NCBI GenBank assembly: GCA_017521425.1
Contig: JAFXCQ010000004.1
Span: 1-64,000, forward strand
Length of the DNA stretch: 64,000 nt
From: Clostridia bacterium
GTDB taxonomy: Bacteria > Bacillota > Clostridia > Oscillospirales > Acutalibacteraceae
Direction: 5' to 3'
Shown: piece after piece, positions 1-64,000 of the stretch
Numbering within the stretch: position 1 is the stretch's first letter
Layout: each line of letters opens with the position of its first letter
Made by a program: the position numbers and the translations under genes
The notes under the pieces: model-generated
The model's database searches: none
What the model saw: the letters and a program-made list of their open reading frames with translations, nothing else
Told to the model about the DNA's origin: nothing

Positions 1-141
1 CGAATTTTCTTTGAAAATTCGACTATAATCCTTTCAATGACTGTAATGCAAAATTGTGTTTATGAAAAACAATTTTGCTAAAAGCCGATAAAATCGGCTT
101 TTACGAAACGCAACTGCGTTTCGACTAATTACAATCATTAT
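1..141 (-). repeat. Multi-hairpin MITE-like element, copy 1 (cut by window edge)
   Basis: The reverse complement of this stretch matches 12468-12609 with a single visible mismatch. It contains four consecutive short hairpins with unrelated stems, including CGAAACGCAACTGCGTTTCG and a hairpin with AAAAGCCGAT/ATCGGCTTTT arms. The right end (about 121-141) is the same terminal inverted repeat seen in the complete copy. The element ends inside the helix-turn-helix coding part of a MerR gene. The rest lies left of the window. Confidence 0.85.
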
Positions 142-807
142 TACGATGAAATAGGATTACTAAAACCCGCCTCAGTCGACAAATTTACAGGTTATCGTTT
201 TTACGATAAAAAATCACTTCTTCGTATGCAGGAGATTCTCTTTTACCGTGAACTTGATTTTTCTTTAAAAAGCATTGATAAGATTTTATCATCCCCGAAT
301 TATGACAAAGAAAAGGCACTTGCCGAACAGAAAAAGCTTCTTTTAATTAAAAAAGAACGATTAGAAAGACTTATTTCTGCTATTGACAGAGCTAAAAAAG
401 GAGAAAATGTTATGAATGTATTTGATAACAGTGAATTTGAAAATTACAAACAAGAAGTAAAAGAAAAGTGGGGCGAAACTGACGCATACAAAGAACACAA
501 AGAAAAAACAAAAGATTACGGGAAAGAGAAGTGGAATAATCTTTCTGAAAAAATGAATGATATTATGGCAGAGTTCTCAGTATGTATGAAAAATGGTGAA
601 GGTCCTGATTCTGATAATGCACAGAGCCTTGTAAAAATGTTACAGAACCACATCACTGAAAATTACTACCATTGCTCAAACGAGATTTTAATGGGTTTAG
701 GTCAGATGTATATAGCAGACGAAAGATTTAAAAATAACATTGATAAAAATGGCGAGGGTACTGCTGAATTTATCAGCAAAGCAATTGAGATATATTGTAG
801 ATATTAA
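136..807 (+). pseudogene. MerR-family TipAS-type regulator, 5' end removed by repeat insertion
   Basis: In-frame sequence from 136 reads HYYDEIGLLKPASVDKFTGY, the second half of a MerR DNA-binding domain. It is followed by the dimerisation helix and a C-terminal TipAS drug-recognition domain (a W-G-x-T-D-AY-type motif; the end of the protein reads GTAEFISKAIEIYCRY). The first roughly 15-18 residues, including the first helix and start codon, are replaced by the repeat element. An in-frame stop lies at 79-81, and no ATG, GTG or TTG occurs between 82 and 226. Translation from ATG 226 would give 193 residues without a DNA-binding domain. MerR/TipAS proteins normally sense thiopeptide-like or other drugs and activate efflux genes. 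This copy is either dead or makes an isolated ligand-binding domain. The missing 5' end may survive left of the window. Confidence 0.8.
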
Positions 808-858
808 AGGAAAGAGGCTGTGAAAAAAGCGCAGACCGTATAAAACCAGATATAGCAA

Positions 859-898
859 GAGGTTCTGTAGGTTTAATAAGCCTATAGAACCCCTTTTT
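859..898 (+). terminator. Rho-independent terminator after the MerR remnant
   Basis: GGTTCTGTAGG and CCTATAGAACC form an 11-bp stem (one G-T pair) around a short loop, followed by TTTTT on the plus strand. Confidence 0.7.
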
Positions 899-1057
899 AA
901 AATATATAACATCTAAAATTGATGAAAAATATGTTTTATACTACGAACAAACTTCGCCACTCGACGTACCCTTGTACGCCTTCGGGCAAGCAAAACCAAG
1001 TCTGAAGCCTTGATTTTGCTCAGTTTGTCCGTTCTGCATCTTTTTCCCTATCCCCTG
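899..1057. other. Intergenic stretch with a chain of small hairpins
   Basis: No gene seen. Small hairpins follow one another: CGAACAAACTTCG, GTACCCTTGTAC, GCCTTCGGGC, and a longer one with arms GCAAAACCAAG and CTTGATTTTGC. An outer near-match (ACGAACAAAC near 943 and GTTTGTCCGT near 1024) could enclose them all. It may be another hairpin-rich repeat element. I found no second copy in the window. Confidence 0.4.
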
Positions 1058-1102
1058 AAAAATTGGCTGTAAAAAACTTGCGTTTTTTACAGCCAATTTT
1101 TT
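1058..1102. terminator. Strong terminator at the end of the pot operon
   Basis: A long near-perfect stem (AATTGGCTGTAAAAAA and its complement) with A and T tracts on both sides lies just downstream of potD on the minus strand. It could act in both directions. Confidence 0.8.
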
Positions 1103-1116
1103 CTGTTTCTTATTTC

Positions 1117-2319
1117 CTAATCATAATATCTTTCTCGTTTTTTCTTTTGAACAACCTTAAATATTGCAAAAGCAACAACTAAAACAAAAGTAACTGAAAG
1201 ACCAATGTAAGCATCAATGTTTGTATTACCTTCAACCTTCAATTCGCTCCAGAGTTGTGACATATAGTTCTGTATGTCATAGCTGAGATTCTCAAAGCTT
1301 TCGGTTTTTGGTGTTTCACTTTCATCAGGGTAGAGAACCGGTTCGCCTTTTAAGTCATAATCATCTGACTCTAAAACGAGTGCGTGTGGTGATGCGTAAC
1401 AAATCCAGTTTGCGTTTGCAACCGCGATTTCTTCTTCTAACATAAAGTTAATATAAAGCTCTGCGGCTTCTTTATTTTCGGCAGTTTTCGGAATACACAT
1501 AGCATCTACAAAATAGTTAACACCCTCTTTAGGGTAAACAAATGCTAAATCCGGGTTAACATCTGCCATTGTAAGGTAGTCGCCTGCGTAATACGGAGCA
1601 AAAGCCGCTTCGCCACCTTCCATTTTGTTATAAACTTCATCCATAACATAAGAAGAAACGAGTGGTCTTTGTTCTTTTAAAAGTTCAATTGCTTTATCCC
1701 AATCTTTAGTGTCATGAGTGTTTACACTCTGACCTAAAAGAAACTGTGCAATTCCGAATGCATCTCGCGGGTTATTGAACATTAAAATTTCGCCCTTGTA
1801 CTTTTCGTTCCAGAGAATTGACCAACTGTCCACTTCATCATCTACCATAGTAGTATTGTAAATTAAACCAACCATACCAACAGTATAAGGAACGGTGTAT
1901 TTGTTTTCAGGGTCATAAAAAAGATTTTTATATTTCGGAAGAATGTATTTGTAGTTAGGGATATTTGAATAATCAAGTTCCACCAACATTTCTTCTTCAA
2001 TAAGTTTTGCAATCATATAATCTGACGGAATAACTATATCGTAATTAGCACCGCCACTCTGAAGCTTGTTGTACATATTTTCATTACTTTCAAATGTGGT
2101 GTAATTCACTTTTATTCCGTATCTTTTTGTGAATTCTTTATTTACATCTAAAGAACCCTCTGAACCATCAGAAATATATTCACCCCAGTTATAAACATTT
2201 ATAGAGGTGCCTTTTAAATGAGAATAATCTTTTTCTTCATTTTCTGCAAAGCAAACAGGTGACAAGGTGCTTAAAAGAATTGTAAAAACAAAAAGAACTG
2301 CTAAAAGTTTTTTCTTCAT
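1117..2319 (-). CDS. potD: Spermidine/putrescine ABC transporter substrate-binding protein with C-terminal membrane anchor
   Basis: Extracytoplasmic polyamine receptor of the PotABCD importer. The N-terminal signal peptide (about residues 1-25) ends CFA-EN. The mature part carries the PotD/PotF-type opening NVYNWGEYI and later DIVIPSDYMI. I see no good lipobox cysteine. Instead the last 33 residues hold one hydrophobic segment (IGLSVTFVLVVAFAIFKVV) followed by a basic tail (QKKKRERYYD), which would anchor the receptor from the C-terminus. The start at 2319 (MKKKLLAVLF) is chosen because a GGGGGTG ribosome site lies 6-7 bases upstream. A longer upstream reading frame overlaps potC and lacks a site. 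Last gene of the potA-potB-potC-potD operon. Annotation is secure; anchoring is inferred from sequence. Confidence 0.93.
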   Translation of the reverse strand: MKKKLLAVLFVFTILLSTLSPVCFAENEEKDYSHLKGTSINVYNWGEYISDGSEGSLDVNKEFTKRYGIKVNYTTFESNENMYNKLQSGGANYDIVIPSDYMIAKLIEEEMLVELDYSNIPNYKYILPKYKNLFYDPENKYTVPYTVGMVGLIYNTTMVDDEVDSWSILWNEKYKGEILMFNNPRDAFGIAQFLLGQSVNTHDTKDWDKAIELLKEQRPLVSSYVMDEVYNKMEGGEAAFAPYYAGDYLTMADVNPDLAFVYPKEGVNYFVDAMCIPKTAENKEAAELYINFMLEEEIAVANANWICYASPHALVLESDDYDLKGEPVLYPDESETPKTESFENLSYDIQNYMSQLWSELKVEGNTNIDAYIGLSVTFVLVVAFAIFKVVQKKKRERYYD

Positions 2320-2320
2320 T

Positions 2321-3145
2321 TTAAGCACCCCCTTTTTTGCTCTTTTTCTTGCCTTCACTTCTTGCAGTAATAATATTAGAAACTACAAGTAACACAAGAA
2401 TTGCAAGGAAAATAAGGGTTGAAAGTGCGTACATATCTGGTGTAACACGCTTTTTAGTCATCGAGAAAATTCTTATTGGAAGTGTTTGTGACGTTGTACC
2501 ACTTACAAAATAACTTATAATGAAATCATCAACAGAAAGTGTGAATGCCATCATAAGACCTGAAATAATACCGGGCATAATTTGTGGTAACACGACTTTA
2601 AAAAATGACTGAATCGGTGTACAACCCAAATCCTGTGCCGCTTCAGACAAGTGAATATCGGTTTGTCTGAGTTTTGGAAGAACATTTAAAATTACATAAG
2701 GCAACTGGAATGTAACGTGGGCAATTGTAAGAGTAGTAAAACCTAATGTACCGGTTTTGCCAAAAAGTGCGCCAATAAACACAAACAAAAGCATCATTGA
2801 AATACCTGTAACAATATCAGGATTCATCATAGGAATGTTTGTTGTTGTTAAAGTTGCTTGTTTGAACCATTTTAACTTGTAATTGTTAATAGCAATTGCC
2901 GCCGCGGTACCCATAACGGTAGAAACGACCGCCGAAACAACTGCAACAATTACCGTATTTTTGAATGCTTCAAGTGTCGCGGTATCTCTGAAAATTTCTT
3001 CGTACCATCTTAAAGAGAAGCCCTCAAAAACTGCGGTGCTTTTGCCTGAATTGAAACTGAAAAGAATAAGCACTGCAATTGGTGCGTAAAGAAATCCAAA
3101 AACAAGAACAGGGTAAATTTTTGAAAAGAGAGATTTTTTCTTCAT
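2321..3145 (-). CDS. potC: Spermidine/putrescine ABC transporter permease
   Basis: Second membrane permease of the polyamine importer, 274 residues with about six hydrophobic segments. The cytoplasmic coupling (EAA) loop is visible as SEAAQDLGCTPIQSFFKVVLP, where the permease contacts the PotA ATPase. It overlaps the start of potC's partner potB by 4 bases (ATGA-type junction at 3142-3145) and ends 2 bases before potD's start, so the genes are translationally coupled. Length and topology are usual for PotC. The PotC assignment over PotB rests on position and on similarity to the shorter family member. Confidence 0.93.
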   Translation of the reverse strand: MKKKSLFSKIYPVLVFGFLYAPIAVLILFSFNSGKSTAVFEGFSLRWYEEIFRDTATLEAFKNTVIVAVVSAVVSTVMGTAAAIAINNYKLKWFKQATLTTTNIPMMNPDIVTGISMMLLFVFIGALFGKTGTLGFTTLTIAHVTFQLPYVILNVLPKLRQTDIHLSEAAQDLGCTPIQSFFKVVLPQIMPGIISGLMMAFTLSVDDFIISYFVSGTTSQTLPIRIFSMTKKRVTPDMYALSTLIFLAILVLLVVSNIITARSEGKKKSKKGGA

Positions 3146-4029
3146 ATAATAACCTCCCCATCATCATCTGAAAACTTGTTCATAACTGCAAGACAAATGA
3201 AAATTAAAATCATAAGCACAAATGAAAGAGATGCGCCGAGGTGGAAGTTATTAGCAGTCTGGAACTGTGTTTCAATAATGTCACCAATGAGTGTTGTACC
3301 TGTACCGCCGAGCTTCTGAGAAATATAAAATGTACTTACAGATGGCACAAAAACCATAGTAAAACCAGAAACAACGCCCGGAAGACTTAACGGAATTGTT
3401 ATATTTTTAAATACTTGTACTTTATTACAACCTAAATCCTGTGCCGCCTCAATAAGAGAACGGTCCATTTTTAAAATAACAGTGTAAATAGGTAAAATCA
3501 TATAAGGAAGGAAATTGTAAACCATACCTAAAACAACCGCACCACGGGTATTTATTAAATGAATCGGTTCAAATGGTTTTTTTAATCCTCCACCTAAAAT
3601 TTTCACAGCTTCATCAAGAATTACATACGCTCCCTCTAAAACTGAATTTAAAGTTGTAGTTAAAAATCCATTATCTTCTAAAATAGTCATCCAAGAATAT
3701 GTTCTTAAAAGAAAATTCATCCACATAGGAAGCATTATGAGCATCATCATTATCTTCTGACGATTTTCGCCTGAATTTGCAATAATATATGCTAATGGAT
3801 AAGCAATAACGAGAGAAATAACTGTTGCTAAAAGTCCTAACCAGATTGAAAGCAAAAATGTGTCAGTGTATTTCCCTATTTCTAACATATTATCGAATGT
3901 GAATGCACCCGTTGCATCTGTAAATGCATAATAAGCAACCATACCAATCGGGACAATTATAAAAAGAACTGCCCAAAGGATATAAGGTGCGCCTATTACA
4001 CGGGATAAAAGGGTAGATTTTTTACCCAT
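3142..4029 (-). CDS. potB: Spermidine/putrescine ABC transporter permease
   Basis: First membrane permease of the polyamine importer, 295 residues, with an N-terminal transmembrane helix (about 13-33) and roughly five more. The EAA coupling motif reads IEAAQDLGCNKVQVFKNITI. It pairs with PotC to form the channel above a PotA dimer. It follows potA by 17 bases with a GGGGGTG ribosome site directly before ATG. The acidic C-terminus (NKFSDDDGEVII) is cytoplasmic by prediction. Confidence 0.93.
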   Translation of the reverse strand: MGKKSTLLSRVIGAPYILWAVLFIIVPIGMVAYYAFTDATGAFTFDNMLEIGKYTDTFLLSIWLGLLATVISLVIAYPLAYIIANSGENRQKIMMMLIMLPMWMNFLLRTYSWMTILEDNGFLTTTLNSVLEGAYVILDEAVKILGGGLKKPFEPIHLINTRGAVVLGMVYNFLPYMILPIYTVILKMDRSLIEAAQDLGCNKVQVFKNITIPLSLPGVVSGFTMVFVPSVSTFYISQKLGGTGTTLIGDIIETQFQTANNFHLGASLSFVLMILIFICLAVMNKFSDDDGEVII

Positions 4030-4046
4030 AGGAACACCCCCACTTA

Positions 4047-5177
4047 TTATTCTTCGTCATCCTCATAAACAGTAGCGTCTGAAAGTTCATCAAATTCTTC
4101 ACTGAATGAACTGTAATCGCCATATAAACCTGAATATTCAGATTTTTTCATAATATGGATTGCATCAGGTTCAATAACAAGACCTATTGTAGAGCCGACC
4201 TCCTGATAATCAGTAGATTGAATCATCCACTTAAAACCTTTGATTTCTACAATGATTTCGTAATGAACACCTTTAAATGTTATAGATGTTACTTTACCTG
4301 AAATCATACCATCTTCTGCTTTAACTATATCAACGTCTTCAGGACGTACCACAACGTCAACTTCTTCGTCAACGCCGAAACCTTTATCAAGACATTTGAA
4401 TTTATTACCTGCCATTTCAACCCAGAAGTCTGCTCTCATAACACCTTCAATAATGTTACTTTCGCCAATGAAATCTGCAACGAAAGCATTTTTAGGCTCA
4501 TTGTAAATATCAAGTGGTGTGCCGATTTGCTGAATTTTACCACCATTCATAACAACAATTGTGTCTGACATAGAAAGGGCTTCTTCCTGGTCGTGAGTAA
4601 CATAAATGAATGTTATGCCAAGGCGTTTTTGTATATTTTTAAGTTCAACCTGCATATCTTTACGAAGCTTTAAATCCAATGCACCAAGTGGCTCGTCAAG
4701 AAGTAAAATTTTTGGTTTCACTGCAAGAGCGCGGGCAATTGCAACACGCTGTTGCTGACCACCTGAAAGAGAAGAAATATTTCTTCTTTCAAAGCCCTTT
4801 AAGTTTACTAAAGAGAGCATTTCTGTAACAGTTTCTTTAATTTCTTTTTCAGATGTTTTCTGAAGTCTTAAACCGAATGCTATATTTTCGTAAACATTGA
4901 GATGCGGAAAAAGTGCATATCTCTGGAAAATAGTATTAAGCTGTCTTTTGTGCGGTGGTACGTCATTTATAACTTTACCGTCAAAAATAACCTCACCCGA
5001 ATCCGGTTGCAAAAATCCCGCAATAATTCTGAGTGTGGTTGTTTTACCGCAACCTGAAGGACCGAGAAATGTTATAAACTCTTTATCTCGGATGTACAGG
5101 TTCATATTATCAATAATTTTTTCTTCGTCAAAGCTGATTGAAATATTTTTAAGCTTGATAATCTCGTTGTTTGCCAA
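4047..5177 (-). CDS. potA: Spermidine/putrescine ABC transporter ATP-binding protein
   Basis: ATPase of the polyamine importer, 376 residues. Walker [10 protein letters not shown] is at 39-47, Q-loop [10 protein letters not shown] follows, then signature LSGGQQQR and Walker B ILLLDEP. The D-loop (GALD) and H-loop (VTHDQEEAL) are intact. The C-terminal third (from about 240) is the TOBE/MOP-like regulatory domain typical of PotA/MalK proteins, ending in an acidic tail. First gene of the operon, behind a near-consensus promoter at 5228-5256 and an AAAGGGG ribosome site. Confidence 0.95.
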
Positions 5178-5227
5178 TTATGCAACCCCTTTCCGCAATC
5201 TGTAAATACTAAAAGAATGCATAATTA

Positions 5228-5256
5228 AATATATATATATTTAATTAAAAAGTCAA
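5228..5256 (-). promoter_or_regulatory. SigA-type promoter of potABCD
   Basis: On the minus strand TTGACT, 17-base spacer, TATATT, about 50 bases before potA's start. Confidence 0.65.
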
Positions 5257-5274
5257 TATAATTTGTCGAAAAAG

Positions 5275-5303
5275 TTGAATGAAAAGTAATAATATGTTAA
5301 AAT
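5275..5303 (+). promoter_or_regulatory. SigA-type promoter of the FkbM methyltransferase gene
   Basis: TTGAAT, 17-base spacer, TAAAAT, about 40 bases before the ATG at 5345. It is divergent from the pot promoter. Confidence 0.55.
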
Positions 5304-5344
5304 AAATTAAAATTTATGAATAAATATCCAAAAAGGACTATGAT

Positions 5345-6400
5345 ATGCTACAATTTGACATTGAAAAATTAAGCGTCTGGGAATTTTTACAGAACACAAA
5401 AGAACCTATAATTATGTACGGTACGGGTAACGGTGCAGACAAGGTTTTTGAGGTATTTAATGAGCTTAATATTAAAGTTACAGGAGTTACTGCAAGTGAC
5501 GGCTTTGTAAGAGACAGATATTTTCATAACTTTAAGGTTACACCAATTAGTGAATATCTTGAAAAATATGAAAAATTTACTGTAGTTGTAACCTTTGGTT
5601 CTTCACGATCTGAGGTTATTGAAAATATTAAAAATTTAGCAGAAAAGCAAACCGTTTTAGTCCCTTGTGTGCCTGTTACTGGTAACGAGATTTTTGATAG
5701 ATGCTTTTTAGAAGAAAACGAAGAAAAACTTAATAAAGCATTTTCACTTTTAGCAGATGAAAAATCAAAAGAAGTCTTTAAAAATTATGTAAATTTTCAG
5801 TTCAGCGGAAAGCTCAAATATCTTTTCAGTATGGAAAGTGATATTTCTGATGCTTTTAACGATTATTTGCGATTAAGTGAAAATGAAAGTTTTATTGATA
5901 TTGGTGCTTATCGCGGTGATACAGTAGAACAGTTTTTAAAATTTACAAATGGGAAACACAAAAATATTTTAGCAATAGAACCTGACCGCAAAACATATAA
6001 AAAATTAGTTGCAAATTACGAAAATTTAAAGAACTTTGAAGCGCTTAACGGTGCGGTTACAAATATTGATGGCGTTGTAGAATTTTCAAGTGTTGCAGGT
6101 AGGCAGTCAACCATTGGCCGCGGGGTAGAAATTCCTGCATTTACGCTTAATAAATTATCAGAAAAATTTGTACCGACTTACATAAAAATAGATGCAGAAG
6201 GTGCAGAACTTGATATTTTAAATGGTGGCGAAAAAATTATAAGTGAATTTAAGCCTAAAATCAAAATTGCTACCTATCACAAAAATCGTGATATTTTTGA
6301 AATTCCAATTTTATTAAATAAATTAAATGAAAATTATAAAATTTATATGTGTCACCACCCCTATATTCCTGCGTGGGATACTGATTTTTATTGTGTGTAG
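5345..6400 (+). CDS. FkbM-family SAM-dependent methyltransferase
   Basis: 351-residue protein. Residues 1-120 resemble a small nucleotide-binding fold (IIMYGTGNGADKVF near 22-35, VVVTFGSS near 80-86) that often precedes FkbM domains in sugar-modifying enzymes. Residues about 180-350 are the methyltransferase: SAM-binding motif FIDIGAYRGDT at 183-193, acidic motif ILAIEPDRKTY, and the family motif YIKIDAEGAELDIL. FkbM enzymes methylate hydroxyls on sugars or secondary metabolites. The substrate here is unknown. The ribosome site AAAAGGA is close to the ATG. The next gene, another methyltransferase, begins 33 bases downstream, so they are probably co-transcribed. Confidence 0.85.
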   Translation: MLQFDIEKLSVWEFLQNTKEPIIMYGTGNGADKVFEVFNELNIKVTGVTASDGFVRDRYFHNFKVTPISEYLEKYEKFTVVVTFGSSRSEVIENIKNLAEKQTVLVPCVPVTGNEIFDRCFLEENEEKLNKAFSLLADEKSKEVFKNYVNFQFSGKLKYLFSMESDISDAFNDYLRLSENESFIDIGAYRGDTVEQFLKFTNGKHKNILAIEPDRKTYKKLVANYENLKNFEALNGAVTNIDGVVEFSSVAGRQSTIGRGVEIPAFTLNKLSEKFVPTYIKIDAEGAELDILNGGEKIISEFKPKIKIATYHKNRDIFEIPILLNKLNENYKIYMCHHPYIPAWDTDFYCV

Positions 6401-6433
6401 AGTGGTTTTTTACTCACTCTGAAGGAGTATAAA

Positions 6434-7576
6434 ATGGAAGAAATAAAGCAACTTATATTAAACGAACGAGAAAACATCATTAAAATTTCTGTCAGTTCAC
6501 CATTCTCAAAAAACGAGGAATTTAACAAAATTACGATAAGACCCATAAATATAAAAAACAAGCCGTGTTTTCAGGCAGAAAGATTCAAAAATAATCAGGT
6601 TTTTCACCTTAATATGTCAAACACAGAGTTTTCAGCTTTTTTAGAAAATATTTTTAAAAAATATGCTCAAATCTGTGTTTTTAAGAGTGGTGTTACTGTT
6701 ACCTTTGCTATTTCAAAAAATGGTAACATCAAAACAAGTGAAAGCAAGAATAATTTGCAAATAAAACAAAAAAATACTGAAAACAACCGACAAAAAGAAT
6801 ACATTTTCAACGAGGGTGAAAACATACCTCCTCTCGTCGATTTAGGTGTATTTACAAGTGACTTTAAGATTGTTAAAAGTAAGTATGATAAATTTAAACA
6901 AATCAATCGGTTTATCGAGATTGTAAACGATGCTTTTGTGAACGATACAAAAGAAAGCATTACCATTCTTGATTTTGGTTGTGGTAAGAGTTATTTAACA
7001 TTTATTATTTATTATTACTTCAGAGAAATAAAAAAGAAAAATGTAAAAATTATTGGCTACGACCTAAAAAAAGATGTTGTTGAAAACTGCAATAAAATTG
7101 CAGAAAAATACGGTTATGATAATTTAAAATTTGTTGTCAGCGATGTTACAAAAGATATGCTTTACAGAGAGCCAATTGATATGGTAATTTCTTTACACGC
7201 GTGTGACACCGCAACTGATTTTGCGCTCAATTACGCTATTCAGAAAAATGTAAAATACATTTTCTCTGTTCCTTGTTGTCAGCACGAAATTAACAAATCA
7301 ATAAAAAAGGGTGGCGATTTTGACATTCTTTTAAAACACGGACTTATCAAAGAAAGAATGTCTGCACTTCTTACCGACTCAATAAGAGCGGGTATTTTAG
7401 AAGATATGGGTTACAGCGTTGATGTTCTCGAATTTGTTGATTTTTCTCATTCACCAAAGAACATAATGTTAAGAGCAAAAAAGACTAAAAAAGAAAGCGA
7501 TAAAAACAGAAGTCAGATAAAAGAATTACAAGAAAGATATAATTTCACACAAACTTTATATGATTTAACAAAATAA
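6434..7576 (+). CDS. SAM-dependent methyltransferase, Methyltransf_32-like
   Basis: 380 residues. The N-terminal 130 residues are charged and not recognised. The methyltransferase fold begins near 175 with ITILDFGCGKSYLTF (SAM site at 181-188), then IIGYDLKK and the characteristic SLHACDTATD near 245, followed by a cysteine pair in SVPCCQHEI. This arrangement is that of a family of cytosolic methyltransferases (PF13679) related to eukaryotic METTL25/Trm13-type enzymes. The bacterial substrate is not established to my knowledge, but RNA is plausible. GAAGGAG ribosome site; second gene of the pair with the FkbM enzyme. Confidence 0.75.
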   Translation: MEEIKQLILNERENIIKISVSSPFSKNEEFNKITIRPINIKNKPCFQAERFKNNQVFHLNMSNTEFSAFLENIFKKYAQICVFKSGVTVTFAISKNGNIKTSESKNNLQIKQKNTENNRQKEYIFNEGENIPPLVDLGVFTSDFKIVKSKYDKFKQINRFIEIVNDAFVNDTKESITILDFGCGKSYLTFIIYYYFREIKKKNVKIIGYDLKKDVVENCNKIAEKYGYDNLKFVVSDVTKDMLYREPIDMVISLHACDTATDFALNYAIQKNVKYIFSVPCCQHEINKSIKKGGDFDILLKHGLIKERMSALLTDSIRAGILEDMGYSVDVLEFVDFSHSPKNIMLRAKKTKKESDKNRSQIKELQERYNFTQTLYDLTK

Positions 7577-7580
7577 ATAA

Positions 7581-7611
7581 AAACCCGTGATTTTTTGAAA
7601 AATCACGGGTT
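7581..7611. terminator. Bidirectional terminator
   Basis: AACCCGTGATTTTT / AAAAATCACGGGTT stem with A-rich and T-rich flanks between convergent genes. Confidence 0.8.
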
Positions 7612-7617
7612 CTATTT

Positions 7618-9027
7618 TTATTTGTCACCATATTTTCTTCTTTTAATGCTTCCCCATTGGCTTTTATTTTTTCTGAAACCAAACATTGCGCCAATTTTAA
7701 TTATTGTCATAATCTGACGATACCCTAAATTATCTACAACAGCAAAGAATAACAACTTTAAAACATCTCGCAATTTAGGATATTTACCGAAAATATTTTC
7801 TTCTAAAAGCAATGAACCTACTGACAGGATTGTTCCGTAAAGAAGCCCTAATAAATAGAACCCAAGCATAAATTTTACATCAAGAATCCCGAGTACCCAT
7901 GACAAAGGAATGAAGAAATACCCAAGCATTTCTATAATTGGTCCAATAAAGTCAAAGAAACAGAAATATGGTAAAGTCATCATACCTATCTTTTTATATT
8001 TTGGATTAAGTATCATATCTTTATGTTTTAATAGTGTATCTGCAAGACCTATGTGCCAACGCTTTCTCTGTTTTATTAAATCTTTTAAGTTATCTGGTGG
8101 TTGTGTCCAACAAACAGGGTCAGGCATAAATCTTATAGTAGAACCAAGATTTTTCTGAAAACTGTTTTTATGAAGTTTTACAACTAATTCTATATCTTCA
8201 CCAATACATTTAGGTGTATAACCGCCTACATCAATAACTGCCTGTTTTTTAAATGCACCAAAAGCACCTGAAATTATAAGGAGTGTACCCATTTCATTAA
8301 GTGCAATTCTGCCTGTTAAAAAGTCTCTTAAATATTCATTTGTCTGAATTGTAAATAATGCGTTGCCTGTCAGAGCAACTGATTTTAATTTACCATTCTC
8401 AATTTCACAACCACTGTTTATACGTATAGTTCCACCAATTGCAACACAGTCAGGGTCATTCATAAATGAATAAACAATTCTTAAAAGTGATGTGTCTTCC
8501 AGTACACAGTCTGCATCAACCGAAACAAATACAGGGTATTGAGAAATATTTATACCCGCATTAAGAGCATCTGCTTTACCACCATTTTCTTTATCTACAA
8601 CAACTAAATTTATATGGTTTACAGAGCGGTAAACACCCTTAACCTTTTCTGTACTTATTGATACTTTAAAAGGCTCATTTATTTCGACAAGATTGAATTC
8701 TTCAACAAGTTTTTTTAGTGTTTCATCTTTTGAACCATCATTTATAACTACAATTTCGTAATTGGGGTAATCTATTGAAAGAAGATTTTTTACAGTATCA
8801 CAAATTGTCTGTTCTTCGTTATATGCGGGAACCAAAACACTTATAGGTACAATATTTTCTGATTCAATAAATCGTGACGAAGTTGAATAATCAAGACTCT
8901 TTTTGTATTTTTTTAAACCTACAAATGCATAAAACAATTGTATAAGATATGTGACACTCACCACTACAACGTAACCAGCAGAGCATATATTAAAAAACAT
9001 AAAGATAGTTGAAACTACATCATTCAT
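7618..9027 (-). CDS. Processive family-2 glycosyltransferase, membrane bound
   Basis: 469 residues. One N-terminal membrane segment (about 8-38) is followed by a cytosolic GT-A catalytic domain, then at least three C-terminal membrane segments. Catalytic landmarks are VPAYNEEQ, NDGSKDET near 97, the DxD-type SVDADC near 169, GEDIEL, and the acceptor/processivity motif QRKRWH near 317 (a QxxRW variant). Length and layout match IcaA/BcsA/hyaluronan-synthase-type enzymes that build and export a polysaccharide. The sugar cannot be told from sequence. It is co-transcribed with the upstream HEAT-repeat membrane protein (3-base gap). No deacetylase or other export gene is adjacent. Confidence 0.85.
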   Translation of the reverse strand: MNDVVSTIFMFFNICSAGYVVVVSVTYLIQLFYAFVGLKKYKKSLDYSTSSRFIESENIVPISVLVPAYNEEQTICDTVKNLLSIDYPNYEIVVINDGSKDETLKKLVEEFNLVEINEPFKVSISTEKVKGVYRSVNHINLVVVDKENGGKADALNAGINISQYPVFVSVDADCVLEDTSLLRIVYSFMNDPDCVAIGGTIRINSGCEIENGKLKSVALTGNALFTIQTNEYLRDFLTGRIALNEMGTLLIISGAFGAFKKQAVIDVGGYTPKCIGEDIELVVKLHKNSFQKNLGSTIRFMPDPVCWTQPPDNLKDLIKQRKRWHIGLADTLLKHKDMILNPKYKKIGMMTLPYFCFFDFIGPIIEMLGYFFIPLSWVLGILDVKFMLGFYLLGLLYGTILSVGSLLLEENIFGKYPKLRDVLKLLFFAVVDNLGYRQIMTIIKIGAMFGFRKNKSQWGSIKRRKYGDK

Positions 9028-9030
9028 TTT

Positions 9031-10083
9031 TTAAACTCTCTCCTTCATAAGTTCTTTTCGTTGTAACATATATTCAATAATTTCACTCGCATATTTGTCA
9101 TTGCTTTTCGCTATATCGGTAATAAGTTTATCGCTATCCTGAAGAGAAACTAAAATTTCCGCTGTTCTGTAACGAACCCACCACTCTTTGTGGTAAACAA
9201 ACGGCAAGATTATTTCGTAACAATCTTCCGGTGAAATTTTCGAAAGTGCTTCAACTATTGCCGAAGTCAACTCCCAATCACTGTCCTGAAGAATTTTTAA
9301 AAGTATATCTTTTGCGGGTTTATATTTCAATTCACCTAATGCACGAGCAGTGCTTATACGCAAATTAAGATTTTCACTATTCAAAAATGGCATTATGTCT
9401 TCTGCCAATTCATAAATTTTTTCATTACCTATACTCTGGATACAAGAACGATAAATATATGTGTCGCAGTTTCTTGAAAGCAATTCTTTAAACAATGGTA
9501 TTCTATCACCATTAAAACTTTCAACAAGTTCTTGCATTGTTCTGAATGATACTGTAAGTTTAAAATCTTTATGCGACAACAATTCTACGAGTGCTTTGTT
9601 TTTACCATTAAGACACAATGCCAACAAACCTACCTGTTGTGCTTCAGAATTGTCTTCCCATCTTTTGATATTAGTTAAAATTTCAGGAATAAAACCATCT
9701 AATTTTATTTCGGCTATCATTTTTGTTGTCAACAACGCAACTGATTGATTTTTGAATGTAAGGTTATCTCTGAAATATCTGGTAAATTTTTCGGTTGAAA
9801 GAATTCTTCTTAAACTCTCAACCTTATCTTCATCAACATTAGTAGCAAGATTTTCTAAAAGTCTTATTCCATTTGGAGTGAAAAGTTTTTTTATTTTTTT
9901 AATTTTACTTTCGCCCTTTTCACCTTCATCCAGTAACCTTATTATTCTTTTTTCTAATCTCTTATTTGCCTTAACTTTTGCTCCTGAATAAATATGAAAA
10001 AGTATAAGAACAAGCACAAAAACTACTAATATTGTAAAAAACACAATATTTATATAGTCCATAAACTCTATAAGAAATTTCAA
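9031..10083 (-). CDS. Membrane-anchored HEAT-repeat protein
   Basis: About 350 residues. One hydrophobic anchor lies near the N-terminus (INIVFFTILVVFVLVLILFH), then a basic linker, then helical repeats to the end. The clearest repeats are in the C-terminal half, with SENLNLRISTARALGELK, then SDWELTSAIVEALSKI, then KEWWVRYRTAEILVSL, a typical HEAT spacing. HEAT arrays bind proteins. Lying directly upstream of a processive glycosyltransferase, it may scaffold or regulate that enzyme at the membrane. The TTG start at 10083 is preferred because GAGGGG lies 7 bases upstream. An ATG at 10113 has no site. Confidence 0.7.
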   Translation of the reverse strand: MKFLIEFMDYINIVFFTILVVFVLVLILFHIYSGAKVKANKRLEKRIIRLLDEGEKGESKIKKIKKLFTPNGIRLLENLATNVDEDKVESLRRILSTEKFTRYFRDNLTFKNQSVALLTTKMIAEIKLDGFIPEILTNIKRWEDNSEAQQVGLLALCLNGKNKALVELLSHKDFKLTVSFRTMQELVESFNGDRIPLFKELLSRNCDTYIYRSCIQSIGNEKIYELAEDIMPFLNSENLNLRISTARALGELKYKPAKDILLKILQDSDWELTSAIVEALSKISPEDCYEIILPFVYHKEWWVRYRTAEILVSLQDSDKLITDIAKSNDKYASEIIEYMLQRKELMKERV

Positions 10084-10156
10084 GTTTACACCCCTCATCA
10101 AATAATGATTCAAAATTAACGATGTATAAAAATTCGTTCTTTGCTAATTGTTATGC

Positions 10157-10185
10157 ATTATATCACTACTTTATCGAGAAATCAA
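10157..10185 (-). promoter_or_regulatory. SigA promoter of the HEAT/glycosyltransferase operon
   Basis: TTGATT, 17-base spacer, consensus TATAAT on the minus strand, about 75 bases before the start codon. Confidence 0.75.
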
Positions 10186-10254
10186 TAAAAAAGTGCTTTT
10201 CTTTTGTAGAAAAACACCAACTCAAACATCTGATTATTGTTTAATATTAATAAT

Positions 10255-10288
10255 AAAGAGTCAATGCATTAAAATACATTGACCCTTT
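10255..10288 (-). terminator. Terminator of the CPBP-tadA-luxS operon
   Basis: Stem AAAGGGTCAATGTATTT with its complement, followed by a T-rich stretch on the minus strand just after luxS. Confidence 0.7.
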
Positions 10289-10294
10289 CTAATT

Positions 10295-10759
10295 TTAATA
10301 ATTATTTTCGTAAATTAACTTTTCTACTGTCCAGTTTTTGAGAACTTCAACCTGGTCTTTACCTTCTTTTTTTGCACCCTCTAAATCGTGGTCACGGTAG
10401 TTACCACATTCAATAGCGCTTACACCGGGAATTTCTCCTTCATACTCTGCTACAAATTTTAAAGCATCTTTTGTGAGCTGCAAAGCATCCTCGTGGCTCA
10501 TTTTAGTTGTTAAAAAGTAGAAACCAGTTCTGCAACCCATAGGACCGAAATAAATTATATTATCTTTAAATTTACTGTTTCTTACAAATGTTGCAAAAAG
10601 GTGCTCTAATGTATGAATTGCACCATTTTCCATAACCTCTTCAACATTTGGTTTTCTTGTTCTTATGTCATAAGTAGTAACCTCACCATCAACACGAGAA
10701 ATGTACATTCCTCTGTTCAATTTGTTGTGGTCAACTGTAAAGCTTGCAATTCTTTCCAT
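10295..10759 (-). CDS. luxS: S-ribosylhomocysteine lyase
   Basis: 154 residues, full family length. LuxS cleaves S-ribosylhomocysteine to homocysteine and DPD, the precursor of AI-2, in the activated methyl cycle. The metal site is visible as HTLEH at 49-53 with a later cysteine (AIECGNYRDH), and the catalytic-cysteine loop reads GPMGCRTGFY. It is the last gene of an operon with tadA and a CPBP protease, one base after tadA's stop, with AGGAAAT as ribosome site. No pfs or other methyl-cycle gene is nearby. Confidence 0.97.
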   Translation of the reverse strand: MERIASFTVDHNKLNRGMYISRVDGEVTTYDIRTRKPNVEEVMENGAIHTLEHLFATFVRNSKFKDNIIYFGPMGCRTGFYFLTTKMSHEDALQLTKDALKFVAEYEGEIPGVSAIECGNYRDHDLEGAKKEGKDQVEVLKNWTVEKLIYENNY

Positions 10760-10760
10760 T

Positions 10761-11225
10761 TTAATTTCCTGCCTTTTTCTCTCTTAAATTTTTAAAAAAT
10801 CTTGTTAAAATCTCACTACATTCAGTTTCTAAAATGCCACTCTCAAATTTCGGTTTGTGGTTAAAATCCAACTCAAAAAGATTTATAACCGAGCCGCAAG
10901 CACCATTTTTATAATCACTTGCACCGAAATAAACATTTTTAATTCTTGAATTTATAATTGCACCTGCACACATCGGACAGGGTTCTAACGTAACATATAA
11001 ATCACACTTAAAAAGTCGCCAACCGCCTAAATTTTTACACGCATTGTCAATCGCTTCTATCTCTGCGTGGCAAAGTGCATTTTTTTCTGTTTCTCGTCTG
11101 TTTCTGCCTGTGCCTACAATTTTTCCATCACAGACAACAACTGCACCAACAGGTACCTCGCCTTCTTTTGCAGAGTCCTCTGCTAAAAGAAGTGCTTCCT
11201 TCATAAAACCCTCGTGGTACATCAT
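10761..11225 (-). CDS. tadA: tRNA-specific adenosine deaminase
   Basis: 154 residues. Converts A34 to inosine in tRNA-Arg(ACG). The zinc and catalytic motif HAEIEA (H53, E55) and PCPMCAG (C83, C86) are complete, as in the cytidine/deoxycytidylate deaminase superfamily. It starts 4 bases inside the end of the upstream CPBP gene (ATGATG at 11225) and ends one base before luxS, so translation is coupled on both sides. Confidence 0.95.
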   Translation of the reverse strand: MMYHEGFMKEALLLAEDSAKEGEVPVGAVVVCDGKIVGTGRNRRETEKNALCHAEIEAIDNACKNLGGWRLFKCDLYVTLEPCPMCAGAIINSRIKNVYFGASDYKNGACGSVINLFELDFNHKPKFESGILETECSEILTRFFKNLREKKAGN

Positions 11226-12448
11226 GTTGTAGCACCTGTCATAGGGGTAATGCAGGTAATGGCATTTATAATAAACACTATTATTGCTATAATCATAATT
11301 GGTGTAAAAATAAATTTTTTGAATTTCTGTCCGGTTGTATAATCATTTAAGCCCTGAATATTTATTATTCTTGAAAATTCATCTCTGAATTTTGCTAAAT
11401 AAATTATAAGTCCTAAAACACCGAGTGTTGCTAACACACCGAGTGTTATCATATAAATGTTATCACCTGTATCTTCATCGGTAAAATAAGCACCGGTATA
11501 GTAAACACAGGAAATACCATTTACAATCGCGTGGATAATAACACCGGTCCAGATGCTTTCAGTTGCAATTACTGCGTAGCCTATGAAAAGACCACATAAA
11601 AATGCAAACGGAATCTGTGTTGGTGTACCATGGAAAATACCAAATGCAAATGCAGATGATAAAATAGCAAACCAGTTGCCATATTTTCTTAAGCTCTGCA
11701 ATATAACATTTCTCATTGCAAATTCTTCGACGAGTGGTGGAATTATAGCAGTACCGACAAATAAAGCTATTATATCTACTACGCTTTTCACTTTCGGCTC
11801 ATCACCTGCAGAAACCTCGTAACCGAGTGAGTTGAAAAACATAGTAATAATGCCGGTAAAATACATAGCACCAATACAACCTAAAACTGCAATAAAAATA
11901 AGTAAAATTGTTTTTAACGGATTTTTAGGTGCAGAATAAATCATTTTTGCGGTTTCTGCCTGTAATTTATTTTTACTGAGATATTTATTTGCAATTAAAA
12001 ACGGAAGTCCTACCGCAAAAACAGAATAAAAGATGCCGACACAAGAAGAAAATGTTGCATTATTCTCGTAAAGGATCATTAAATCGCCAACAGAAAGAAT
12101 ACTGCTTAATGCTAAGCTTACAACTAAAAAGCTGAGCATTGCAATTGCAAATACTGTAGAATATTTTTTAATTTCATTCTTTTGCTCACGAAGTCTTAAA
12201 AATCTTTGTTGATTATTAAAATAATTCTGTGCACTGTTCTGCGCGCTATTCACTGCACCGTAAGGCATTTGACCGTAATACACATTTATATTCTGCTGTG
12301 GTGCATTGTAATAAGGGTTTTGCCCATATTGAGTCTGGTTATACTGATTGTTCATATTGTTATGGTTGTAACCCATATTCTGATTATAAGCATACGGATT
12401 AAACTGACCTGAATTCGGATTCATATTATTGTTCTGATTATAATCCAT
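11222..12448 (-). CDS. CPBP-family intramembrane metalloprotease with Asn/Gln/Tyr-rich N-terminus
   Basis: 408 residues. Residues 1-80 are a low-complexity cytosolic tail of N, Q, Y, P and G (for example NQNMGYNHNNMNNQYNQTQY). The membrane part follows, with about eight helices. The CPBP/CAAX-protease active-site motifs are present: VEEFAMRN (EExxxR type), FGIFHGTP and IIHAIVNG. CPBP proteins are glutamic-type intramembrane proteases involved in bacteriocin self-immunity, peptide maturation or regulation. No substrate is evident here. First gene of the operon with tadA and luxS. Its 5' untranslated region carries the complete multi-hairpin repeat. The ribosome site GGGGGTG is 5-6 bases before the ATG. 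Confidence 0.88.
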   Translation of the reverse strand: MDYNQNNNMNPNSGQFNPYAYNQNMGYNHNNMNNQYNQTQYGQNPYYNAPQQNINVYYGQMPYGAVNSAQNSAQNYFNNQQRFLRLREQKNEIKKYSTVFAIAMLSFLVVSLALSSILSVGDLMILYENNATFSSCVGIFYSVFAVGLPFLIANKYLSKNKLQAETAKMIYSAPKNPLKTILLIFIAVLGCIGAMYFTGIITMFFNSLGYEVSAGDEPKVKSVVDIIALFVGTAIIPPLVEEFAMRNVILQSLRKYGNWFAILSSAFAFGIFHGTPTQIPFAFLCGLFIGYAVIATESIWTGVIIHAIVNGISCVYYTGAYFTDEDTGDNIYMITLGVLATLGVLGLIIYLAKFRDEFSRIINIQGLNDYTTGQKFKKFIFTPIMIIAIIVFIINAITCITPMTGATT

Positions 12449-12466
12449 TTTTGCACCCCCTGTATT

Positions 12467-12681
12467 TAATAATGATTGTAATTAGTCGAAACGCAGTTGC
12501 GTTTCGTAAAAGCCGATTTTATCGGCTTTTAGCAAAATTGTTTTTCATAAATACAATTTTGCATTACAGTCATTGAAAGGATTATAGTCGAATTTTCAAA
12601 GAAAATTCGATACCAAATATATGATTTGGTATCGAAACAGTGTAAAATTACACTGTTTCGACTAACTATAATCGTTATAAT
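12467..12681. mobile_element. Multi-hairpin MITE-like element, copy 2 (complete, about 215 bp)
   Basis: Imperfect terminal inverted repeats (12468-12488 and 12659-12679, 17 of 21 matching when one is reverse-complemented) enclose six consecutive hairpins: 12487-12506, 12507-12531, 12532-12562, 12589-12609, 12608-12634 and 12633-12660. The stems are unrelated to one another and several share CG pairs at their joints. No transposase is encoded. Copy 1 lies inverted at the left edge of the window. The element sits between a promoter at 12707-12734 and the CPBP gene start at 12448. Confidence 0.85.
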
Positions 12682-12706
12682 AGAGCATTATAACCTTGTC
12701 TAATAG

Positions 12707-12734
12707 ATTATAACATATTGTATTAAAATATCAA
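12707..12734 (-). promoter_or_regulatory. Promoter of the CPBP-tadA-luxS operon, upstream of the repeat
   Basis: TTGATA, 16-base spacer, TATAAT on the minus strand. If used, the whole multi-hairpin element would be transcribed in the 5' leader. Confidence 0.6.
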
Positions 12735-12769
12735 TATTAAAATTATATATAAACTTTTAATTTTTCTTG

Positions 12770-12798
12770 TTGAATATATTCCATAAACATTGTATAAT
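12770..12798 (+). promoter_or_regulatory. SigA promoter of zapA-dut-mnmE
   Basis: TTGAAT, 17-base spacer, TATAAT, 36 bases before the zapA start. Confidence 0.75.
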
Positions 12799-12834
12799 AA
12801 CTTAAAAGTCTGCATTTTTACAGGAGGTTTTATT

Positions 12835-13185
12835 ATGGAAAAAACAACACATAAAGTAAAGATTGCCGGTGCTACTTACAGTATTGTTTCTGACGATTCA
12901 CCTGAATATATGTCTGCACTCGCAAAAGAAGTTGATTTGAAAATTGATGCACTTTTAAAAAACAGTAATATGTCAACCACACAAGCGGCAGTTATTGCAG
13001 CACTTGATTATGCAGATTCATTTAAAAAGAGTGGCTCTTCAACAGACAATATAAAAGCACAACTTAAGGAAAGTCTTAAGGATGTTGCAAAGGCAAAGCA
13101 GGAAGCAGATTTTTATAAAAAAGAGCTTGAGAGATTACAGGGTAGTAAAATAGCTGAAAACGAAGAAAACCCTGCTTTATGGTGA
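12835..13185 (+). CDS. zapA: Cell division protein ZapA
   Basis: 116 residues. ZapA binds FtsZ and bundles its filaments at the division site. The N-terminal beta-alpha part reads HKVKIAGATYSIVSDDSPEYMSALAKEVD, typical of the family, followed by a coiled-coil tail rich in K, E and A (about 60-105). The start at 12835 follows a perfect AGGAGG with 7-base spacing. An earlier in-frame ATG at 12790 lies on the promoter's -10 box. First gene of the zapA-dut-mnmE transcription unit. Confidence 0.88.
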   Translation: MEKTTHKVKIAGATYSIVSDDSPEYMSALAKEVDLKIDALLKNSNMSTTQAAVIAALDYADSFKKSGSSTDNIKAQLKESLKDVAKAKQEADFYKKELERLQGSKIAENEENPALW

Positions 13186-13190
13186 TAAAT

Positions 13191-13634
13191 ATGAGTACAT
13201 TAAAAATAAAAAAATTAAACGAAAAAGCAGTTATTCCTGCGAGAGCTACTTCGGGTAGTGCGGGTATGGACCTTTATGCAGTTTTAGATGAACCAATCAC
13301 CTTAAAGCAAGGTGAAACTGCACTTATTCCTACAGGAATTGCAATCGCTTTAGAAAGCGCAAATGAGGCGGCATTTATTTTCCCAAGAAGCGGACTTTCT
13401 ATAAAACACGGTATAGGTCTTTTAAATTCTGTCGGAGTTATTGACAGCGACTACCGTGGTGAAATTAAAGTAGGTGTTATAAATCAGATAGATAAAGAAT
13501 ACACTATTGAGCCAAACGAAAGAATTGCACAAATGGTTATTATGCCTGTGAGTCTTCCTGAGATTGTTGAAGTCGAAGAATTAGACGAAACAGACCGCGG
13601 CGCAGGTGGATTTGGTTCAACAAACAGATTTTAA
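13191..13634 (+). CDS. dut: Deoxyuridine 5'-triphosphate nucleotidohydrolase
   Basis: 147 residues. Trimeric dUTPase that hydrolyses dUTP to dUMP, keeping uracil out of DNA and feeding thymidylate synthesis. The five family motifs can be followed: SAGMDLYA, PRSGLSIKHG, GVIDSDYRGE, RIAQMVI and RGAGGFGSTNR. The start at 13191 is chosen because GGTGA precedes it. An ATG at 13179 overlaps zapA's end without a site. It lies 5 bases after zapA's stop. Confidence 0.94.
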   Translation: MSTLKIKKLNEKAVIPARATSGSAGMDLYAVLDEPITLKQGETALIPTGIAIALESANEAAFIFPRSGLSIKHGIGLLNSVGVIDSDYRGEIKVGVINQIDKEYTIEPNERIAQMVIMPVSLPEIVEVEELDETDRGAGGFGSTNRF

Positions 13635-13648
13635 TTGGAGATGTAATT

Positions 13649-15013
13649 TTGTCAACAATATCAGCAATTGTAACACCGCAGACTGCCGCAGGTGTCGGCA
13701 TTGTTCGACTTTCTGGTGAAAATGCAATAAAAATTGCAGATAAAGTCTTTAAAGGTGTTTCAGGTAAAAAATTAGAAGAAAAAAATGGTTATACTGCTCT
13801 TTTCGGTCATATTTATGATGGCGATGATGTAATTGACGAAGCAGTTGCTTTGCTTTTCAGAGCACCTAAAAGCTACACAGGTGAAGATGTAGTAGAATTA
13901 AGCTGTCACGGTGGTCTTTATATTCTTTCAAGAGTTTTAAGGGCAACCTTAAATGCGGGTGCGGTTCCTGCCGAGCCCGGTGAATACACCAAAAGAGCGT
14001 TTTTAAATGGGAAGATGGATTTATCTGAAGCAGAGGCGGTTATGGCGCTTATTTCTGCATCTGGTGAAGATGCACGTGCCGCAACACTCAATGCTTTAGA
14101 CGGTAATTTGAACAGAGAAATTACCGAATGCAGAGATTCACTCGCGAGAACTGCGGCATTTTTGGCTGCGTGGGTAGATTACCCTGATGAAGAAATTCCC
14201 GAAATAAGTAACGAAGAAATGATTGAGTCTTTTTCAGATATTTTAAAAAGACTTAACACTCTTTTAGACGGCTTTGACGCTGGTCAGGCAATTTTAGAGG
14301 GTATTGATACTGCGATTGTCGGCAGACCAAATGTTGGTAAATCTACTCTTTTAAATGCACTCACCGGCAGAAACAGAGCAATTGTTACATCTGTTGCGGG
14401 TACTACCCGTGATGTTTTAGAAGAAACTGTAAGACTTGGTAATATCACCTTAAGACTTGCTGATACCGCGGGTATCCGTACTGAAACAGATGACGAAATT
14501 GAAAAAATCGGTGTAGAGAGAGCCAAGGAGCGTTTCGAGCGTGCAGGTCTTGTGTTTATGGTGCTTGACGGTGGCGAAAAAATCTCTGAAGATGACAAAG
14601 AGCTTTTAAGACTTTGCAAGGATAAGCGCAGTATTGTTATTATAAACAAAAGCGATTTAAACAGAGCCTTTTCTGTTGATGACATTAAAGAGTATGCAGA
14701 AAATATAGTTGAAATTTCTGCAAAAGATGGTGACGGAATCGACAAATTAAAGCAAATTGTAGAAAAAACAGTTGGTACTGATGATTTCAACCCATCTGCA
14801 CCACTTTTAACTACCGAAAGACAACGCGTATGCGTTAAAAAAGCAGCCGATAATTTAAAGGAAGCATTAGACGGTCTTTATATGGGCATTACAACAGATG
14901 CTATAAATGTTTCTGTTGACTGTGCTATTGAAGAGCTTTCTGTTTTAACAGGTGAAAAAGCAACAGAAACAGTTGTAAATGAGGTATTTAAAAACTTCTG
15001 TGTTGGTAAATAA
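13649..15013 (+). CDS. mnmE: tRNA uridine-5-carboxymethylaminomethyl modification GTPase
   Basis: 454 residues starting at TTG behind GGAG. MnmE works with MnmG to modify U34 of tRNAs that read split codon boxes. Domains: N-terminal folate-binding (from SAIVTPQTAAGVGIVRLSG), central helical domain, inserted G-domain with GRPNVGKST near 224, DTAGIR and NKSD, and the C-terminal CxGK motif (NFCVGK). It is the last gene of its unit and converges on noc. Its partner mnmG is about 43 kb away at 57874, not adjacent as in many Firmicutes. Confidence 0.97.
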   Translation: MSTISAIVTPQTAAGVGIVRLSGENAIKIADKVFKGVSGKKLEEKNGYTALFGHIYDGDDVIDEAVALLFRAPKSYTGEDVVELSCHGGLYILSRVLRATLNAGAVPAEPGEYTKRAFLNGKMDLSEAEAVMALISASGEDARAATLNALDGNLNREITECRDSLARTAAFLAAWVDYPDEEIPEISNEEMIESFSDILKRLNTLLDGFDAGQAILEGIDTAIVGRPNVGKSTLLNALTGRNRAIVTSVAGTTRDVLEETVRLGNITLRLADTAGIRTETDDEIEKIGVERAKERFERAGLVFMVLDGGEKISEDDKELLRLCKDKRSIVIINKSDLNRAFSVDDIKEYAENIVEISAKDGDGIDKLKQIVEKTVGTDDFNPSAPLLTTERQRVCVKKAADNLKEALDGLYMGITTDAINVSVDCAIEELSVLTGEKATETVVNEVFKNFCVGK

Positions 15014-15021
15014 TTATAATT

Positions 15022-15061
15022 AAACGGCAGATAACGGATTTTTCGTATTTCTGCCGTTTTT
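15022..15061 (+). terminator. Terminator after mnmE
   Basis: Stem AAACGGCAGATAA.. / ..TTTCTGCCGTTT followed by TTTATT. Confidence 0.75.
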
Positions 15062-15217
15062 ATTGTGTTGTTATGCTAAAAATGCAAAGCACCACTCCCT
15101 TTCGGGAATGGTGCTTCGCTGTGGATGTGGGGTGTGAAAGAGAAAGATATGGCTTGGGCGAAATTTCGCCCTATATAAACTCCTTTCGGAGAATATACCT
15201 GAATAATTTATAGAAAA
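15062..15217. other. Intergenic stretch with three further hairpins
   Basis: Between convergent mnmE and noc lie a hairpin with arms AGCACCACTCCC/GGGAATGGTGCT (15088-15115), a perfect palindrome GGGCGAAATTTCGCCC (15156-15171) and a small CTCCTTTCGGAG hairpin (15181-15192). No gene seen. The TGGTGCTTCG part resembles the hairpin found in the CRISPR trailer modules near 53613 and 53887. Confidence 0.45.
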
Positions 15218-16054
15218 TCAGACATCTACTATTTCAGTAGTAATTGCCTTGTCGCAGGGCTTTGAAATCCTCACAACATACTCAAAATATTCATCTGTTT
15301 CGCTTTTTGCTGTGTCTGCTTCAATACCCGCTTTTCTTATGCTATCTACCGCGTGATTTAATGTATTTATAAAAATTCTCATATCCTTAAAAACTTTGAT
15401 TGGTTGTTTTTTAGGCTCTTTTCTTCGCCTTAAAATATCACCTATAAGTCTTTCTGCCTCGCTTACAGTAAGGTGTCTTTCTATTATAATATCAAGTGCC
15501 TTATTCCTTGCAGAATTATCAGGAAGCGCCAGCAATGCTCTTGCGTGTCGTTCAGAAAGACCTGCTATTATAATTTTGTCGCGAATTTCTTCAGGAAGTC
15601 TTAAAAGCCTTAATTTGTTAGAAAGTGTTGACTGCGCCTTACCTAATTTCCGCCCTATTTCTTCTTGCGAAAGAAAGTGCTCGGTCATTAGTCTTTCTAT
15701 TGCTATTGCTTCTTCAAAAAAGTCTAAATTTTGCCTTTGAACATTTTCAATAATTGCAAAAAGTGCCGACTGTTCGTCCGAAACATTCATTACAATACAT
15801 GGTATTTTTACAACACCAATCATTCGTGCGGCTCTTAATCTTCTTTCGCCAGAAATAAGTTCAAAATTACCGTTATCGAGTGGTCTTACATTTATTGGTT
15901 GTAAAATTCCGTTTGCTCTTATTGAGGTAGCAAGATTTTCAAGTTCTATGTAATCAAACCTGACTCTTGGTTGATGTGGATTAGGGTAAATATTTTCGTG
16001 TGGGATAAGCTGAATCTGACAATTCGCTTTTCCTCTTGCTGAAGTTTTCAACAT
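15218..16054 (-). CDS. noc: ParB-family nucleoid occlusion protein
   Basis: 278 residues. ParB/Noc proteins bind specific DNA sites and slide by CTP switching. Noc blocks division over the nucleoid. Landmarks: N-terminal ParB fold with the CTP-binding GERRLRA (69-75) and ENVQRQNLD (103-111), then a helix-turn-helix (about 129-152) and a C-terminal dimerisation region. Adjacency to rsmG is the classic rsmG-noc order, so Noc is preferred over Spo0J. No soj/parA partner is present here, and Spo0J cannot be excluded. The start at 16054 follows AAAGGAC. Longer upstream starts lack a site. Confidence 0.88.
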   Translation of the reverse strand: MLKTSARGKANCQIQLIPHENIYPNPHQPRVRFDYIELENLATSIRANGILQPINVRPLDNGNFELISGERRLRAARMIGVVKIPCIVMNVSDEQSALFAIIENVQRQNLDFFEEAIAIERLMTEHFLSQEEIGRKLGKAQSTLSNKLRLLRLPEEIRDKIIIAGLSERHARALLALPDNSARNKALDIIIERHLTVSEAERLIGDILRRRKEPKKQPIKVFKDMRIFINTLNHAVDSIRKAGIEADTAKSETDEYFEYVVRISKPCDKAITTEIVDV

Positions 16055-16140
16055 TTTTAACCGTCCTTTTAAATTCATTTTTTCCACATCTCGTATCTCT
16101 TTGTTGTGACTACAATATATCACATAAACCCATAAAAATA

Positions 16141-16178
16141 AAGCATTTTCGGTCGGGAGAAATCGACAGAAAATGCTT
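16141..16178 (-). terminator. Terminator after rsmG
   Basis: Stem AAGCATTTTC/GAAAATGCTT followed by TATTTTTA on the minus strand, between rsmG and noc. Noc therefore needs at least some promoter of its own or read-through. Confidence 0.7.
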
Positions 16179-16191
16179 ATATTTATTAAAT

Positions 16192-16905
16192 TTAAAGGGG
16201 TTTTTTAGCGATTTGTGCAGATACTCTTGGATATTTTGTCGGAATTTGCGAAATCTTTTTTATTTTAATTATATTTCTTTCACCTGCATCACATAAACTG
16301 AAGTTATATTTCTCTTCAATTTTACCTGATAGAGTCTTTAATGCATTACTCGCATTCTCAATTTCTTTATCTGCCAAAGCGCCCTTCATTGAAATAAAGT
16401 AACCATTTTGCTTTACAAATGGCAGACAATATTCTGAAAGAACACGAAGCTCTGCAACTGCTCTTGCAGTGGCAAAGTCGAAACATTCTCTGTAATCTTT
16501 CTTTTGCCCTGCTTCTTCGGCTCTCATATTGAGAATTTCATAATTTGAAAGCCCCATTTTTTCACCGATGTCATTAACAACCTTCAGCTTTTTACCGGTT
16601 GAATCAAGAAGTGTTACTTTAACATCCGGTCTTGTGGCAGCAATTACAAGTCCTGGAAAGCCAGCACCTGTACCGACATCAATAATTTTTGAGTTTTCGG
16701 GAATATCAACATATTTTAAAAGCATTAAACTATCAATAAAATGCTTTACTGCAATTCCCTCATCGTCAGTAATGGCTGTGAGATTTATTTTTTCATTCCA
16801 CTCTTTGAGCTCTTTTGCATAAATCTCTAATTTTTCAATTAAATCGTCAGAAACAGAAACGCCCATAACTTCTGACTTTTCTTTGATTATATTTTTAATA
16901 GACAT
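16192..16905 (-). CDS. rsmG: 16S rRNA (guanine(527)-N(7))-methyltransferase
   Basis: 237 residues. Methylates G527 of 16S rRNA using SAM; loss confers low-level streptomycin resistance in several bacteria. SAM motif IIDVGTGAGFPGLVIA, then VTLLDSTGKKLKVV and the ATARAVAEL region. It begins one base after a GH31 gene's stop, so it is the last gene of a five-gene operon headed by a histidine phosphatase, an unusual setting for rsmG. Confidence 0.95.
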   Translation of the reverse strand: MSIKNIIKEKSEVMGVSVSDDLIEKLEIYAKELKEWNEKINLTAITDDEGIAVKHFIDSLMLLKYVDIPENSKIIDVGTGAGFPGLVIAATRPDVKVTLLDSTGKKLKVVNDIGEKMGLSNYEILNMRAEEAGQKKDYRECFDFATARAVAELRVLSEYCLPFVKQNGYFISMKGALADKEIENASNALKTLSGKIEEKYNFSLCDAGERNIIKIKKISQIPTKYPRVSAQIAKKPL

Positions 16906-16906
16906 A

Positions 16907-19321
16907 TTAACCCCTGTATAATGAAGTAATTTCGAGTAATGGCTCTCTGTACTTCTTCGGTACTTTATTTAAGAACAAGTCATCCTTTAACACTTCATTA
17001 AATAATCTTTTGTTTTCGTTGTTTATCTGGAATTTTGAAATTACATCAATAAGCTCTTCCTTCTTTTCTTTGTTAGAAAGGAATGTGCAAACTGAAAGAT
17101 TAACTGTAATTTCATCATTTGCAGTAACATCTTCTACAAAAATTTCAACAAATCCGTTTTTATCTTTTCTTTCAAATGCTTTCTTTTCACCATTAGCATT
17201 AACTGTAATTTCACCGTCAACAATATCACGGAATTTTAAGAGATAATTTCTCTTTTCAGGTACAACAGATGTATCGCCCTCTGCCTTTGCAATAACGAAT
17301 GTAACTGTTGAATTATCTTCTTTTACGATAAATGGTGTTTCGCAATATGCACCATTCTGGAAGCTTAAAGTTGCACCATCATCTTCATAGAGACGGAATT
17401 CATTATTACCTCTGAAAATAAGAAGCTCTAAATCCTTTGGATTTTCAACGGTATTATCTTTGTCATTCTTGCTCATAGGAATAATTGCACCCTCTTTTGC
17501 AAGAACAGGAATTGTGCTTATATCTCTGAACATTTTAACAACAGAATTGCCACTATAAATTCTACCATTATAAATATCAGTATATCTTCCCTCTGGTAAC
17601 CACACCTTTGCACTCGCCATACCAATTTCTGCATTTGTATGTTCTGTAATAGGTGCTACAATAAGCTCTGTACCGAAGAAATATTCATTTTTTACTTTGT
17701 AAGCATTTTCCTCCTGTGGATATGTGTAATACATAGGCTCACAAATCGCCCTACCGTCTTTTTGAGTACGGCGGTTCATTGTATAAATGTACGGAAGAAG
17801 CTTATGTCTGAAACGAAGATTTTCAGTTGCAATCTTCTCAATTGGTGCACTGTATTTCCAAGGCTCTTTACCCATAAATTCATTTGCAGTTGAGTGAAGA
17901 CGCATAACAGGGCTGTAAATACCGAATTGTACCCATCTTATGTAAAGCTCGTCATCTTTTTTACCCCAACAGTGACCGCCGATATCATGGCTCCACCAAG
18001 GGTAGCCAACATTAGATGCAGTAGCAGTAAAGTAAACCTGAAAATCGAGACTTGACCATTTTTGAGTAGTATCTCCACTGAAGCCTAACGGATAGCGCTG
18101 ACTACCTGCACCTGCAAAACGGGAGAGAATTAAAGGACGGTTGTTATCTTTTGCATTATCAAGGAAGTGATAATGGTTAAGTGCCCAGAGTGGATCAAGA
18201 CCTTTGATTTTTGTGCGTGTACCTTGTTGCCAGTCAATCCACCAGAAATCAACACCCATTTTTTCCATAGGGTGATGAAGCACCTTGAAATAATGCTCAA
18301 CAAATTTTTCGTCTGTAATATCAAACTGAACAGGTTCTTTTGTTTTTGGGTCCTGTCCCATTTTTTCGCACATTTCTTCGTAGCAATCTTCATACCAACG
18401 GACACCTTGTGATGGGTGAAGGTTAAATGTAACCTTGTAGTTGTCATCCTGTAATTTTTTAAGGAAGCCTTGTGGGTCAGGGAATAAATCTGTGTTGAAG
18501 CTGTAACCAGTCCAGCCAACTGACCATACATCATAAATATATTCCAGAAAGTTAAGGTGAGTTGATGGCTTAACAACATCCTTACCGAATTTTTTGCGGA
18601 TATCTACCCAGTGCCAGTCCATATCTACAGTAGCAACTGTAATCGGGATTTCTTCTGCCTTGAATCTATCCATAAGCTTTAAGTATTCTTCCTGGGTGTA
18701 TGCTTTATATCGGCTCCACCAGTTAGAAAGTGCATAACGAGGAATAAGTGGGGTTTCGCCTGTTAATTTATATAAATCGCGTGTTGCACCAATGTAATCG
18801 TAGCCATAAGCAAAGTAATATTCATCTTTGCCCTTTGCTTTTCTTGGTAAAATTTTACCATCATCTGTTAAAATAAGTGTTTTGCTGTCATCTAAAACTG
18901 CAACACCATCTTTTGAACAGACACCATCACCTAAAGTGATAATACCCGCAGTAACATCAAGTGTACGACAAGTACCCTTTAAGTTACCGCTATAATAATC
19001 TGTAACAACTCTGCCATCACGAAGCTTTATTCTTACCATTTTCTTTTCTGTAAAAGAATAAAGGAAGTTACATTTTGTAGTTTTGATTTCTACATAACCA
19101 TTACCATTTTTGACCTCAAAGCGTGGCTCATCAAAGTCTCTGAACCATACTGCCTGTGTAGGCTCATCGCAGAAAACTCCGTTTTGTGATTCTTCAACGC
19201 GCACCATACAAGGAGTAAGAACAGTAATTCTTGTGTTACCTTTTAAAATAATGTGACTGTCCTTTGCCTTTGGAGATGTCTCGATTTTGAATTTGTCAAA
19301 ATATCTTTCCATATTATTCAC
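16907..19321 (-). CDS. Glycoside hydrolase family 31 (alpha-glucosidase/alpha-xylosidase type)
   Basis: 804 residues. Modules: N-terminal beta-sandwich (1-190), catalytic TIM barrel (about 200-540), C-terminal beta domains, then a helical extension. GH31 hallmarks are VDMDWHW, the nucleophile region [10 protein letters not shown] near 358-366 (Asp in WIDW), and the acid/base region GFSGDT near 411. No signal peptide, so it acts inside the cell on imported oligosaccharides. The specificity (glucosyl, xylosyl or galactosyl) cannot be told. Its start overlaps the upstream FAD oxidoreductase gene by 8 bases. Confidence 0.88.
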
Positions 19322-20897
19322 CTTTTTCGTTTATTTCTTCGTGATATTCTTTTTCTGTATTCACATTCCAGATATCTGATTTATCTGGACTATTTTTTAT
19401 TATTGCTTTACTTGCTTCAATACCTGTAAGCATTGAATGGTCCATATTATTATATCTGTGCTGACCATTTCTGCCGACACAATAAAGATTATTGATTGTA
19501 TCAAGATAATTTTTAACTTTATAAAAATCTTTATATGTGCCAAAGTATGCCGGGTATGCTTTTTTCACCTTTGTTGTGAAGCTGTCTATAATGTTTTCTT
19601 TTTTAATAATGCCGATTTTTTCTAATTCATTACTCGCAAATTCAATGAATTTTTCGGGTGACATATTCCATAAATCATCATTTTCATTACAGAAATATTC
19701 AAGCCCTATCCATATATGCTCTTTAAAATCATCAACCATATAAGGTGACCAGTTATTAAAAATCTGCAATCTGCCAAGTTTTACATTTCGCTCTTGCACA
19801 TATATCCAACAATCAGGTACATTGTTGTTTATAGTTTTAATATCTGTTTTATTTTCTATTTCTAATTTCTTTAACAAAAGACCAACAGTAATAAAATCAC
19901 GATATGGTAAATTTACTGCTATTTCTTTTTCTTCTTCTGGAAATTCTTCTATTGAATTTGCCAAATCTTTAATTGGCATTGATGAAACAAGATAATCGCA
20001 GAAAATTTCTTCCTGTTTTTTAAAGTCACTTGATTTTTCGTCGGTGTTTTCTATTATAACAGATTTTACTCTGTCACCGTCAAGATTTATTTTTATTACT
20101 TTCTGATTTGTCTTTAATTCTGCGCCTTTTTCCTTGCAGATACAAGAAAGCTTTTCCCACATCTGCCCGGGCCCGAATTTTGGGTAATAAAATTCTTCTA
20201 TAAGTGAGGTTTCAACATTTTTACTGTTTTTACTGAATGGTTTTTTAAGAGCATTAAGAATAACTTTAGTTATTGAAAGTCCTTTTACTCTTTGTGCACC
20301 CCAGTCAGCAGAAATGTTTTTTGGGTGAACACCCCAGAGCTTTTCTGTGTAATCTTCAAAGAACAACTCATAAAGTGTCCTGCCGAAACGATTTATATAA
20401 AAATTCTCTAAAGAATCCTCGGGCAATTTTTTTACGGTGCTTTTTAAATAATCCACACCTGCAAAAAATGTATTTTTCAAACCCATATTTATAAAAGTCT
20501 GTGGCTTTAAAGAAATAGGGTAATCAAAAAATCGGTTTCTGTAATAAATTCGCGAGATTCTGTTTCTTATAAGAAATACATCGTCTTGTTTTTCGGGGTC
20601 TGCATTATTGCTTTTAAAAAATGATTTTTCTCTGTTTAATATAATATCATCTTTAGCAGGTGCGCTCTGGAGTGGCAAGACTTCCTGCCATAAATCCATA
20701 ACGCGTTTATCCTTTGAGAAAAATCGGTGACCGCCTATATCTATTCTGTTGTCTTTATATTTTTCTGTTCTTGAAATTCCACCGATAAATTCGCTTTCTT
20801 CAATAATAATCGGTTTTATTTCCTTACTTTCCTTTAACAAGGAATAAGCACAGGTAAGCCCCGCAGGACCTGCACCTATAATTACAACATTTTTCAT
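19314..20897 (-). CDS. FAD-dependent oxidoreductase (UDP-galactopyranose-mutase/protoporphyrinogen-oxidase-like)
   Basis: 527 residues. N-terminal Rossmann motif [13 protein letters not shown] (8-20) and the second FAD motif [21 protein letters not shown] place it in the flavin amine-oxidase superfamily. A C-terminal FAD-contact segment reads [19 protein letters not shown]. The [13 protein letters not shown] segment and 500-residue length resemble the proteins usually annotated as NAD(P)/FAD-dependent oxidoreductases near cell-surface polysaccharide genes. The substrate is unknown; a role on nucleotide sugars is possible. It overlaps the GH31 gene and follows the amidohydrolase by 13 bases. 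Confidence 0.75.
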
Positions 20898-20910
20898 TAA
20901 ATTCCACCTG

Positions 20911-21738
20911 TTAAATATTTAATGCTCTTTTGAGATTTTCGCCTAAAATACCTCTTTTAGCATCTTCTGTAATCGGGAGATTTTTTATTCTCTCTATTGC
21001 ATTTTTGGTATATTCCACATCTTTATACGGAAAATCAAGACCAAAAATACTATTTTTTTCGCCTGTCTGATGAATCAATGTACATAAATCATCATCTGTA
21101 AGCGACCACGCACCTGCTCTTTTATTGCCGAGTGAATCTGTTTCCATAGCAATGCTTGTAAGACCTGCGTAAATATTTTCGCCCTTTCTACTGTTATTGT
21201 TCATGACTAAAAGAGCTTCTTTAAAGAAGCTGTAACCGCCCACATGCTCCATACTGAATTTTAAATCAGGAAAATTGTAGGCTACTTCGTCAAATAAAAG
21301 CATACTGTAATCTTTTATTCTGTGCCAGTGAAGTCCTGTATGGAATGAAATAAAAAGGCCTTGTTTTTCTGATTCGGCATAGACCTCAAAAAGCTCTCTG
21401 CCATCAACCTTTACTTCTTGTGCGGCAGGGTGAATTTTTATACCCTTAAATCCAAGCTCTTTTATTTCCTTTACTTGTTCGTTTACGGAACCTATATCAA
21501 AATTTATCGTACCGAAGCCGATTAAATTATTTTCGTTTTTAATTTCGCCATATAACCATTTATTCTGGTTAATTTTTATTCCCACACGTTCTGTCTGATG
21601 ATTAAAAGGCGCAAAGCAAACTGCCTTTTCAATATTACACTCTGACATAAGTTCTTTAAGATTTTCAAGTTGCGCATTATCTTTTGAACCTTTGGGAAAC
21701 AGATGCGCATGATTTGCAAAGATTTTGTATTCACTCAT
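20911..21738 (-). CDS. Amidohydrolase-2-family metal-dependent hydrolase
   Basis: 275 residues, a TIM-barrel hydrolase of the PF04909 type. Metal-ligand candidates are NHAHLFP at the N-terminus (HxH), [15 protein letters not shown] and the late Asp in GLDFPY. Such enzymes act as decarboxylases or lactone/amide hydrolases. The substrate is unknown. The start at 21738 (MSEYKIF) follows GGGTGA; it overlaps the end of the phosphatase gene by 8 bases. Confidence 0.78.
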
Positions 21739-22477
21739 TATCGTCACCCATAAATGATAAGAAATCCATTAAGTCGCTTAAATCGTCATTATCGTCAATT
21801 GGTTCATCTTCTGGAATGTTACTGTAATAATCCCAGAGCATTTCTTCCTGATTCTGGGTTAATGGAGAAGCAGGAATATCGTTTATAACCTCTGCTTTTC
21901 GTGTTTTGCTCCAGAGAGATGGAGTAACTCTTATTGTGTAACCGCAAGCAGACGGACAAAGCCATTCTGTCATTGGCAATTCGGGTAAACCAAATGCAGA
22001 AAGAATTGACATTATAACTCCACCGTGTGTAAAAATAGCACAGCTTGTAGTACCAGTTTTAATAAGTCCATCAACTGTTTTTATAAATGTGTCGCAAACT
22101 CTTGTTGAAAATTCCTGATTGCTTTCACCATTCAACGGTTTTGCGTCAGGACCACCAGCTAACCACTCTGTAAATTCTTTATGTGGTGCCAATTCTTCTG
22201 CGGTAAGGTTTTCAAATTCACCAAAATCACACTCATCAAAACCACGCATTTCAATTGGTGTCTTGTCGGGATAAATCATTTTTGCTGTTTCTATACAACG
22301 CTTTAATGTGCTTGAAAACACTACATCTGCTGCCGGATAATCGTAATCCTTAAGCATAGTGTTTAACTGGTCGATACCCTCTTTACAGAGAGATTCGTCT
22401 GTATGACCTATGTATCTTCCTTCTAAATTTCCTTTGGTGTAAGCGTGTCTTATTAAGTGAATTGTGTAACTTTTCAT
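21731..22477 (-). CDS. Histidine phosphatase family protein
   Basis: 248 residues. Phosphohistidine catalytic motif LIRHAYTKGN with GRYIGHTD, SSTLKRCIETA and the second catalytic histidine in FTHGGVIM. This is the cofactor-independent-looking GpmB/CobC branch, which dephosphorylates small metabolites. The C-terminus is acidic (EPIDDNDDLSD). First gene of the minus-strand operon ending with rsmG, divergent from an XRE regulator whose likely operator lies between them. Confidence 0.85.
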   Translation of the reverse strand: MKSYTIHLIRHAYTKGNLEGRYIGHTDESLCKEGIDQLNTMLKDYDYPAADVVFSSTLKRCIETAKMIYPDKTPIEMRGFDECDFGEFENLTAEELAPHKEFTEWLAGGPDAKPLNGESNQEFSTRVCDTFIKTVDGLIKTGTTSCAIFTHGGVIMSILSAFGLPELPMTEWLCPSACGYTIRVTPSLWSKTRKAEVINDIPASPLTQNQEEMLWDYYSNIPEDEPIDDNDDLSDLMDFLSFMGDDNE

Positions 22478-22506
22478 TGCAATCTCCGTTCAAATGGTGT
22501 ATTATG

Positions 22507-22523
22507 TTATACAAATAGTATAA
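22507..22523. promoter_or_regulatory. Inverted-repeat operator candidate
   Basis: Perfect TTATAC-N5-GTATAA in the 69-base gap between the divergent phosphatase operon and the XRE regulator gene, so it could control both. Confidence 0.5.
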
Positions 22524-22546
22524 ATTTTAAGTAGGTGTTTTTACAA

Positions 22547-23155
22547 ATGGTAAATTATGCAGAACGACTTTATGAATTAAGAACTGAAAAAGGGTTAAGT
22601 CAGAAAGACGCCGCAAATGATTTGGGTGTTTCTCAGGCGCTTCTTTCACATTATGAAAAAGGCATAAGAGAATTCGGTCTTGATTTTTTAAACCGTGCCG
22701 CCGACTACTATAAAGTTACTACCGACTATATTTTAGGCAGAACTGACAGTAGAACAGGTCTTGAGTCTTCATTTTTCTTTGACCGAGAAGAAGACGGTAT
22801 ATATAATACCACAACTATATACCGTGCTGCAATATTTATTCACGAAAGAATGAACACTGGTTCTGCGTTAGCAGGAGACAGTGCCGACTTTTTATATTCT
22901 GTTGCTCTTTACAGAACACTTTTTGCAGCGGCACAAAAAGGTTACATACCCAAAAGATGGTTTTCATTACCACCTAAAATTGCAGAAAGTCTTCCTATGG
23001 CAGTAACAGAAAATATTCTTATGCATTTCCCAGACAAATCACCTAACGCAAAAAGATATGGTAACCCAGAACCTAAATCTATTGAAACTGTTATAAAAAC
23101 GGTTGAGAACTACATAAAAAAAGCGGCAACAGATATAGTAAAATCAGTTGAATAA
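22547..23155 (+). CDS. XRE-family transcriptional regulator
   Basis: 202 residues. Residues 4-58 form a Cro/CI helix-turn-helix (ERLYELRTEKGLSQKDAAN, then LGVSQALLSHYEKGIREFG and YYKVTTDYILGRTD). The remaining 140 residues have no recognised domain and may bind a ligand or mediate dimerisation. The ATG at 22547 has AGGTG 9 bases upstream; a GTG at 22535 overlaps that site. Divergent from the phosphatase-to-rsmG operon with the palindrome at 22507-22523 between, so autoregulation and control of that operon are plausible (inference). Confidence 0.85.
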   Translation: MVNYAERLYELRTEKGLSQKDAANDLGVSQALLSHYEKGIREFGLDFLNRAADYYKVTTDYILGRTDSRTGLESSFFFDREEDGIYNTTTIYRAAIFIHERMNTGSALAGDSADFLYSVALYRTLFAAAQKGYIPKRWFSLPPKIAESLPMAVTENILMHFPDKSPNAKRYGNPEPKSIETVIKTVENYIKKAATDIVKSVE

Positions 23156-23166
23156 TAAGACAGATA

Positions 23167-23204
23167 GGGTTGTGGCAAACAATGTTTGCTACAACCCGTT
23201 TTTT
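23167..23204. terminator. Bidirectional terminator between XRE gene and glgA
   Basis: GGGTTGTGGCAAAC / GTTTGCTACAACCC stem with T tract on the plus strand. Confidence 0.8.
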
Positions 23205-23209
23205 ATAAA

Positions 23210-24634
23210 TCAGCCTTTAAGAATCTCTTTGTACATTCTTATATATTCATTTGCAGATTTACCCCAGCTGTTATCGCTTTCCATAGCGCGTTTAACAAGG
23301 ATTTTCCAACCTTTTTTGTCACTATAGCCTTCACATGCTCTTCTTATTGCGTGTAACATTTCGTGAGCATTGTAATTTGCAAATGTAAAACCGTTACCCT
23401 CGTTGTCACCGCTATCTTTAACAGAGTCACGAAGACCGCCTGTTTCACGGACAATCGGAATAGAACCGTAACGCAAAGCAACCATTTGTGAAAGACCACA
23501 AGGCTCGCTTTTTGATGGCATTAAGAAAAGGTCTGTACCTGCATAAATTTTTCTTGCAAGGTCTGGTATAAAGCCTAAGCAAAGACCGACTTGTTCAGGG
23601 AATCTGCTTGCAAGACCTCTGAAGAAATCTTCGTATTCTGTATCGCCTGAACCTAAAACAACAAGCTGAATATCTGTTGTAGCTAAAAGCTCATCTAAAA
23701 CTGCTTTACATAAATCAAGACCTTTGTGAGAAACAAGTCTTGTTACCATACCCATAACTGGTGTATCTTTCTTTTCAGGAAGACCGAAGAATTTCTGAAG
23801 TTCTCTTTTATTTGTAGCTTTACCCGTCATTTTTTCTGCAGAATAGTTTTTGAAAATATCCTTATCTGTTTCTGGGTTATAATTTTCAACATCAATTCCG
23901 TTAAGAATACCTCGTAATTTAAAGCTACGCTCTTTGAGAATTGTATCAAGTCCGTGTGAATACCACGGGTCAAGAATTTCTTTTGCATAAGATGGACTTA
24001 CAGTTGAAACTGCATTTGCACATTCAATAGCAGCTTTTGCAAAGTTTACTGTGTCATCATACTCTATAAGATTTTTATGGCTGTAATCAAGACCTACAAC
24101 ATTATCAATAAGCTCTTTGCCATAAACACCCTGATATTGAATATTGTGAATAGTAAATACTGTTTTTATATTTTCATAGCCTGGTTGTGTAGCATAAATT
24201 GTACTGTAATAAAGTGGAGTTAATGCAGTCTGCCAGTCATTACAATGAATTACATCCGGTTTGAAATCAATATGTGGAATAATCTCCAATATAGCGCGTG
24301 AGAAAAATGCAAAACGCTCTGCATCATCATAATAGCCGTAAAGACCATCACGCTTGAAGTAATATTCATTATCAAGAAGATAATAAGTTACTCCGCCATA
24401 TTTTGCTTCAAAAATACCACAGTATTGTCTTCTCCACGCAACAGGAACAGAAATATTTGTAATGAATTTCATTGTATCTTTTAATTCCTGTTTTATTGTA
24501 CTGTAAAGCGGCATAACAACTCTGCAGCCTATAAGTCTTTTTCTTAATGCTTGTGGCAAAGAACCTGCAACATCAGCAAGTCCGCCACTCGCAGCAAATG
24601 GAAGTGCTTCACTCGCAGCATATAAAACTTTCAT
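23210..24634 (-). CDS. glgA: Glycogen synthase
   Basis: 474 residues, GT5. Transfers glucose from ADP-glucose to the growing alpha-1,4-glucan. The ADP-glucose loop SGGLADVAGSLP lies at 16-27 (KxGGL variant with S in place of K). HCNDWQT and the C-terminal SKSEPCGLSQMVALRYGSIP, with its E-x7-E-type motif, are intact. Last gene of the glgB-glgC-glgD-x-glgA operon. Confidence 0.96.
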   Translation of the reverse strand: MKVLYAASEALPFAASGGLADVAGSLPQALRKRLIGCRVVMPLYSTIKQELKDTMKFITNISVPVAWRRQYCGIFEAKYGGVTYYLLDNEYYFKRDGLYGYYDDAERFAFFSRAILEIIPHIDFKPDVIHCNDWQTALTPLYYSTIYATQPGYENIKTVFTIHNIQYQGVYGKELIDNVVGLDYSHKNLIEYDDTVNFAKAAIECANAVSTVSPSYAKEILDPWYSHGLDTILKERSFKLRGILNGIDVENYNPETDKDIFKNYSAEKMTGKATNKRELQKFFGLPEKKDTPVMGMVTRLVSHKGLDLCKAVLDELLATTDIQLVVLGSGDTEYEDFFRGLASRFPEQVGLCLGFIPDLARKIYAGTDLFLMPSKSEPCGLSQMVALRYGSIPIVRETGGLRDSVKDSGDNEGNGFTFANYNAHEMLHAIRRACEGYSDKKGWKILVKRAMESDNSWGKSANEYIRMYKEILKG

Positions 24635-24654
24635 ATTATCGCTCCTTTATTAAA

Positions 24655-25197
24655 TCATTGAGAAAAATTACTGAAATTGGACAGCATATCAAAAACGCCC
24701 GAAGAAAGCAGAACAATTAAAATAATTATTACCATAACAATAGGCAAACCAAGTTCAAGAATCAGTTTAATAAGCTGTGCTTTTTTGTATTTTGCAAATG
24801 AATCTTCTAACTTTTCAAGCCTTTTTACAAGGTTATTATATTGCTCTACAGAAATATTCGGAGTACCACTTATTTTAGTTTGTGGCTTACTTACCTCTTT
24901 TTTAATTTCTGCAAATTCATTACCTATTGTAGCGGGTGCGTCTTGGGCTTCGCTTTCTACAATATATTTTGATTTAAGAGAATTTATAGCATCAGAAATA
25001 TTTTTATCACGCACAATATCCTTTGAAACGATTGATTCAAGCCATCTTAATTGTGCTGTTGCTATATTTTCATCGGTATCAATTTTTTTAATCTGTTTAT
25101 CACAAAATGAGCAGACCTTTGCTTCGGTATTCTCTACTTTGCATAACACAAAATCAAGTTCATCGGTTTTACAACCGCAAAGTGGACAAACAGCCAT
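24655..25197 (-). CDS. Zinc-ribbon protein with C-terminal membrane helix, inside the glycogen operon
   Basis: 180 residues, function unknown. The N-terminus has CPLCGC at 4-9 and CSFC near 31, likely one zinc-binding ribbon. The middle is polar, with a short coiled-coil candidate (YNNLVKRLEKLEDSFAKYKK). One hydrophobic helix near the C-terminus (LGLPIVMVIIILIVLLSSG) gives a tail-anchored layout with the zinc ribbon in the cytosol. It lies between glgD (19-base gap) and glgA (20-base gap) with the same orientation, so it is co-transcribed and may place glycogen synthesis at the membrane. That role is inference. Confidence 0.7.
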   Translation of the reverse strand: MAVCPLCGCKTDELDFVLCKVENTEAKVCSFCDKQIKKIDTDENIATAQLRWLESIVSKDIVRDKNISDAINSLKSKYIVESEAQDAPATIGNEFAEIKKEVSKPQTKISGTPNISVEQYNNLVKRLEKLEDSFAKYKKAQLIKLILELGLPIVMVIIILIVLLSSGVFDMLSNFSNFSQ

Positions 25198-25216
25198 ATC
25201 TTTTACTACCTTTCAA

Positions 25217-26335
25217 TCAAATAACAATGTTTTTACCAACAATGAACGGATAGCTCTTATCACCTGAAAGCTTTTTGTTAGGTGTAATAACTGAATCCTT
25301 ATCCATAATTACACAGTTAAGATTTACATTTTCGCTTATAACTGAATCCTGCATAATAATTGAGTTTTCAACAACTGCACCACGGGCAATATGAACACCT
25401 CTGAAAATAACACTGTTTTTAACAGTACCTTCAATAATACATCCGTCTGCAACAAGCGAATTTTCAACCTTACTGTTTACACCATAACGAACAGGCATAT
25501 CATTACGCACTTTTGTGTAAACAGGTCTGTCTTTATTAAACAAGTCTTTTCTTATATCTTTTTCAAGAAGCGCCATATTTGCTTCAAAATATTTATTGAC
25601 ACTATCAATTTCACAGCCCCAGCCTGTAAATTCATAACCGTAAATATTAAGGTGGTCAACATTTTTCTGAAGAATATCTTTCTCAAAATTTTTAGCCCCG
25701 GCACTTAAAGCATCTGCAACTAAAGACTCTAACAACGCTTTTCTTATGAGCACCATACCTGTATTGAAATTTACATTCTCTTTATTCTGAGGGTTAACCG
25801 CAATAGCAGTTACTTTACTATTACCATCAACTGTTAATGATGTCATATTTTCAAGTTCAGGAAGATTGCCCTTTTTATAAACAATAGTAATATCTGCATC
25901 TTTTTCTGAATGGAAATCGAAAACTTTACTTAAATCAATATTACAAATAAAGTTTGTATCAGAAAGAAGAACATATTGTTCATTGCAAGATTTAATAAAA
26001 TCTTTAATTCTGCCAAGAACTTCTACTGTATTTGTAGAATCGAGTTCAGTTTGAGTTGGATTAAATGGAGGTAAAAGGTAGAGACCATCAACTTTTCTTG
26101 CTAAATCCCAAGGTCTGCCGTTACCAACATGGTCCATAAGTGAACGGAAGTGACTATTTGTAATAACACCAACTTTTGTAACTCCGCTGTTTACTAAGTT
26201 TGAAAGCACGAAATCAATAAGTCTGTATCTGCCACCATAGAGCATAGAACCCATAGTTCTTCTCTGAGTAAAATCTTTAAGACAAGAGTCATAAGAGTTA
26301 GAGTAAACTATTCCAAGAACATTTTTTGGCATCAT
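25217..26335 (-). CDS. glgD: Glucose-1-phosphate adenylyltransferase-like subunit GlgD
   Basis: 372 residues. GlgD is the Firmicute partner of GlgC; the hetero-oligomer is usually more active than GlgC alone. The nucleotidyltransferase fold is recognisable ([21 protein letters not shown]) with a C-terminal left-handed beta-helix. The N-terminal G-rich pyrophosphorylase signature GGxGxRL seen in GlgC is replaced by [20 protein letters not shown], as usual for the regulatory subunit. The start is at ATGATG (26335/26332), overlapping glgC's stop. Confidence 0.94.
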
Positions 26336-27555
26336 ACACTTTCGCCCCCTTTCACATCTTCTGCAACTGTAACTTTTGCTTTTACTTTTGCATCTTTTCC
26401 TATTGTAATTCCTGAACCGATTACACTTACGCCCCATTCATCGAGATTCGCTACCTTTTCAGGATTTTCGCCAACTATTGCACCTTCTTCAATAACTGCA
26501 TTTTCTGCAACGATTGAATATTGAACAACTGCACCCTTTTTAACTACTGCACCTGGCATAACTATTGAGTAGTGAACAGTTGCACCCTCTTCAACAGTAA
26601 CATCTGAGAAAAGCACAGAATAATCTACATCACCCTCAATTTCACAACCTTCTGCAACGATTGAATTTTCAACCTTTGCTTTGTCAGAAATATATTGTGG
26701 TGCAGAAGAATCGCTTCTTCCATAGATTTTCCATGAATCATCTGCTAAATCTATATTTGCTTTAGGATTAAGAAGGTCTAAGTTTGCTTCCCAGAGAGAA
26801 TCGATTGTACCAACATCTTTCCAGTATCCTTCAAAACCATAAGCAAAAAGTCTTTCACCCGCTTCGTGCATTGCAGGAATAACGTTTTTACCAAAGTCGT
26901 TTGATGAATCAGGATTGTTTTCATCGTCTATAAGATATTTACGAAGCTTTTCCCAGGTGAACATATAAACACCCATAGATGCTTTATTGCTCTTTGGCTC
27001 TTTTGGTTTTTCTTCAAAAGCAGTAATTCTTCCGTCATCATCTGTAAACATAAGACCGAAACGAGAAGCCTCTTCCCACGGTACCTCGAGCATTGCAATA
27101 GTACAAGCCGCATCCTTTTCCTTGTGGAATTTAAGCATTTCTGCATAGTCCATTTTATAGATGTGGTCACCTGAAAGAACTGCAACATATTCAGGATTAT
27201 ATCTGTCAATAAAATGAATATTCTGATAAATTGCGTTTGCAGTACCCTTGTACCATTCCTGACCGTTTAATGCCTGATATGGTGAAAGTACATGAACACC
27301 ACCGCCGATTTCACGGTCTAAATCCCAGGTACTACCGCTACCGATATAATCATTAAGTACGAGTGGTTGATATTGAGTTAAAACACCAACTGTTGTAATA
27401 CCGGAGTTAGTGCAGTTTGATAATGGGAAGTCAATAATTCTGTATTTACCCCCATAAGGCACAGCAGGTTTTGCTATATTTTTTGTGAGAACTCCGAGTC
27501 TTGAACCCTGACCGCCTGCTAAAAGCATTGCTATACATTCAGTTCTTTTTGCCAT
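26332..27555 (-). CDS. glgC: Glucose-1-phosphate adenylyltransferase
   Basis: 407 residues. Makes ADP-glucose from ATP and glucose-1-phosphate, the committed step of glycogen synthesis. Catalytic signature [12 protein letters not shown] near 13-24, then [31 protein letters not shown] and EKPKEPKS. The C-terminal beta-helix repeats (for example [14 protein letters not shown]) carry the allosteric and oligomer contacts. Its ATG lies 17 bases inside the end of glgB and it overlaps glgD by 4 bases. Confidence 0.97.
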
Positions 27556-29470
27556 TGCTTTTACATTCCTTTCTATCTTCTTTGTTTTTTAATTTTAAAT
27601 AGATTGTTGAAAGTGGTGGTAATTTCAAATCAATTGACTGCTCATATTCACCATAATGCTCATCAAGTGTTTTATAAGTCTTTTTGATTTTTTCACCTGC
27701 ACCACCGAATTTCGCAGAATCTGAATTGAAAACTATTTCGTAAGTGCCTTTCTCAGGAACACCTATTTTATAAACTGGTCTTTCAACCTTTGTGAAGTTG
27801 CATACTGCAATAATCTTTTCGCCCGACTCATCAGTTCTTGCAAATGCAATAACTGAATTATTATTATCATCACTTACTAACCAGTTGAAGCCTTCCCAGC
27901 TATAATCAATTTCCCAGAATGGCGAATTCTTTTTATAAAATGAGTTCAATTCTTTTACATAGGTCTGAAGATTCTTATGTGCATCATACCCTAAAAGAAG
28001 CCAGTCGAGACCTTTTTTGTAATCCCACTCTATAAACTGACCAAATTCAGAACCCATAAACAAGAGTTTTTTTCCTGGATGTGCATACATATAACCTAAA
28101 AATGCTCTTACGCTTGCGAATTTCTCTTCGTAGCTACCCGGCATTTTATTTATAAGTGAGCATTTACCATGAACTACTTCATCGTGAGAAATAGGAAGCA
28201 CAAAATTTTCTGAAAATGCGTAGAAGAACGAGAAGGTTACAAGGTTATGATTAAATTTTTTATGAATACCCTCTAACGAGAAATATCTTAAAATATCATT
28301 CATCCAACCCATATTCCATTTGAAGTTGAAGCCGAGTCCCCCTGCATAAACAGGCTTTGAAACAAGTGGCCACGCTGTGCTTTCTTCTGCAATCATACAT
28401 ACATCAGGATGATTTCTGAAAACCTCTTCGTTAAGTTCCTGTAAAAACTCAACCGCCTCGTAGTTTTTATTGCCACCATCTTTATTTGCAATCCAGTGCC
28501 CATCATCTCTACCATAGTCAAGGTAGAGCATAGAAGCAACCGCGTCAACTCTTAAACCGTCAATGTGATATTCCTCGAGCCAGAAGCAGGCATTAGAAAT
28601 TAAGAAGCTTTTAACTTCATTTCTGCCAAAGTCAAATACCTTTGTCCCCCATTGAAGATGCTCACCTTTTCTTATATCGGCATATTCGTAGCAAGGCTCA
28701 CCATCAAAGTTAGAGAGTCCGTGTGCATCCTTCGGGAAGTGAGCGGGTACCCAGTCAAGAATAACACCTATTCCTGCTTTATGACATTCATCTATAAGAT
28801 ATTTAAAATCATCAGGTGTCCCATAACGAGATGTTACTGAATAATAACCAGTAACCTGATAACCCCATGAGCCATCAAACGGATATTCTGAAACTGGCAT
28901 CATTTCGATATGTGTATATCCCATTTTTTTCACATACGAAACAAGCTCTTTCGCCAAATCACGATAGCTTAAAAAGTTACCATCTTCGTATTGCTTCCAC
29001 GAGCCCAAATGCATCTCGTAAATATTGACAGGAGATTTATAGACTGACTTGTTTTTTCTTTCTTCAAGCCATTTACTGTCCCTCCATTTATAAGAGCCCT
29101 TGAATATCTTGGAGGCAGTACCAGGACGCGTTTCTGAATGAATTGCGTAGGGGTCTGCTTTAAAATGCTTTTCGCCTTTACTGTCAGTAATCAAAAACTT
29201 ATAAGCATCATAGTTTTTAACATTCTGACAGAAAACCTCCCAACAACCTGCGTCATTGAGTCTTGTCATTACCGAAGCATTTTCATCCCAACCATTAAAA
29301 TCACCAACTACACTCACAGCTTTTGCGTGTGGTGCCCACACTCTAAAAACATATTCAGTATCTGTTACCTCGTGTGCACCGAAAAATTCCTGTGCCTTGT
29401 AATTTCTGCCTAAATGAAAGACATAAAGAGGAAAATCGTTAGGATTTACTTCCGTTTCTTTTATTTTCAC
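27539..29470 (-). CDS. glgB: 1,4-alpha-glucan branching enzyme
   Basis: 643 residues, GH13 subfamily. Creates alpha-1,6 branches. An N-terminal CBM48 is recognisable ([20 protein letters not shown]). The barrel has catalytic Asp in [10 protein letters not shown] (near 307), catalytic Glu in MIAEESTAW (near 358) and the transition-state Asp in SHDEVVHGK (near 428). The GTG start at 29470 is preferred because GGGGTG lies 8 bases upstream; an ATG at 29494 lacks a site. First gene of the glg operon. Confidence 0.96.
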
Positions 29471-29519
29471 TTGTCGTTCACCCCATATCGACATAAAATG
29501 GTTACTATACCTTATAATA

Positions 29520-29548
29520 AATATATCAAAATGCTAAATTTAATTCAA
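29520..29548 (-). promoter_or_regulatory. SigA promoter of the glg operon
   Basis: TTGAAT, 17-base spacer, TATATT on the minus strand, about 50 bases before the glgB start. Confidence 0.6.
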
Positions 29549-29760
29549 GTAGTTTTTGATATATTTTGTTCAAAGCCCCATTAAAGTTTTTTGTTAAAAT
29601 TTGGTAATCTTGCACAATAAATTTGTGTTTTAAGTCGAAAAAAGAATTATTATCTGTTCTGTAAAAATATGTTAATATTTTGTAAAAACACAATTTTTTG
29701 TGGTTCTTTTTTCTTCCTGAGAATAATATTTCGATATTTTGTGGTATTATATCAAAGTTA

Positions 29761-29774
29761 GTTAAACGTTTAAC
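29761..29774. promoter_or_regulatory. Palindromic operator candidate of the MarR gene
   Basis: Perfect 14-bp palindrome GTTAAACGTTTAAC, 25 bases before the marR ATG and just after a TATTAT box (29745-29750), where a MarR dimer would block transcription. Confidence 0.6.
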
Positions 29775-29798
29775 CTTTTTTAAGAAAGGATTACTGAA

Positions 29799-30287
29799 AT
29801 GGATAACCGTTCACTCGTACATGAAATAATAACATTGAATGTTACCCACCGTTATCGTGTAGGCAAAGCCGCCTCGTCATTAGGTCTTTATTTCGGGCAA
29901 CCCGCAATTCTTGAATTTATCTTACAAAATAACAACTGTACACAAAAAGAATTAGCGGAGCATCTTCATATTTCACCGCCTTCTGTTGCAACTACTTTAA
30001 AAAGGATGGAAAAAGCGGGATTTATAGAGCGAATTGAAGATGAATCAGATACAAGAAAAAAACGTCTTGCTGTAACTGAAAAAGGTAAAAATGCTTTACA
30101 CGACTTCAGAAAGCTTTGTGACGAAACAGACTCACAGCTTTTTATAAACTTCAGCGAAGATGAAAAAGAACAGCTTATGAGTTATTTAAAAAGGCTTAAC
30201 GGGAATATTGCCGACAGTGATTTAAGTCGTGAAAACTTTAAAAAAGTTATCAAAAAGCAGATTGAAGAAAGTGAGAGGATAAAATAA
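29799..30287 (+). CDS. MarR-family transcriptional regulator
   Basis: 162 residues. Winged helix with NNCTQKELAEHLHISPPSVATTLKRMEKAGFIERIEDESDTRKKRL-type content (recognition helix SPPSVATTLKRME, wing DESDTRKKR). MarR dimers bind palindromes and are released by small phenolic or drug ligands. It lies one base before the first exporter gene and behind a perfect 14-bp palindrome, so it probably represses itself and the exporter. AAAGGA ribosome site. Confidence 0.9.
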   Translation: MDNRSLVHEIITLNVTHRYRVGKAASSLGLYFGQPAILEFILQNNNCTQKELAEHLHISPPSVATTLKRMEKAGFIERIEDESDTRKKRLAVTEKGKNALHDFRKLCDETDSQLFINFSEDEKEQLMSYLKRLNGNIADSDLSRENFKKVIKKQIEESERIK

Positions 30288-30288
30288 T

Positions 30289-32088
30289 ATGATAAGAAAG
30301 CTTTTATGTTACGCCAAGGGGTACAGAATATACTCTTTTTTAGCACCCGCAACAATCGTGCTTGAGGTATTACTTGAGGTTGCTATTCCATTTTTAATGT
30401 CAGTTATAATCGACTCTGGTATAAATGGAATTCCACTTACTGAAAAAAATGGAATTATTGTAGAATTACTCATAAAGCTTGGTTTTGCTGAAAAACAAGG
30501 CCTGGATTTAGTTGTAGCAACTGGTTTGCTTATGATTGCCATGGCATGTGTTTCTCTCGCTTGCGGTGCATCTGCAGCATATTTCGCCGCAAAAGCGGGT
30601 ATGGGCTTCGGTAAAAATTTAAGAGGTGCTATGTTCTCAAAAATTCAGGACTACTCCTTCTCAAATGTTGACAAATTTTCTACCGGTTCTCTCATTACAA
30701 GAATAACAACTGATGTAAATATGATTCAGAATGCCTATATGATGGCAATAAGAATGCTTGTGCGTTCACCTCTTATGTTCGCTATGGCAATCGGTATGGC
30801 TATGGGCATAAACAAAAAACTCTCTCTTGTATTTTTAATAGTCGGTCCACTTCTTGGTTTTACACTTATTTTTATAGGCTCAAAAGCGCATCCGAGATTT
30901 GAGCGTATGTTTAAAAAATATGATAAATTCAACACATCTATTCAGGAAAATTTAATTTCTATAAGAGTTGTTAAAGCATTTGTCCGTTCAAAACACGAAA
31001 AAGAAAAATTCCAGATTTCAAATGATGAATTAAAAGCAGCGGCAATTTTTGCAGAAAAGCTTATTATTTTAAACAGCCCTGTTATGATGGTTGCAGTTTA
31101 TTCCTGTATTCTTGCAATTCTCTGGTTTGGTACAAAACTCATTTTTGTAGGCGAAATGCAGTTAGGCGACCTTATGAGCTTTATAACCTATGTTCAGCAG
31201 ATTCTTATGTCACTTATGATGATTTCAATGATATTTGTTATGTCTGTTATGGCAAAAGCATCAATGAAGCGTGTTTGCGAAGTATTAGAAGAAACTCCTA
31301 CAATAAACGATGACAACGCAGATGCAAATTTAAAAGTAGAGTCTGGCGATATTGAATTTAAAAACGTATTTTTCAAATACAATGAAACCGCAGAAGAACC
31401 CGTTCTTTCAGATATAAATCTTTCAATAAAATCCGGCGAAACTGTTGGTATTTTAGGTGGTACAGGTAGTGCAAAATCCTCACTCGTTCAACTTATACCT
31501 CGTCTTTACGATGTTACCCAGGGTGAAGTTTTAGTCGGTGGCAGAAATGTTAAAGATTATAAATTAGATGCGCTCCGCGACAGCGTTTCAATGGTACTTC
31601 AATCAAATGTACTTTTCTCTGGTACAATAGAAGAAAATCTTCGTTGGGGTAATGAAAACGCAACAATAGAAGAAATAAGAGCGGCAGCAAAAATTTCTTG
31701 TGCAGATGATTTTGTTATGAGTTTTCCTGAACAGTATCAGACAGAACTCGAACAAGGTGGCGTAAATGTTTCAGGTGGTCAGAAACAAAGACTCTGTATT
31801 GCAAGAGCATTACTTAAAAACCCAAAAATTCTTATTCTTGACGACTCAACAAGTGCTGTTGATACTGCAACAGATGCGAAAATCAGAGAGGGTATGAAAA
31901 ACTCTCTCCCTGATACAACAAAAATTATAATTGCACAGAGAATAAACTCTATTCAGCATGCAGATAAAATTATTGTCATTGATGATGGCAAAATCGATGA
32001 TGTTGGTACTCACGAAGAATTACTTGCCCGTAATGAGATTTATAAAGATGTTTATACTTCTCAGCAAGAGGGCAAAATGGAACAGTAA
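30289..32088 (+). CDS. ABC exporter half-transporter with degenerate ATP site (partner A)
   Basis: 599 residues: six-helix membrane domain (1-320) and nucleotide-binding domain. The NBD shows Walker A GGTGSAKSS near 389 (Ala where the usual Gly precedes Lys), signature VSGGQKQR, Walker B ILILDDSTSAVD with Asp in place of the catalytic Glu, and a switch loop IAQRI with Gln in place of His. These replacements mark the non-hydrolysing half of heterodimeric exporters such as BmrCD, LmrCD and TM287/288. The canonical partner begins 12 bases downstream. It probably exports drugs, lipids or peptides under MarR control. Confidence 0.9.
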   Translation: MIRKLLCYAKGYRIYSFLAPATIVLEVLLEVAIPFLMSVIIDSGINGIPLTEKNGIIVELLIKLGFAEKQGLDLVVATGLLMIAMACVSLACGASAAYFAAKAGMGFGKNLRGAMFSKIQDYSFSNVDKFSTGSLITRITTDVNMIQNAYMMAIRMLVRSPLMFAMAIGMAMGINKKLSLVFLIVGPLLGFTLIFIGSKAHPRFERMFKKYDKFNTSIQENLISIRVVKAFVRSKHEKEKFQISNDELKAAAIFAEKLIILNSPVMMVAVYSCILAILWFGTKLIFVGEMQLGDLMSFITYVQQILMSLMMISMIFVMSVMAKASMKRVCEVLEETPTINDDNADANLKVESGDIEFKNVFFKYNETAEEPVLSDINLSIKSGETVGILGGTGSAKSSLVQLIPRLYDVTQGEVLVGGRNVKDYKLDALRDSVSMVLQSNVLFSGTIEENLRWGNENATIEEIRAAAKISCADDFVMSFPEQYQTELEQGGVNVSGGQKQRLCIARALLKNPKILILDDSTSAVDTATDAKIREGMKNSLPDTTKIIIAQRINSIQHADKIIVIDDGKIDDVGTHEELLARNEIYKDVYTSQQEGKMEQ

Positions 32089-32100
32089 GGGGTGTGATAA

Positions 32101-34074
32101 TTGGCAGAAAAACAAATTAAAAAACAACCTAACGGACCAGGTCCGGGTGGCAAAATGAAATTCGAAAAACCGAATGATGCAGGTAAAACACTCTCAAGAC
32201 TTTTAGGTTATGTCGTAAAAAATAAAGTTCTTTTGGTGTTAGTTGCATTTTTAGTTTTTGTAAGCTCTGGAGCAGGTGTTGCAGGTACTTACCTTTTAAC
32301 ACCTATCATTAACGAAATCGGCCTTGTTGTAAAAACTGGTACTTTTGATGTTACAAATATTATTAAATATCTTGTAATTATCGGTGCTATATATGTTTGT
32401 GGTGCAGTTGCACAATATATTTACCAAAGAGTAATGCTCAATATTTCACAAGGTACATTGAATCTTTTAAGAAAAGACCTTTTCGACCACCTACAAAGTC
32501 TTCCAATTAAATTTTTCGACTCACACACTCACGGTGAGCTTATGAGTCGTTTCACAAATGATACAGACACAATCCGTGAAGCAATAAGTCAGGGGTTAGT
32601 TCAGGTTATTTCTTCACTCGTTACTGTTGTTGGTATTTTCCTTATGATGCTTTATATAAGTCCTGCTCTCACCGGACTTATTATAGTAATGCTTGTTGTA
32701 ATGCTCAACATTATTAAATTCATCGGAGGAAAAAGTGCCGGATTTTTCAGAAAGCAACAACAGAATATTGGTGCTCTCAATGGCTACATTGAAGAATTCA
32801 TAGAAGGCCAGAGAGTTGTAAAGGTATTCTGCAGAGAAGAAAAATCTAAAGAAAATTTTGGTGTATGCAACGAAAACTTCAGAAAAGCTGCTACAAATGC
32901 TCACACCTGTGCGAGTATTATAATGCCTATTATGGGTAACCTTTCTTACTTTAACTTTGCGGCAACTGCGGCTTTCGGCGCATTCATAATTATTAAATTT
33001 GCAGGTACTGGTTCAACAGGTATTTCTTCATTCCTTTTAGGCGGTGTTGAGGGTGCTCTTACTATTGGTTCGCTTGCTGCATTTTTACAATATACAAGGC
33101 AATTTTCAAACCCTATAAGTCAGGTTTCTCAACAGCTTAACGGTATTCTTGCTGCTCTTGCCGGTGCTGAAAGAATTTTCGCAATTATTGACACAGAGCC
33201 GGAAGAAGATGACGGTTATGTTACTTTAGTAAATGCAATTGTTGATGAAAACGGAAATATTAAAGAGAGTGAAACAAGAACAGGCAAATGGGCATGGCGT
33301 CATCCTCATTCTGCAGATGGAACTGTAACCTACACACTTTTAAAAGGTGATGTCCGTTTCCACGATGTAACCTTCTCTTACGATGGTAAAAAGACTGTAT
33401 TAAAGAATATTTCTCTTTATGCAAAGCCTGGTCAGAAAATTGCTTTTGTCGGCTCAACCGGTGCTGGTAAAACTACAATTACAAATCTTATAAACCGTTT
33501 TTATGATATTGACGAGGGCAAAATTACCTATGACGGAATAAATATAAAGAAAATCAAAAAAGATGATTTAAGACGTTCTCTTGCTATGGTACTCCAGGAC
33601 ACACATCTTTTCACAGGCACTGTAGAAGAAAATATCCGTTACGGTAAACTTGATGCTACTCACGAAGAAATTGTTGCCGCTGCAAAACTTTCCAATGCGC
33701 ACAGTTTTATTAAAAGATTACCGGATGGTTATAACACTATGCTCAAAGGTGATGGCAGCAACCTTTCACAAGGACAGCGACAATTACTTGCTATTGCCCG
33801 TGCGGCAGTTGCAGACCCACCGGTGCTCATACTCGATGAAGCAACAAGCTCGATTGATACACGAACAGAAAAGCTTATTGAAAAGGGTATGGATAAACTT
33901 ATGGAAGACAAGACTGTTTTTGTTATTGCGCACAGACTTTCTACCGTAAGAAACTCAAATGCTATTATGGTGCTTGAAGACGGTCAGATTATAGAAAAAG
34001 GCGACCACGACACACTTTTAGAAGAAAAAGGCAAATATTACAAACTTTACACAGGACAGTTTGAATTGTCTTAA
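32101..34074 (+). CDS. ABC exporter half-transporter with canonical ATP site (partner B)
   Basis: 657 residues, TTG start behind AAGGGGTG. The N-terminal Lys/Pro/Gly-rich tail is followed by a six-helix membrane domain. The NBD is complete: Walker A GSTGAGKTT near 450, signature LSQGQRQL, Walker B VLILDEATSSID with the catalytic Glu, and AHRLSTV. A polar insert of about 35 residues (around 380-415, ending HPHSADGTVTYTLL) lies just before the NBD. It pairs with the upstream degenerate half; membrane and drug/lipid-exporter type. Confidence 0.92.
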   Translation: MAEKQIKKQPNGPGPGGKMKFEKPNDAGKTLSRLLGYVVKNKVLLVLVAFLVFVSSGAGVAGTYLLTPIINEIGLVVKTGTFDVTNIIKYLVIIGAIYVCGAVAQYIYQRVMLNISQGTLNLLRKDLFDHLQSLPIKFFDSHTHGELMSRFTNDTDTIREAISQGLVQVISSLVTVVGIFLMMLYISPALTGLIIVMLVVMLNIIKFIGGKSAGFFRKQQQNIGALNGYIEEFIEGQRVVKVFCREEKSKENFGVCNENFRKAATNAHTCASIIMPIMGNLSYFNFAATAAFGAFIIIKFAGTGSTGISSFLLGGVEGALTIGSLAAFLQYTRQFSNPISQVSQQLNGILAALAGAERIFAIIDTEPEEDDGYVTLVNAIVDENGNIKESETRTGKWAWRHPHSADGTVTYTLLKGDVRFHDVTFSYDGKKTVLKNISLYAKPGQKIAFVGSTGAGKTTITNLINRFYDIDEGKITYDGINIKKIKKDDLRRSLAMVLQDTHLFTGTVEENIRYGKLDATHEEIVAAAKLSNAHSFIKRLPDGYNTMLKGDGSNLSQGQRQLLAIARAAVADPPVLILDEATSSIDTRTEKLIEKGMDKLMEDKTVFVIAHRLSTVRNSNAIMVLEDGQIIEKGDHDTLLEEKGKYYKLYTGQFELS

Positions 34075-34089
34075 ATATGCCAAAAACTC

Positions 34090-34130
34090 AATCAGGTCAA
34101 TGCTTTATAGAGCCTTGACCTGATTTTTTT
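34090..34130 (+). terminator. Terminator of the marR-exporter operon
   Basis: AATCAGGTCAA.. / TTGACCTGATT stem followed by TTTTTTT. Confidence 0.85.
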
Positions 34131-34164
34131 TACTGTCACAAATATTAAGATTTTGTAATAAATA

Positions 34165-34192
34165 TTGAGAATTTTCTGAAAATGTATATAAT
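34165..34192 (+). promoter_or_regulatory. Promoter of the O-antigen-ligase-like gene
   Basis: TTGAGA, 16-base spacer, TATAAT about 55 bases before the start. Confidence 0.6.
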
Positions 34193-34247
34193 AGAATAAA
34201 AATATAGATGTCAAAGGATATTCAATTTTTTATTTGTGGGTATTATT

Positions 34248-35720
34248 ATGGAATATATTTTTAAATCTGAAAAGGCTAAAAAGACAATTGAAGAAATACG
34301 CAAATTCCTTTTAAGCGACAGATGGATAGCAATTCTTTTCTTTGTGTCAATGATTATTGTAGGCTTACATTCTCATTTACCAAAAGAAGGCTTTCACATT
34401 TGGGGTAGTGTTGTTTTAGCATATATAACCGGTATCTGTTTCTTATTCACAGGCGATATAATGGCAATGCTTATACCGACACTATTTACATATCTTGTCG
34501 CAATAAGGTGCTACAACTCACTTGAAGCTTTTAAAGAAATATGGTATTTAGCAATACCTTTAGTGCTTATGCTCTTATTTAACCTTATTGTTTATGCAAA
34601 AAAGCCAACTATTAAAGGCTCACAATTTTTCCCGATGTTGCTTGTTTCAATTGCAGTTACTTTAGGCGGCGTCGGTGTCATTTCTAAAGAAGATTACTTC
34701 GGCGGTGCTGCTCTTTACAATATGCTCGGCATAGGCTTCGGTATGTTGTTCGTTTATTGCATTCTTTTCCCTCGAATTTCTACTGAAAATGGTTATTCAC
34801 TTATTGAAAAGCTTACTAAAATAATGGTTTTTGTAGGACTTGCAGGGGCACTTATGATTATCGCCCATTATGTTATCAACATTAACGATGTTATTGATAA
34901 CATAATCAATGAGAATAAGGGCGGTATTCTCTATATGAGATGGCGTAATAACACATCGACTATTCTGATGATTACAATGCCATTTGCCTTTTTATATGCA
35001 AATAAAAAATCGTACTCAATTATTATAGGATTTATTTTCTACCTTGCTATGCTTCTTACAGGCTCCCGTGGTGGTATGGTTTTCGGTACTGTTGAGCTTG
35101 TTATGTGTATAGTTATGTTCGTGCTTTACGACAGAAGAAGGCGCCTTGCTTACGCAATTATATGTGGTTGCTTTGTGGTAGTCGGACTTATCTTCCTGCC
35201 AGAAATAACACAGTTTTTAAACTACACCTTAAGCCGACTTTTCAAAGTTCTTAACGAGTTCCTTTTAGGTGGTGAAGACACCGAAACACGAGTAAGACAT
35301 TACGCGCGTGGTGTTAAGGATTATCTTAACAACCCTGTTTTCGGTACAGGTCTCGGTAATATGACTAATCGTGATATTTTCAAAAATAAACCTGGTGCTC
35401 TTTGCTGGTACCATTGTGAGCCTATTCAGATTGCGGGTAGCTTCGGTACTGTTGGAATTATTGCCTTTGTTTATCAGTTTATAAAAAGAAATGTTTTAAT
35501 CTGGAAAAAGGCAACTCTTTTTAATATGACTATTTTCTTGTCTTATATAAGTCTTGAATTGATGTCTCTTGTTAACCCGGGTATTCTTTGCCCTGTACCT
35601 TATCTTTTACTTGTGACAATATTTATGATTGTTGTTGAAAAGTGTGATGATGGTGAAGCACAGGAAAAAATTCCGATTTTAAAAAGATTTCGCGAAAAGA
35701 AAGAAAAAATCAAGGTTTAG
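34248..35720 (+). CDS. O-antigen ligase/polymerase-like (Wzy-C) membrane protein
   Basis: About 490 residues with some 11-12 hydrophobic segments. The conserved Wzy_C region is present: LTGSRGGMVFGT, a loop with arginines (TETRVRHYARGVKDY), NPVFGTGLGNM and the late HCEPIQIAGSFGTVG. In Gram-positive bacteria such proteins polymerise or transfer glycans in capsule or glycoprotein pathways. No glycan gene cluster surrounds it, but a NodB deacetylase and the processive glycosyltransferase are in the window. The ATG at 34248 is taken as start (GTGGG upstream). A GTG at 34236 in the same frame is possible. Confidence 0.78.
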   Translation: MEYIFKSEKAKKTIEEIRKFLLSDRWIAILFFVSMIIVGLHSHLPKEGFHIWGSVVLAYITGICFLFTGDIMAMLIPTLFTYLVAIRCYNSLEAFKEIWYLAIPLVLMLLFNLIVYAKKPTIKGSQFFPMLLVSIAVTLGGVGVISKEDYFGGAALYNMLGIGFGMLFVYCILFPRISTENGYSLIEKLTKIMVFVGLAGALMIIAHYVININDVIDNIINENKGGILYMRWRNNTSTILMITMPFAFLYANKKSYSIIIGFIFYLAMLLTGSRGGMVFGTVELVMCIVMFVLYDRRRRLAYAIICGCFVVVGLIFLPEITQFLNYTLSRLFKVLNEFLLGGEDTETRVRHYARGVKDYLNNPVFGTGLGNMTNRDIFKNKPGALCWYHCEPIQIAGSFGTVGIIAFVYQFIKRNVLIWKKATLFNMTIFLSYISLELMSLVNPGILCPVPYLLLVTIFMIVVEKCDDGEAQEKIPILKRFREKKEKIKV

Positions 35721-35732
35721 AGTACCCTTCAT

Positions 35733-35763
35733 AAGTGCTGAGTGCTGAATGCTGAGTGTTGAG
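35733..35763. repeat. Heptanucleotide tandem tract
   Basis: Four-plus degenerate units of the form AGTGCTG (AGTGCTG, AGTGCTG, AATGCTG, AGTGTTG), directly before a palindromic composite repeat. Confidence 0.75.
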
Positions 35764-35888
35764 TTTCGGAAGTCCTGCGGACTTGATTATAATTATTGTT
35801 CAATAAAAACAACAAGTTCTATCATTTTTAGTTTACAATAAACTTTAAATGATAGAACTTATCTTTTTGTTATTCAATTATAATTGCC
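35764..35888 (+). repeat. Palindromic composite repeat, copy A
   Basis: Begins TTTCGG, then a small AAGTCC/GGACTT hairpin, GATTATAATTA, and a perfect inverted repeat AAGTTCTATCATTT (35814-35827) / AAATGATAGAACTT (35847-35860), closing with an outer arm CAATTATAATTG. Shared order with copies near 53116, 53906, 61489 and 63616. Confidence 0.75.
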
Positions 35889-36018
35889 GACCGCGAGTCC
35901 CATAGTTATTCTCTATTCACTATTATCTCTTATCTTGAGCGAAGCGAGTATAATAGCGTCGCAGACCCTTAATTTTCCATTTTCAATTCTCAATTCCTGA
36001 AACTCAGCACTTCTCGTG
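35889..36018. other. Gap after the repeat, with more heptad tracts
   Basis: No gene. Contains heptad runs (CTCTATT, CACTATT, ATCTCTT near 35914-35934 and TTAATTT, TCCATTT, TCAATTC, TCAATTC near 35969-35996) and a GCGAAGCG mini-hairpin. Confidence 0.6.
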
Positions 36019-36609
36019 TTAATAATATCTTATTAAAGAAACAACCTTACCTAAAATTGCAACTTCATTTGTAATGATAGGCTCAAATTCGTCATTTTCA
36101 GGTTGAAGACGGAAATGACCGTTTTCTTTAAAAAATCTTTTAACAGTTGCTTCATCTTCAAGCATTGCAACAACAATGTCGCCATTATTTGCATACGGAG
36201 TTTTTTCTGCTATAACAATATCGCCATCGTGAATACCTGCCCAAAGCATACTCTCACCACGAACTTTTAAAGCAAATAAAGGTTTATCTCTTGAAACTCT
36301 GCCACCGTAAGGAATATAACCTTCAATCTGTTCAACTGCTAAAATAGGAATACCTGCAGTAACAGTACCAATAAGCGGAACCTGTGTAAAACTTTCCTCC
36401 TGACCTAATATGCGAATAGCTCTTTTTAAAAGTGGGTCTCTTAAAATATAACCCGCCTTTTCAAGTGCCTGAAGATGAGCATGAACTGTAGAAGTTGACT
36501 TTAAACCGACTGCTGCACCAATTTCTCTTATTGATGGTGGAACACCACCCTGAGAACGCTCAACTAAAAACTCATAAATTTTCTTTTGAGTTGCCGAAAT
36601 CTGTTCCAT
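36019..36609 (-). CDS. lexA: SOS response repressor LexA
   Basis: 196 residues. N-terminal winged helix (about 1-65; [20 protein letters not shown]) and C-terminal S24 self-cleaving domain. The cleavage bond A85-G86 in GTVTAGIP, catalytic Ser120 in GESMLW and Lys157 in ATVKRF are all present, so RecA-stimulated autocleavage should work. The ribosome site AGAGAGGTG precedes ATG. A likely LexA box lies at 36668-36681 in the divergent upstream region. Confidence 0.97.
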
Positions 36610-36667
36610 AAAAAGACACCTCTCTTTCTTTTTATATCACTACTATAACATACATTCTCCAAAAATG

Positions 36668-36681
36668 CAAACATTTGTTTG
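36668..36681. promoter_or_regulatory. Probable LexA (SOS) box
   Basis: CAAACATTTGTTTG, a 14-bp inverted repeat matching 12 of 14 positions of the Bacillus-type consensus CGAACRNRYGTTYG, 59 bases upstream of lexA and also before the polysaccharide deacetylase gene. Confidence 0.6.
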
Positions 36682-36727
36682 TGAATTTTTCAAAAATTTT
36701 TTCATAACAGTATTAGTGGGTGATAAT

Positions 36728-37594
36728 ATGTATAAAATCTTAACTTTCAAAACACTTGTTCTTACTTCCGTAATTCTTTGCTTCACTATGATTTTTTCTG
36801 CAATAGCGAACACATTTTTGCCTGTTATTTCTGTATTTAACAAAAAAGAAAAAGAGGTTCTTATTTTAATGTACCACCAGGTAAGCGATAGTAGTGGGTT
36901 ATGGGGTGATTATGTAATACCGCCTTCACTTTTAAAAGAAGATTTTGAATATCTGAAAAACAACAATTTCACGCCAATAAAAATTAAAGATATTCTCGAT
37001 TTTACCAAAGGAACAAAAGATTTACCTGAAAAATCAGTAGTTATAACTTTTGATGATGGGCAGAGAAGTTTTTTGACTAAAGTCGTGCCGCTTTTAGAAG
37101 AGTATAACTACCCGGCAGTTGTAAATATTGTTGGTGCTTTAACGGATTTATACACCGAAAACGGTGAAACAAATGATAAATATGCTTATCTTAACTGGAA
37201 TGATATAAAAGTATTAGCTGAAAATCCTCTTGTAGAAATAGGGCATCATTCATACAATTTTCACTCGCTCGGATACAGGCGTGGTATGGGAAAAATCTAT
37301 GGCGAAAGTAATGCGGTTTACGCAGAAATAATAAAAACCGATATTGAAAAACTTAATGACAAGTTACTTTCAAATATCGGCGAAAGACCTTATATTTTAG
37401 CCTACCCTTATGGTATAAGAAATGATACTCTTTTAGAAATAGTAAAAGGCGAAAATTTTTCTGTTACTTTAGGTTGCAGAGAGAGTATAAACAAAATTTC
37501 TAAAGGTGATGACCTATTTGAATTAGGACGATTTAATCGCCCTTACGGCAAAAGCAGCAGTACCTTTTTTGAAGGTATTATAAAAACGAAATAA
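36728..37594 (+). CDS. Polysaccharide deacetylase family (NodB) protein
   Basis: 288 residues. N-terminal membrane anchor or signal (about 5-30), then a NodB fold: MYHQVS, the metal/catalytic TFDDGQRS, the HxxxH-type GHHSYNFHSL and AYPYGIRND. Such enzymes remove acetyl groups from peptidoglycan, chitin-like or PNAG polymers outside the cell. It could serve the polymer of the 7618-9027 glycosyltransferase, but the two are 27 kb apart. The start at 36728 follows GTGGGTGAT. The 3' end overlaps the convergent shikimate kinase gene by 17 bases. Confidence 0.87.
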   Translation: MYKILTFKTLVLTSVILCFTMIFSAIANTFLPVISVFNKKEKEVLILMYHQVSDSSGLWGDYVIPPSLLKEDFEYLKNNNFTPIKIKDILDFTKGTKDLPEKSVVITFDDGQRSFLTKVVPLLEEYNYPAVVNIVGALTDLYTENGETNDKYAYLNWNDIKVLAENPLVEIGHHSYNFHSLGYRRGMGKIYGESNAVYAEIIKTDIEKLNDKLLSNIGERPYILAYPYGIRNDTLLEIVKGENFSVTLGCRESINKISKGDDLFELGRFNRPYGKSSSTFFEGIIKTK

Positions 37595-38078
37595 TTTTTT
37601 CTACACATTCTTCTGCGGTTAAGTTATTGCAATCAATTTTGATGTCTGCAAATTTTTCATAAAGTGATTTTCTCTCATTAAAAATATCTTCTACTGTTGT
37701 ACCATTCATTAAAACAACACCACGGGACTTAATATCACCTATACGTTTTTTAATTTCATCAGATTCTAAATCAAGATAAATAACCTTACCGTTTTCTTTT
37801 AATTTTTTCATAGCTTTTTCGCCATAAACCGCACTACCACCTGTAGCTATTACGGAATTTTTAAAATCTGTATTTAAAATAACATCTTCCTCAATATTTA
37901 AAAATGCTTTTGTGCCATATTCATTTATAATGTCACAAAGGCTTTTTTTATATTTTTCCTGAATTAAAAGGTCTGTGTCTGTAAAAGATAGAATTAGAGT
38001 TTTTGCAAGTAAAACCCCTATTGTACTTTTACCAACTGCGGGCATACCGATAAGAATTATATTTTCCAAAATTTCCAC
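37578..38078 (-). CDS. aroK: Shikimate kinase
   Basis: 166 residues. Phosphorylates shikimate at the 3-hydroxyl in chorismate synthesis. P-loop GMPAVGKST at 11-19, TDTDLLIQ (shikimate-binding DxD region) and ATGGSAVY (GGG-type motif with Ser). The lid arginine region is atypical (SRGVVLMNG), as in shorter clostridial forms, so activity on shikimate is likely rather than certain. The GTG start at 38078 lies beside GGGGTGG; a TTG 9 bases later is also possible. No other aro gene is near. Confidence 0.82.
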   Translation of the reverse strand: MEILENIILIGMPAVGKSTIGVLLAKTLILSFTDTDLLIQEKYKKSLCDIINEYGTKAFLNIEEDVILNTDFKNSVIATGGSAVYGEKAMKKLKENGKVIYLDLESDEIKKRIGDIKSRGVVLMNGTTVEDIFNERKSLYEKFADIKIDCNNLTAEECVEKIISFL

Positions 38079-38171
38079 CCCGAAAATTGCACAAATTTTT
38101 TTGCATTTTTATTGATTTTATCACGCATTTTGAGAAAAGACAAGGTTATATTTTTAACAAGTCAAATTCTA

Positions 38172-38200
38172 TTGACAAAAAATATTGCGTGAATTATACT
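38172..38200 (+). promoter_or_regulatory. SigA promoter of pflB-pflA
   Basis: Consensus TTGACA, 17-base spacer, TATACT, about 105 bases before the pflB ATG. Downstream, TTGTG..CACAA near 38232-38251 is a possible redox-repressor half-site pair (weak). Confidence 0.8.
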
Positions 38201-38304
38201 TTAGTTAATAGAGCAAAAATCAGAGGTTTATTTTGTGCAATTCTCACACAAATATCACGCTTTGATTTATCCCCCATTTTAAATTCCCAAAAGGAGGAAA
38301 AGTT

Positions 38305-40539
38305 ATGAATTTTGAACAATGGAACGGATTTGTTGACGGCGAATGGCGTCACATAATTGACGTAAGAGATTTTATTCAGAGAAACTACACACCTTACCAT
38401 GGTGATGATGCATTTTTAAAAGGTGCAACAGAAAGAACAAAGAATTTAACAAAGAAATTTTATGACCTTTGTGAAGAAGAAAAAAAAGCAGGTGGTGTAC
38501 TCGATATTGATACTGAACACGTTTCCTCTCTCTGCAGTTATGCACCGGGATACCTTGACAAAGAAAATGAACTTATTGTGGGCGTACAGACAGATGCACC
38601 TTTAAAAAGAGGTGTTCACCCATTCGGCGGTATAAGAATGGCAAGAGAGGCATGTAAAGCTTACGGTTACGAACTTTCACAAAAAGTTGAAGATTACTTT
38701 AAATACAGAACAACTCATAACGATGGTGTTTTCAGAATTTATACTGACGAAATGCGTGCGGCTCGTCACTGCGCACTTTTAACAGGACTTCCTGATGCTT
38801 ATGGTCGTGGCAGAATTATAGGTGACTACCGCAGAGTTGCACTTTATGGTATAGATGCACTTATTGAAAAGAAAAAAGAGGACAAGCGTACACTCGGTTT
38901 AGAAAATGCAACTGCAGAATCTATGAACTTGCTTGAAGAACTTCACAAGCAAATCGAGTTTTTAGGTCTTCTTAAAGAAATGGGCAAAATGTATGGTTTT
39001 GATATTTCAAGACCTGCCCAAAATGCCAAAGAAGCAATTCAATGGACTTATTTTGGTTATCTTGCTGCAAACAAAGAACAGAATGGTGCTGCTATGTCTT
39101 TCGGCAGAACAAGTACATTTTTTGATATTTATATTGAAAGAGATATTAAAGCAGGTATTCTTACAGAAGAAGAGGCACAGGAGCTTATTGACGATTTAGT
39201 TTTAAAACTTCGTATGTGCCGTCATTTAAGAACACCTGAATATAACGAACTTTTCGGTGGTGACCCAATGTGGATTACTGAAAGTGTCGGCGGTATGGGT
39301 GAAGATAACCGTACTCTCGTTACAAAAACTTCATTCCGTATGCTTAACACTCTTCGCACATTAGGTCCTGCACCTGAACCGAACCTTACAGTTCTCTGGA
39401 GTTATCGCTTACCAGAAGGTTTCAAAAAATTCTGTGCTAAACTTTCTATTGAAACAGATGCAATTCAATATGAAAACGATGACCTTATGAGAAACGATTA
39501 CGGTGATGACTACGCAATTGCTTGTTGCGTTTCTGCTATGAAAATCGGTAAGCAAATGCAGTTCTTCGGTGCAAGAACAAATCTTGCTAAACTTTTACTC
39601 CTCACACTTAACGGCGGTGTTGACAATGTATTCGGCACTAAAGTTGGTCCGCAGATGGATGTTATGAATGACGAAGTTCTTGATTATAATAAAGTTATGG
39701 AACGTTTCAGAGTTTACCTCGCTTGGCTTTGCAGACTTTATGTAAACACAATGAACTCAATCCACTTTATGCATGACAAATATGCTTATGAAAGAACTCA
39801 ATTATCACTTCATAATACTGATGTTGAGCGTCTTATGGCATTTGGTGTTGCAGGTCTTTCAGTTATTGCTGACTCACTTTCTGCAATCAAATATGCAAAA
39901 GTTTCTCCGATTATCGATGAAGAAACAGGTCTTATAGTTGACTTTAAAACAGAAGGCGATTTCCCTAAATTCGGTAATGATGATGATAGAGTTGACTTAA
40001 TTGCACAGAACCTCATTCGTGACACAATTACAGAACTCAGAAAAACACCAACTTACAGAAATGCAAAACACACACTTTCTGTTCTTACAATTACTTCTAA
40101 CGTTGTTTATGGTAAGAAAACAGGTGCAACACCTGATGGCAGAAAGAAAGGCGAACCATTCGCACCCGGTGCTAACCCAATGCACAACCGCGAAGTAAAT
40201 GGCGCACTCGCTTCTCTTAACTCTGTTGCAAAGCTTTCTTATTGTGATGCAAGAGACGGTATTTCTAACACTTTCTCAATTGTTCCTGAAGCACTCGGTA
40301 ACTCAATGGACGACAGAGTAGAAAATCTTGTAAGCATTTTAAATGGTTACTTCCTCAACAATGCCCACCACATAAATGTTAATGTTTTAAACAGAGAAAC
40401 ACTTCTTAAAGCGTATGAGCATCCAGAAGATTACCCGAACCTTACAATCCGTGTTTCCGGTTACGCTGTAAACTTCTGCAAACTCTCTAAAGAGCAACAA
40501 AAAGAAGTTATTATGAGAACATTCCACGAAGCAGTGTAA
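38305..40539 (+). CDS. pflB: Formate C-acetyltransferase (pyruvate formate-lyase)
   Basis: 744 residues. Converts pyruvate and CoA to acetyl-CoA and formate without oxygen, using a glycyl radical. The catalytic Cys-Cys pair is seen in ACCVSAMK (near 406-409). The radical Gly lies in [10 protein letters not shown] near 719. AGGAGG ribosome site 8 bases before ATG. Full family length with no truncation. The activase gene pflA follows by 4 bases. Marks a strictly fermentative metabolism. Confidence 0.98.
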
Positions 40540-40543
40540 TTTT

Positions 40544-41245
40544 ATGGTTACAGGAAGAATTCACTCATTTCAGAGTCTTGGCACCGCCGATGGCCCCGGT
40601 GTAAGAGCGGTAGTTTTTATGCAGGGGTGTCCACTCAGGTGTGCTTGTTGCCATAACCCTGACACTTGGGATTTTAACAGAGGTACAGAAGTTACCCCCG
40701 ATGAAATATTCAGAAAAATAAAAAGGTTAAAAAGCTATTTTGGTGAAGAGGGTGGTGTCACCGTTTCAGGTGGCGAACCACTTATGCAACCGGAATTTAT
40801 AAAAGAACTTTTTACACTTTGCAAAACTGACGGAATAACTACCGCAATTGATACTTCCGGGTGCGTTTTAAATGATAAAATAAAAGAAGTTTTAAACCTC
40901 ACCGACACAGTTCTTTTAGACTACAAATATGTTACTGACGAGCTTTATAAAACAAAAGTCGGTACAGAAAAAAGCAAAGTAGATGAGTTTTTAAGTTATC
41001 TCAATTCTCGGAACATTGACACATGGTTAAGACAAGTTATTATTAAAGATTTGAATAACAACGAAAATTCTGTGAAAGTTTTAAAGGAATTAAAACAAAA
41101 ATATCCTTGTATTAAAAAAACAGAGCTTTTACCATTCAAAAAACTCTGTATTGAAAAATATGAAAAACTTGGTATTCCATTTCCTCTTGCAGAAACACCT
41201 GAAACAAGCAAAAAGGAAATTGAGGAATTGGAAAAGTATTTATAA
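40544..41245 (+). CDS. pflA: Pyruvate formate-lyase activating enzyme
   Basis: 233 residues, radical SAM enzyme that installs the glycyl radical on PflB. Cluster motif C29-x3-C33-x2-C36 within GCPLRCACCHNPD, followed by VTVSGGEPLMQ (SAM-binding GGE) and TSGCV. Cotranscribed with pflB. Confidence 0.97.
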   Translation: MVTGRIHSFQSLGTADGPGVRAVVFMQGCPLRCACCHNPDTWDFNRGTEVTPDEIFRKIKRLKSYFGEEGGVTVSGGEPLMQPEFIKELFTLCKTDGITTAIDTSGCVLNDKIKEVLNLTDTVLLDYKYVTDELYKTKVGTEKSKVDEFLSYLNSRNIDTWLRQVIIKDLNNNENSVKVLKELKQKYPCIKKTELLPFKKLCIEKYEKLGIPFPLAETPETSKKEIEELEKYL

Positions 41246-41248
41246 AAC

Positions 41249-41283
41249 AAACCGCTCCGATTAAAAATTTGAGCGGTTTTTCC
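41249..41283 (+). terminator. Terminator of pflBA
   Basis: AAACCGCTC / GAGCGGTTT stem followed by TTCC/TTT. Confidence 0.75.
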
Positions 41284-41301
41284 TTTACTTTTCTACACAG
41301 A

Positions 41302-41330
41302 TTGAAAAATATACTCGTTTGTGGTATAAT
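41302..41330 (+). promoter_or_regulatory. SigA promoter of the fic gene
   Basis: TTGAAA, 17-base spacer, TATAAT, 33 bases before the start codon. Confidence 0.8.
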
Positions 41331-41362
41331 ATTTTTATAAATCTTTCTATTAGGAGTAAGCA

Positions 41363-41968
41363 ATGGTACTCGAAAATAAATTAGGAATTACTTCTGCACC
41401 TGAACTTAATGAAGCCGAAGAAAAAATCAGCAAGAAAAAAGCTTTAGAGTTGTTTGAAAGCGGTAAATTAAACGAGCTTGAAGCAGGTAAATTTTCTTCA
41501 CTTAAAGCAATTCATAAAGCACTTTTTGATGAAATATATTATTTTGCAGGTGAAATCCGTACTGTTAATATTTCAAAAGGCAATTTCAGATTTGCACCTA
41601 TAATGTATCTTGAATCGGCACTCCAGAACATTGACAAAATGCCGCAATCTACTTTTGATGAAATAATTGAAAAGTATGTTGAAATGAATATTGCCCACCC
41701 GTTCAGAGAGGGCAACGGCAGAAGCACAAGAATCTGGCTTGACTGTATTTTGAAAAAAGAACTTGGGAAAGTTGTTGACTGGAGTCAGGTTGATAAGGAA
41801 GATTATCTTCTTGCTATGGAGCGTAGCCCGATTAAAGATATTGAAATTAAGCATATATTAAAAAATGCACTTACTGATAAAATTGATGACAGAGAAGTTT
41901 ATATGAAAGGCATTGACCATAGTTATTACTACGAAGGCTATACTACATTTAAAACTGAAGAATTATAA
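41363..41968 (+). CDS. Fic-domain protein adenylyltransferase with C-terminal autoinhibitory motif (class III)
   Basis: 201 residues. Fic enzymes transfer AMP (or another group) from a nucleotide to a target protein. The catalytic loop HPFREGNGR is complete at 112-120. At the C-terminus S187-x3-E191-G192 (in SYYYEGY) matches the (S/T)xxxE(G/N) inhibitory helix of class III Fic proteins such as NmFic, where the Glu blocks productive ATP binding until autoadenylylation. There is no adjacent antitoxin gene, as expected for class III. AGGAG ribosome site and its own promoter and terminator make it monocistronic. The target is unknown; DNA gyrase is the known NmFic target. Confidence 0.9.
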
Positions 41969-41975
41969 CAAAAAA

Positions 41976-42003
41976 CACCTTGAATTTTCATTTATTCAAG
42001 GTG
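41976..42003. terminator. Bidirectional terminator between fic and the methyltransferase operon
   Basis: CACCTTGAA / TTCAAGGTG stem, A tract before and T tract after. Confidence 0.75.
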
Positions 42004-42010
42004 CTTTTAT

Positions 42011-42781
42011 TTATTTTTCAATTTTATAATATGCAACATATACTTTATGCTTTATCTCGAATTCTTCCGGATATTTTTCGAGTAATTTCAAATGCTTTTT
42101 ATTCCATTTATTTAATGTATCTTCGTCCATAGATGCCATTGTACCACGACACGCTAACATTCTTCCGTGCCAGCTTTCACGAGTGAATGGAATATTGCAC
42201 TCAAATGTTTCAATTTTACCATTTTCAAAAGGATGGTTATACATATCTTTTGAGCCCGAAGCACCTGGAGTCCAAAGTTTATTTAACTTCTTGACAAGTT
42301 TATGGGATTCATTTGCAATTTCATCTGTAAGCACATAAGACATATATATTTTCACAAAAGTTCCATTTGGTTTTATTATTCTTTTAATCTCTTCTATAGC
42401 ATTTTCTCGTTCAAAATACCAAAAACACTGTGCTGCTGTAATACAGTCAAAACTATTGTCAGAAAATGGTGTTTTCTCTGCTCCTGAAACAAGAAATTCA
42501 ATGTTTTTAATATTTCTTTCATTTGCTATTTCTTTTGCTGCTAAAATCTGATTTTCTGAAATATCAATAGCTTTTATATCAGCACCAAATTCACAAAGGT
42601 TAAAAGGTATAACACCAGTACCGGTACCCATATCAAGCCAGGTAGTGTTTTTGTGACCGATGCCAAATGAATATAATTTTTCATAAAGTTCTTTCGGATA
42701 AATATCTCTGTATTTTGCATATTCTTTGGAAGTGTTTCCAAAATCAAAGTTTTTGCCATTATCAATATGATTTAATTTCAA
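42011..42781 (-). CDS. Class I SAM-dependent methyltransferase (UbiE-like)
   Basis: 256 residues. SAM motif WLDMGTGTGVIPFNL, then IKAIDISENQIL, SGAEKTPFSDNSFDCITAAQ and a late WTPGASGSKD region. This is a small-molecule-type methyltransferase; the substrate is unknown. The TTG start at 42781 is chosen because AAAGGAG lies 8 bases upstream; it overlaps the last bases of the phosphatase-like gene. Third and last gene of the operon behind the leader-peptide attenuator. Confidence 0.82.
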   Translation of the reverse strand: MKLNHIDNGKNFDFGNTSKEYAKYRDIYPKELYEKLYSFGIGHKNTTWLDMGTGTGVIPFNLCEFGADIKAIDISENQILAAKEIANERNIKNIEFLVSGAEKTPFSDNSFDCITAAQCFWYFERENAIEEIKRIIKPNGTFVKIYMSYVLTDEIANESHKLVKKLNKLWTPGASGSKDMYNHPFENGKIETFECNIPFTRESWHGRMLACRGTMASMDEDTLNKWNKKHLKLLEKYPEEFEIKHKVYVAYYKIEK

Positions 42782-42782
42782 T

Positions 42783-43904
42783 TTAATCACTCCTTTTTCT
42801 TTTCGTCTCAATAGCAATAAACGGAACAGTCATTTCTTCTTCGGTAAGTCCTGCATGCACACCAACCATTTCAAAATTGCCTCGTTTATAATCTATGTTA
42901 GTTTCATCAAGTGCAACAGCAAAAAAGTCGCCAATAAAGTCTGCGGTTTTCGTGTGTGGTGTGCCAAATCCTAACAGATTTTCTTTGAACACTTCATCTT
43001 TTGTCATCAATCTGAAAGACTCTCCAAATATTTTGTTGAACTCGGTTTTAAATTCTTCTGTTTTTCCATCTTTAACAAAGAAACTTAATGCTCTCGGTTC
43101 AACAGATGGTGGCATTTTTAATAACTCTACAAGTTCTGGATAATCTTCTAAATATTTAGTAACACCATCGCATTGTCCGTGGTCTGCGGTAATAATTACA
43201 AGTGAATCTTTCAATTTACCACAAAGTTTTTCTACTTCTCTGTTAATATGTAAAATTTGCTCGTGTGCTTCTTCACTTGTTACTCCGTGACCGTGCATTG
43301 CGTGGTCGGGTTGATTCCAATAAGCATAAATATATTTCTTTTTTCTCTTTTTAGAAAGTTTATATATAGTTTTGCAAATATCTTCGAAACTTTTAATTCG
43401 ACGGTTTGAAAAGAATGCTACACAGTACGCACTTTTTTTGCCTTTAACTTCTTCAATTCTTTTCATAATATTTTTATAAGGAATGTATTTGTGACCCACA
43501 TTGTATTTTGCGGCAGGTTCACCATTCCTTTGTAATGTATTTTTGAAAACTGAAACTGTTTCATCTATTTCTTTAAAATATAAGTCCCAACCAAGCCAGG
43601 CACACTCTAAAGGTGAATAACCACTTAAAATTGATGTTGTAGCGGCAACAGTTGTTGATGGAAAAACTGATGAAATATCTGTTACATAATGTTGTCTTAA
43701 AAAATCAGTTTCTTTAAGATGATAGTTCAAGGTGCTGGTTCCCAATCCGTCAAGAAGAACTACTATAACATTTTTGTAGTCTTTCTCAAGTAATTTATCA
43801 AATTCAGGTAAAGTTTTATGTTGGCAATCTGTTACACCGAAATGTTTTAAAACTGATGAAGCAATAGAAAGTATGCTTCTGTCGTAGTCTGGATATTTAA
43901 TCAT
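42783..43904 (-). CDS. Alkaline-phosphatase-superfamily phosphodiesterase/nucleotide pyrophosphatase
   Basis: 373 residues. The nucleophile and metal motifs of type I phosphodiesterases are visible: VVLLDGLGTSTL (Asp ligand), FPSTTVAATTSILSG (catalytic Thr), WNQPDHAMHGHG, ITADHGQCDG and GVHAGLTEEEM. It probably hydrolyses a phosphodiester or pyrophosphate of a nucleotide or a modified drug; the substrate is unknown. No signal peptide, so it is cytosolic. It lies 4 bases after the upstream methyltransferase and overlaps the next. Confidence 0.85.
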   Translation of the reverse strand: MIKYPDYDRSILSIASSVLKHFGVTDCQHKTLPEFDKLLEKDYKNVIVVLLDGLGTSTLNYHLKETDFLRQHYVTDISSVFPSTTVAATTSILSGYSPLECAWLGWDLYFKEIDETVSVFKNTLQRNGEPAAKYNVGHKYIPYKNIMKRIEEVKGKKSAYCVAFFSNRRIKSFEDICKTIYKLSKKRKKKYIYAYWNQPDHAMHGHGVTSEEAHEQILHINREVEKLCGKLKDSLVIITADHGQCDGVTKYLEDYPELVELLKMPPSVEPRALSFFVKDGKTEEFKTEFNKIFGESFRLMTKDEVFKENLLGFGTPHTKTADFIGDFFAVALDETNIDYKRGNFEMVGVHAGLTEEEMTVPFIAIETKRKRSD

Positions 43905-43908
43905 AGTT

Positions 43909-44742
43909 TTACTCCTTTCTCAGCACATCAAGTGTATGGTGTGATATGCCGACTAAATCCTGCCTTTCACAAGTTTTAAAATGATATCTGAGATACAAAT
44001 CATAAGTTTTGTCATCCATTTTATCAATAGCTTCTTTCATATGGCAAGTATAGCCATCAGTAGCAACGAAATGCAACCTATCCACACCAAAAATCTTTGT
44101 CAAATCGAATATTTCATCTTTTGTATATACCTTAAAAATTCCGTGTGGTGGAAAGTATGCTTCAAGTGAAACAGGATCGAATTCACCATCTTTAATCAGT
44201 TTGTCAATTCTGTTATTCTTAAAACAACAGAACATTGAAGGCTCAAGCATACAGTAAGCAACAAAAATGTATCCATCAGGTTTTGTAATTCTTATTGCTT
44301 CTGAAAGAGCTTTCTGTTGTTCCTCGGCTGTGTATAAGTGATACATAGGACCAAGTAACAGGGTTACATCATAGCTATTGTCTGGATATTCTGATAAATC
44401 AAGGGCGTTACCTTGTTTTATACTGACTTTTTCACCAGGCAATGTTTTAGTTTTGAATACTTCAATGTTGTGTTCAATAAGCTCAACTGCTTCAACTGAG
44501 AAACCTTTTTGAGCAAAGTAATGAGAATATCTGCCTGTTCCTGCTCCGATTTCTATAATTCTCATTTCATTGTTCAAATATTTCTCAATGTATTTTACAG
44601 TTGTTAAAAATTCAACTCTGCCGTGTTTAGATAAAAGACGAACATCCTCATTGTGTGTATTGTAGTAATCAACAAGGTAATCTCCTGTAGTATTGTGTTG
44701 GTTTTTAAAAAACTTTCTTCTTAATAAATTAACTAATTTCAC
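43909..44742 (-). CDS. Class I SAM-dependent methyltransferase behind a leader-peptide attenuator
   Basis: 277 residues. SAM motif RIIEIGAGTGRYSHYFA, VEAVELIEHNIE, GNALDLSEYPDNSYDVTLLLGP and a C-terminal FKTCERQDLVGISHHTLDVLRK segment. Family of cytosolic small-molecule methyltransferases; the substrate is unknown. The start at GTG 44742 is preferred because AAGGAG lies 8 bases upstream; GTG 44751 sits within the site. First structural gene of the operon. The upstream region holds a short translated leader and a terminator with an alternative antiterminator, so expression probably responds to ribosome stalling, as for several antibiotic-resistance genes. Confidence 0.85.
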   Translation of the reverse strand: MKLVNLLRRKFFKNQHNTTGDYLVDYYNTHNEDVRLLSKHGRVEFLTTVKYIEKYLNNEMRIIEIGAGTGRYSHYFAQKGFSVEAVELIEHNIEVFKTKTLPGEKVSIKQGNALDLSEYPDNSYDVTLLLGPMYHLYTAEEQQKALSEAIRITKPDGYIFVAYCMLEPSMFCCFKNNRIDKLIKDGEFDPVSLEAYFPPHGIFKVYTKDEIFDLTKIFGVDRLHFVATDGYTCHMKEAIDKMDDKTYDLYLRYHFKTCERQDLVGISHHTLDVLRKE

Positions 44743-44760
44743 TTTCTTCACTCCTTAAAT

Positions 44761-44811
44761 AAAATGATATAAAAATAAACGGTGTAAGTTTCTGCAGCAA
44801 CTTACACCGTT
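44761..44811 (-). terminator. Attenuator terminator between leader ORF and methyltransferase operon
   Basis: Stem AACGGTGTAAGTT / AACTTACACCGTT (13 bp, no mismatch), loop GCTGCAGA, then TATTTTTAT on the minus strand. It lies after the leader ORF and before the methyltransferase start. The 5' arm can instead pair with leader codons at 44863-44875. Confidence 0.8.
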
Positions 44812-44837
44812 ATAAACATATGGAAATATAAAAAATT

Positions 44838-44945
44838 TTATCTATCCAAAAATGAGTATAAAGGTATAAGCCTGCAAGTATCATAATCATACTGTGCAAG
44901 CCAATTTTGATGCATATCTTGTTTTTTAAGAAGATATGTGTTCAT
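44838..44945 (-). CDS. 35-residue leader peptide of an attenuator
   Basis: ATG 44945 is preceded by GAGGT at 8 bases spacing. The peptide starts MNTYLLKKQDMHQN and ends RLIPLYSFLDR. No known family recognised. Codons 3-10 can form an 8-bp hairpin (CATATCTT/AAGATATG). The segment GCAGGCTTATACC (codons for part of C-R-L-I-P) can pair with GGTGTAAG and CTGC of the downstream terminator, giving an antiterminator. With a consensus promoter upstream and a terminator downstream, this is a self-contained leader cassette before the methyltransferase operon. A free-standing small protein is the alternative. Confidence 0.7.
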   Translation of the reverse strand: MNTYLLKKQDMHQNWLAQYDYDTCRLIPLYSFLDR

Positions 44946-44973
44946 AGCCTTTACCTCAAACTGTATTTTTGTC

Positions 44974-45002
44974 AATATAACACACAAATTTTGAGTTGTC
45001 AA
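44974..45002 (-). promoter_or_regulatory. SigA promoter of the leader/methyltransferase operon
   Basis: Consensus TTGACA, 17-base spacer, TATATT on the minus strand, about 28 bases before the leader ATG. Confidence 0.85.
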
Positions 45003-45094
45003 TAAAAAATTTGTTTTTTGTAAAGTTTCTTTTGTTTTTAAACATATTATCTTGCTTACTATCTTACCACTTCTATATAAAACTCAATAATTTA

Positions 45095-45123
45095 TTGAAT
45101 TTTTATTGTATCGGTGTTAGAAT
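45095..45123 (+). promoter_or_regulatory. Possible promoter of the GNAT/NUDIX cluster
   Basis: TTGAAT, 17-base spacer, TAGAAT. It would give a leader of about 280 bases. Confidence 0.45.
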
Positions 45124-45170
45124 TAAAGAGATATATTAGAAATATAAAAATAATAATTAATACTTGCCAA

Positions 45171-45307
45171 TTGCGGGCGACCACCCCTACCATAGTGGGA
45201 ATTAAATTTTCGTTTCATTTATAGCAAGTTTTTTCATTTGATGTGTTATAAATGAACAAATAAATCTACTCGTTTTATCGTAGGGGAAGAGCTCTGCTCT
45301 CCCGCAG
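45171..45307. repeat. Interspersed hairpin modules in the long leader
   Basis: TTGCGGGCGACCACCCCTAC (45171-45190) and a hairpin GGGGAAGAGC/GCTCTCCC with TAGGGG and CCCGCA at its ends (45280-45306) face each other. Such GGGCGA/TCGCCC-type modules look like dispersed intergenic repeats. No gene in 44946-45409 apart from the leader promoter. Confidence 0.45.
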
Positions 45308-45409
45308 TAGTGGAATTTGCTTTTTATACCACAATAAACCAATCGAGTACAACGAGTAAAATGTTTGCGAAGCCTAAAAGGTGGGCAAAGTTTAAATAAA
45401 GGTGATAAA

Positions 45410-45967
45410 ATGAACAATGAGAATATCATTCACATTGATGCCAAAGATTTCTTTTTGGTAGAGCCAAGTGAAATATATGCTGAACAAATCAGTGAATACA
45501 GACAAGAGTTTTTAGATGCCGATTCTTCTATGGATGGTTGTGGTCCACTCAGAAGATGTGAAAATCCAATTGAATACATAGCAGAATGTAAAAAATACAA
45601 AAACAAAGAAACAATACCAAATGACTTTGTTGTTACAACGCAGTTTTTATATGTGCGAAAAAGTGATATGCGTATAGTTGGAATGATACAGGTAAGACAT
45701 TACTTTAATGATTGGCTTTCTGAATTTGGTGGACATATTGGGTATGCAATAAGACCTACTGAAAGAAGAAAAGGCTACGCAGTTTCAATGCTTAAAGCGA
45801 TTCTGCCATATTGTAAAGAACTTGGACTTGAAAAAATACTTATCTCTTGTATTGATGGCAACATAGGTAGCGAGAAAACAATACTCAAAAATGGTGGGGT
45901 TTATGAATCAACTGTATGTGAACCAGACAGAAAACGAAATTTAAAGAGGTTTTGGATTACTTTATAA
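45410..45967 (+). CDS. GNAT-family N-acetyltransferase
   Basis: 185 residues. Acetyl-CoA loop of the RRKGYA type (RPTERRKGYAVSMLKAIL) with the preceding GGHIGYAIRP strand and the late ENGG-like KNGGVYES motif. Resembles acetyltransferases that modify small molecules or protein N-termini; the substrate is unknown. The start at 45410 follows AAAGGTG. First gene of a plus-strand cluster of four, alternating with NUDIX hydrolases. Confidence 0.85.
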   Translation: MNNENIIHIDAKDFFLVEPSEIYAEQISEYRQEFLDADSSMDGCGPLRRCENPIEYIAECKKYKNKETIPNDFVVTTQFLYVRKSDMRIVGMIQVRHYFNDWLSEFGGHIGYAIRPTERRKGYAVSMLKAILPYCKELGLEKILISCIDGNIGSEKTILKNGGVYESTVCEPDRKRNLKRFWITL

Positions 45968-45992
45968 TGTGAAAAAATCAAGGGTGATTTAG

Positions 45993-46469
45993 TTGGAGAA
46001 TAAAGATTACATAAAATGGATTCGTGGCAAAGTAGGTCACGAGAAAATTATTATTGTTTATGCAGGTGGTTGCATATTTAATAAGAATGGTGAAGTCTTG
46101 CTTCAAAAACGAACTGATTGTAATAAGTGGGGCTTCCCTGGTGGTGCTATAGAACTCGGTGAAACACCTGAAATGGCAGCTAAACGAGAAGTTAAAGAAG
46201 AAACTTGTTTGGATGTAGAAGTAGGTAATCTCATTGGAATATATACAGATTCAGATGTTATCTGTGCTAATGGCGATAAAGTTCACAGTATTTGCATTGG
46301 ATATGAAATGAGTGTTGTTGGTGGAGAGTTGATTTGTGATGAAAACGAAACATTAGAACTCAAATATTTTTCATTAGACAATATACCAGAATTATTTTGT
46401 AAACAACATGAAGAACTTTTGAGAGATATAAAAAGGGTGAGAATAAGTGATGTTAAGTCCCAAAATTGA
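45993..46469 (+). CDS. NUDIX hydrolase
   Basis: 158 residues, TTG start with GGGTGA upstream. The Nudix box is complete in outline (GGAIELGETPEMAAKREV then KEETCLDV), with Cys where the last Gly is usual. NUDIX enzymes cleave nucleoside diphosphates linked to another group. The N-terminal VYAGGCIFNKNGEVLLQKR strand and W-G-F-P-G are typical. It ends 20 bases inside the next gene. Confidence 0.88.
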   Translation: MENKDYIKWIRGKVGHEKIIIVYAGGCIFNKNGEVLLQKRTDCNKWGFPGGAIELGETPEMAAKREVKEETCLDVEVGNLIGIYTDSDVICANGDKVHSICIGYEMSVVGGELICDENETLELKYFSLDNIPELFCKQHEELLRDIKRVRISDVKSQN

Positions 46470-46983
46470 AACAGATAGATTAATTTTAAGAAGATATAAA
46501 GAAAGTGATATTGATGCTATATATGAAATAATAACAGACGAAAGATTATCAAAATATATTAAATTTCCTAAATTGTCGAAGCAAGAAGAGTTAGAATGTA
46601 TTAGGCAATGGATAAACGAAGCAGATGAATCAAAATATGAAAAATGGGTAATTGAATTAAAAAAAGATGGAACAGTAGTTGGCAATATTGATGTTAATAC
46701 TGTAGTAAAAAAACACAATTATTGCAATGTTGGATATACCATAAGATATAATTATTGGGGAAATGGATATGCTTCAGAAGCTCTTGAAGCGGTTTCTAAT
46801 CATTTGTTAGAAAATAGTGGCTACTATTTAGTTGAATGTTCATGTAATGAATTAAATACTCAATCATCCAAGGTTATGCTTAAAGCCGGTTTTAAAAAAG
46901 ATGGATATATTAAAAACAGAAGATTAAATAAAGATGGCACTTATTCTGGTGTGGAGTATTATAGCAAAACTAAAGAGTTGTAA
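46450..46983 (+). CDS. RimJ/RimL-type GNAT acetyltransferase
   Basis: 177 residues. Opens IETDRLILRRYKESD, the hallmark of the RimJ/RimL/SpeG-like branch. Acetyl-CoA region YNYWGNGYASEALEAV and N-terminal-type end SSKVMLKAGFKKDGYI. The ATG at 46450 follows GGGTGA. It overlaps the NUDIX gene, so they are translationally coupled. More AT-rich than its neighbours in codon choice, which may hint at separate acquisition. The target is unknown. Confidence 0.87.
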   Translation: MLSPKIETDRLILRRYKESDIDAIYEIITDERLSKYIKFPKLSKQEELECIRQWINEADESKYEKWVIELKKDGTVVGNIDVNTVVKKHNYCNVGYTIRYNYWGNGYASEALEAVSNHLLENSGYYLVECSCNELNTQSSKVMLKAGFKKDGYIKNRRLNKDGTYSGVEYYSKTKEL

Positions 46984-47048
46984 TATTAATGCTTGAATAG
47001 GAGGAATATTTTAAAACGCAAATTTGTATGGGATAAAGGTGAAAAACT

Positions 47049-47507
47049 ATGAGTTATTTAAGCGAACTTCGTAAAATTGTAGGACACAGACCATTACTTT
47101 CTGCTGGTGCTACTGTTCTTGTAATAAAAGATGGTAAAATTCTTTTAAATCTTCGTTCTGACACAGAAACCTGGGGTATCCCCGGTGGTGGCTTAGAACT
47201 TGGTGAATGTTTAGAAGAAACTGCATTTCGTGAATTAAAAGAAGAAACAGGTCTTACTGCTGAAAAGATGACACTTGTTACTGTATTGTCAGGAAAAGAT
47301 TTTTATTTTGTTTACCCTAATGGTGATATGTTATATTCAGTCGTATCTTTATACCTTGCTGAAAATGTCAGTGGTGAATTAAAAATTACAGATGGTGAAA
47401 GTCTTAAACTTCAATACTTTGACTTCGATAATTTACCAAATCTCGAAAGCAGAGCAAAAACAATGATTGAGTGGTTGAAGAAAAACAGGAAAGATTTGAT
47501 TGGGTAG
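47049..47507 (+). CDS. NUDIX hydrolase
   Basis: 152 residues. Nudix box GGGLELGECLEETAFREL followed by KEETGL fits Gx5Ex7REUxEExGU. The N-terminal substrate strand is GATVLVIKDGKILLNLRSD. A remnant reading frame with its own AGGAGG (near 46999) but no proper start runs into this gene and stops at the ATGA junction (47049-47052), suggesting a lost upstream gene. Followed by a strong terminator. Confidence 0.9.
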   Translation: MSYLSELRKIVGHRPLLSAGATVLVIKDGKILLNLRSDTETWGIPGGGLELGECLEETAFRELKEETGLTAEKMTLVTVLSGKDFYFVYPNGDMLYSVVSLYLAENVSGELKITDGESLKLQYFDFDNLPNLESRAKTMIEWLKKNRKDLIG

Positions 47508-47523
47508 ATACATTTTCTATAAA

Positions 47524-47558
47524 AAACTAAAGGGCAGATTTTCTCTGCCCTTTAGTTT
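47524..47558. terminator. Terminator of the NUDIX cluster
   Basis: ACTAAAGGGCAGA / TCTGCCCTTTAGT stem, T tract after and A tract before; may serve both strands. Confidence 0.85.
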
Positions 47559-47559
47559 T

Positions 47560-47646
47560 TTATTTTATTCCATCTTTTAAATCCTTAAAGAAATTATTTG
47601 CGTAATACGGTCTGACAAATTCAAGTAATGTCTCCGAATGTATCAT
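47560..47646 (-). pseudogene. N-terminal fragment of an HD-domain phosphohydrolase gene
   Basis: A 28-codon frame with a good AAAGGGGTGGAG site starts MIHSETLLEFVRPYYANN. This looks like the first helix of small HD-domain hydrolases (TLLEFVxPYYxN) but stops where the HD motif should follow. Most likely a relic; a small functional peptide cannot be ruled out. Confidence 0.45.
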
Positions 47647-47689
47647 AACTCCACCCCTTTGTGTGATGTTCACATAGCTGGTCTCAAAA

Positions 47690-47860
47690 TAAATTGTGGG
47701 CGTTGCCTACATGAATTGTAAACATGATTTGCTACGCATGATTTAATTACAAAATATGCCGATAGGCAAATCATGCATCGTAAGATGCAATTTATGAACT
47801 TCAGTTCAAATCACGGAACAAATCATTGTCCGAACTTCACTTGCCGAAGGCAAACTTAGC
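47690..47860. repeat. Chain of small hairpins (repeat element candidate)
   Basis: Successive hairpins with unrelated stems: GTGGGCGTTGCCTAC (about 47697), TGCCGATAGGCA (47757-47767), TGCATCGTAAGATGCA (47774-47789), TGAACTTCAGTTCA (47795-47807), CGGAACA/TGTCCG (47814-47832) and TTGCCGAAGGCAA (47841-47853). Built like the MITE at 12467-12681 but with different stems. No gene seen here. Confidence 0.55.
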
Positions 47861-47862
47861 TT

Positions 47863-48651
47863 TTAAATTACCCCATAAAAATGAATTATATTCATATCTT
47901 CACTCATCTCGAGTCCGTGGCTGCCGCATTCACCGTCTATTTCGTGGCAACCGTGGTCGGGTGCAAAACCTATTAAAGTGTTATGATTTTTCCAGTTTTC
48001 TTTAACTGCTTTTGCTAAAATGTTAAAAGCATTCACATTATGCTTCAATTCGTTTATTGAGTTTTCGTGTTCAGGCCCGAATTTATGCATTGTACCATCA
48101 TAATTTCCGTTATAGACTGCAATAAAATCGTATTTATCTTCTTTTATAAGCTCTATTGCTTTTTCATTTGCTTCGTCCGGTGTTTCTACTATAAAATAGT
48201 CCATATTTCTCTCTAAAAATATTTTTGACATACTGTCGTTACCTGTTGATACAATACAAGGCTTTTTACCCGCACGGATTAACGCATCAAATACTGAATC
48301 AGTTTTAATCACCGGTTTTTCATATTTCTGAATTCCGTGTACTGTCGGTTCTGCTCCTGTGTACATTGTACCAAAGCAAACAGGTGTTACAGAAGGCATT
48401 ACCGTTTTTAAAGGTAATGTAAGCTGTGTATTTAACATTACATCAGAAAAAAGTCCTGTATATTTTTCAAAAATCCAGAGTGCAACTGCATCAGGGTTAT
48501 ACATTAAAACTCTGTCAATTTTTTTATTTTCTGTAAATTTATCAAGCACATCAATAGACTTTTTACTTTCTTTTGGTGACTCTACACCTAAAGCATTACA
48601 AAGTGAAGAAGCAAGTCCTGTTAATTTTAAATCACAATAAATATCCTGCAT
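47863..48651 (-). CDS. Alkaline-phosphatase-superfamily hydrolase, short form
   Basis: 262 residues. Motifs of the AP superfamily in shortened form: VMPSVTPVCFGTMYTG (nucleophile region with Thr), the metal motif GNYDGTMHKFGPEH, APDHGCHEIDGECGSHG. Lacks part of the N-terminal Asp-metal segment of the 373-residue homologue at 42783, so activity may differ. The ATG at 48651 follows CTGGAG; longer frames upstream lack a site. Substrate unknown. Confidence 0.7.
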   Translation of the reverse strand: MQDIYCDLKLTGLASSLCNALGVESPKESKKSIDVLDKFTENKKIDRVLMYNPDAVALWIFEKYTGLFSDVMLNTQLTLPLKTVMPSVTPVCFGTMYTGAEPTVHGIQKYEKPVIKTDSVFDALIRAGKKPCIVSTGNDSMSKIFLERNMDYFIVETPDEANEKAIELIKEDKYDFIAVYNGNYDGTMHKFGPEHENSINELKHNVNAFNILAKAVKENWKNHNTLIGFAPDHGCHEIDGECGSHGLEMSEDMNIIHFYGVI

Positions 48652-48791
48652 AAGAACAACTCCAGATAATTTTTTAAATATTATATCATAAAAAGAAAAA
48701 TAATTAAACAAAAATATTGCACTTTACTTACTATTTTGGTAGAATTATACTGTATAATTATGCAACTAATTTTTATTACAAGGAGTTTAGT

Positions 48792-50588
48792 ATGAAGAAT
48801 CCTATAATTCTTTCACCAAGACTTACAAAAATTTCAAGTCATTATAAAAGATATGACATTGAAGTTCCGAAAAGTCTTCACGAAAAAACACCTAAAAAAC
48901 CTAATTTAGAAAACTTCCCTTATCCGTTACCACAAAGAAAGTCAGAGTACACCTGTTTCTGTGAGGGTGAAGACGGTATTATGTGGTATGGTTCAAATGG
49001 CGGTGTAACCCGTTATGATGAAAATGCCGATAGAAAAGATGATATTGTTATGCATTTCAGCGCAAGACGTGATTTACTCGATAACAAAGTTCTTGCACTT
49101 GAGAGCGACGGTAAATATGGCGTATGGGTACTTACTGAAAAAGGTGCTACTCATATTAAAATGGTAAAAATGAGTATGGAAGAAAAAGCAAAGCTTCTTA
49201 CAGAAGAAACTCATAAATATGTTGACCGCCGTGGTATGACAAGTCAGAAAAAATTAGCGGAGCCGGGTAATGTGAAATCTGCAGTTAATTATGGCCATTC
49301 TGATAACGACGGTTCTTTCACAGTAGGTTTTTCTATTGGTGAACTTTTCCGTTACGCTACTCTAAAAAAAGAATTAGGAGCATACGCAGAAGAAACATTA
49401 AAAGCACGTGAATCTGCAACCCGTGCCTGCGAAGCATGTCTTCTCTTAATGTATATTGCAGGTCGTGGTAACGGTTTTGTTGCACGTTCATATTTAACTA
49501 CTGCAGAACCTGTTCCGGATGATGGTTTATTCTATAAAAAGAATGGTGAAACTGCCGTTTGCATTTCTACAACTGATTCACAGAATAAAAAATTAGTTGG
49601 TAAAGAAATAAAGGCAGATGCACCTATTCCTGAAAGACTTAAAAAGCTTTACACAAGTGAAGGTTTTTCTGATACTGATATTATTTATAAAGGTGACACA
49701 AGTAGTGACGAAATAACTCACCATTATATTCATCTTTTAGTTGCTCACGAAATTTTAGGTCGTGAGGACCCTGAACTTGATGCAATTATAAAAGAAGCCG
49801 CAGTAAACACTATGAACCATATCATTGATGGTGGTTACGCAATTATTGAAATTGACGGCAACCCTACAACCTGGGCAAAGTGGAATTTAGATTATTTCAA
49901 TAGTTATATGGGTTGGGCAGACGCTTGTCTTAATGGTGCTGAACTTTTAATGTACCTTAAAGTTACAATGAGACTTACAGGCGAAAAAGGCAAGTGGGAA
50001 GAAGAATATAATAAACTCCTTTATAAAGATGGTTACAAAGAGTTAGTAACAAAGCATTTTGACAGATTCCATCAAGTTGCTTTAGCGGGTGGAATTGATG
50101 ACCGTGAAGAAATTATGTACGGCGACCATATGTTAGCGGTACTTTCTTTCTGGGGGCTTACTACCCTTGAAGAAGACCCTGAATTAAAAGAAATTTACCG
50201 CGAAGGTTTCAGAAGTTGGAGATATTCTCTTATGCCTGAATTTAACCCTGGTTACGATTTCCTTTATTTCCTTTCAGACCCTGACAACGCAAAACCTGAT
50301 GAGGAAAGAATCAAAACATGGTTCTACCGTTTTGGTGCAACACGAGTTGCAAGTGGTGTTTCTTTAACCTCAAGAATTGACTACCCGCAAAAATTATTTA
50401 TGGGTGACTACAAAGAAACTTCTGCACTTGTTCCTAACGATGAACGTTTCATTGCAAAATATGACCGTGACCCATTAGAATTCAAAAACGAAGATAGTGG
50501 TGGAGCAGGTGTTCTTGAGGGTTGTTACCCCTATACCTTTGCTTACTGGATAGGCAGATATTTCGGATTTATTGCGGAGGAAAAGTAA
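48792..50588 (+). CDS. Propeller-repeat plus helical-domain protein next to an alpha-mannosidase
   Basis: 598 residues, no family named with confidence. Residues about 45-110 contain two beta-propeller-like repeats (GEDGIMWYGSNGGVTRYD and GKYGVWVLTEKGATHI) of the type seen in two-component-regulator propellers. Residues about 200-590 are mainly helical with aromatic/acidic motifs (GNPTTWAKWNLDYFNSYMGW, GDHMLAVLSFWGL) resembling an (alpha/alpha) barrel as in glycosidases or lyases. No signal peptide. AGGAG before ATG 48792. It ends 1 base before the GH38 start with a GGAGG inside its last codons, so the two are co-translated and probably act on the same glycan (inference). Confidence 0.6.
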   Translation: MKNPIILSPRLTKISSHYKRYDIEVPKSLHEKTPKKPNLENFPYPLPQRKSEYTCFCEGEDGIMWYGSNGGVTRYDENADRKDDIVMHFSARRDLLDNKVLALESDGKYGVWVLTEKGATHIKMVKMSMEEKAKLLTEETHKYVDRRGMTSQKKLAEPGNVKSAVNYGHSDNDGSFTVGFSIGELFRYATLKKELGAYAEETLKARESATRACEACLLLMYIAGRGNGFVARSYLTTAEPVPDDGLFYKKNGETAVCISTTDSQNKKLVGKEIKADAPIPERLKKLYTSEGFSDTDIIYKGDTSSDEITHHYIHLLVAHEILGREDPELDAIIKEAAVNTMNHIIDGGYAIIEIDGNPTTWAKWNLDYFNSYMGWADACLNGAELLMYLKVTMRLTGEKGKWEEEYNKLLYKDGYKELVTKHFDRFHQVALAGGIDDREEIMYGDHMLAVLSFWGLTTLEEDPELKEIYREGFRSWRYSLMPEFNPGYDFLYFLSDPDNAKPDEERIKTWFYRFGATRVASGVSLTSRIDYPQKLFMGDYKETSALVPNDERFIAKYDRDPLEFKNEDSGGAGVLEGCYPYTFAYWIGRYFGFIAEEK

Positions 50589-50589
50589 T

Positions 50590-53061
50590 ATGGATAAAAC
50601 AGTAAGACTTATTGGTAATGCACATCTTGACCCAATCTGGCTCTGGCGTTGGCAAGAGGGTTGTGGTGAAGTTTTACAGACATTCAGAAGTGCATTAGAC
50701 AGATTAAATGAATATAACGATTTTGTTTTCACCTGTTCTTCAGCTGCTTACTACAAATGGGTAGAAGATATTGACCCGAAAATGTTTGAAGAAATAAAAA
50801 CAATGGTGAAAAAAGGCAGATGGGTAATAGTTAATGGTTGGTGGATACAACCTGACTGTAATATGCCAAGTGGTGAAAGTTTTGCCCGTCAGGCTCTTTA
50901 CAGTCAACTTTATTACAACGAAAAATTTGGTAAAATCTGCAAAACGGGTTACAATGTTGACTCATTCGGTCATAGTGCATTTTTACCTCAATTCCTTAAA
51001 AAATCAGGTATGACAGGTTATGTTATGCACCGCCCGGGCACTCACGAAAATAAAGAAATTCCTGAAAATCTTTTCTGGTGGGATAGCGCTGACGGTTCAA
51101 GAATTATGACCTACAGAATTCCTGATGGTTATGGTGCGCACGGCAAAAATGCTCTTGACAGTAAAATGGAAGATATGGAAAAAAGAGCAAACGAAACAGG
51201 TCACGGAATGATGCTCTTTTATGGTGTAGGTAACCACGGTGGCGGTCCTACAAAAGGTGATATTGAATATTTAAAAGCGAATTTAAAACGCGAAGGATAT
51301 AACGACCTCGAATTCAGTTCACCTGATGATTTCTTTGAAGAATTGATGACTCAACCTCTTGATTTACCAAATTGGGGTGATGAATTACAGCATCACGCAA
51401 GCGGTTGTTATAGTGCTACTTCACTTGTTAAAGAGTTGAACAGAAAATCTGAAAATCTTTTGGCTGCTGCTGAAAAGTGGGACACAATTTCTTCGATTGT
51501 TGTTGATTCAAAAGCAGAAACAAAAGAATTCAGAGATGCCTGGAGAGAAGTTTGCTTTAACCAGTTCCACGATATTTTATGTGGTTGCTCAATAAGAGAA
51601 GCATACGAAGATGTTAAAGCAAGTGAGGGCTATGCACAGAATATAGCTTCGAAATCTTATAACAACGCAGTTTTAAGAATTGCAAGAAAAATTGACACCT
51701 GGATTGATGGTGTTGACAAAGCAGTTTTATTGGAAAATACAAGCAATCAACAGGCTTTAGACAATGATTTCCCACGTCCTGTTATTGTTTTTAACCCACA
51801 TTCTTATGACATTGAAATTCCTGTAAGAGTTCATCATCCGTCAAAAAAAGTAAAAGACACTGATGGTAACGAAGTTTTATTCCAGAATGTAAGAGCATCA
51901 CGCTCTAATGATAATCATTTAGACACATTGTTTATGGCAAAAGTAAAATCATTAGGCTATGCTACATACTGGTTAGAAAGAGACAGCGAAGCAAAAGCAG
52001 AAAAAGAAATTTCTGTAGAACAGAATTTCTTTATGGAAAACGAATATATTATGGTTGTTTTCGATAAAGAAACAGGTTACATTAAAAATCTTGTTTCTAA
52101 AGAAACCGGTGTTGAATTCGCAAGTGATAACTTCGTTGCAATTCCAACTGTTATAAACGATTCTGAAACAGATACCTGGGCACACAACGTGTTTAAATTC
52201 CACGATGTAAAAGGCTTTATGGAATTAGAGTCTATAAAAAGAATTGAAGATGGTGCTTTGCGTAGCGTAATCCGTACTGTTCACAAATTCAATGACTCTT
52301 ACTTAACACAGGATTTTATTCTCGCAAAGGGTCAGCAAACTTTAAGAGTAGATTGTAAAGCAATGTGGCAGGAAAAATTTTCTATTCTTAAAATGTCTTT
52401 TGCAGTTGGTGGCGAAGAAGAAATTTCTACTTACGAAGTTCCCGGTGGATTTATTAAAAGACCTTGCAACGGTGAAGAAGAACCTGCACTTAACTGGGCA
52501 GATTTAACCGTTACTAAAAATGGCAAACGAGCTGGTATTTCTATTATAAGTGACTCAAAATACAGTTACGATTGTCCGGGTACTGAATTAAGACTTACAG
52601 CATTAAGAAATGTTATTTTTGCAGACCATTATTCAGACCGTCCTGAAGCAAATTTTGACTTTACCGATGAAGGTTTAAACAGATTTTCTTACGGAATTTA
52701 TCTTCATAGCGGTGAGGCTACTGAGAGCGATGTTATGAAAGAAGCTCATATTTTCAATAACAACGTTGTAGCAGTACCTGAAAGTTACCACAAGGGCGAA
52801 CTTGATGCAGTTGATTCATTTATGTACACAGATTGTGATAACGTGGAAATTACTGCACTCAAACGTTGTGAAGATGGTAGCGGTGATTTAATAATCCGTC
52901 TTTACGAAACAAAGGGTATTGACTCTACAAGAGGAATGCTTATGTCAAAGCTCTTTGATAACGGATTCTGGTTTGACATTACAAAACATGAAGTTAAAAC
53001 TTTCCGTGTGCGCAGAGATTTAACAGTATTAGAAACAAACTTCCTTGAGGGAATAGTATAA
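50590..53061 (+). CDS. Alpha-mannosidase, glycoside hydrolase family 38
   Basis: 823 residues. Zinc/nucleophile motifs are NAHLDPIWLWRW (10-21), the catalytic Asp in GYNVDSFGHSAFLPQF near 124, and FNQFHDILCG later. The C-terminal half is the GH38 beta-sandwich domain (from about 400). Removes alpha-linked mannose from N-glycan-type or mannan oligosaccharides inside the cell; no signal peptide. GCGGAGGAAAAG ribosome site before ATG 50590. Confidence 0.92.
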   Translation: MDKTVRLIGNAHLDPIWLWRWQEGCGEVLQTFRSALDRLNEYNDFVFTCSSAAYYKWVEDIDPKMFEEIKTMVKKGRWVIVNGWWIQPDCNMPSGESFARQALYSQLYYNEKFGKICKTGYNVDSFGHSAFLPQFLKKSGMTGYVMHRPGTHENKEIPENLFWWDSADGSRIMTYRIPDGYGAHGKNALDSKMEDMEKRANETGHGMMLFYGVGNHGGGPTKGDIEYLKANLKREGYNDLEFSSPDDFFEELMTQPLDLPNWGDELQHHASGCYSATSLVKELNRKSENLLAAAEKWDTISSIVVDSKAETKEFRDAWREVCFNQFHDILCGCSIREAYEDVKASEGYAQNIASKSYNNAVLRIARKIDTWIDGVDKAVLLENTSNQQALDNDFPRPVIVFNPHSYDIEIPVRVHHPSKKVKDTDGNEVLFQNVRASRSNDNHLDTLFMAKVKSLGYATYWLERDSEAKAEKEISVEQNFFMENEYIMVVFDKETGYIKNLVSKETGVEFASDNFVAIPTVINDSETDTWAHNVFKFHDVKGFMELESIKRIEDGALRSVIRTVHKFNDSYLTQDFILAKGQQTLRVDCKAMWQEKFSILKMSFAVGGEEEISTYEVPGGFIKRPCNGEEEPALNWADLTVTKNGKRAGISIISDSKYSYDCPGTELRLTALRNVIFADHYSDRPEANFDFTDEGLNRFSYGIYLHSGEATESDVMKEAHIFNNNVVAVPESYHKGELDAVDSFMYTDCDNVEITALKRCEDGSGDLIIRLYETKGIDSTRGMLMSKLFDNGFWFDITKHEVKTFRVRRDLTVLETNFLEGIV

Positions 53062-53067
53062 CAAAAA

Positions 53068-53095
53068 ATGGTGGTCAGAAGGCCACCGTTTTTTG
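53068..53095 (+). terminator. Terminator after the GH38 gene
   Basis: ACGGTGGCC / GGTGGTCA-type stem with AAAAAA and TTTTTT flanks. Confidence 0.8.
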
Positions 53096-53097
53096 TT

Positions 53098-53178
53098 ATA
53101 ATTAAAAATTAAAAATTTCGGGGCAAAGCCGATTATAATTATTTGTGAATAAAATTAAATTAGTTCTATCATTTTCGG
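53098..53178 (+). repeat. Heptad tract and half copy of the palindromic composite repeat (copy B)
   Basis: ATTAAAA heptads, TTTCGGGGCAAAGCC hairpin, GATTATAATTATT, then TAGTTCTATCATTTTCGG, where the palindrome stops halfway. Same order as copies A, D and E. Confidence 0.6.
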
Positions 53179-53223
53179 TTTGCGTAGGGTGAAAGGAATT
53201 GTGAATTGAATAAGAAAAATAGC

Positions 53224-53312
53224 AAAAATTTAGTCAACCACAAGAAAAAAATGTTTTTTTAAGTAAAAACTGCTCTTTTTCCGTAATTTTTCGGGAGGTT
53301 GACTAAATTTTT
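53224..53312. repeat. 16-bp perfect inverted repeat before the CRISPR promoter
   Basis: AAAAATTTAGTCAACC (53224-53239) and GGTTGACTAAATTTTT (53297-53312) enclose 57 bases. It may be a small palindromic element or part of the CRISPR leader. Confidence 0.65.
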
Positions 53313-53337
53313 AGCCCATTTTTGACAAGTACTTAAC

Positions 53338-53366
53338 TTGACAATACAAAAGGTAGATGATATAAT
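53338..53366 (+). promoter_or_regulatory. Consensus SigA promoter of the CRISPR array
   Basis: TTGACA, 17-base spacer, TATAAT, exact consensus, ending 23 bases before the first repeat. Confidence 0.8.
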
Positions 53367-53389
53367 CAAAAAGAACACTAAATGTTGTT

Positions 53390-53610
53390 CTACCTTACCC
53401 CTTATAGGGGATTGATACTTTTCACAAAGTATTTTATAATTAGTACTTGACAAATAAAATCTACCTTACCCCTTATAGGGGATTGAAACCTTTTCTCGCC
53501 TCTTTATGATTTTCAAGAAGAGTAACCTACCTTACCCCTTTTAGGTGATTGAAACAATTTAGCAAGCCAGAAATCGGTTGGATATTCGACTACCTTACCC
53601 CTCATAGCGG
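53390..53610 (+). CRISPR. Short CRISPR array, four repeats, last degenerate, no cas genes in window
   Basis: A 29-base repeat with first part CTACCTTACCCC and last part GGGGATTGAAAC occurs at 53390-53418 (ends GATAC), 53461-53489 (canonical), 53527-53555 (variant TTTTAGGTG in the middle) and 53590-53610 (broken after 21 bases). Spacers are 42, 37 and 34 bases with unrelated sequences. The ATTGAAAC end is usual for type I-B and type III repeats. Spacer 1 contains AGTACTTGACAA, also present in slightly different form in the leader, so it may be leader-derived. Degeneration towards the right end shows that the leader is on the left. Confidence 0.85.
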
Positions 53611-53905
53611 ACAGTGGTGCTTCGCACCAGTGAAGAAGTAAGAGTGAATAGTGAAGAGGTAATTTGTGTTGGTTAGTATTCACTTCTAACCTCACGCGAA
53701 GCAAACTGATTTCTGATCCCTGACAACTGACAACTGAAATTACCTTACCCCTTATAGGGGAAAATACGCTTACGCGTTAATGAATAATGAAGTCGCTTCG
53801 CTGATGAATGATGAATAATGAATAATTCCCTTGCAACTTGCATACTTGTAACTTGCAACTAATTCTGCATCCCCTTTTAGCGGACAGTGGTGCTTTGCAC
53901 TAAAA
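53611..53905. repeat. CRISPR trailer patchwork: heptad tracts, hairpins and CRISPR-repeat fragments
   Basis: No gene. Contents in order: GGACAGTGGTGCTTCGCACC hairpin; heptads GTGAAGA, AGTAAGA, GTGAATA, GTGAAGA; a module with CTTCTAACC and CGCGAAGC; heptads CTGATTT, CTGATCC, CTGACAA, CTGACAA; a repeat fragment TACCTTACCCCTTATAGGGG (53741-53760); TACGCTTACGCGTTA hairpin; heptads around TGAATGA/TGAATAA; CTTGCAA heptads; then GCGGACAGTGGTGCTTTGCAC. The modules recur, inverted and reordered, at 63736-63943. Confidence 0.8.
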
Positions 53906-54024
53906 GAAAATTAAATACCAATAAAAAACTACATTCTATCATTTTAGATTTATAGCTCTTTAAATGAAAGAATGTAGTCTTTTTTATTCATATTTAATTA
54001 TAATCAAGGCGAAGCCTTCCGAAA
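53906..54024 (-). repeat. Palindromic composite repeat, copy C (inverted)
   Basis: Arms CTACATTCTATCATTT (53929-53944) and AAATGAAAGAATGTAG (53962-53977), one mismatch, then TTAATTATAATC, an AAGGCGAAGCCTT hairpin and CCGAAA. Nearly identical to copy E at 63616-63733 in the opposite orientation. Confidence 0.8.
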
Positions 54025-54060
54025 TTCTCAATTTTCAATTTTCAATTTTCAATTCTTTTA
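54025..54060. repeat. Heptanucleotide tandem tract
   Basis: TTCTCAA, TTTTCAA, TTTTCAA, TTTTCAA, TTCTT: period of seven, adjoining copy C. Confidence 0.75.
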
Positions 54061-54141
54061 ATTATCCAATCCCTTGTCGCATAACTCATTATTTGTTTTT
54101 CAAATTAACTAAATTGTTCACATTTACGCAACAATTGACCC

Positions 54142-54170
54142 TTGTATTGTCGGTTATTTTCTGCTATAAT
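54142..54170 (+). promoter_or_regulatory. Promoter of the acyl-CoA ligase gene
   Basis: TTGTAT, 17-base spacer, TATAAT. The roughly 100-base leader contains the inverted repeat TGAGTA-TT-TACTCA at 54232-54245. Confidence 0.6.
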
Positions 54171-54275
54171 TTTTATGTGTGTGACTTTATGTGAGACTGT
54201 TGAAAATCTCTTTTAAATCAACGCTCCAAGTGAGTATTTACTCATTTTGTAAGTCCGCCGGATTGGAGAAAAACT

Positions 54276-56027
54276 ATGGGCATAATCCACTATGAAACAA
54301 GGCATGTTAATAACTTCAAAGAAGTCCTTGAATCAAGTGCTCGTCTCTTCCCTGCTCGTCCTGCTTTCAAAATTCGTGAAAAAGACGGCAGTATTTCTGA
54401 GATGAAATATCCAAAGCTTTTACAAATAGTAAATGCGGTTGGTACAGCACTTTGTTCTTTAGGACTCAAAGCAAAAAATATAGCAGTTATGGGTAAAAAC
54501 TCTCATAAATGGTGTATTGCTTACTTCGGTATTACAAATGGTACCGGTGTTGTGGTTCCTGTTGACAAAGAACTCATGGCAGAAGATGTTTTAAATATCT
54601 TAACTGTTTCTGATTCTAAAGCTATGTTCGTAGATGACAAATCTTACGAAAAACTTCAGGAAATCAAAGATCGTCTTCCAAAAGATTTTACTTTCATAGG
54701 CCTTGATGAAATTGAGGGTCTTCAGAATATTGACGACCTCGTAAAACTTGGTGAAGAACTTTTAGAGAAAGGAGACAGAACTTTCCTTGATGCAGAAGTT
54801 GACAGTGATGGTTTAGGCTCATTGCTATTTACTTCCGGTACAACGGGAATGGCAAAGGGCGTAATGCTTTCACAAAGAAATATTGTTGAAGACATTATGG
54901 CTGTTAAAAAGGTTGTTAAAATTACACCTGATGACACAATTCTTTCTGTTCTTCCGCTTCACCACACTTACGAAAGTTCACTCTGCTTTGTACAGTTAAT
55001 GTACACAGGCGGTTGTTACTGTTTCTGCGAAGGTCTTCGTTATATCACCCGTGATATGCAGGACTATCAACCTACAATTTTCGTTACTGTTCCTTTAATG
55101 CTTGAAAAAATGCACGCAAAAATTCTTAAAAAGGTTCACGAGAAAAAGGTTGGTAAATTTGCACTTACTTTAGGTAAAATGGTTCAGGACGGTTTCGTTT
55201 CTAACCTTATGGAAAAAATCTTTGCTGAAGTAAAAAAGACATTCGGCGGTAAATTAAGACTTATTATTGTAGGTGCTGCGGCACTCAATCCTGAAGTTGC
55301 AAAAGACTTTAAAACATTTGGTATTCCTACATATATTGGTTACGGTCTTACAGAATGTGCTCCGCTCGTTATTGGTAACAACGACCATCTTATGCTTCCT
55401 GACTCAGTTGGTGTTCCGCTTCCTGGTGTTGAAGCAAAAATTCACGACCCTGATGACAACGGTGTTGGTGAAATCTGGGTTAAAGGTCCTATGGTTATGA
55501 AAGGTTATTATAAAGATGAAGCTGCAACAAAAGCAGTTCTCACAGAAGATGGCTGGTTCAGAACCGGTGATATGGGTACAGTTGATGAAAATAACTGTTA
55601 CAGAATTGTTGGTAGATGTAAAAATGTTATCGTTACTAAAAACGGTAAAAACATTTACCCGGAAGAAGTTGAATATCATCTTAACAATCACCCATTCGTT
55701 TCAGAATGTATTGTATTTGGTGCAGATTGTGACGAAGCAGAAGAAGGAACACAGGTTGTTGCTAAAATCTTCCCTGACATTCAGGCAATAACTGCAAAAT
55801 TAAAAGATAAACAAGCACCAAGTAAAGAAGAACTTCAGGCAATTATTGGTGATGTAATTAAAGAGGTAAACAAAAAACTTCCTAAATACAAAAACATCCG
55901 TGACTTCGATATCCGTGACATTGAATTTGTTAAAACTACAACAGCAAAAATCAAACGTCAGGCAAATTTAGAAGAGGATAACAAAACTACTGAAACAACA
56001 GAAACAGTAGAAACAACACAAGAATAA
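54276..56027 (+). CDS. AMP-dependent long-chain acyl-CoA ligase
   Basis: 583 residues. Adenylates a fatty or other carboxylic acid and forms the CoA thioester. P-loop-like motif FTSGTTGMAKGV near 184-195, GYGLTECAP, WFRTGDMG, IVGRCKN and the C-terminal catalytic Lys in TTTAKIKRQ near 553. The last 20 residues are a Thr/Glu-rich tail. GATTGGAG ribosome site. The neighbour downstream is a SurA-like lipoprotein 21 bases away, probably co-transcribed. Fatty acid substrate inferred from family. Confidence 0.9.
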   Translation: MGIIHYETRHVNNFKEVLESSARLFPARPAFKIREKDGSISEMKYPKLLQIVNAVGTALCSLGLKAKNIAVMGKNSHKWCIAYFGITNGTGVVVPVDKELMAEDVLNILTVSDSKAMFVDDKSYEKLQEIKDRLPKDFTFIGLDEIEGLQNIDDLVKLGEELLEKGDRTFLDAEVDSDGLGSLLFTSGTTGMAKGVMLSQRNIVEDIMAVKKVVKITPDDTILSVLPLHHTYESSLCFVQLMYTGGCYCFCEGLRYITRDMQDYQPTIFVTVPLMLEKMHAKILKKVHEKKVGKFALTLGKMVQDGFVSNLMEKIFAEVKKTFGGKLRLIIVGAAALNPEVAKDFKTFGIPTYIGYGLTECAPLVIGNNDHLMLPDSVGVPLPGVEAKIHDPDDNGVGEIWVKGPMVMKGYYKDEAATKAVLTEDGWFRTGDMGTVDENNCYRIVGRCKNVIVTKNGKNIYPEEVEYHLNNHPFVSECIVFGADCDEAEEGTQVVAKIFPDIQAITAKLKDKQAPSKEELQAIIGDVIKEVNKKLPKYKNIRDFDIRDIEFVKTTTAKIKRQANLEEDNKTTETTETVETTQE

Positions 56028-56048
56028 TTTTGAAAGGTCCGAAGAAGT

Positions 56049-57053
56049 ATGAAAAAAGCAGTTTTAAGTAATTTAAAAAGAAAGATTTCTTTTGTCTTAA
56101 TTATTGCTGTTTTAGCTTCTTCGGGCATTTTTTCTTCTTGTGCAAATATAGTGCCTGTTTCTTCTGCACTCACCTTAAATGGTGTAGCAATCAGCAACGA
56201 TGTTTTTACCTATTTTACAGATGTTGCTATGACAGAGCTTGGCACTAACGCAGATGAAAACTCAATTTTTACAAAAGCAATCGGTTTAACCGAAACATAT
56301 TTTAAAACAAACTCGTTAGTTAAAAAACGTGGTGTTACTCTTTCTACTGCAAATAAAGCGGCAGTATCAGAAAAAGTAAACGCATACTGGGGTATATACG
56401 GAGAATATTACACTTCAATCGGTGTTTCAAAAGAAACTCTTACAAAAGTATTCACCGCCGAGGCTTACAGAAATCAGTTACTCGTTCACTTTTATGGCGA
56501 GGGTGGTGAAGAAGAAATAAGCACCGCTACAATGTATGCTTATTTCAAAATGCATTACATAGTCTTTCAGGCTATAAACGGTTACTTTACTTATATGGAT
56601 GACAACGGTAACACAGTTGTTCACACTCCAAACGAAATAGAAGAAATAGTTATTAAATTTCAGAATATGGCATCGCTTGTAAATGCCAACGAAAAAACAA
56701 TGGAAGAAGCGGCAGACTTTTTAGCGGCTTCCGGTTACTCAAGCTCTGTTGTTACATTAGTTTTAAGCAAGGATGACACATCGTATCCGCCAGGATTTTT
56801 TGAAAAGGTAAAAGCAACAAAATCAAGAGTTGCTACTGTTATTGGTACGAATGAATATATCTTTTTAGTGTTACGCGGTGACGCGGGTGTAACATCAGAT
56901 TATTACTTAGAAAAAAGAGAAGATATTTTAAAAGCCCTTGTTGGCGATAAAATTGACATTAAAATAAATGATTCATTAGAAATTCAGAACGAATTGGACG
57001 AAAAGGTTTCAGATAGCATTTTAGCTTTATTGAAACAGGAAAAGGCGGCTTAG
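56049..57053 (+). CDS. SurA/PrsA-N-like lipoprotein without a PPIase domain
   Basis: 334 residues. Type II signal peptide with lipobox-like IFSSC (Cys near 31), so lipid-anchored outside the membrane. The following region (LTLNGVAISNDVFTYFTDVAMTEL) resembles the N-terminal helix segment of SurA/PrsA-type chaperones, but no parvulin PPIase motif is seen; the rest is helical and acidic. A substrate-folding or surface function is inferred. The TAG stop codon (57051-57053) is formed by the end of the repeat element at 57050-57322, so the original C-terminus may have been altered by the insertion. Confidence 0.65.
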   Translation: MKKAVLSNLKRKISFVLIIAVLASSGIFSSCANIVPVSSALTLNGVAISNDVFTYFTDVAMTELGTNADENSIFTKAIGLTETYFKTNSLVKKRGVTLSTANKAAVSEKVNAYWGIYGEYYTSIGVSKETLTKVFTAEAYRNQLLVHFYGEGGEEEISTATMYAYFKMHYIVFQAINGYFTYMDDNGNTVVHTPNEIEEIVIKFQNMASLVNANEKTMEEAADFLAASGYSSSVVTLVLSKDDTSYPPGFFEKVKATKSRVATVIGTNEYIFLVLRGDAGVTSDYYLEKREDILKALVGDKIDIKINDSLEIQNELDEKVSDSILALLKQEKAA

Positions 57054-57322
57054 GGTGAAATGAGTTATCCGAACCTGCCTAAAAGCGAGTCTTTTTAAGT
57101 CTTTGCGGCGTTTCGGTCTTGCAAGGCAAAAGCCTACCTTCACCCTCAACACCAAAAATCCAATAAAAATCCTTCGCTTTTAGGTCGAAGATTTTTTACA
57201 GAACAGATTTTTGGTCATTCAAGGCAAAAACGAAGCAAATCCTTTGCGGATTTGCGAGTATTATAACGAGGAAGGAGCGGAAATCCGTCTGTAAAAAACA
57301 CGGTTCGGATAATTCACCCTAA
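57050..57322. mobile_element. MITE-like element with 21-bp inverted ends and TA duplication
   Basis: Ends TTAGGGTGAA..TTATCCGAACC and GGTTCGGATAATTCACCCTAA are inverted repeats (left end has five extra bases). If the ends are GGGTGAA/TTCACCC, each is flanked by TA, as for IS630/Tc1-type targets. The inside holds GCAAATCCTTTGCGGATTTGC (a hairpin) and other inverted stretches but no gene. The left end supplies the stop codon of the SurA-like gene, and the nitroreductase ATG lies 2 bases past the right end. Confidence 0.75.
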
Positions 57323-57323
57323 T

Positions 57324-57866
57324 ATGAATGAGATAATAAAAAATATAATGACGCGTCAGACTATAAGAGAATATACAAGTGAACAAGTCCCTATGGAACT
57401 TTTAAATGTAGTTTTAGATGCGGCAATAAGAGCGCCAAGTGGCAGAAACACTCAGCCTTGTCACTTGAGAGTTTTAAGAAATAAAGAAATGCTTGACGAA
57501 ATGAACACGGATTTCAAAAACATTGTCGGTTGGGATACCCCAGCATACACCGGTTGGGATATTCGTCCTGTTTATCACAACGCACCGACATTCATTTTTA
57601 TTTTTGCAAAAGATAAAAGTGATATGGCGGCAGGTCTAATGGCAGAAAATATAGCCCTCGCGGCAAAAGCTTTAGGTCTTGGCAGTTGTATGGTCGGCTC
57701 AATTGGTGGTCTTTTTGATGATGAAGAAGGCTCTAAAAAATGGAAAAAAATTCTTGAAATACCTGAAGACTGGTGCTTCTTACTCGGTATGACTTTAGGC
57801 TACCCGAATGAAGAGCCACCAATGAAAGAACGCGAAGACGGACACATTAAAATTATCGGAGAATGA
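57324..57866 (+). CDS. Nitroreductase-family flavoprotein
   Basis: 180 residues. FMN-binding motifs RQTIREY and RAPSGRNTQPCHLRV at the N-terminus, AAKALGLGSCMVGS later, and GMTLGYPNEEPPMK near the end. Such enzymes reduce nitro groups, quinones or flavins with NAD(P)H. The ATG lies 2 bases after a repeat element and has no visible ribosome site, so its own leader was probably replaced; an ATG at 57348 is no better. It ends 7 bases before mnmG. Confidence 0.88.
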   Translation: MNEIIKNIMTRQTIREYTSEQVPMELLNVVLDAAIRAPSGRNTQPCHLRVLRNKEMLDEMNTDFKNIVGWDTPAYTGWDIRPVYHNAPTFIFIFAKDKSDMAAGLMAENIALAAKALGLGSCMVGSIGGLFDDEEGSKKWKKILEIPEDWCFLLGMTLGYPNEEPPMKEREDGHIKIIGE

Positions 57867-57873
57867 TTGGTTT

Positions 57874-59742
57874 ATGAAATACTTTGCAGGAGAATATGAT
57901 GTTGCGGTTATAGGTGCAGGGCACGCAGGAATTGAAGCGGCACTTGCATCTGCAAGACTTGGTGCAAATACAATAGTTTTCACTATAAATCTTGACTGGA
58001 TAGGTAATATGGCGTGTAACCCATCTATCGGCGGTACATCTAAAGGACATTTAGTAAGAGAAATTGATGCTTTGGGTGGCGAAATGGGTAAAGCGGCAGA
58101 TGCTACTTTAATACAAAGCAGAATTTTAAATCTTGGTAAAGGTCCTGCGGTGCATTCATTAAGAGCACAGATTGACAGACGCGAGTATACCAAATATATG
58201 AAGCATTGTCTTGAAAATCAGGAAAATCTTGATTTGAAACAAGCAGAAATTGTTTCACTTAATAAAACTGAAGACGGACTTTGGGAATTGGGTACACAAC
58301 TTGAAGCAATTTACAAAGCAAAGAGTGTTATAATTGCTACCGGCACTTTCTTAAAGGGTAAGGTTTATGTTGGTGATGTTTCTTACGAAAGTGGCCCTGA
58401 CGGAATGTTCCCGTCAAATGCACTTTCTGATGATTTAAGCAAATTAAATGTAGATTTAAGAAGATTTAAAACAGGTACTCCACCAAGAGTAAACAGAAAT
58501 AGTGTAGATTTCAGTGAATTGGAAGAACAAATCGGTGACAGCGAAATTACACCATTTTCTTTCTCTACACCAAGTGACAAATTAGAAAATAAAGAAGTTT
58601 GTCACATTACATACACAAACGAAAATACAAAGAAAATCATTTTAGATAATATTGACCGTTCACCACTTTATTCTAAAAAAATTGAAGGAACAGGTCCGAG
58701 ATATTGTCCGAGTATTGAAGATAAAATTATGCGATTCTTCGAAAAAGAAAGACATCAGGTATTTATTGAGCCTTGCGGTCTTGATACTGAAGAATTATAT
58801 TTACAAGGTCTTTCATCTTCTCTTCCTGAGGATGTTCAGTTGCAGATTTTAAAAAGTGTTAAAGGTCTCGAAAATGTAAAGGTAATGAGAACTGCTTACG
58901 CAATAGAATACGATTGTGTAAATCCACTTTCTTTAAAATCTACTCTTGAATTTAACGATTTAGATGGTCTTTTCGGTGCAGGTCAGTTTAATGGTTCTTC
59001 AGGTTATGAAGAAGCGGCGGCACAAGGCCTTGTTGCCGGTATAAATGCTGCATTAAAAGTACAAAATAAAGAACCTTTTATTTTAGACAGAAGCACTTCT
59101 TATATAGGCACACTTATAGATGACCTTGTTACAAAGGGATGCTCTGACCCTTACAGAATGATGACCTCAAGAAGTGAGTACAGACTTATTTTAAGAGAAG
59201 ATAATGCCGATTTAAGACTTACAGAAATGGGTTACAAAATAGGTCTTGTAAGCGAAGAAGCACATAACGCGTTGCTCGAAAAAATTGACGGAATCAAAAA
59301 AGAAACAGAACGCGTAAATTCAGCTTCAATTGCACCGTCAGAAGAGCTTAACAAAGTTTTAGAAGAAGCGGGTACTGCACCACTTAAAACCGGTTGCAAA
59401 ATGTCTGAACTTTTAAAAAGGCCACAGGTTACTTATAAATTACTCGAAAAATTTGATAAAACTCGACCGGAAATTGCTAAAGAAATTTTTGAGCAAGTTG
59501 AAATTAACTTTAAATATGAAGGTTACATTAAAAGGCAAAAAGCACAGGTTGATGAATTAAAACGACTTGAGGTTAAAAAAATCCCAGAGGATATTGACTA
59601 CAAGGCAATTACTAATTTAAGACTCGAGGCTATTGAAAAATTAGAAAAAATAAGACCTGAAAATGTAGGTCAGGCATCAAGAATAAGCGGTGTTTCACCT
59701 GCAGATATTTCTGTATTACTTATACACTTAAGGAGCAACTGA
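57874..59742 (+). CDS. mnmG: tRNA uridine-5-carboxymethylaminomethyl modification enzyme MnmG
   Basis: 622 residues. FAD- and folate-dependent partner of MnmE. Dinucleotide-binding AVIGAGHAGIEAALASARLG at 12-31, the GidA signature MACNPSIGGTSKGHL, then GKGPAVHSLRAQIDRREY and the C-terminal tRNA-binding region ending GVSPADISVLLIHL. Usually adjacent to mnmE and rsmG; here it sits between a nitroreductase and a GH2 gene, 43 kb from mnmE. Confidence 0.97.
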   Translation: MKYFAGEYDVAVIGAGHAGIEAALASARLGANTIVFTINLDWIGNMACNPSIGGTSKGHLVREIDALGGEMGKAADATLIQSRILNLGKGPAVHSLRAQIDRREYTKYMKHCLENQENLDLKQAEIVSLNKTEDGLWELGTQLEAIYKAKSVIIATGTFLKGKVYVGDVSYESGPDGMFPSNALSDDLSKLNVDLRRFKTGTPPRVNRNSVDFSELEEQIGDSEITPFSFSTPSDKLENKEVCHITYTNENTKKIILDNIDRSPLYSKKIEGTGPRYCPSIEDKIMRFFEKERHQVFIEPCGLDTEELYLQGLSSSLPEDVQLQILKSVKGLENVKVMRTAYAIEYDCVNPLSLKSTLEFNDLDGLFGAGQFNGSSGYEEAAAQGLVAGINAALKVQNKEPFILDRSTSYIGTLIDDLVTKGCSDPYRMMTSRSEYRLILREDNADLRLTEMGYKIGLVSEEAHNALLEKIDGIKKETERVNSASIAPSEELNKVLEEAGTAPLKTGCKMSELLKRPQVTYKLLEKFDKTRPEIAKEIFEQVEINFKYEGYIKRQKAQVDELKRLEVKKIPEDIDYKAITNLRLEAIEKLEKIRPENVGQASRISGVSPADISVLLIHLRSN

Positions 59743-59743
59743 T

Positions 59744-61471
59744 ATGATACCAAGAAATGAACATCCAAACCCGAATTTTAAAAGAGAAAACTTTGAAATT
59801 TTAAATGGCGAATGGGAATTTGAATTTGATTTTGGTAATTCCGGTGTAAACCGTGAAATGTTTAAAGAAAATGCAGAATTCACAAAGAAAATTACAGTGC
59901 CATTCTGCGTTGAAAGTGAGCTTTCAGGAATAGGCTATAAAGATTTTATTCCGGCTGTGTGGTACAGAAAGAAAATCAACATCACAAAAGAACAATTAGA
60001 AAACAGAGTTTTCATTGTTTTCGGTGCAGTTGATTTCCACGCAAAATTATATGTAAACGAAGTAGAAGCTGGCGAGCATTTCGGCGGTTACACCTCTTTC
60101 AGAATTGAGCTTACAAAATATCTTAAAGAGGGCGAAAACACTCTCACTCTTTATGTAGAAGATGATACCCGTTCATTTATGCAGGCTCGTGGTAAACAAA
60201 GTGAAGAATTTTATTCTCACGGTTGTGACTACACAAGAACTACAGGTATCTGGCAGACTGTTTATTTAGAATTTGTTAAGAATGATTATATTAAAAATTT
60301 CAAGGTTTACCCGAATATTGAAAATGCTACACTTACAATTACTGCTGATTTAGTAGGTTGTGGTGACTTTAAAGCAACTGCTTTCTGGGACGAAAATCAA
60401 GTTGGTTTTGTTGAAAGCAAGGTACTCGGTCAGACTGTTACTGTAACACTTGATTTAACTGAAAAGCACCTCTGGGAAGTTGGTAAGGGCGGACTTTACT
60501 CTCTTACTCTTAATTTTGGTGATGACGAGGTTACAAGCTATTTCGGTCTTCGTGAGGTAAAATTAGAAGATGGCGTTTACAAAATCAATGGTAAACCTGT
60601 ATTCCAAAGACTTATTTTAGACCAGGGCTTTTACCCTGATGGAATTTACACCGCACCAACAAAAGAAGCTCTTAAAAACGATATTTTACTTTCAATGAAA
60701 GTTGGTTTTAATGGTGCAAGACTTCACCAGAAAATTTTTGAGCCACTTTTCTTACATTACTGTGATGAATTAGGTTACATTGTATGGGGTGAACATGGTA
60801 ACTGGGGACTTAACTGGACTAAATTTGAATCTCTCCGCTATTTCCTTTTAGAAATAGAAGAAGAAATTGAAAGAGATTTTAACCACCCGTCAATTATTGG
60901 TTGGTGCCCATATAACGAAACATGGGAAATTAACAGAGCATTCCAGGATAAAGATGTTTTAAAAATTGTTTACCGTACAGTTAAAGCACTTGATAAAACC
61001 CGTCCTTGCATTGACACAAGCGGTAACTACCATGTCGAAACAGATATTTTCGATGTTCACGATTATGAACAGGATTATAAAATCTTCAAAGAAAATTACG
61101 ATAAGCTCTTTAAAGAAAACGAGCTTTATGATAAATTCCCTGACAAACACCAGTGGAAAGGTGAGCCTGTATTTATGAGTGAATACGGTGGAATCCGTGT
61201 TGTTCTTCAGGATAAAAATGCCGAAAATACAAAAGAAGCGTGGGGTTATGGTAATGCTGCTCGTTCTCTTGAAGAATTTTACGAGAGATATGAAGGACTT
61301 ACAACTGCTCTTATTGATAACCCTAAAATGCTCGGCTTCTGCTACACTCAATTAACAGATGTAGAGCAAGAATTAAACGGTATTTATAACTATGACCGCA
61401 CAGAAAAATTTGACGCTGAAAGACTTTATAAGATTAACACTAAAGTTGCGGCGATAGAAATTGAGAATTAA
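59744..61471 (+). CDS. Glycoside hydrolase family 2 enzyme
   Basis: 575 residues. Beta-sandwich sugar-binding domain (1-180; RNEHPNPNFKRENFEILNGEWEF, then RGKQSEEFYSHGCDYTRTTGIW), an Ig-like domain and a TIM barrel. Acid/base Glu in CPYNETWE near 386-393 and nucleophile Glu in FMSEYGG near 477-483. The size suits a beta-glucuronidase, beta-mannosidase or short beta-galactosidase; which one is not decidable here. No signal peptide. Starts 1 base after mnmG. Confidence 0.9.
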   Translation: MIPRNEHPNPNFKRENFEILNGEWEFEFDFGNSGVNREMFKENAEFTKKITVPFCVESELSGIGYKDFIPAVWYRKKINITKEQLENRVFIVFGAVDFHAKLYVNEVEAGEHFGGYTSFRIELTKYLKEGENTLTLYVEDDTRSFMQARGKQSEEFYSHGCDYTRTTGIWQTVYLEFVKNDYIKNFKVYPNIENATLTITADLVGCGDFKATAFWDENQVGFVESKVLGQTVTVTLDLTEKHLWEVGKGGLYSLTLNFGDDEVTSYFGLREVKLEDGVYKINGKPVFQRLILDQGFYPDGIYTAPTKEALKNDILLSMKVGFNGARLHQKIFEPLFLHYCDELGYIVWGEHGNWGLNWTKFESLRYFLLEIEEEIERDFNHPSIIGWCPYNETWEINRAFQDKDVLKIVYRTVKALDKTRPCIDTSGNYHVETDIFDVHDYEQDYKIFKENYDKLFKENELYDKFPDKHQWKGEPVFMSEYGGIRVVLQDKNAENTKEAWGYGNAARSLEEFYERYEGLTTALIDNPKMLGFCYTQLTDVEQELNGIYNYDRTEKFDAERLYKINTKVAAIEIEN

Positions 61472-61489
61472 GAATTGAAAATTAAAAAT
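61459..61489. repeat. Heptanucleotide tandem tract overlapping the GH2 stop
   Basis: ATTGAGA, ATTAAGA, ATTGAAA, ATTAAAA: period seven, beginning in the last codons of the GH2 gene. Confidence 0.7.
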
Positions 61490-61586
61490 TTCGGAAGGCT
61501 GCGCCTTGATTATAATTAAATATCAATAATTAGAACTACATTCTATCATTTAAAGTTTAATTAAAAATGAGGGAATGTAGTTTTTT
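61489..61586 (+). repeat. Palindromic composite repeat, copy D
   Basis: TTTCGGAAGGCTGCGCCTTG hairpin, ATTATAATTAAATATCAATAA, then CTACATTCTATCATTT and AAATGAGGGAATGTAG as palindrome arms, ending TTTTTTCC. It may work as the GH2 terminator. The remaining gap to 61667 shows nothing recognisable. Confidence 0.75.
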
Positions 61587-61667
61587 CCTGCTTTCTGTTT
61601 CCTATTCCCTGAAAAACAAATAGCAATTTCTACAAAAAACAATCACAAAAATTTACTCTTAAAATCA

Positions 61668-61695
61668 TTGAAAAGAATATAAAATATGCTATACT
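61668..61695 (+). promoter_or_regulatory. Promoter of fucI
   Basis: TTGAAA, 16-base spacer, TATACT, about 50 bases before the ATG. Confidence 0.6.
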
Positions 61696-61746
61696 ATAAG
61701 GTGAACTTTTAAATTTTGCTATGCAAATGGAAAGGATGATATAAAA

Positions 61747-63543
61747 ATGGCAGAAAACAGATTTATCGGGGATTATCCTGTAATTGGTATCCGCCCTGTT
61801 ATTGACGGCAGACGCGGTCCACTTAAGGTAAGAGAATCTCTCGAAGAACAAACAATGAATATGGCAAAAGCTGCACAGAAGCTCTTTACCGAAAATCTTA
61901 AATATTCAAATGGTGAACCTGTAAAAGTTATTATTTCAAGCACAACAATTGGTCGTGTTGCAGAAGCTGCACAGTGTGCTGATGAATTCAAAAAAGCAGG
62001 TGTTGATATTACTCTTTCAGTTACACCTTGCTGGTGCTATGGTTCAGAAACTATGGATATGGATAAAAACACAATCAAAGGTGTATGGGGCTTCAACGGT
62101 ACTGAAAGACCGGGTGCTGTTTATTTAGCATCTGTTCTCGCTGCTCACGCTCAGAAAGGTCTTCCTGCATTTGGCATCTATGGTAAAGATGTTCAGGATG
62201 CTACTGCAACAGATATTCCTGAAGATGTACAAGAAAAACTTCTTCGCTTTGGTCGTGCTGCTGTTGCGGTTGCTACAATGCGTGGTAAATCATATCTTCA
62301 GATTGGTTCAATCTGTATGGGTATTGCAGGTTCTTCTATTGACCCTGATTTCCTTGAAGAATACCTTGGCTTACGCGTTGAATCTGTTGACGAAGTTGAA
62401 ATTATTCGTCGAATGGAAGAAAATATTTACGATGAAGCAGAATATCAGAAAGCTTACAAATGGGTAAAAGAAAACTGCAAAGAAGCATTTGACAAAAACC
62501 CTGAATTCGTAAGAAAATCAGACGAACAAAAAGAAAAAGACTGGCAGTTCACAGTTAAGATGATGTGCATTATCAAAGACCTTATGAACGGTAACAAAAA
62601 CCTTCCAGAAGGCAGAGAAGAAGAAATGGTTGGTCACAATGCTATTGCTGCCGGTTTCCAGGGTCAGAGACAATGGACAGACTTCTACCCTAACGCTGAC
62701 TTTGCTGAAGCAATGCTTAACACATCATTTGACTGGAATGGTGCAAGAGAGCCTTACATTCTCGCTACTGAAAATGACGTTCTCAACGGTATCAGTATGC
62801 TCTTTATGAAATTACTCACAAACCGTCCACAGATGTTTGCTGACGTTAGAACTTACTGGAGTCCGGAAGCAACAAAGAAAGCTACCGGCTATGAATTAGA
62901 AGGTAAAGCAAAAGAGGGTAAAGGCTTTATTCACCTTATCAACTCAGGTGCTTGCTGTCTTGACGCTTGCGGTGAAGTTAAAGACGAAAATGGTAACGGT
63001 ATTATTAAAGAATGGTACAATGTTACAGATGAAGACATCAAAAAGATGACTGAAGCAACAACATGGGCACCTGCTGACAATGGTTACTTCCGTGGTGGCG
63101 GATATTCAAGCCGTTTCCTCACAAGAGCAGAAATGCCTGCTACTATGATTAGACTTAACCTTGTTAAAGGTCTTGGCCCAACAGTTCAGATTTGTGAGGG
63201 TTACACAGTAGCACTTCCTGATGAAGTTTCAGACAAAATCTGGAAGAGAACTGACTACACATGGCCTTGCACATGGTTTACACCAATTCTTACAGGTAAA
63301 GGTCCTTTCACTTCTGCTTACGAGGTTATGAACCACTGGGGTGCTAACCACGGTGCTATTTCTTACGGTCACATCGGTGCAGATATTATTACACTCTGCT
63401 CAATGCTTCGTATTCCTGTTTCAATGCACAACGTTGATGATGAAAAAATCTTCCGTCCTGCAGCTTGGAACGCATTCGGCACAGCAGAGCTTGAAGGCGC
63501 TGACTTCAGAGCTTGCGAAGCTTATGGACCGCTTTATAAATAA
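61747..63543 (+). CDS. fucI: L-fucose isomerase
   Basis: 598 residues, full length for FucI. Interconverts L-fucose and L-fuculose (also D-arabinose), first step of intracellular fucose use. The N-terminal half opens [20 protein letters not shown]. Family hallmarks include [26 protein letters not shown] (metal-ligand Glu region) and [12 protein letters not shown] near the C-terminus. Uses Mn2+. AAAGGATG ribosome site. No fuculokinase or aldolase gene is adjacent in the window. Confidence 0.95.
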
Positions 63544-63549
63544 TAAAAA

Positions 63550-63585
63550 TTTGCTCGGTAGAAATTCTACCGAGCATTTTTATTT
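63550..63585 (+). terminator. Terminator of fucI
   Basis: TGCTCGGTAGAA / TTCTACCGAGCA stem followed by TTTTTATT. Confidence 0.85.
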
Positions 63586-63616
63586 AATTGAGAGTTGAAA
63601 ATTGAGAATTGAGAAT
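63586..63616. repeat. Heptanucleotide tandem tract
   Basis: GAGTTGA, AAATTGA, GAATTGA, GAATTTC: period seven, running directly into copy E. Confidence 0.75.
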
Positions 63617-63733
63617 TTCGGAAGGCTTCGCCTTGATTATAATTTAATATGAATAAAAAAACTACATTCTTTCATTTAAAGAGTTATAAATCTAAAATGA
63701 TAGAATGTAGTTTTTTATTGATATTGAATTTTC
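63616..63733 (+). repeat. Palindromic composite repeat, copy E
   Basis: TTTCGGAAGGCTTCGCCTTG hairpin, ATTATAATTTAATATGAATAAAAAA, arms CTACATTCTTTCATTT (63662-63677) and AAATGATAGAATGTAG (63695-63710). Inverted partner of copy C. Confidence 0.8.
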
Positions 63734-63735
63734 TT

Positions 63736-63943
63736 TTAGTGCATAGCACCACTGTCCCTTATAAGGGGTAAGGTAAATTTAGTTGTCAGTTGTCAGGGAT
63801 CAGAAATCAGTTTGCTTCGCGTGGAGTTAGAACTGAATACTAACTGTAATAAATTTATTATTCATTATTCATCATTCATCAGCAAAGCGACTTCATTATT
63901 CATTAACGCCCAAGCGTATTTTCCCCTATAAGGGGTAAGGTAG
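63736..63943. repeat. Inverted CRISPR trailer patchwork
   Basis: No gene. Same modules as 53611-53905 but inverted and in a different order: GTGCATAGCACCACTGTCCC hairpin; repeat fragment AAGGGGTAAGGTA; heptads TTGTCAG, TTGTCAG, GGATCAG, AAATCAG; GCTTCGCG module; heptads ATTCATT, ATTCATC, ATTCATC; AACGCCCAAGCGT; and the broken repeat CCCCTATAAGGGGTAAGGTAG at 63923-63943. Confidence 0.8.
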
Positions 63944-64000
63944 TCTTTCCAAAATCCTTCTAGTTGTCGTAAATCAAACTTGTTTCAATCACCTATAAGG
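63923..64000 (-). CRISPR. Trailer end of a second CRISPR array (continues past the window)
   Basis: A degenerate terminal repeat (63923-63943), a 38-base spacer (63944-63981) and the start of a further repeat, GTTTCAATCACCTATAAGG, reading on the minus strand. The repeat shares the AGGTGATTGAAAC variant with the third repeat of the 53390 array, in place of AGGGGATTGAAAC. Orientation is opposite to the first array, so its leader and any cas genes would lie to the right of the window. Confidence 0.75.

Follow-up and report, generated by a model that had tools for sequence, protein, structure and literature searches.

A predicted leader-peptide transcription attenuator family of gut Clostridia ahead of exchangeable genes for putative small-molecule-modifying enzymes

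Amino-acid attenuators of the trp and his type depend on competition among three or four RNA strands, the outcome of which is decided by the position of the ribosome in a leader open reading frame. In Bacillus subtilis the methyltransferase gene tlrB (yxjB, coding for RlmAII) is preceded by a leader peptide and an intrinsic terminator, and a stalled ribosome prevents termination; the leader has nine codons with an RYR arrest motif, the ribosome occludes the terminator base, and there is a second hairpin that sequesters a Shine-Dalgarno (SD) sequence (available text of PMC6851288). The ABC-F ATPase genes cplR, vmlR and lsaA are preceded by upstream ORFs of 3-4 codons lying in a 5' hairpin, with an antibiotic-stalled ribosome and a terminator downstream, cplR being a Clostridioides example (available text of PMC10201436). 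The mef(E)/mel and erm(K) systems likewise use a leader peptide and transcriptional attenuation with alternative stems; the macrolide motif MRLR is found in their leaders, which control efflux or Erm (available text of PMC4335068).

Here we describe a locus in a 64,000-nucleotide stretch of a Clostridia bacterium contig (hereafter the window) that resembles tlrB in having a leader peptide and an intrinsic terminator before a methyltransferase gene, but differs in that the leader has 35 codons, has no R/K-X-R/K motif, and is combined with a long antiterminator and an SD-sequestering anti-antiterminator. It also differs from the ABC-F attenuators, since the leaders here are 33-38 codons long and precede operons of group-transfer enzymes; from mef(E)/mel and erm(K), having neither MRLR in the leader nor an efflux or Erm gene behind it; and from the trp and his type, having neither codon runs nor biosynthetic genes. 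Literature searches, which mostly excluded subscription papers and included the available text of PMC6429828 and PMC2965389, returned no description of this attenuator. We consider it probable that the locus is a leader-peptide transcription attenuator of a large, diverged gut-Clostridia family, in which a held-up ribosome turns on operons for small-molecule-modifying enzymes. The case for an attenuator is strong, ribosome-stress sensing by the leader is likely, and antibiotic modification by enzymes of the MT1, PDE, MT2 and GNAT types is plausible. The parts, their conservation, the pairing and the exchangeable genes are read from sequence, and the range of inducing stall positions is computed.

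The promoter, leader ORF, terminator and an MT1-PDE-MT2 operon follow one another on the minus strand. The promoter, TTGACA-17 nt-TATATT (44974-45002; -35 at 45002-44997 and -10 at 44979-44974), matches 11 of the 12 consensus bases, has a TG preceding the -10, and ranks first of the 14 promoter-like sites that a 2-kb scan gave. The leader ORF (44838-44945, minus strand) has GAGGT as its SD and 35 codons plus a stop, coding for MNTYLLKKQDMHQNWLAQYDYDTCRLIPLYSFLDR. The intrinsic terminator (44778-44811, minus strand) consists of a 13-bp stem and an 8-nt loop followed by a T-rich tail, and the 204-nt leader RNA folds with a z score of -5.8, a stability equaled by none of 200 shuffles. A first-pass annotation of this DNA had reported a promoter, a 35-codon ORF with ribosome site, a 13-bp terminator and a methyltransferase gene, and all of these are present at the positions it gave.

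The antiterminator 5' strand (segment 2, GCAGGCTTATACC, 44863-44875, minus strand) is complementary to GGTGTAAG (44808-44801) and to CTGC (44797-44794), so that the pairing with the terminator 5' arm and CTGC described in the first-pass annotation is indeed there. The whole antiterminator (44794-44875, minus strand) is a long hairpin running from codon 24 to the terminator loop, and ending at the CTGC within it. A further helix, P1, is formed by the leader SD and start-codon region (TGAGGTAAAGG plus TATGA, 44942-44958, minus strand) and the complementary strand TTATACCTTTATACTCA (44853-44869, minus strand), which comprises the 3' part of segment 2 and the bases after it. Because the SD/start region also pairs into segment 2, three RNA states compete, and the locus appears to be a three-way switch between the leader SD, the antiterminator strand and the terminator. 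P1 encloses both early hairpin A (CATATCTT/AAGATATG, CATATC/GATATG, 44913-44938, minus strand) and hairpin B, in which the WLA codons GGCTTGCA pair with TGCAGGCT (44869-44902, minus strand) in competition with the antiterminator. The first-pass annotation had proposed that two structures exclude one another; both are conserved, but it missed the third strand, the leader SD, and the antiterminator is longer than it described. Its early hairpin is also present, but extends over codons 3-11 rather than 3-10.

Pairing statistics were obtained from one alignment of 28 window-class leaders. All 28 retain a leader ORF with an SD and an intrinsic terminator between the leader and the first gene, and 26 have a promoter score of at least 10 (of 12), versus 2.5% of shuffles. 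All 13 terminator pairs are intact in all 28 leaders (364 of 364 cells), whereas sliding controls are 30-44% paired; neither the pairing percentage nor the covariation score was reached by any of 500 letter shuffles. Changes on both sides occur at three of the 13 terminator pairs, a number also reached by 54 of the 500 shuffles. Every one of the 28 leaders keeps all 16 pairs of the antiterminator core, one of which is compensated (U-A to C-G, in four leaders), and a weak, short inner stem varies by lineage (UGG/CCA, UCG/CGA or UGAAAU/AUUUCA) while persisting in the minimum-energy fold. The whole antiterminator of 29 pairs is 89.8% paired, which is not above its letter-shuffle control (reached by 347 of 500). 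P1, hairpin A and hairpin B have 92.8%, 92.9% and 100% of their cells paired in the 28 leaders, the last including every cell of six pairs; none of the three has a compensated pair or covariation above letter shuffles, and the short window-class P1 taken alone is beyond shuffles in just three of the 28. This absence of covariation above shuffles, in P1, A and B as in the whole antiterminator, is explained by sequences that hardly vary. The first-pass annotation had named loss of the leader ORF or of the pairing in homologous loci as the outcome that would count against a leader-ORF attenuator, and both were found to be conserved.

More diverged relatives were sought at loci with homologues of MT1, the first gene of the operon, which are present in 58 of 295 genomes of the order (E 1e-45), the window's own included. 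A strict detector that looks for a terminator and a leader ORF with SD was applied to 72 MT1 loci not belonging to the window class; it flagged 18 and found no such leader at the other 54, although it misses some (L016, L020, L131, L132, L145, L180 and L182-L184, for example, were found by a complementarity scan). A leader:terminator helix beyond shuffles (p ≤0.05) is present in 12 of the 18 flagged loci, and six have no significant helix. It is highly improbable that we are looking at an ordinary terminator with only partial termination and a spurious ORF. Intergenic DNA often contains terminators and short ORFs, and the same detector flagged six of 147 control ORFs from these loci, but two of the six themselves belong to the attenuator family, the strong promoter lies directly 5' of the window's leader with no likely gene among the ORFs of at least 60 codons ending just upstream of it on the same strand, and the competing helices are conserved across lineages.

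The best evidence for a switch is the conservation of both helices in a sister class, taken from aligned sequences of 21 leaders that were hand-chosen for a shared segment 2 motif. The helix between the ribosome-binding site (RBS) and segment 2 is paired in 20-21 of the 21 over eight columns, three of which are compensated (C-G/U-A, A-U/G-C and A-U/C-G), and the helix between segment 2 and the terminator is paired in 19-21 of the 21 over 12 columns; compensatory changes fall in both competing helices. In a larger set, the RBS helix is beyond shuffles in 19 of 32 sister leaders. Shared sequences in segment 2 and the terminator suggest a single attenuator family that is old and has diverged. Many otherwise unrelated sister leaders (including L130, L132, L134 and L140) have an Asn-rich stretch (NN, NT, NVN) near codons 8-12.

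These data also bear on whether the element could be a ligand- or protein-binding RNA, such as a SAM-type riboswitch, with the short ORF accidental. A methyltransferase is the first operon gene, the leader is strongly structured, and selection on the peptide is not visible (see below), all of which would fit a riboswitch; even so we regard it as very unlikely. No Rfam family, SAM riboswitch and T-box included, reaches its gathering score in the window and 15 related loci, and a search of the leader region down to E 5 gave only sub-threshold Rfam matches. Moreover, an ORF with SD is kept in 28 leaders, with in-frame indels in 25, the SD is itself a switch strand with compensatory changes in the sister class, and the same switch lies ahead of homologues of acetyl- and nucleotidyl-transferases and of a kinase-like protein.

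A switch operated by a translating ribosome could work as follows. With no ribosome, or with the leader fully read, the SD/start region and hairpin B would hold segment 2 and the terminator would form, leaving the operon off. A ribosome held at about codons 11-20, near the invariant WLA (W and L in all 28 leaders, A in 27), would open P1 and hairpin B and free segment 2, which would then pair with the 5' arm and loop of the terminator ahead of synthesis of the 3' arm, so that RNA polymerase would read on. A ribosome at the stop codon would cover segment 2, and the terminator would win.

We modeled stalling with partition functions computed for the RNA that a ribosome leaves uncovered. In this folding the antiterminator probability is 0 in all 28 window-class leaders without a ribosome, and in the window leader it rises to 0.5 or more only when codons 12-19 occupy the P site, a predicted stall region that surrounds W15-L16-A17 and agrees with a switch operated by a stalled ribosome. 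An inducing range of stall positions is predicted for 16 of the 28 window-class leaders, always within codons 11-20, and for two of 20 sister leaders; in the other 12 window-class and 18 sister leaders the antiterminator never reaches 0.5 at equilibrium, so kinetics must decide there. When folding is restricted to RNA preceding the terminator 3' arm, with no ribosome, the antiterminator probability is 0.97 in the window leader and 0.83, 0.34 and 0.19 in three others. The antiterminator is thus favored early without a ribosome in two of the four, and the off state may need translation to the stop codon.

Indels between WLA and segment 2 preserve the frame in 25 of 28 leaders, which argues for translation. 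The ratio pN/pS is 0.89 in frame for the first 21 codons versus 0.60 and 0.92 in the other frames, and 0.58 for the nine C-terminal codons versus 0.36 and 1.55, so that no peptide-level constraint is visible. In one clade (L072, L085 and L093) a frame shift after WLAQHDYQ has removed the C-terminal third, RLIPLYSF, while the antiterminator RNA pairing is kept. The window leader is not an upstream ORF of 3-4 codons and its sequence contains neither R/K-X-R/K nor IFVI, known arrest motifs of antibiotic-inducible attenuators. A specific arrest peptide like those of erm leaders is unsupported.

The conserved tryptophan raises the alternative of an amino-acid-starvation attenuator, in which the ribosome stalls at a hungry Trp (or Tyr or Cys) codon and the signal is charged tRNA, as when a tRNA synthetase is inhibited. 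W15 is invariant in the window class, it lies within the predicted inducing stall region of the window, and Trp occurs somewhere in 25 of 32 sister leaders, its codon starting 10-15 nt 5' of segment 2 in 19 of the 28 sister leaders listed. However, the leaders have no codon runs, the genes controlled are not for amino-acid synthesis or transport, and seven of the 32 sister leaders have no Trp; the UGG codon also lies within RNA hairpins, which could account for its conservation without the peptide, so this conservation is not assignable to sensing. We find starvation sensing quite unlikely.

The window class of leader is conserved across several genera of one family. The leader peptide is present in five of 22 genomes of the genus, and of the 398 genomes in a family sample 18 pass at E 0.01, of which 15 were judged true and three chance on inspection; the 15 consist of 11 with E below 1e-13, among them the window's own, and four weaker ones (G368, G417, G337 and G264), which have the leader, terminator and MT1. 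Four of 394 genomes of an order sample pass, two true (both of the same family) and two by chance. A DNA pattern recovered 27 loci from named genomes, all of them metagenome-assembled genomes titled Clostridia or Oscillospiraceae bacterium, and many labeled as sheep, goat or deer gut samples. As far as sampled, the window leader class is restricted to the family and patchy within it.

Three genes make up the window's operon, all on the minus strand. MT1 (43909-44742) most likely starts at the GTG at 44742 rather than at 44751, as this is where homologues start (MKLFDL...) and the first GTG lies immediately next to the SD. It has the Rossmann-like fold and family profile of a class I SAM-dependent methyltransferase, and its nearest folds are small-molecule, protein and RNA enzymes with Z values close together. 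MT1 was considered as an Erm or 23S rRNA methyltransferase and rejected, scoring 23.2 bits with NF000499, far under the cutoff of 212, and the matches listed for it contain no RlmA model or structure. PDE (42783-43904) is a member of the type I phosphodiesterase/nucleotide pyrophosphatase family (PF01663), and MT2 (42011-42790), a second class I methyltransferase with a likely GTG start at 42790, overlaps its end.

The genes behind the window-class leader are exchangeable. At least one gene of the exchangeable cassette comes next in each of the 27 named loci, the first being MT1 in 26 and PDE in one. Besides MT1-PDE-MT2 in the window, the cassettes include MT1-nucleoside phosphorylase-MT2 (G002), PDE-GNAT-MT2 without MT1 (G012), MT1-PDE-GNAT (in several), MT1-GNAT and MT1-PDE-phosphorylase. 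Six of the 27 show MT1 alone (L076, L080, L089, L090, L096 and L097), five of which stop within 1.1 kb of the leader start; wider stretches show a 45% MT1 and no other cassette gene in the lineages of L080 and L096. The fixed set of two methyltransferases and a phosphodiesterase given in the first-pass annotation does not hold, as the content varies behind one leader class and MT1 stands alone in these two lineages. Two loci, L091 and L095, have a common leader peptide, yet their MT1s are 87% and 44% identical to the window's, a difference that, judged from sequence, is a swap of the first gene. A shortened PDE frame lies behind the leader in L071 (from 4485, 58 codons) and L079 (from 6734, 204 codons), and PDE may be decaying in some lineages. 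Elsewhere, an MT1 operon is extended by a tandem GNAT, a 2H phosphoesterase (PF13563), the kinase-like protein and a GNAT; the four solved relatives of the operon GNAT include MccE (3.4e-5), a lead only.

Other genes are found behind sister attenuators. The complementarity scan, which covered 163 loci and required leader:terminator complementarity, gave 37 downstream genes, of which 34 are MT1-type (including five GNAT-MT1 fusions and two more distant MT1b), with one PDE, one ANT(6) homologue and one probable chance match; the MT1 share is biased because most of these loci had been selected for MT1 or PDE. A pattern search that did not use MT1 as an anchor, although its pattern was derived from MT1-linked leaders and its genome sample overlapped the earlier ones, yielded 14 matches, spread over 13 of 280 genomes; the reversed pattern yielded none. 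The genes 3' of these matches are MT1 (six), GNAT-MT1 fusion (two), MT1b (two), P-loop kinase-like (two) and GNAT (one), with none called at one. The GNAT-MT1 fusions (L020, L180, L182, L183 and L184) have an attenuator leader of the type VTMLR...LALSYSF. The P-loop kinase-like protein GPHAVGKMTVGQELAK (L205, L217, L197 5859-6458 and L200 3050-3631), twice immediately behind an attenuator, has no match in Pfam, NCBIfam or PDB searches, and no family model names either it or MT1 as a resistance enzyme. An attenuator of the same family precedes an ANT(6) homologue (L148, minus strand, about 270-600 in reverse-complement coordinates, and L194 3864-4730) on a contig that additionally has an MT1. 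The gene behind the L148 attenuator is a clear relative (PDB 2pbe, 1.1e-58), which we name a homologue only, as it scores 248.9 bits with NF033084 and the NCBIfam cutoff is 420.

Group-transfer enzymes with a phosphodiesterase or phosphorylase, distributed patchily, exchanged behind a leader, and including fusions and one ANT(6) homologue, are most economically read as inducible antimicrobial modification. That attenuators of this family repeatedly precede genes for methyltransferases, acetyltransferases and putative phosphotransferases, and in one case a nucleotidyltransferase homologue, lends indirect support to the resistance-like module that the first-pass annotation had proposed. The signal would be stalling by a ribosome-targeting antimicrobial, and MT1, GNAT, PDE or the nucleoside phosphorylase, and MT2 would modify that antimicrobial or its target. 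The same attenuator could instead sense a general slowdown of translation, as in nutrient stress, with enzymes for metabolite repair or housekeeping. Members of the PDE, nucleoside phosphorylase and 2H phosphoesterase families often have metabolic roles and the leader peptides diverge freely, but the patchy distribution, the exchange of parts behind one leader class, the GNAT-MT1 fusions and the ANT(6) homologue under the same switch look more like detoxification, and we consider a housekeeping role rather unlikely. Only tentatively do we extend the antimicrobial reading to an undescribed inducible detoxification regulon, in which one ancient family of ribosome-sensing attenuators across an order would control interchangeable methyl-, acetyl-, phospho- and nucleotidyl-transferases, phosphodiesterases and a nucleoside phosphorylase against ribosome-targeting natural products met in the gut, nucleoside- or nucleotide-like compounds being a candidate target class.

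If this is right, these long leaders, with their defined three-way RNA switch, add a family to the attenuators that sense the ribosome, and the switch can serve as a flag. The genes behind it, most of which (MT1, the GPHAVGK kinase-like protein, PDE and GNAT) have no assigned function, would become candidates for the inducible inactivation of translation inhibitors in bacteria of ruminant and other guts, and the question of which unannotated enzymes are resistance enzymes would become directly testable.

The surroundings of the window's operon also contain some recurrent genes. A Fic protein gene (41363-41968, plus strand; NF046029 above cutoff) flanks the operon, and the same gene flanks the cassette in L022 (G002) and L024 (G012). 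On the other side, a divergent GNAT-NUDIX-GNAT-NUDIX run (45365-47507, plus strand) adjoins the leader, and L025 (G016) has a similar GNAT and two similar NUDIX genes at the corresponding place; a second gene of the type I phosphodiesterase family (PF01663) lies at 47863-48711 on the minus strand.
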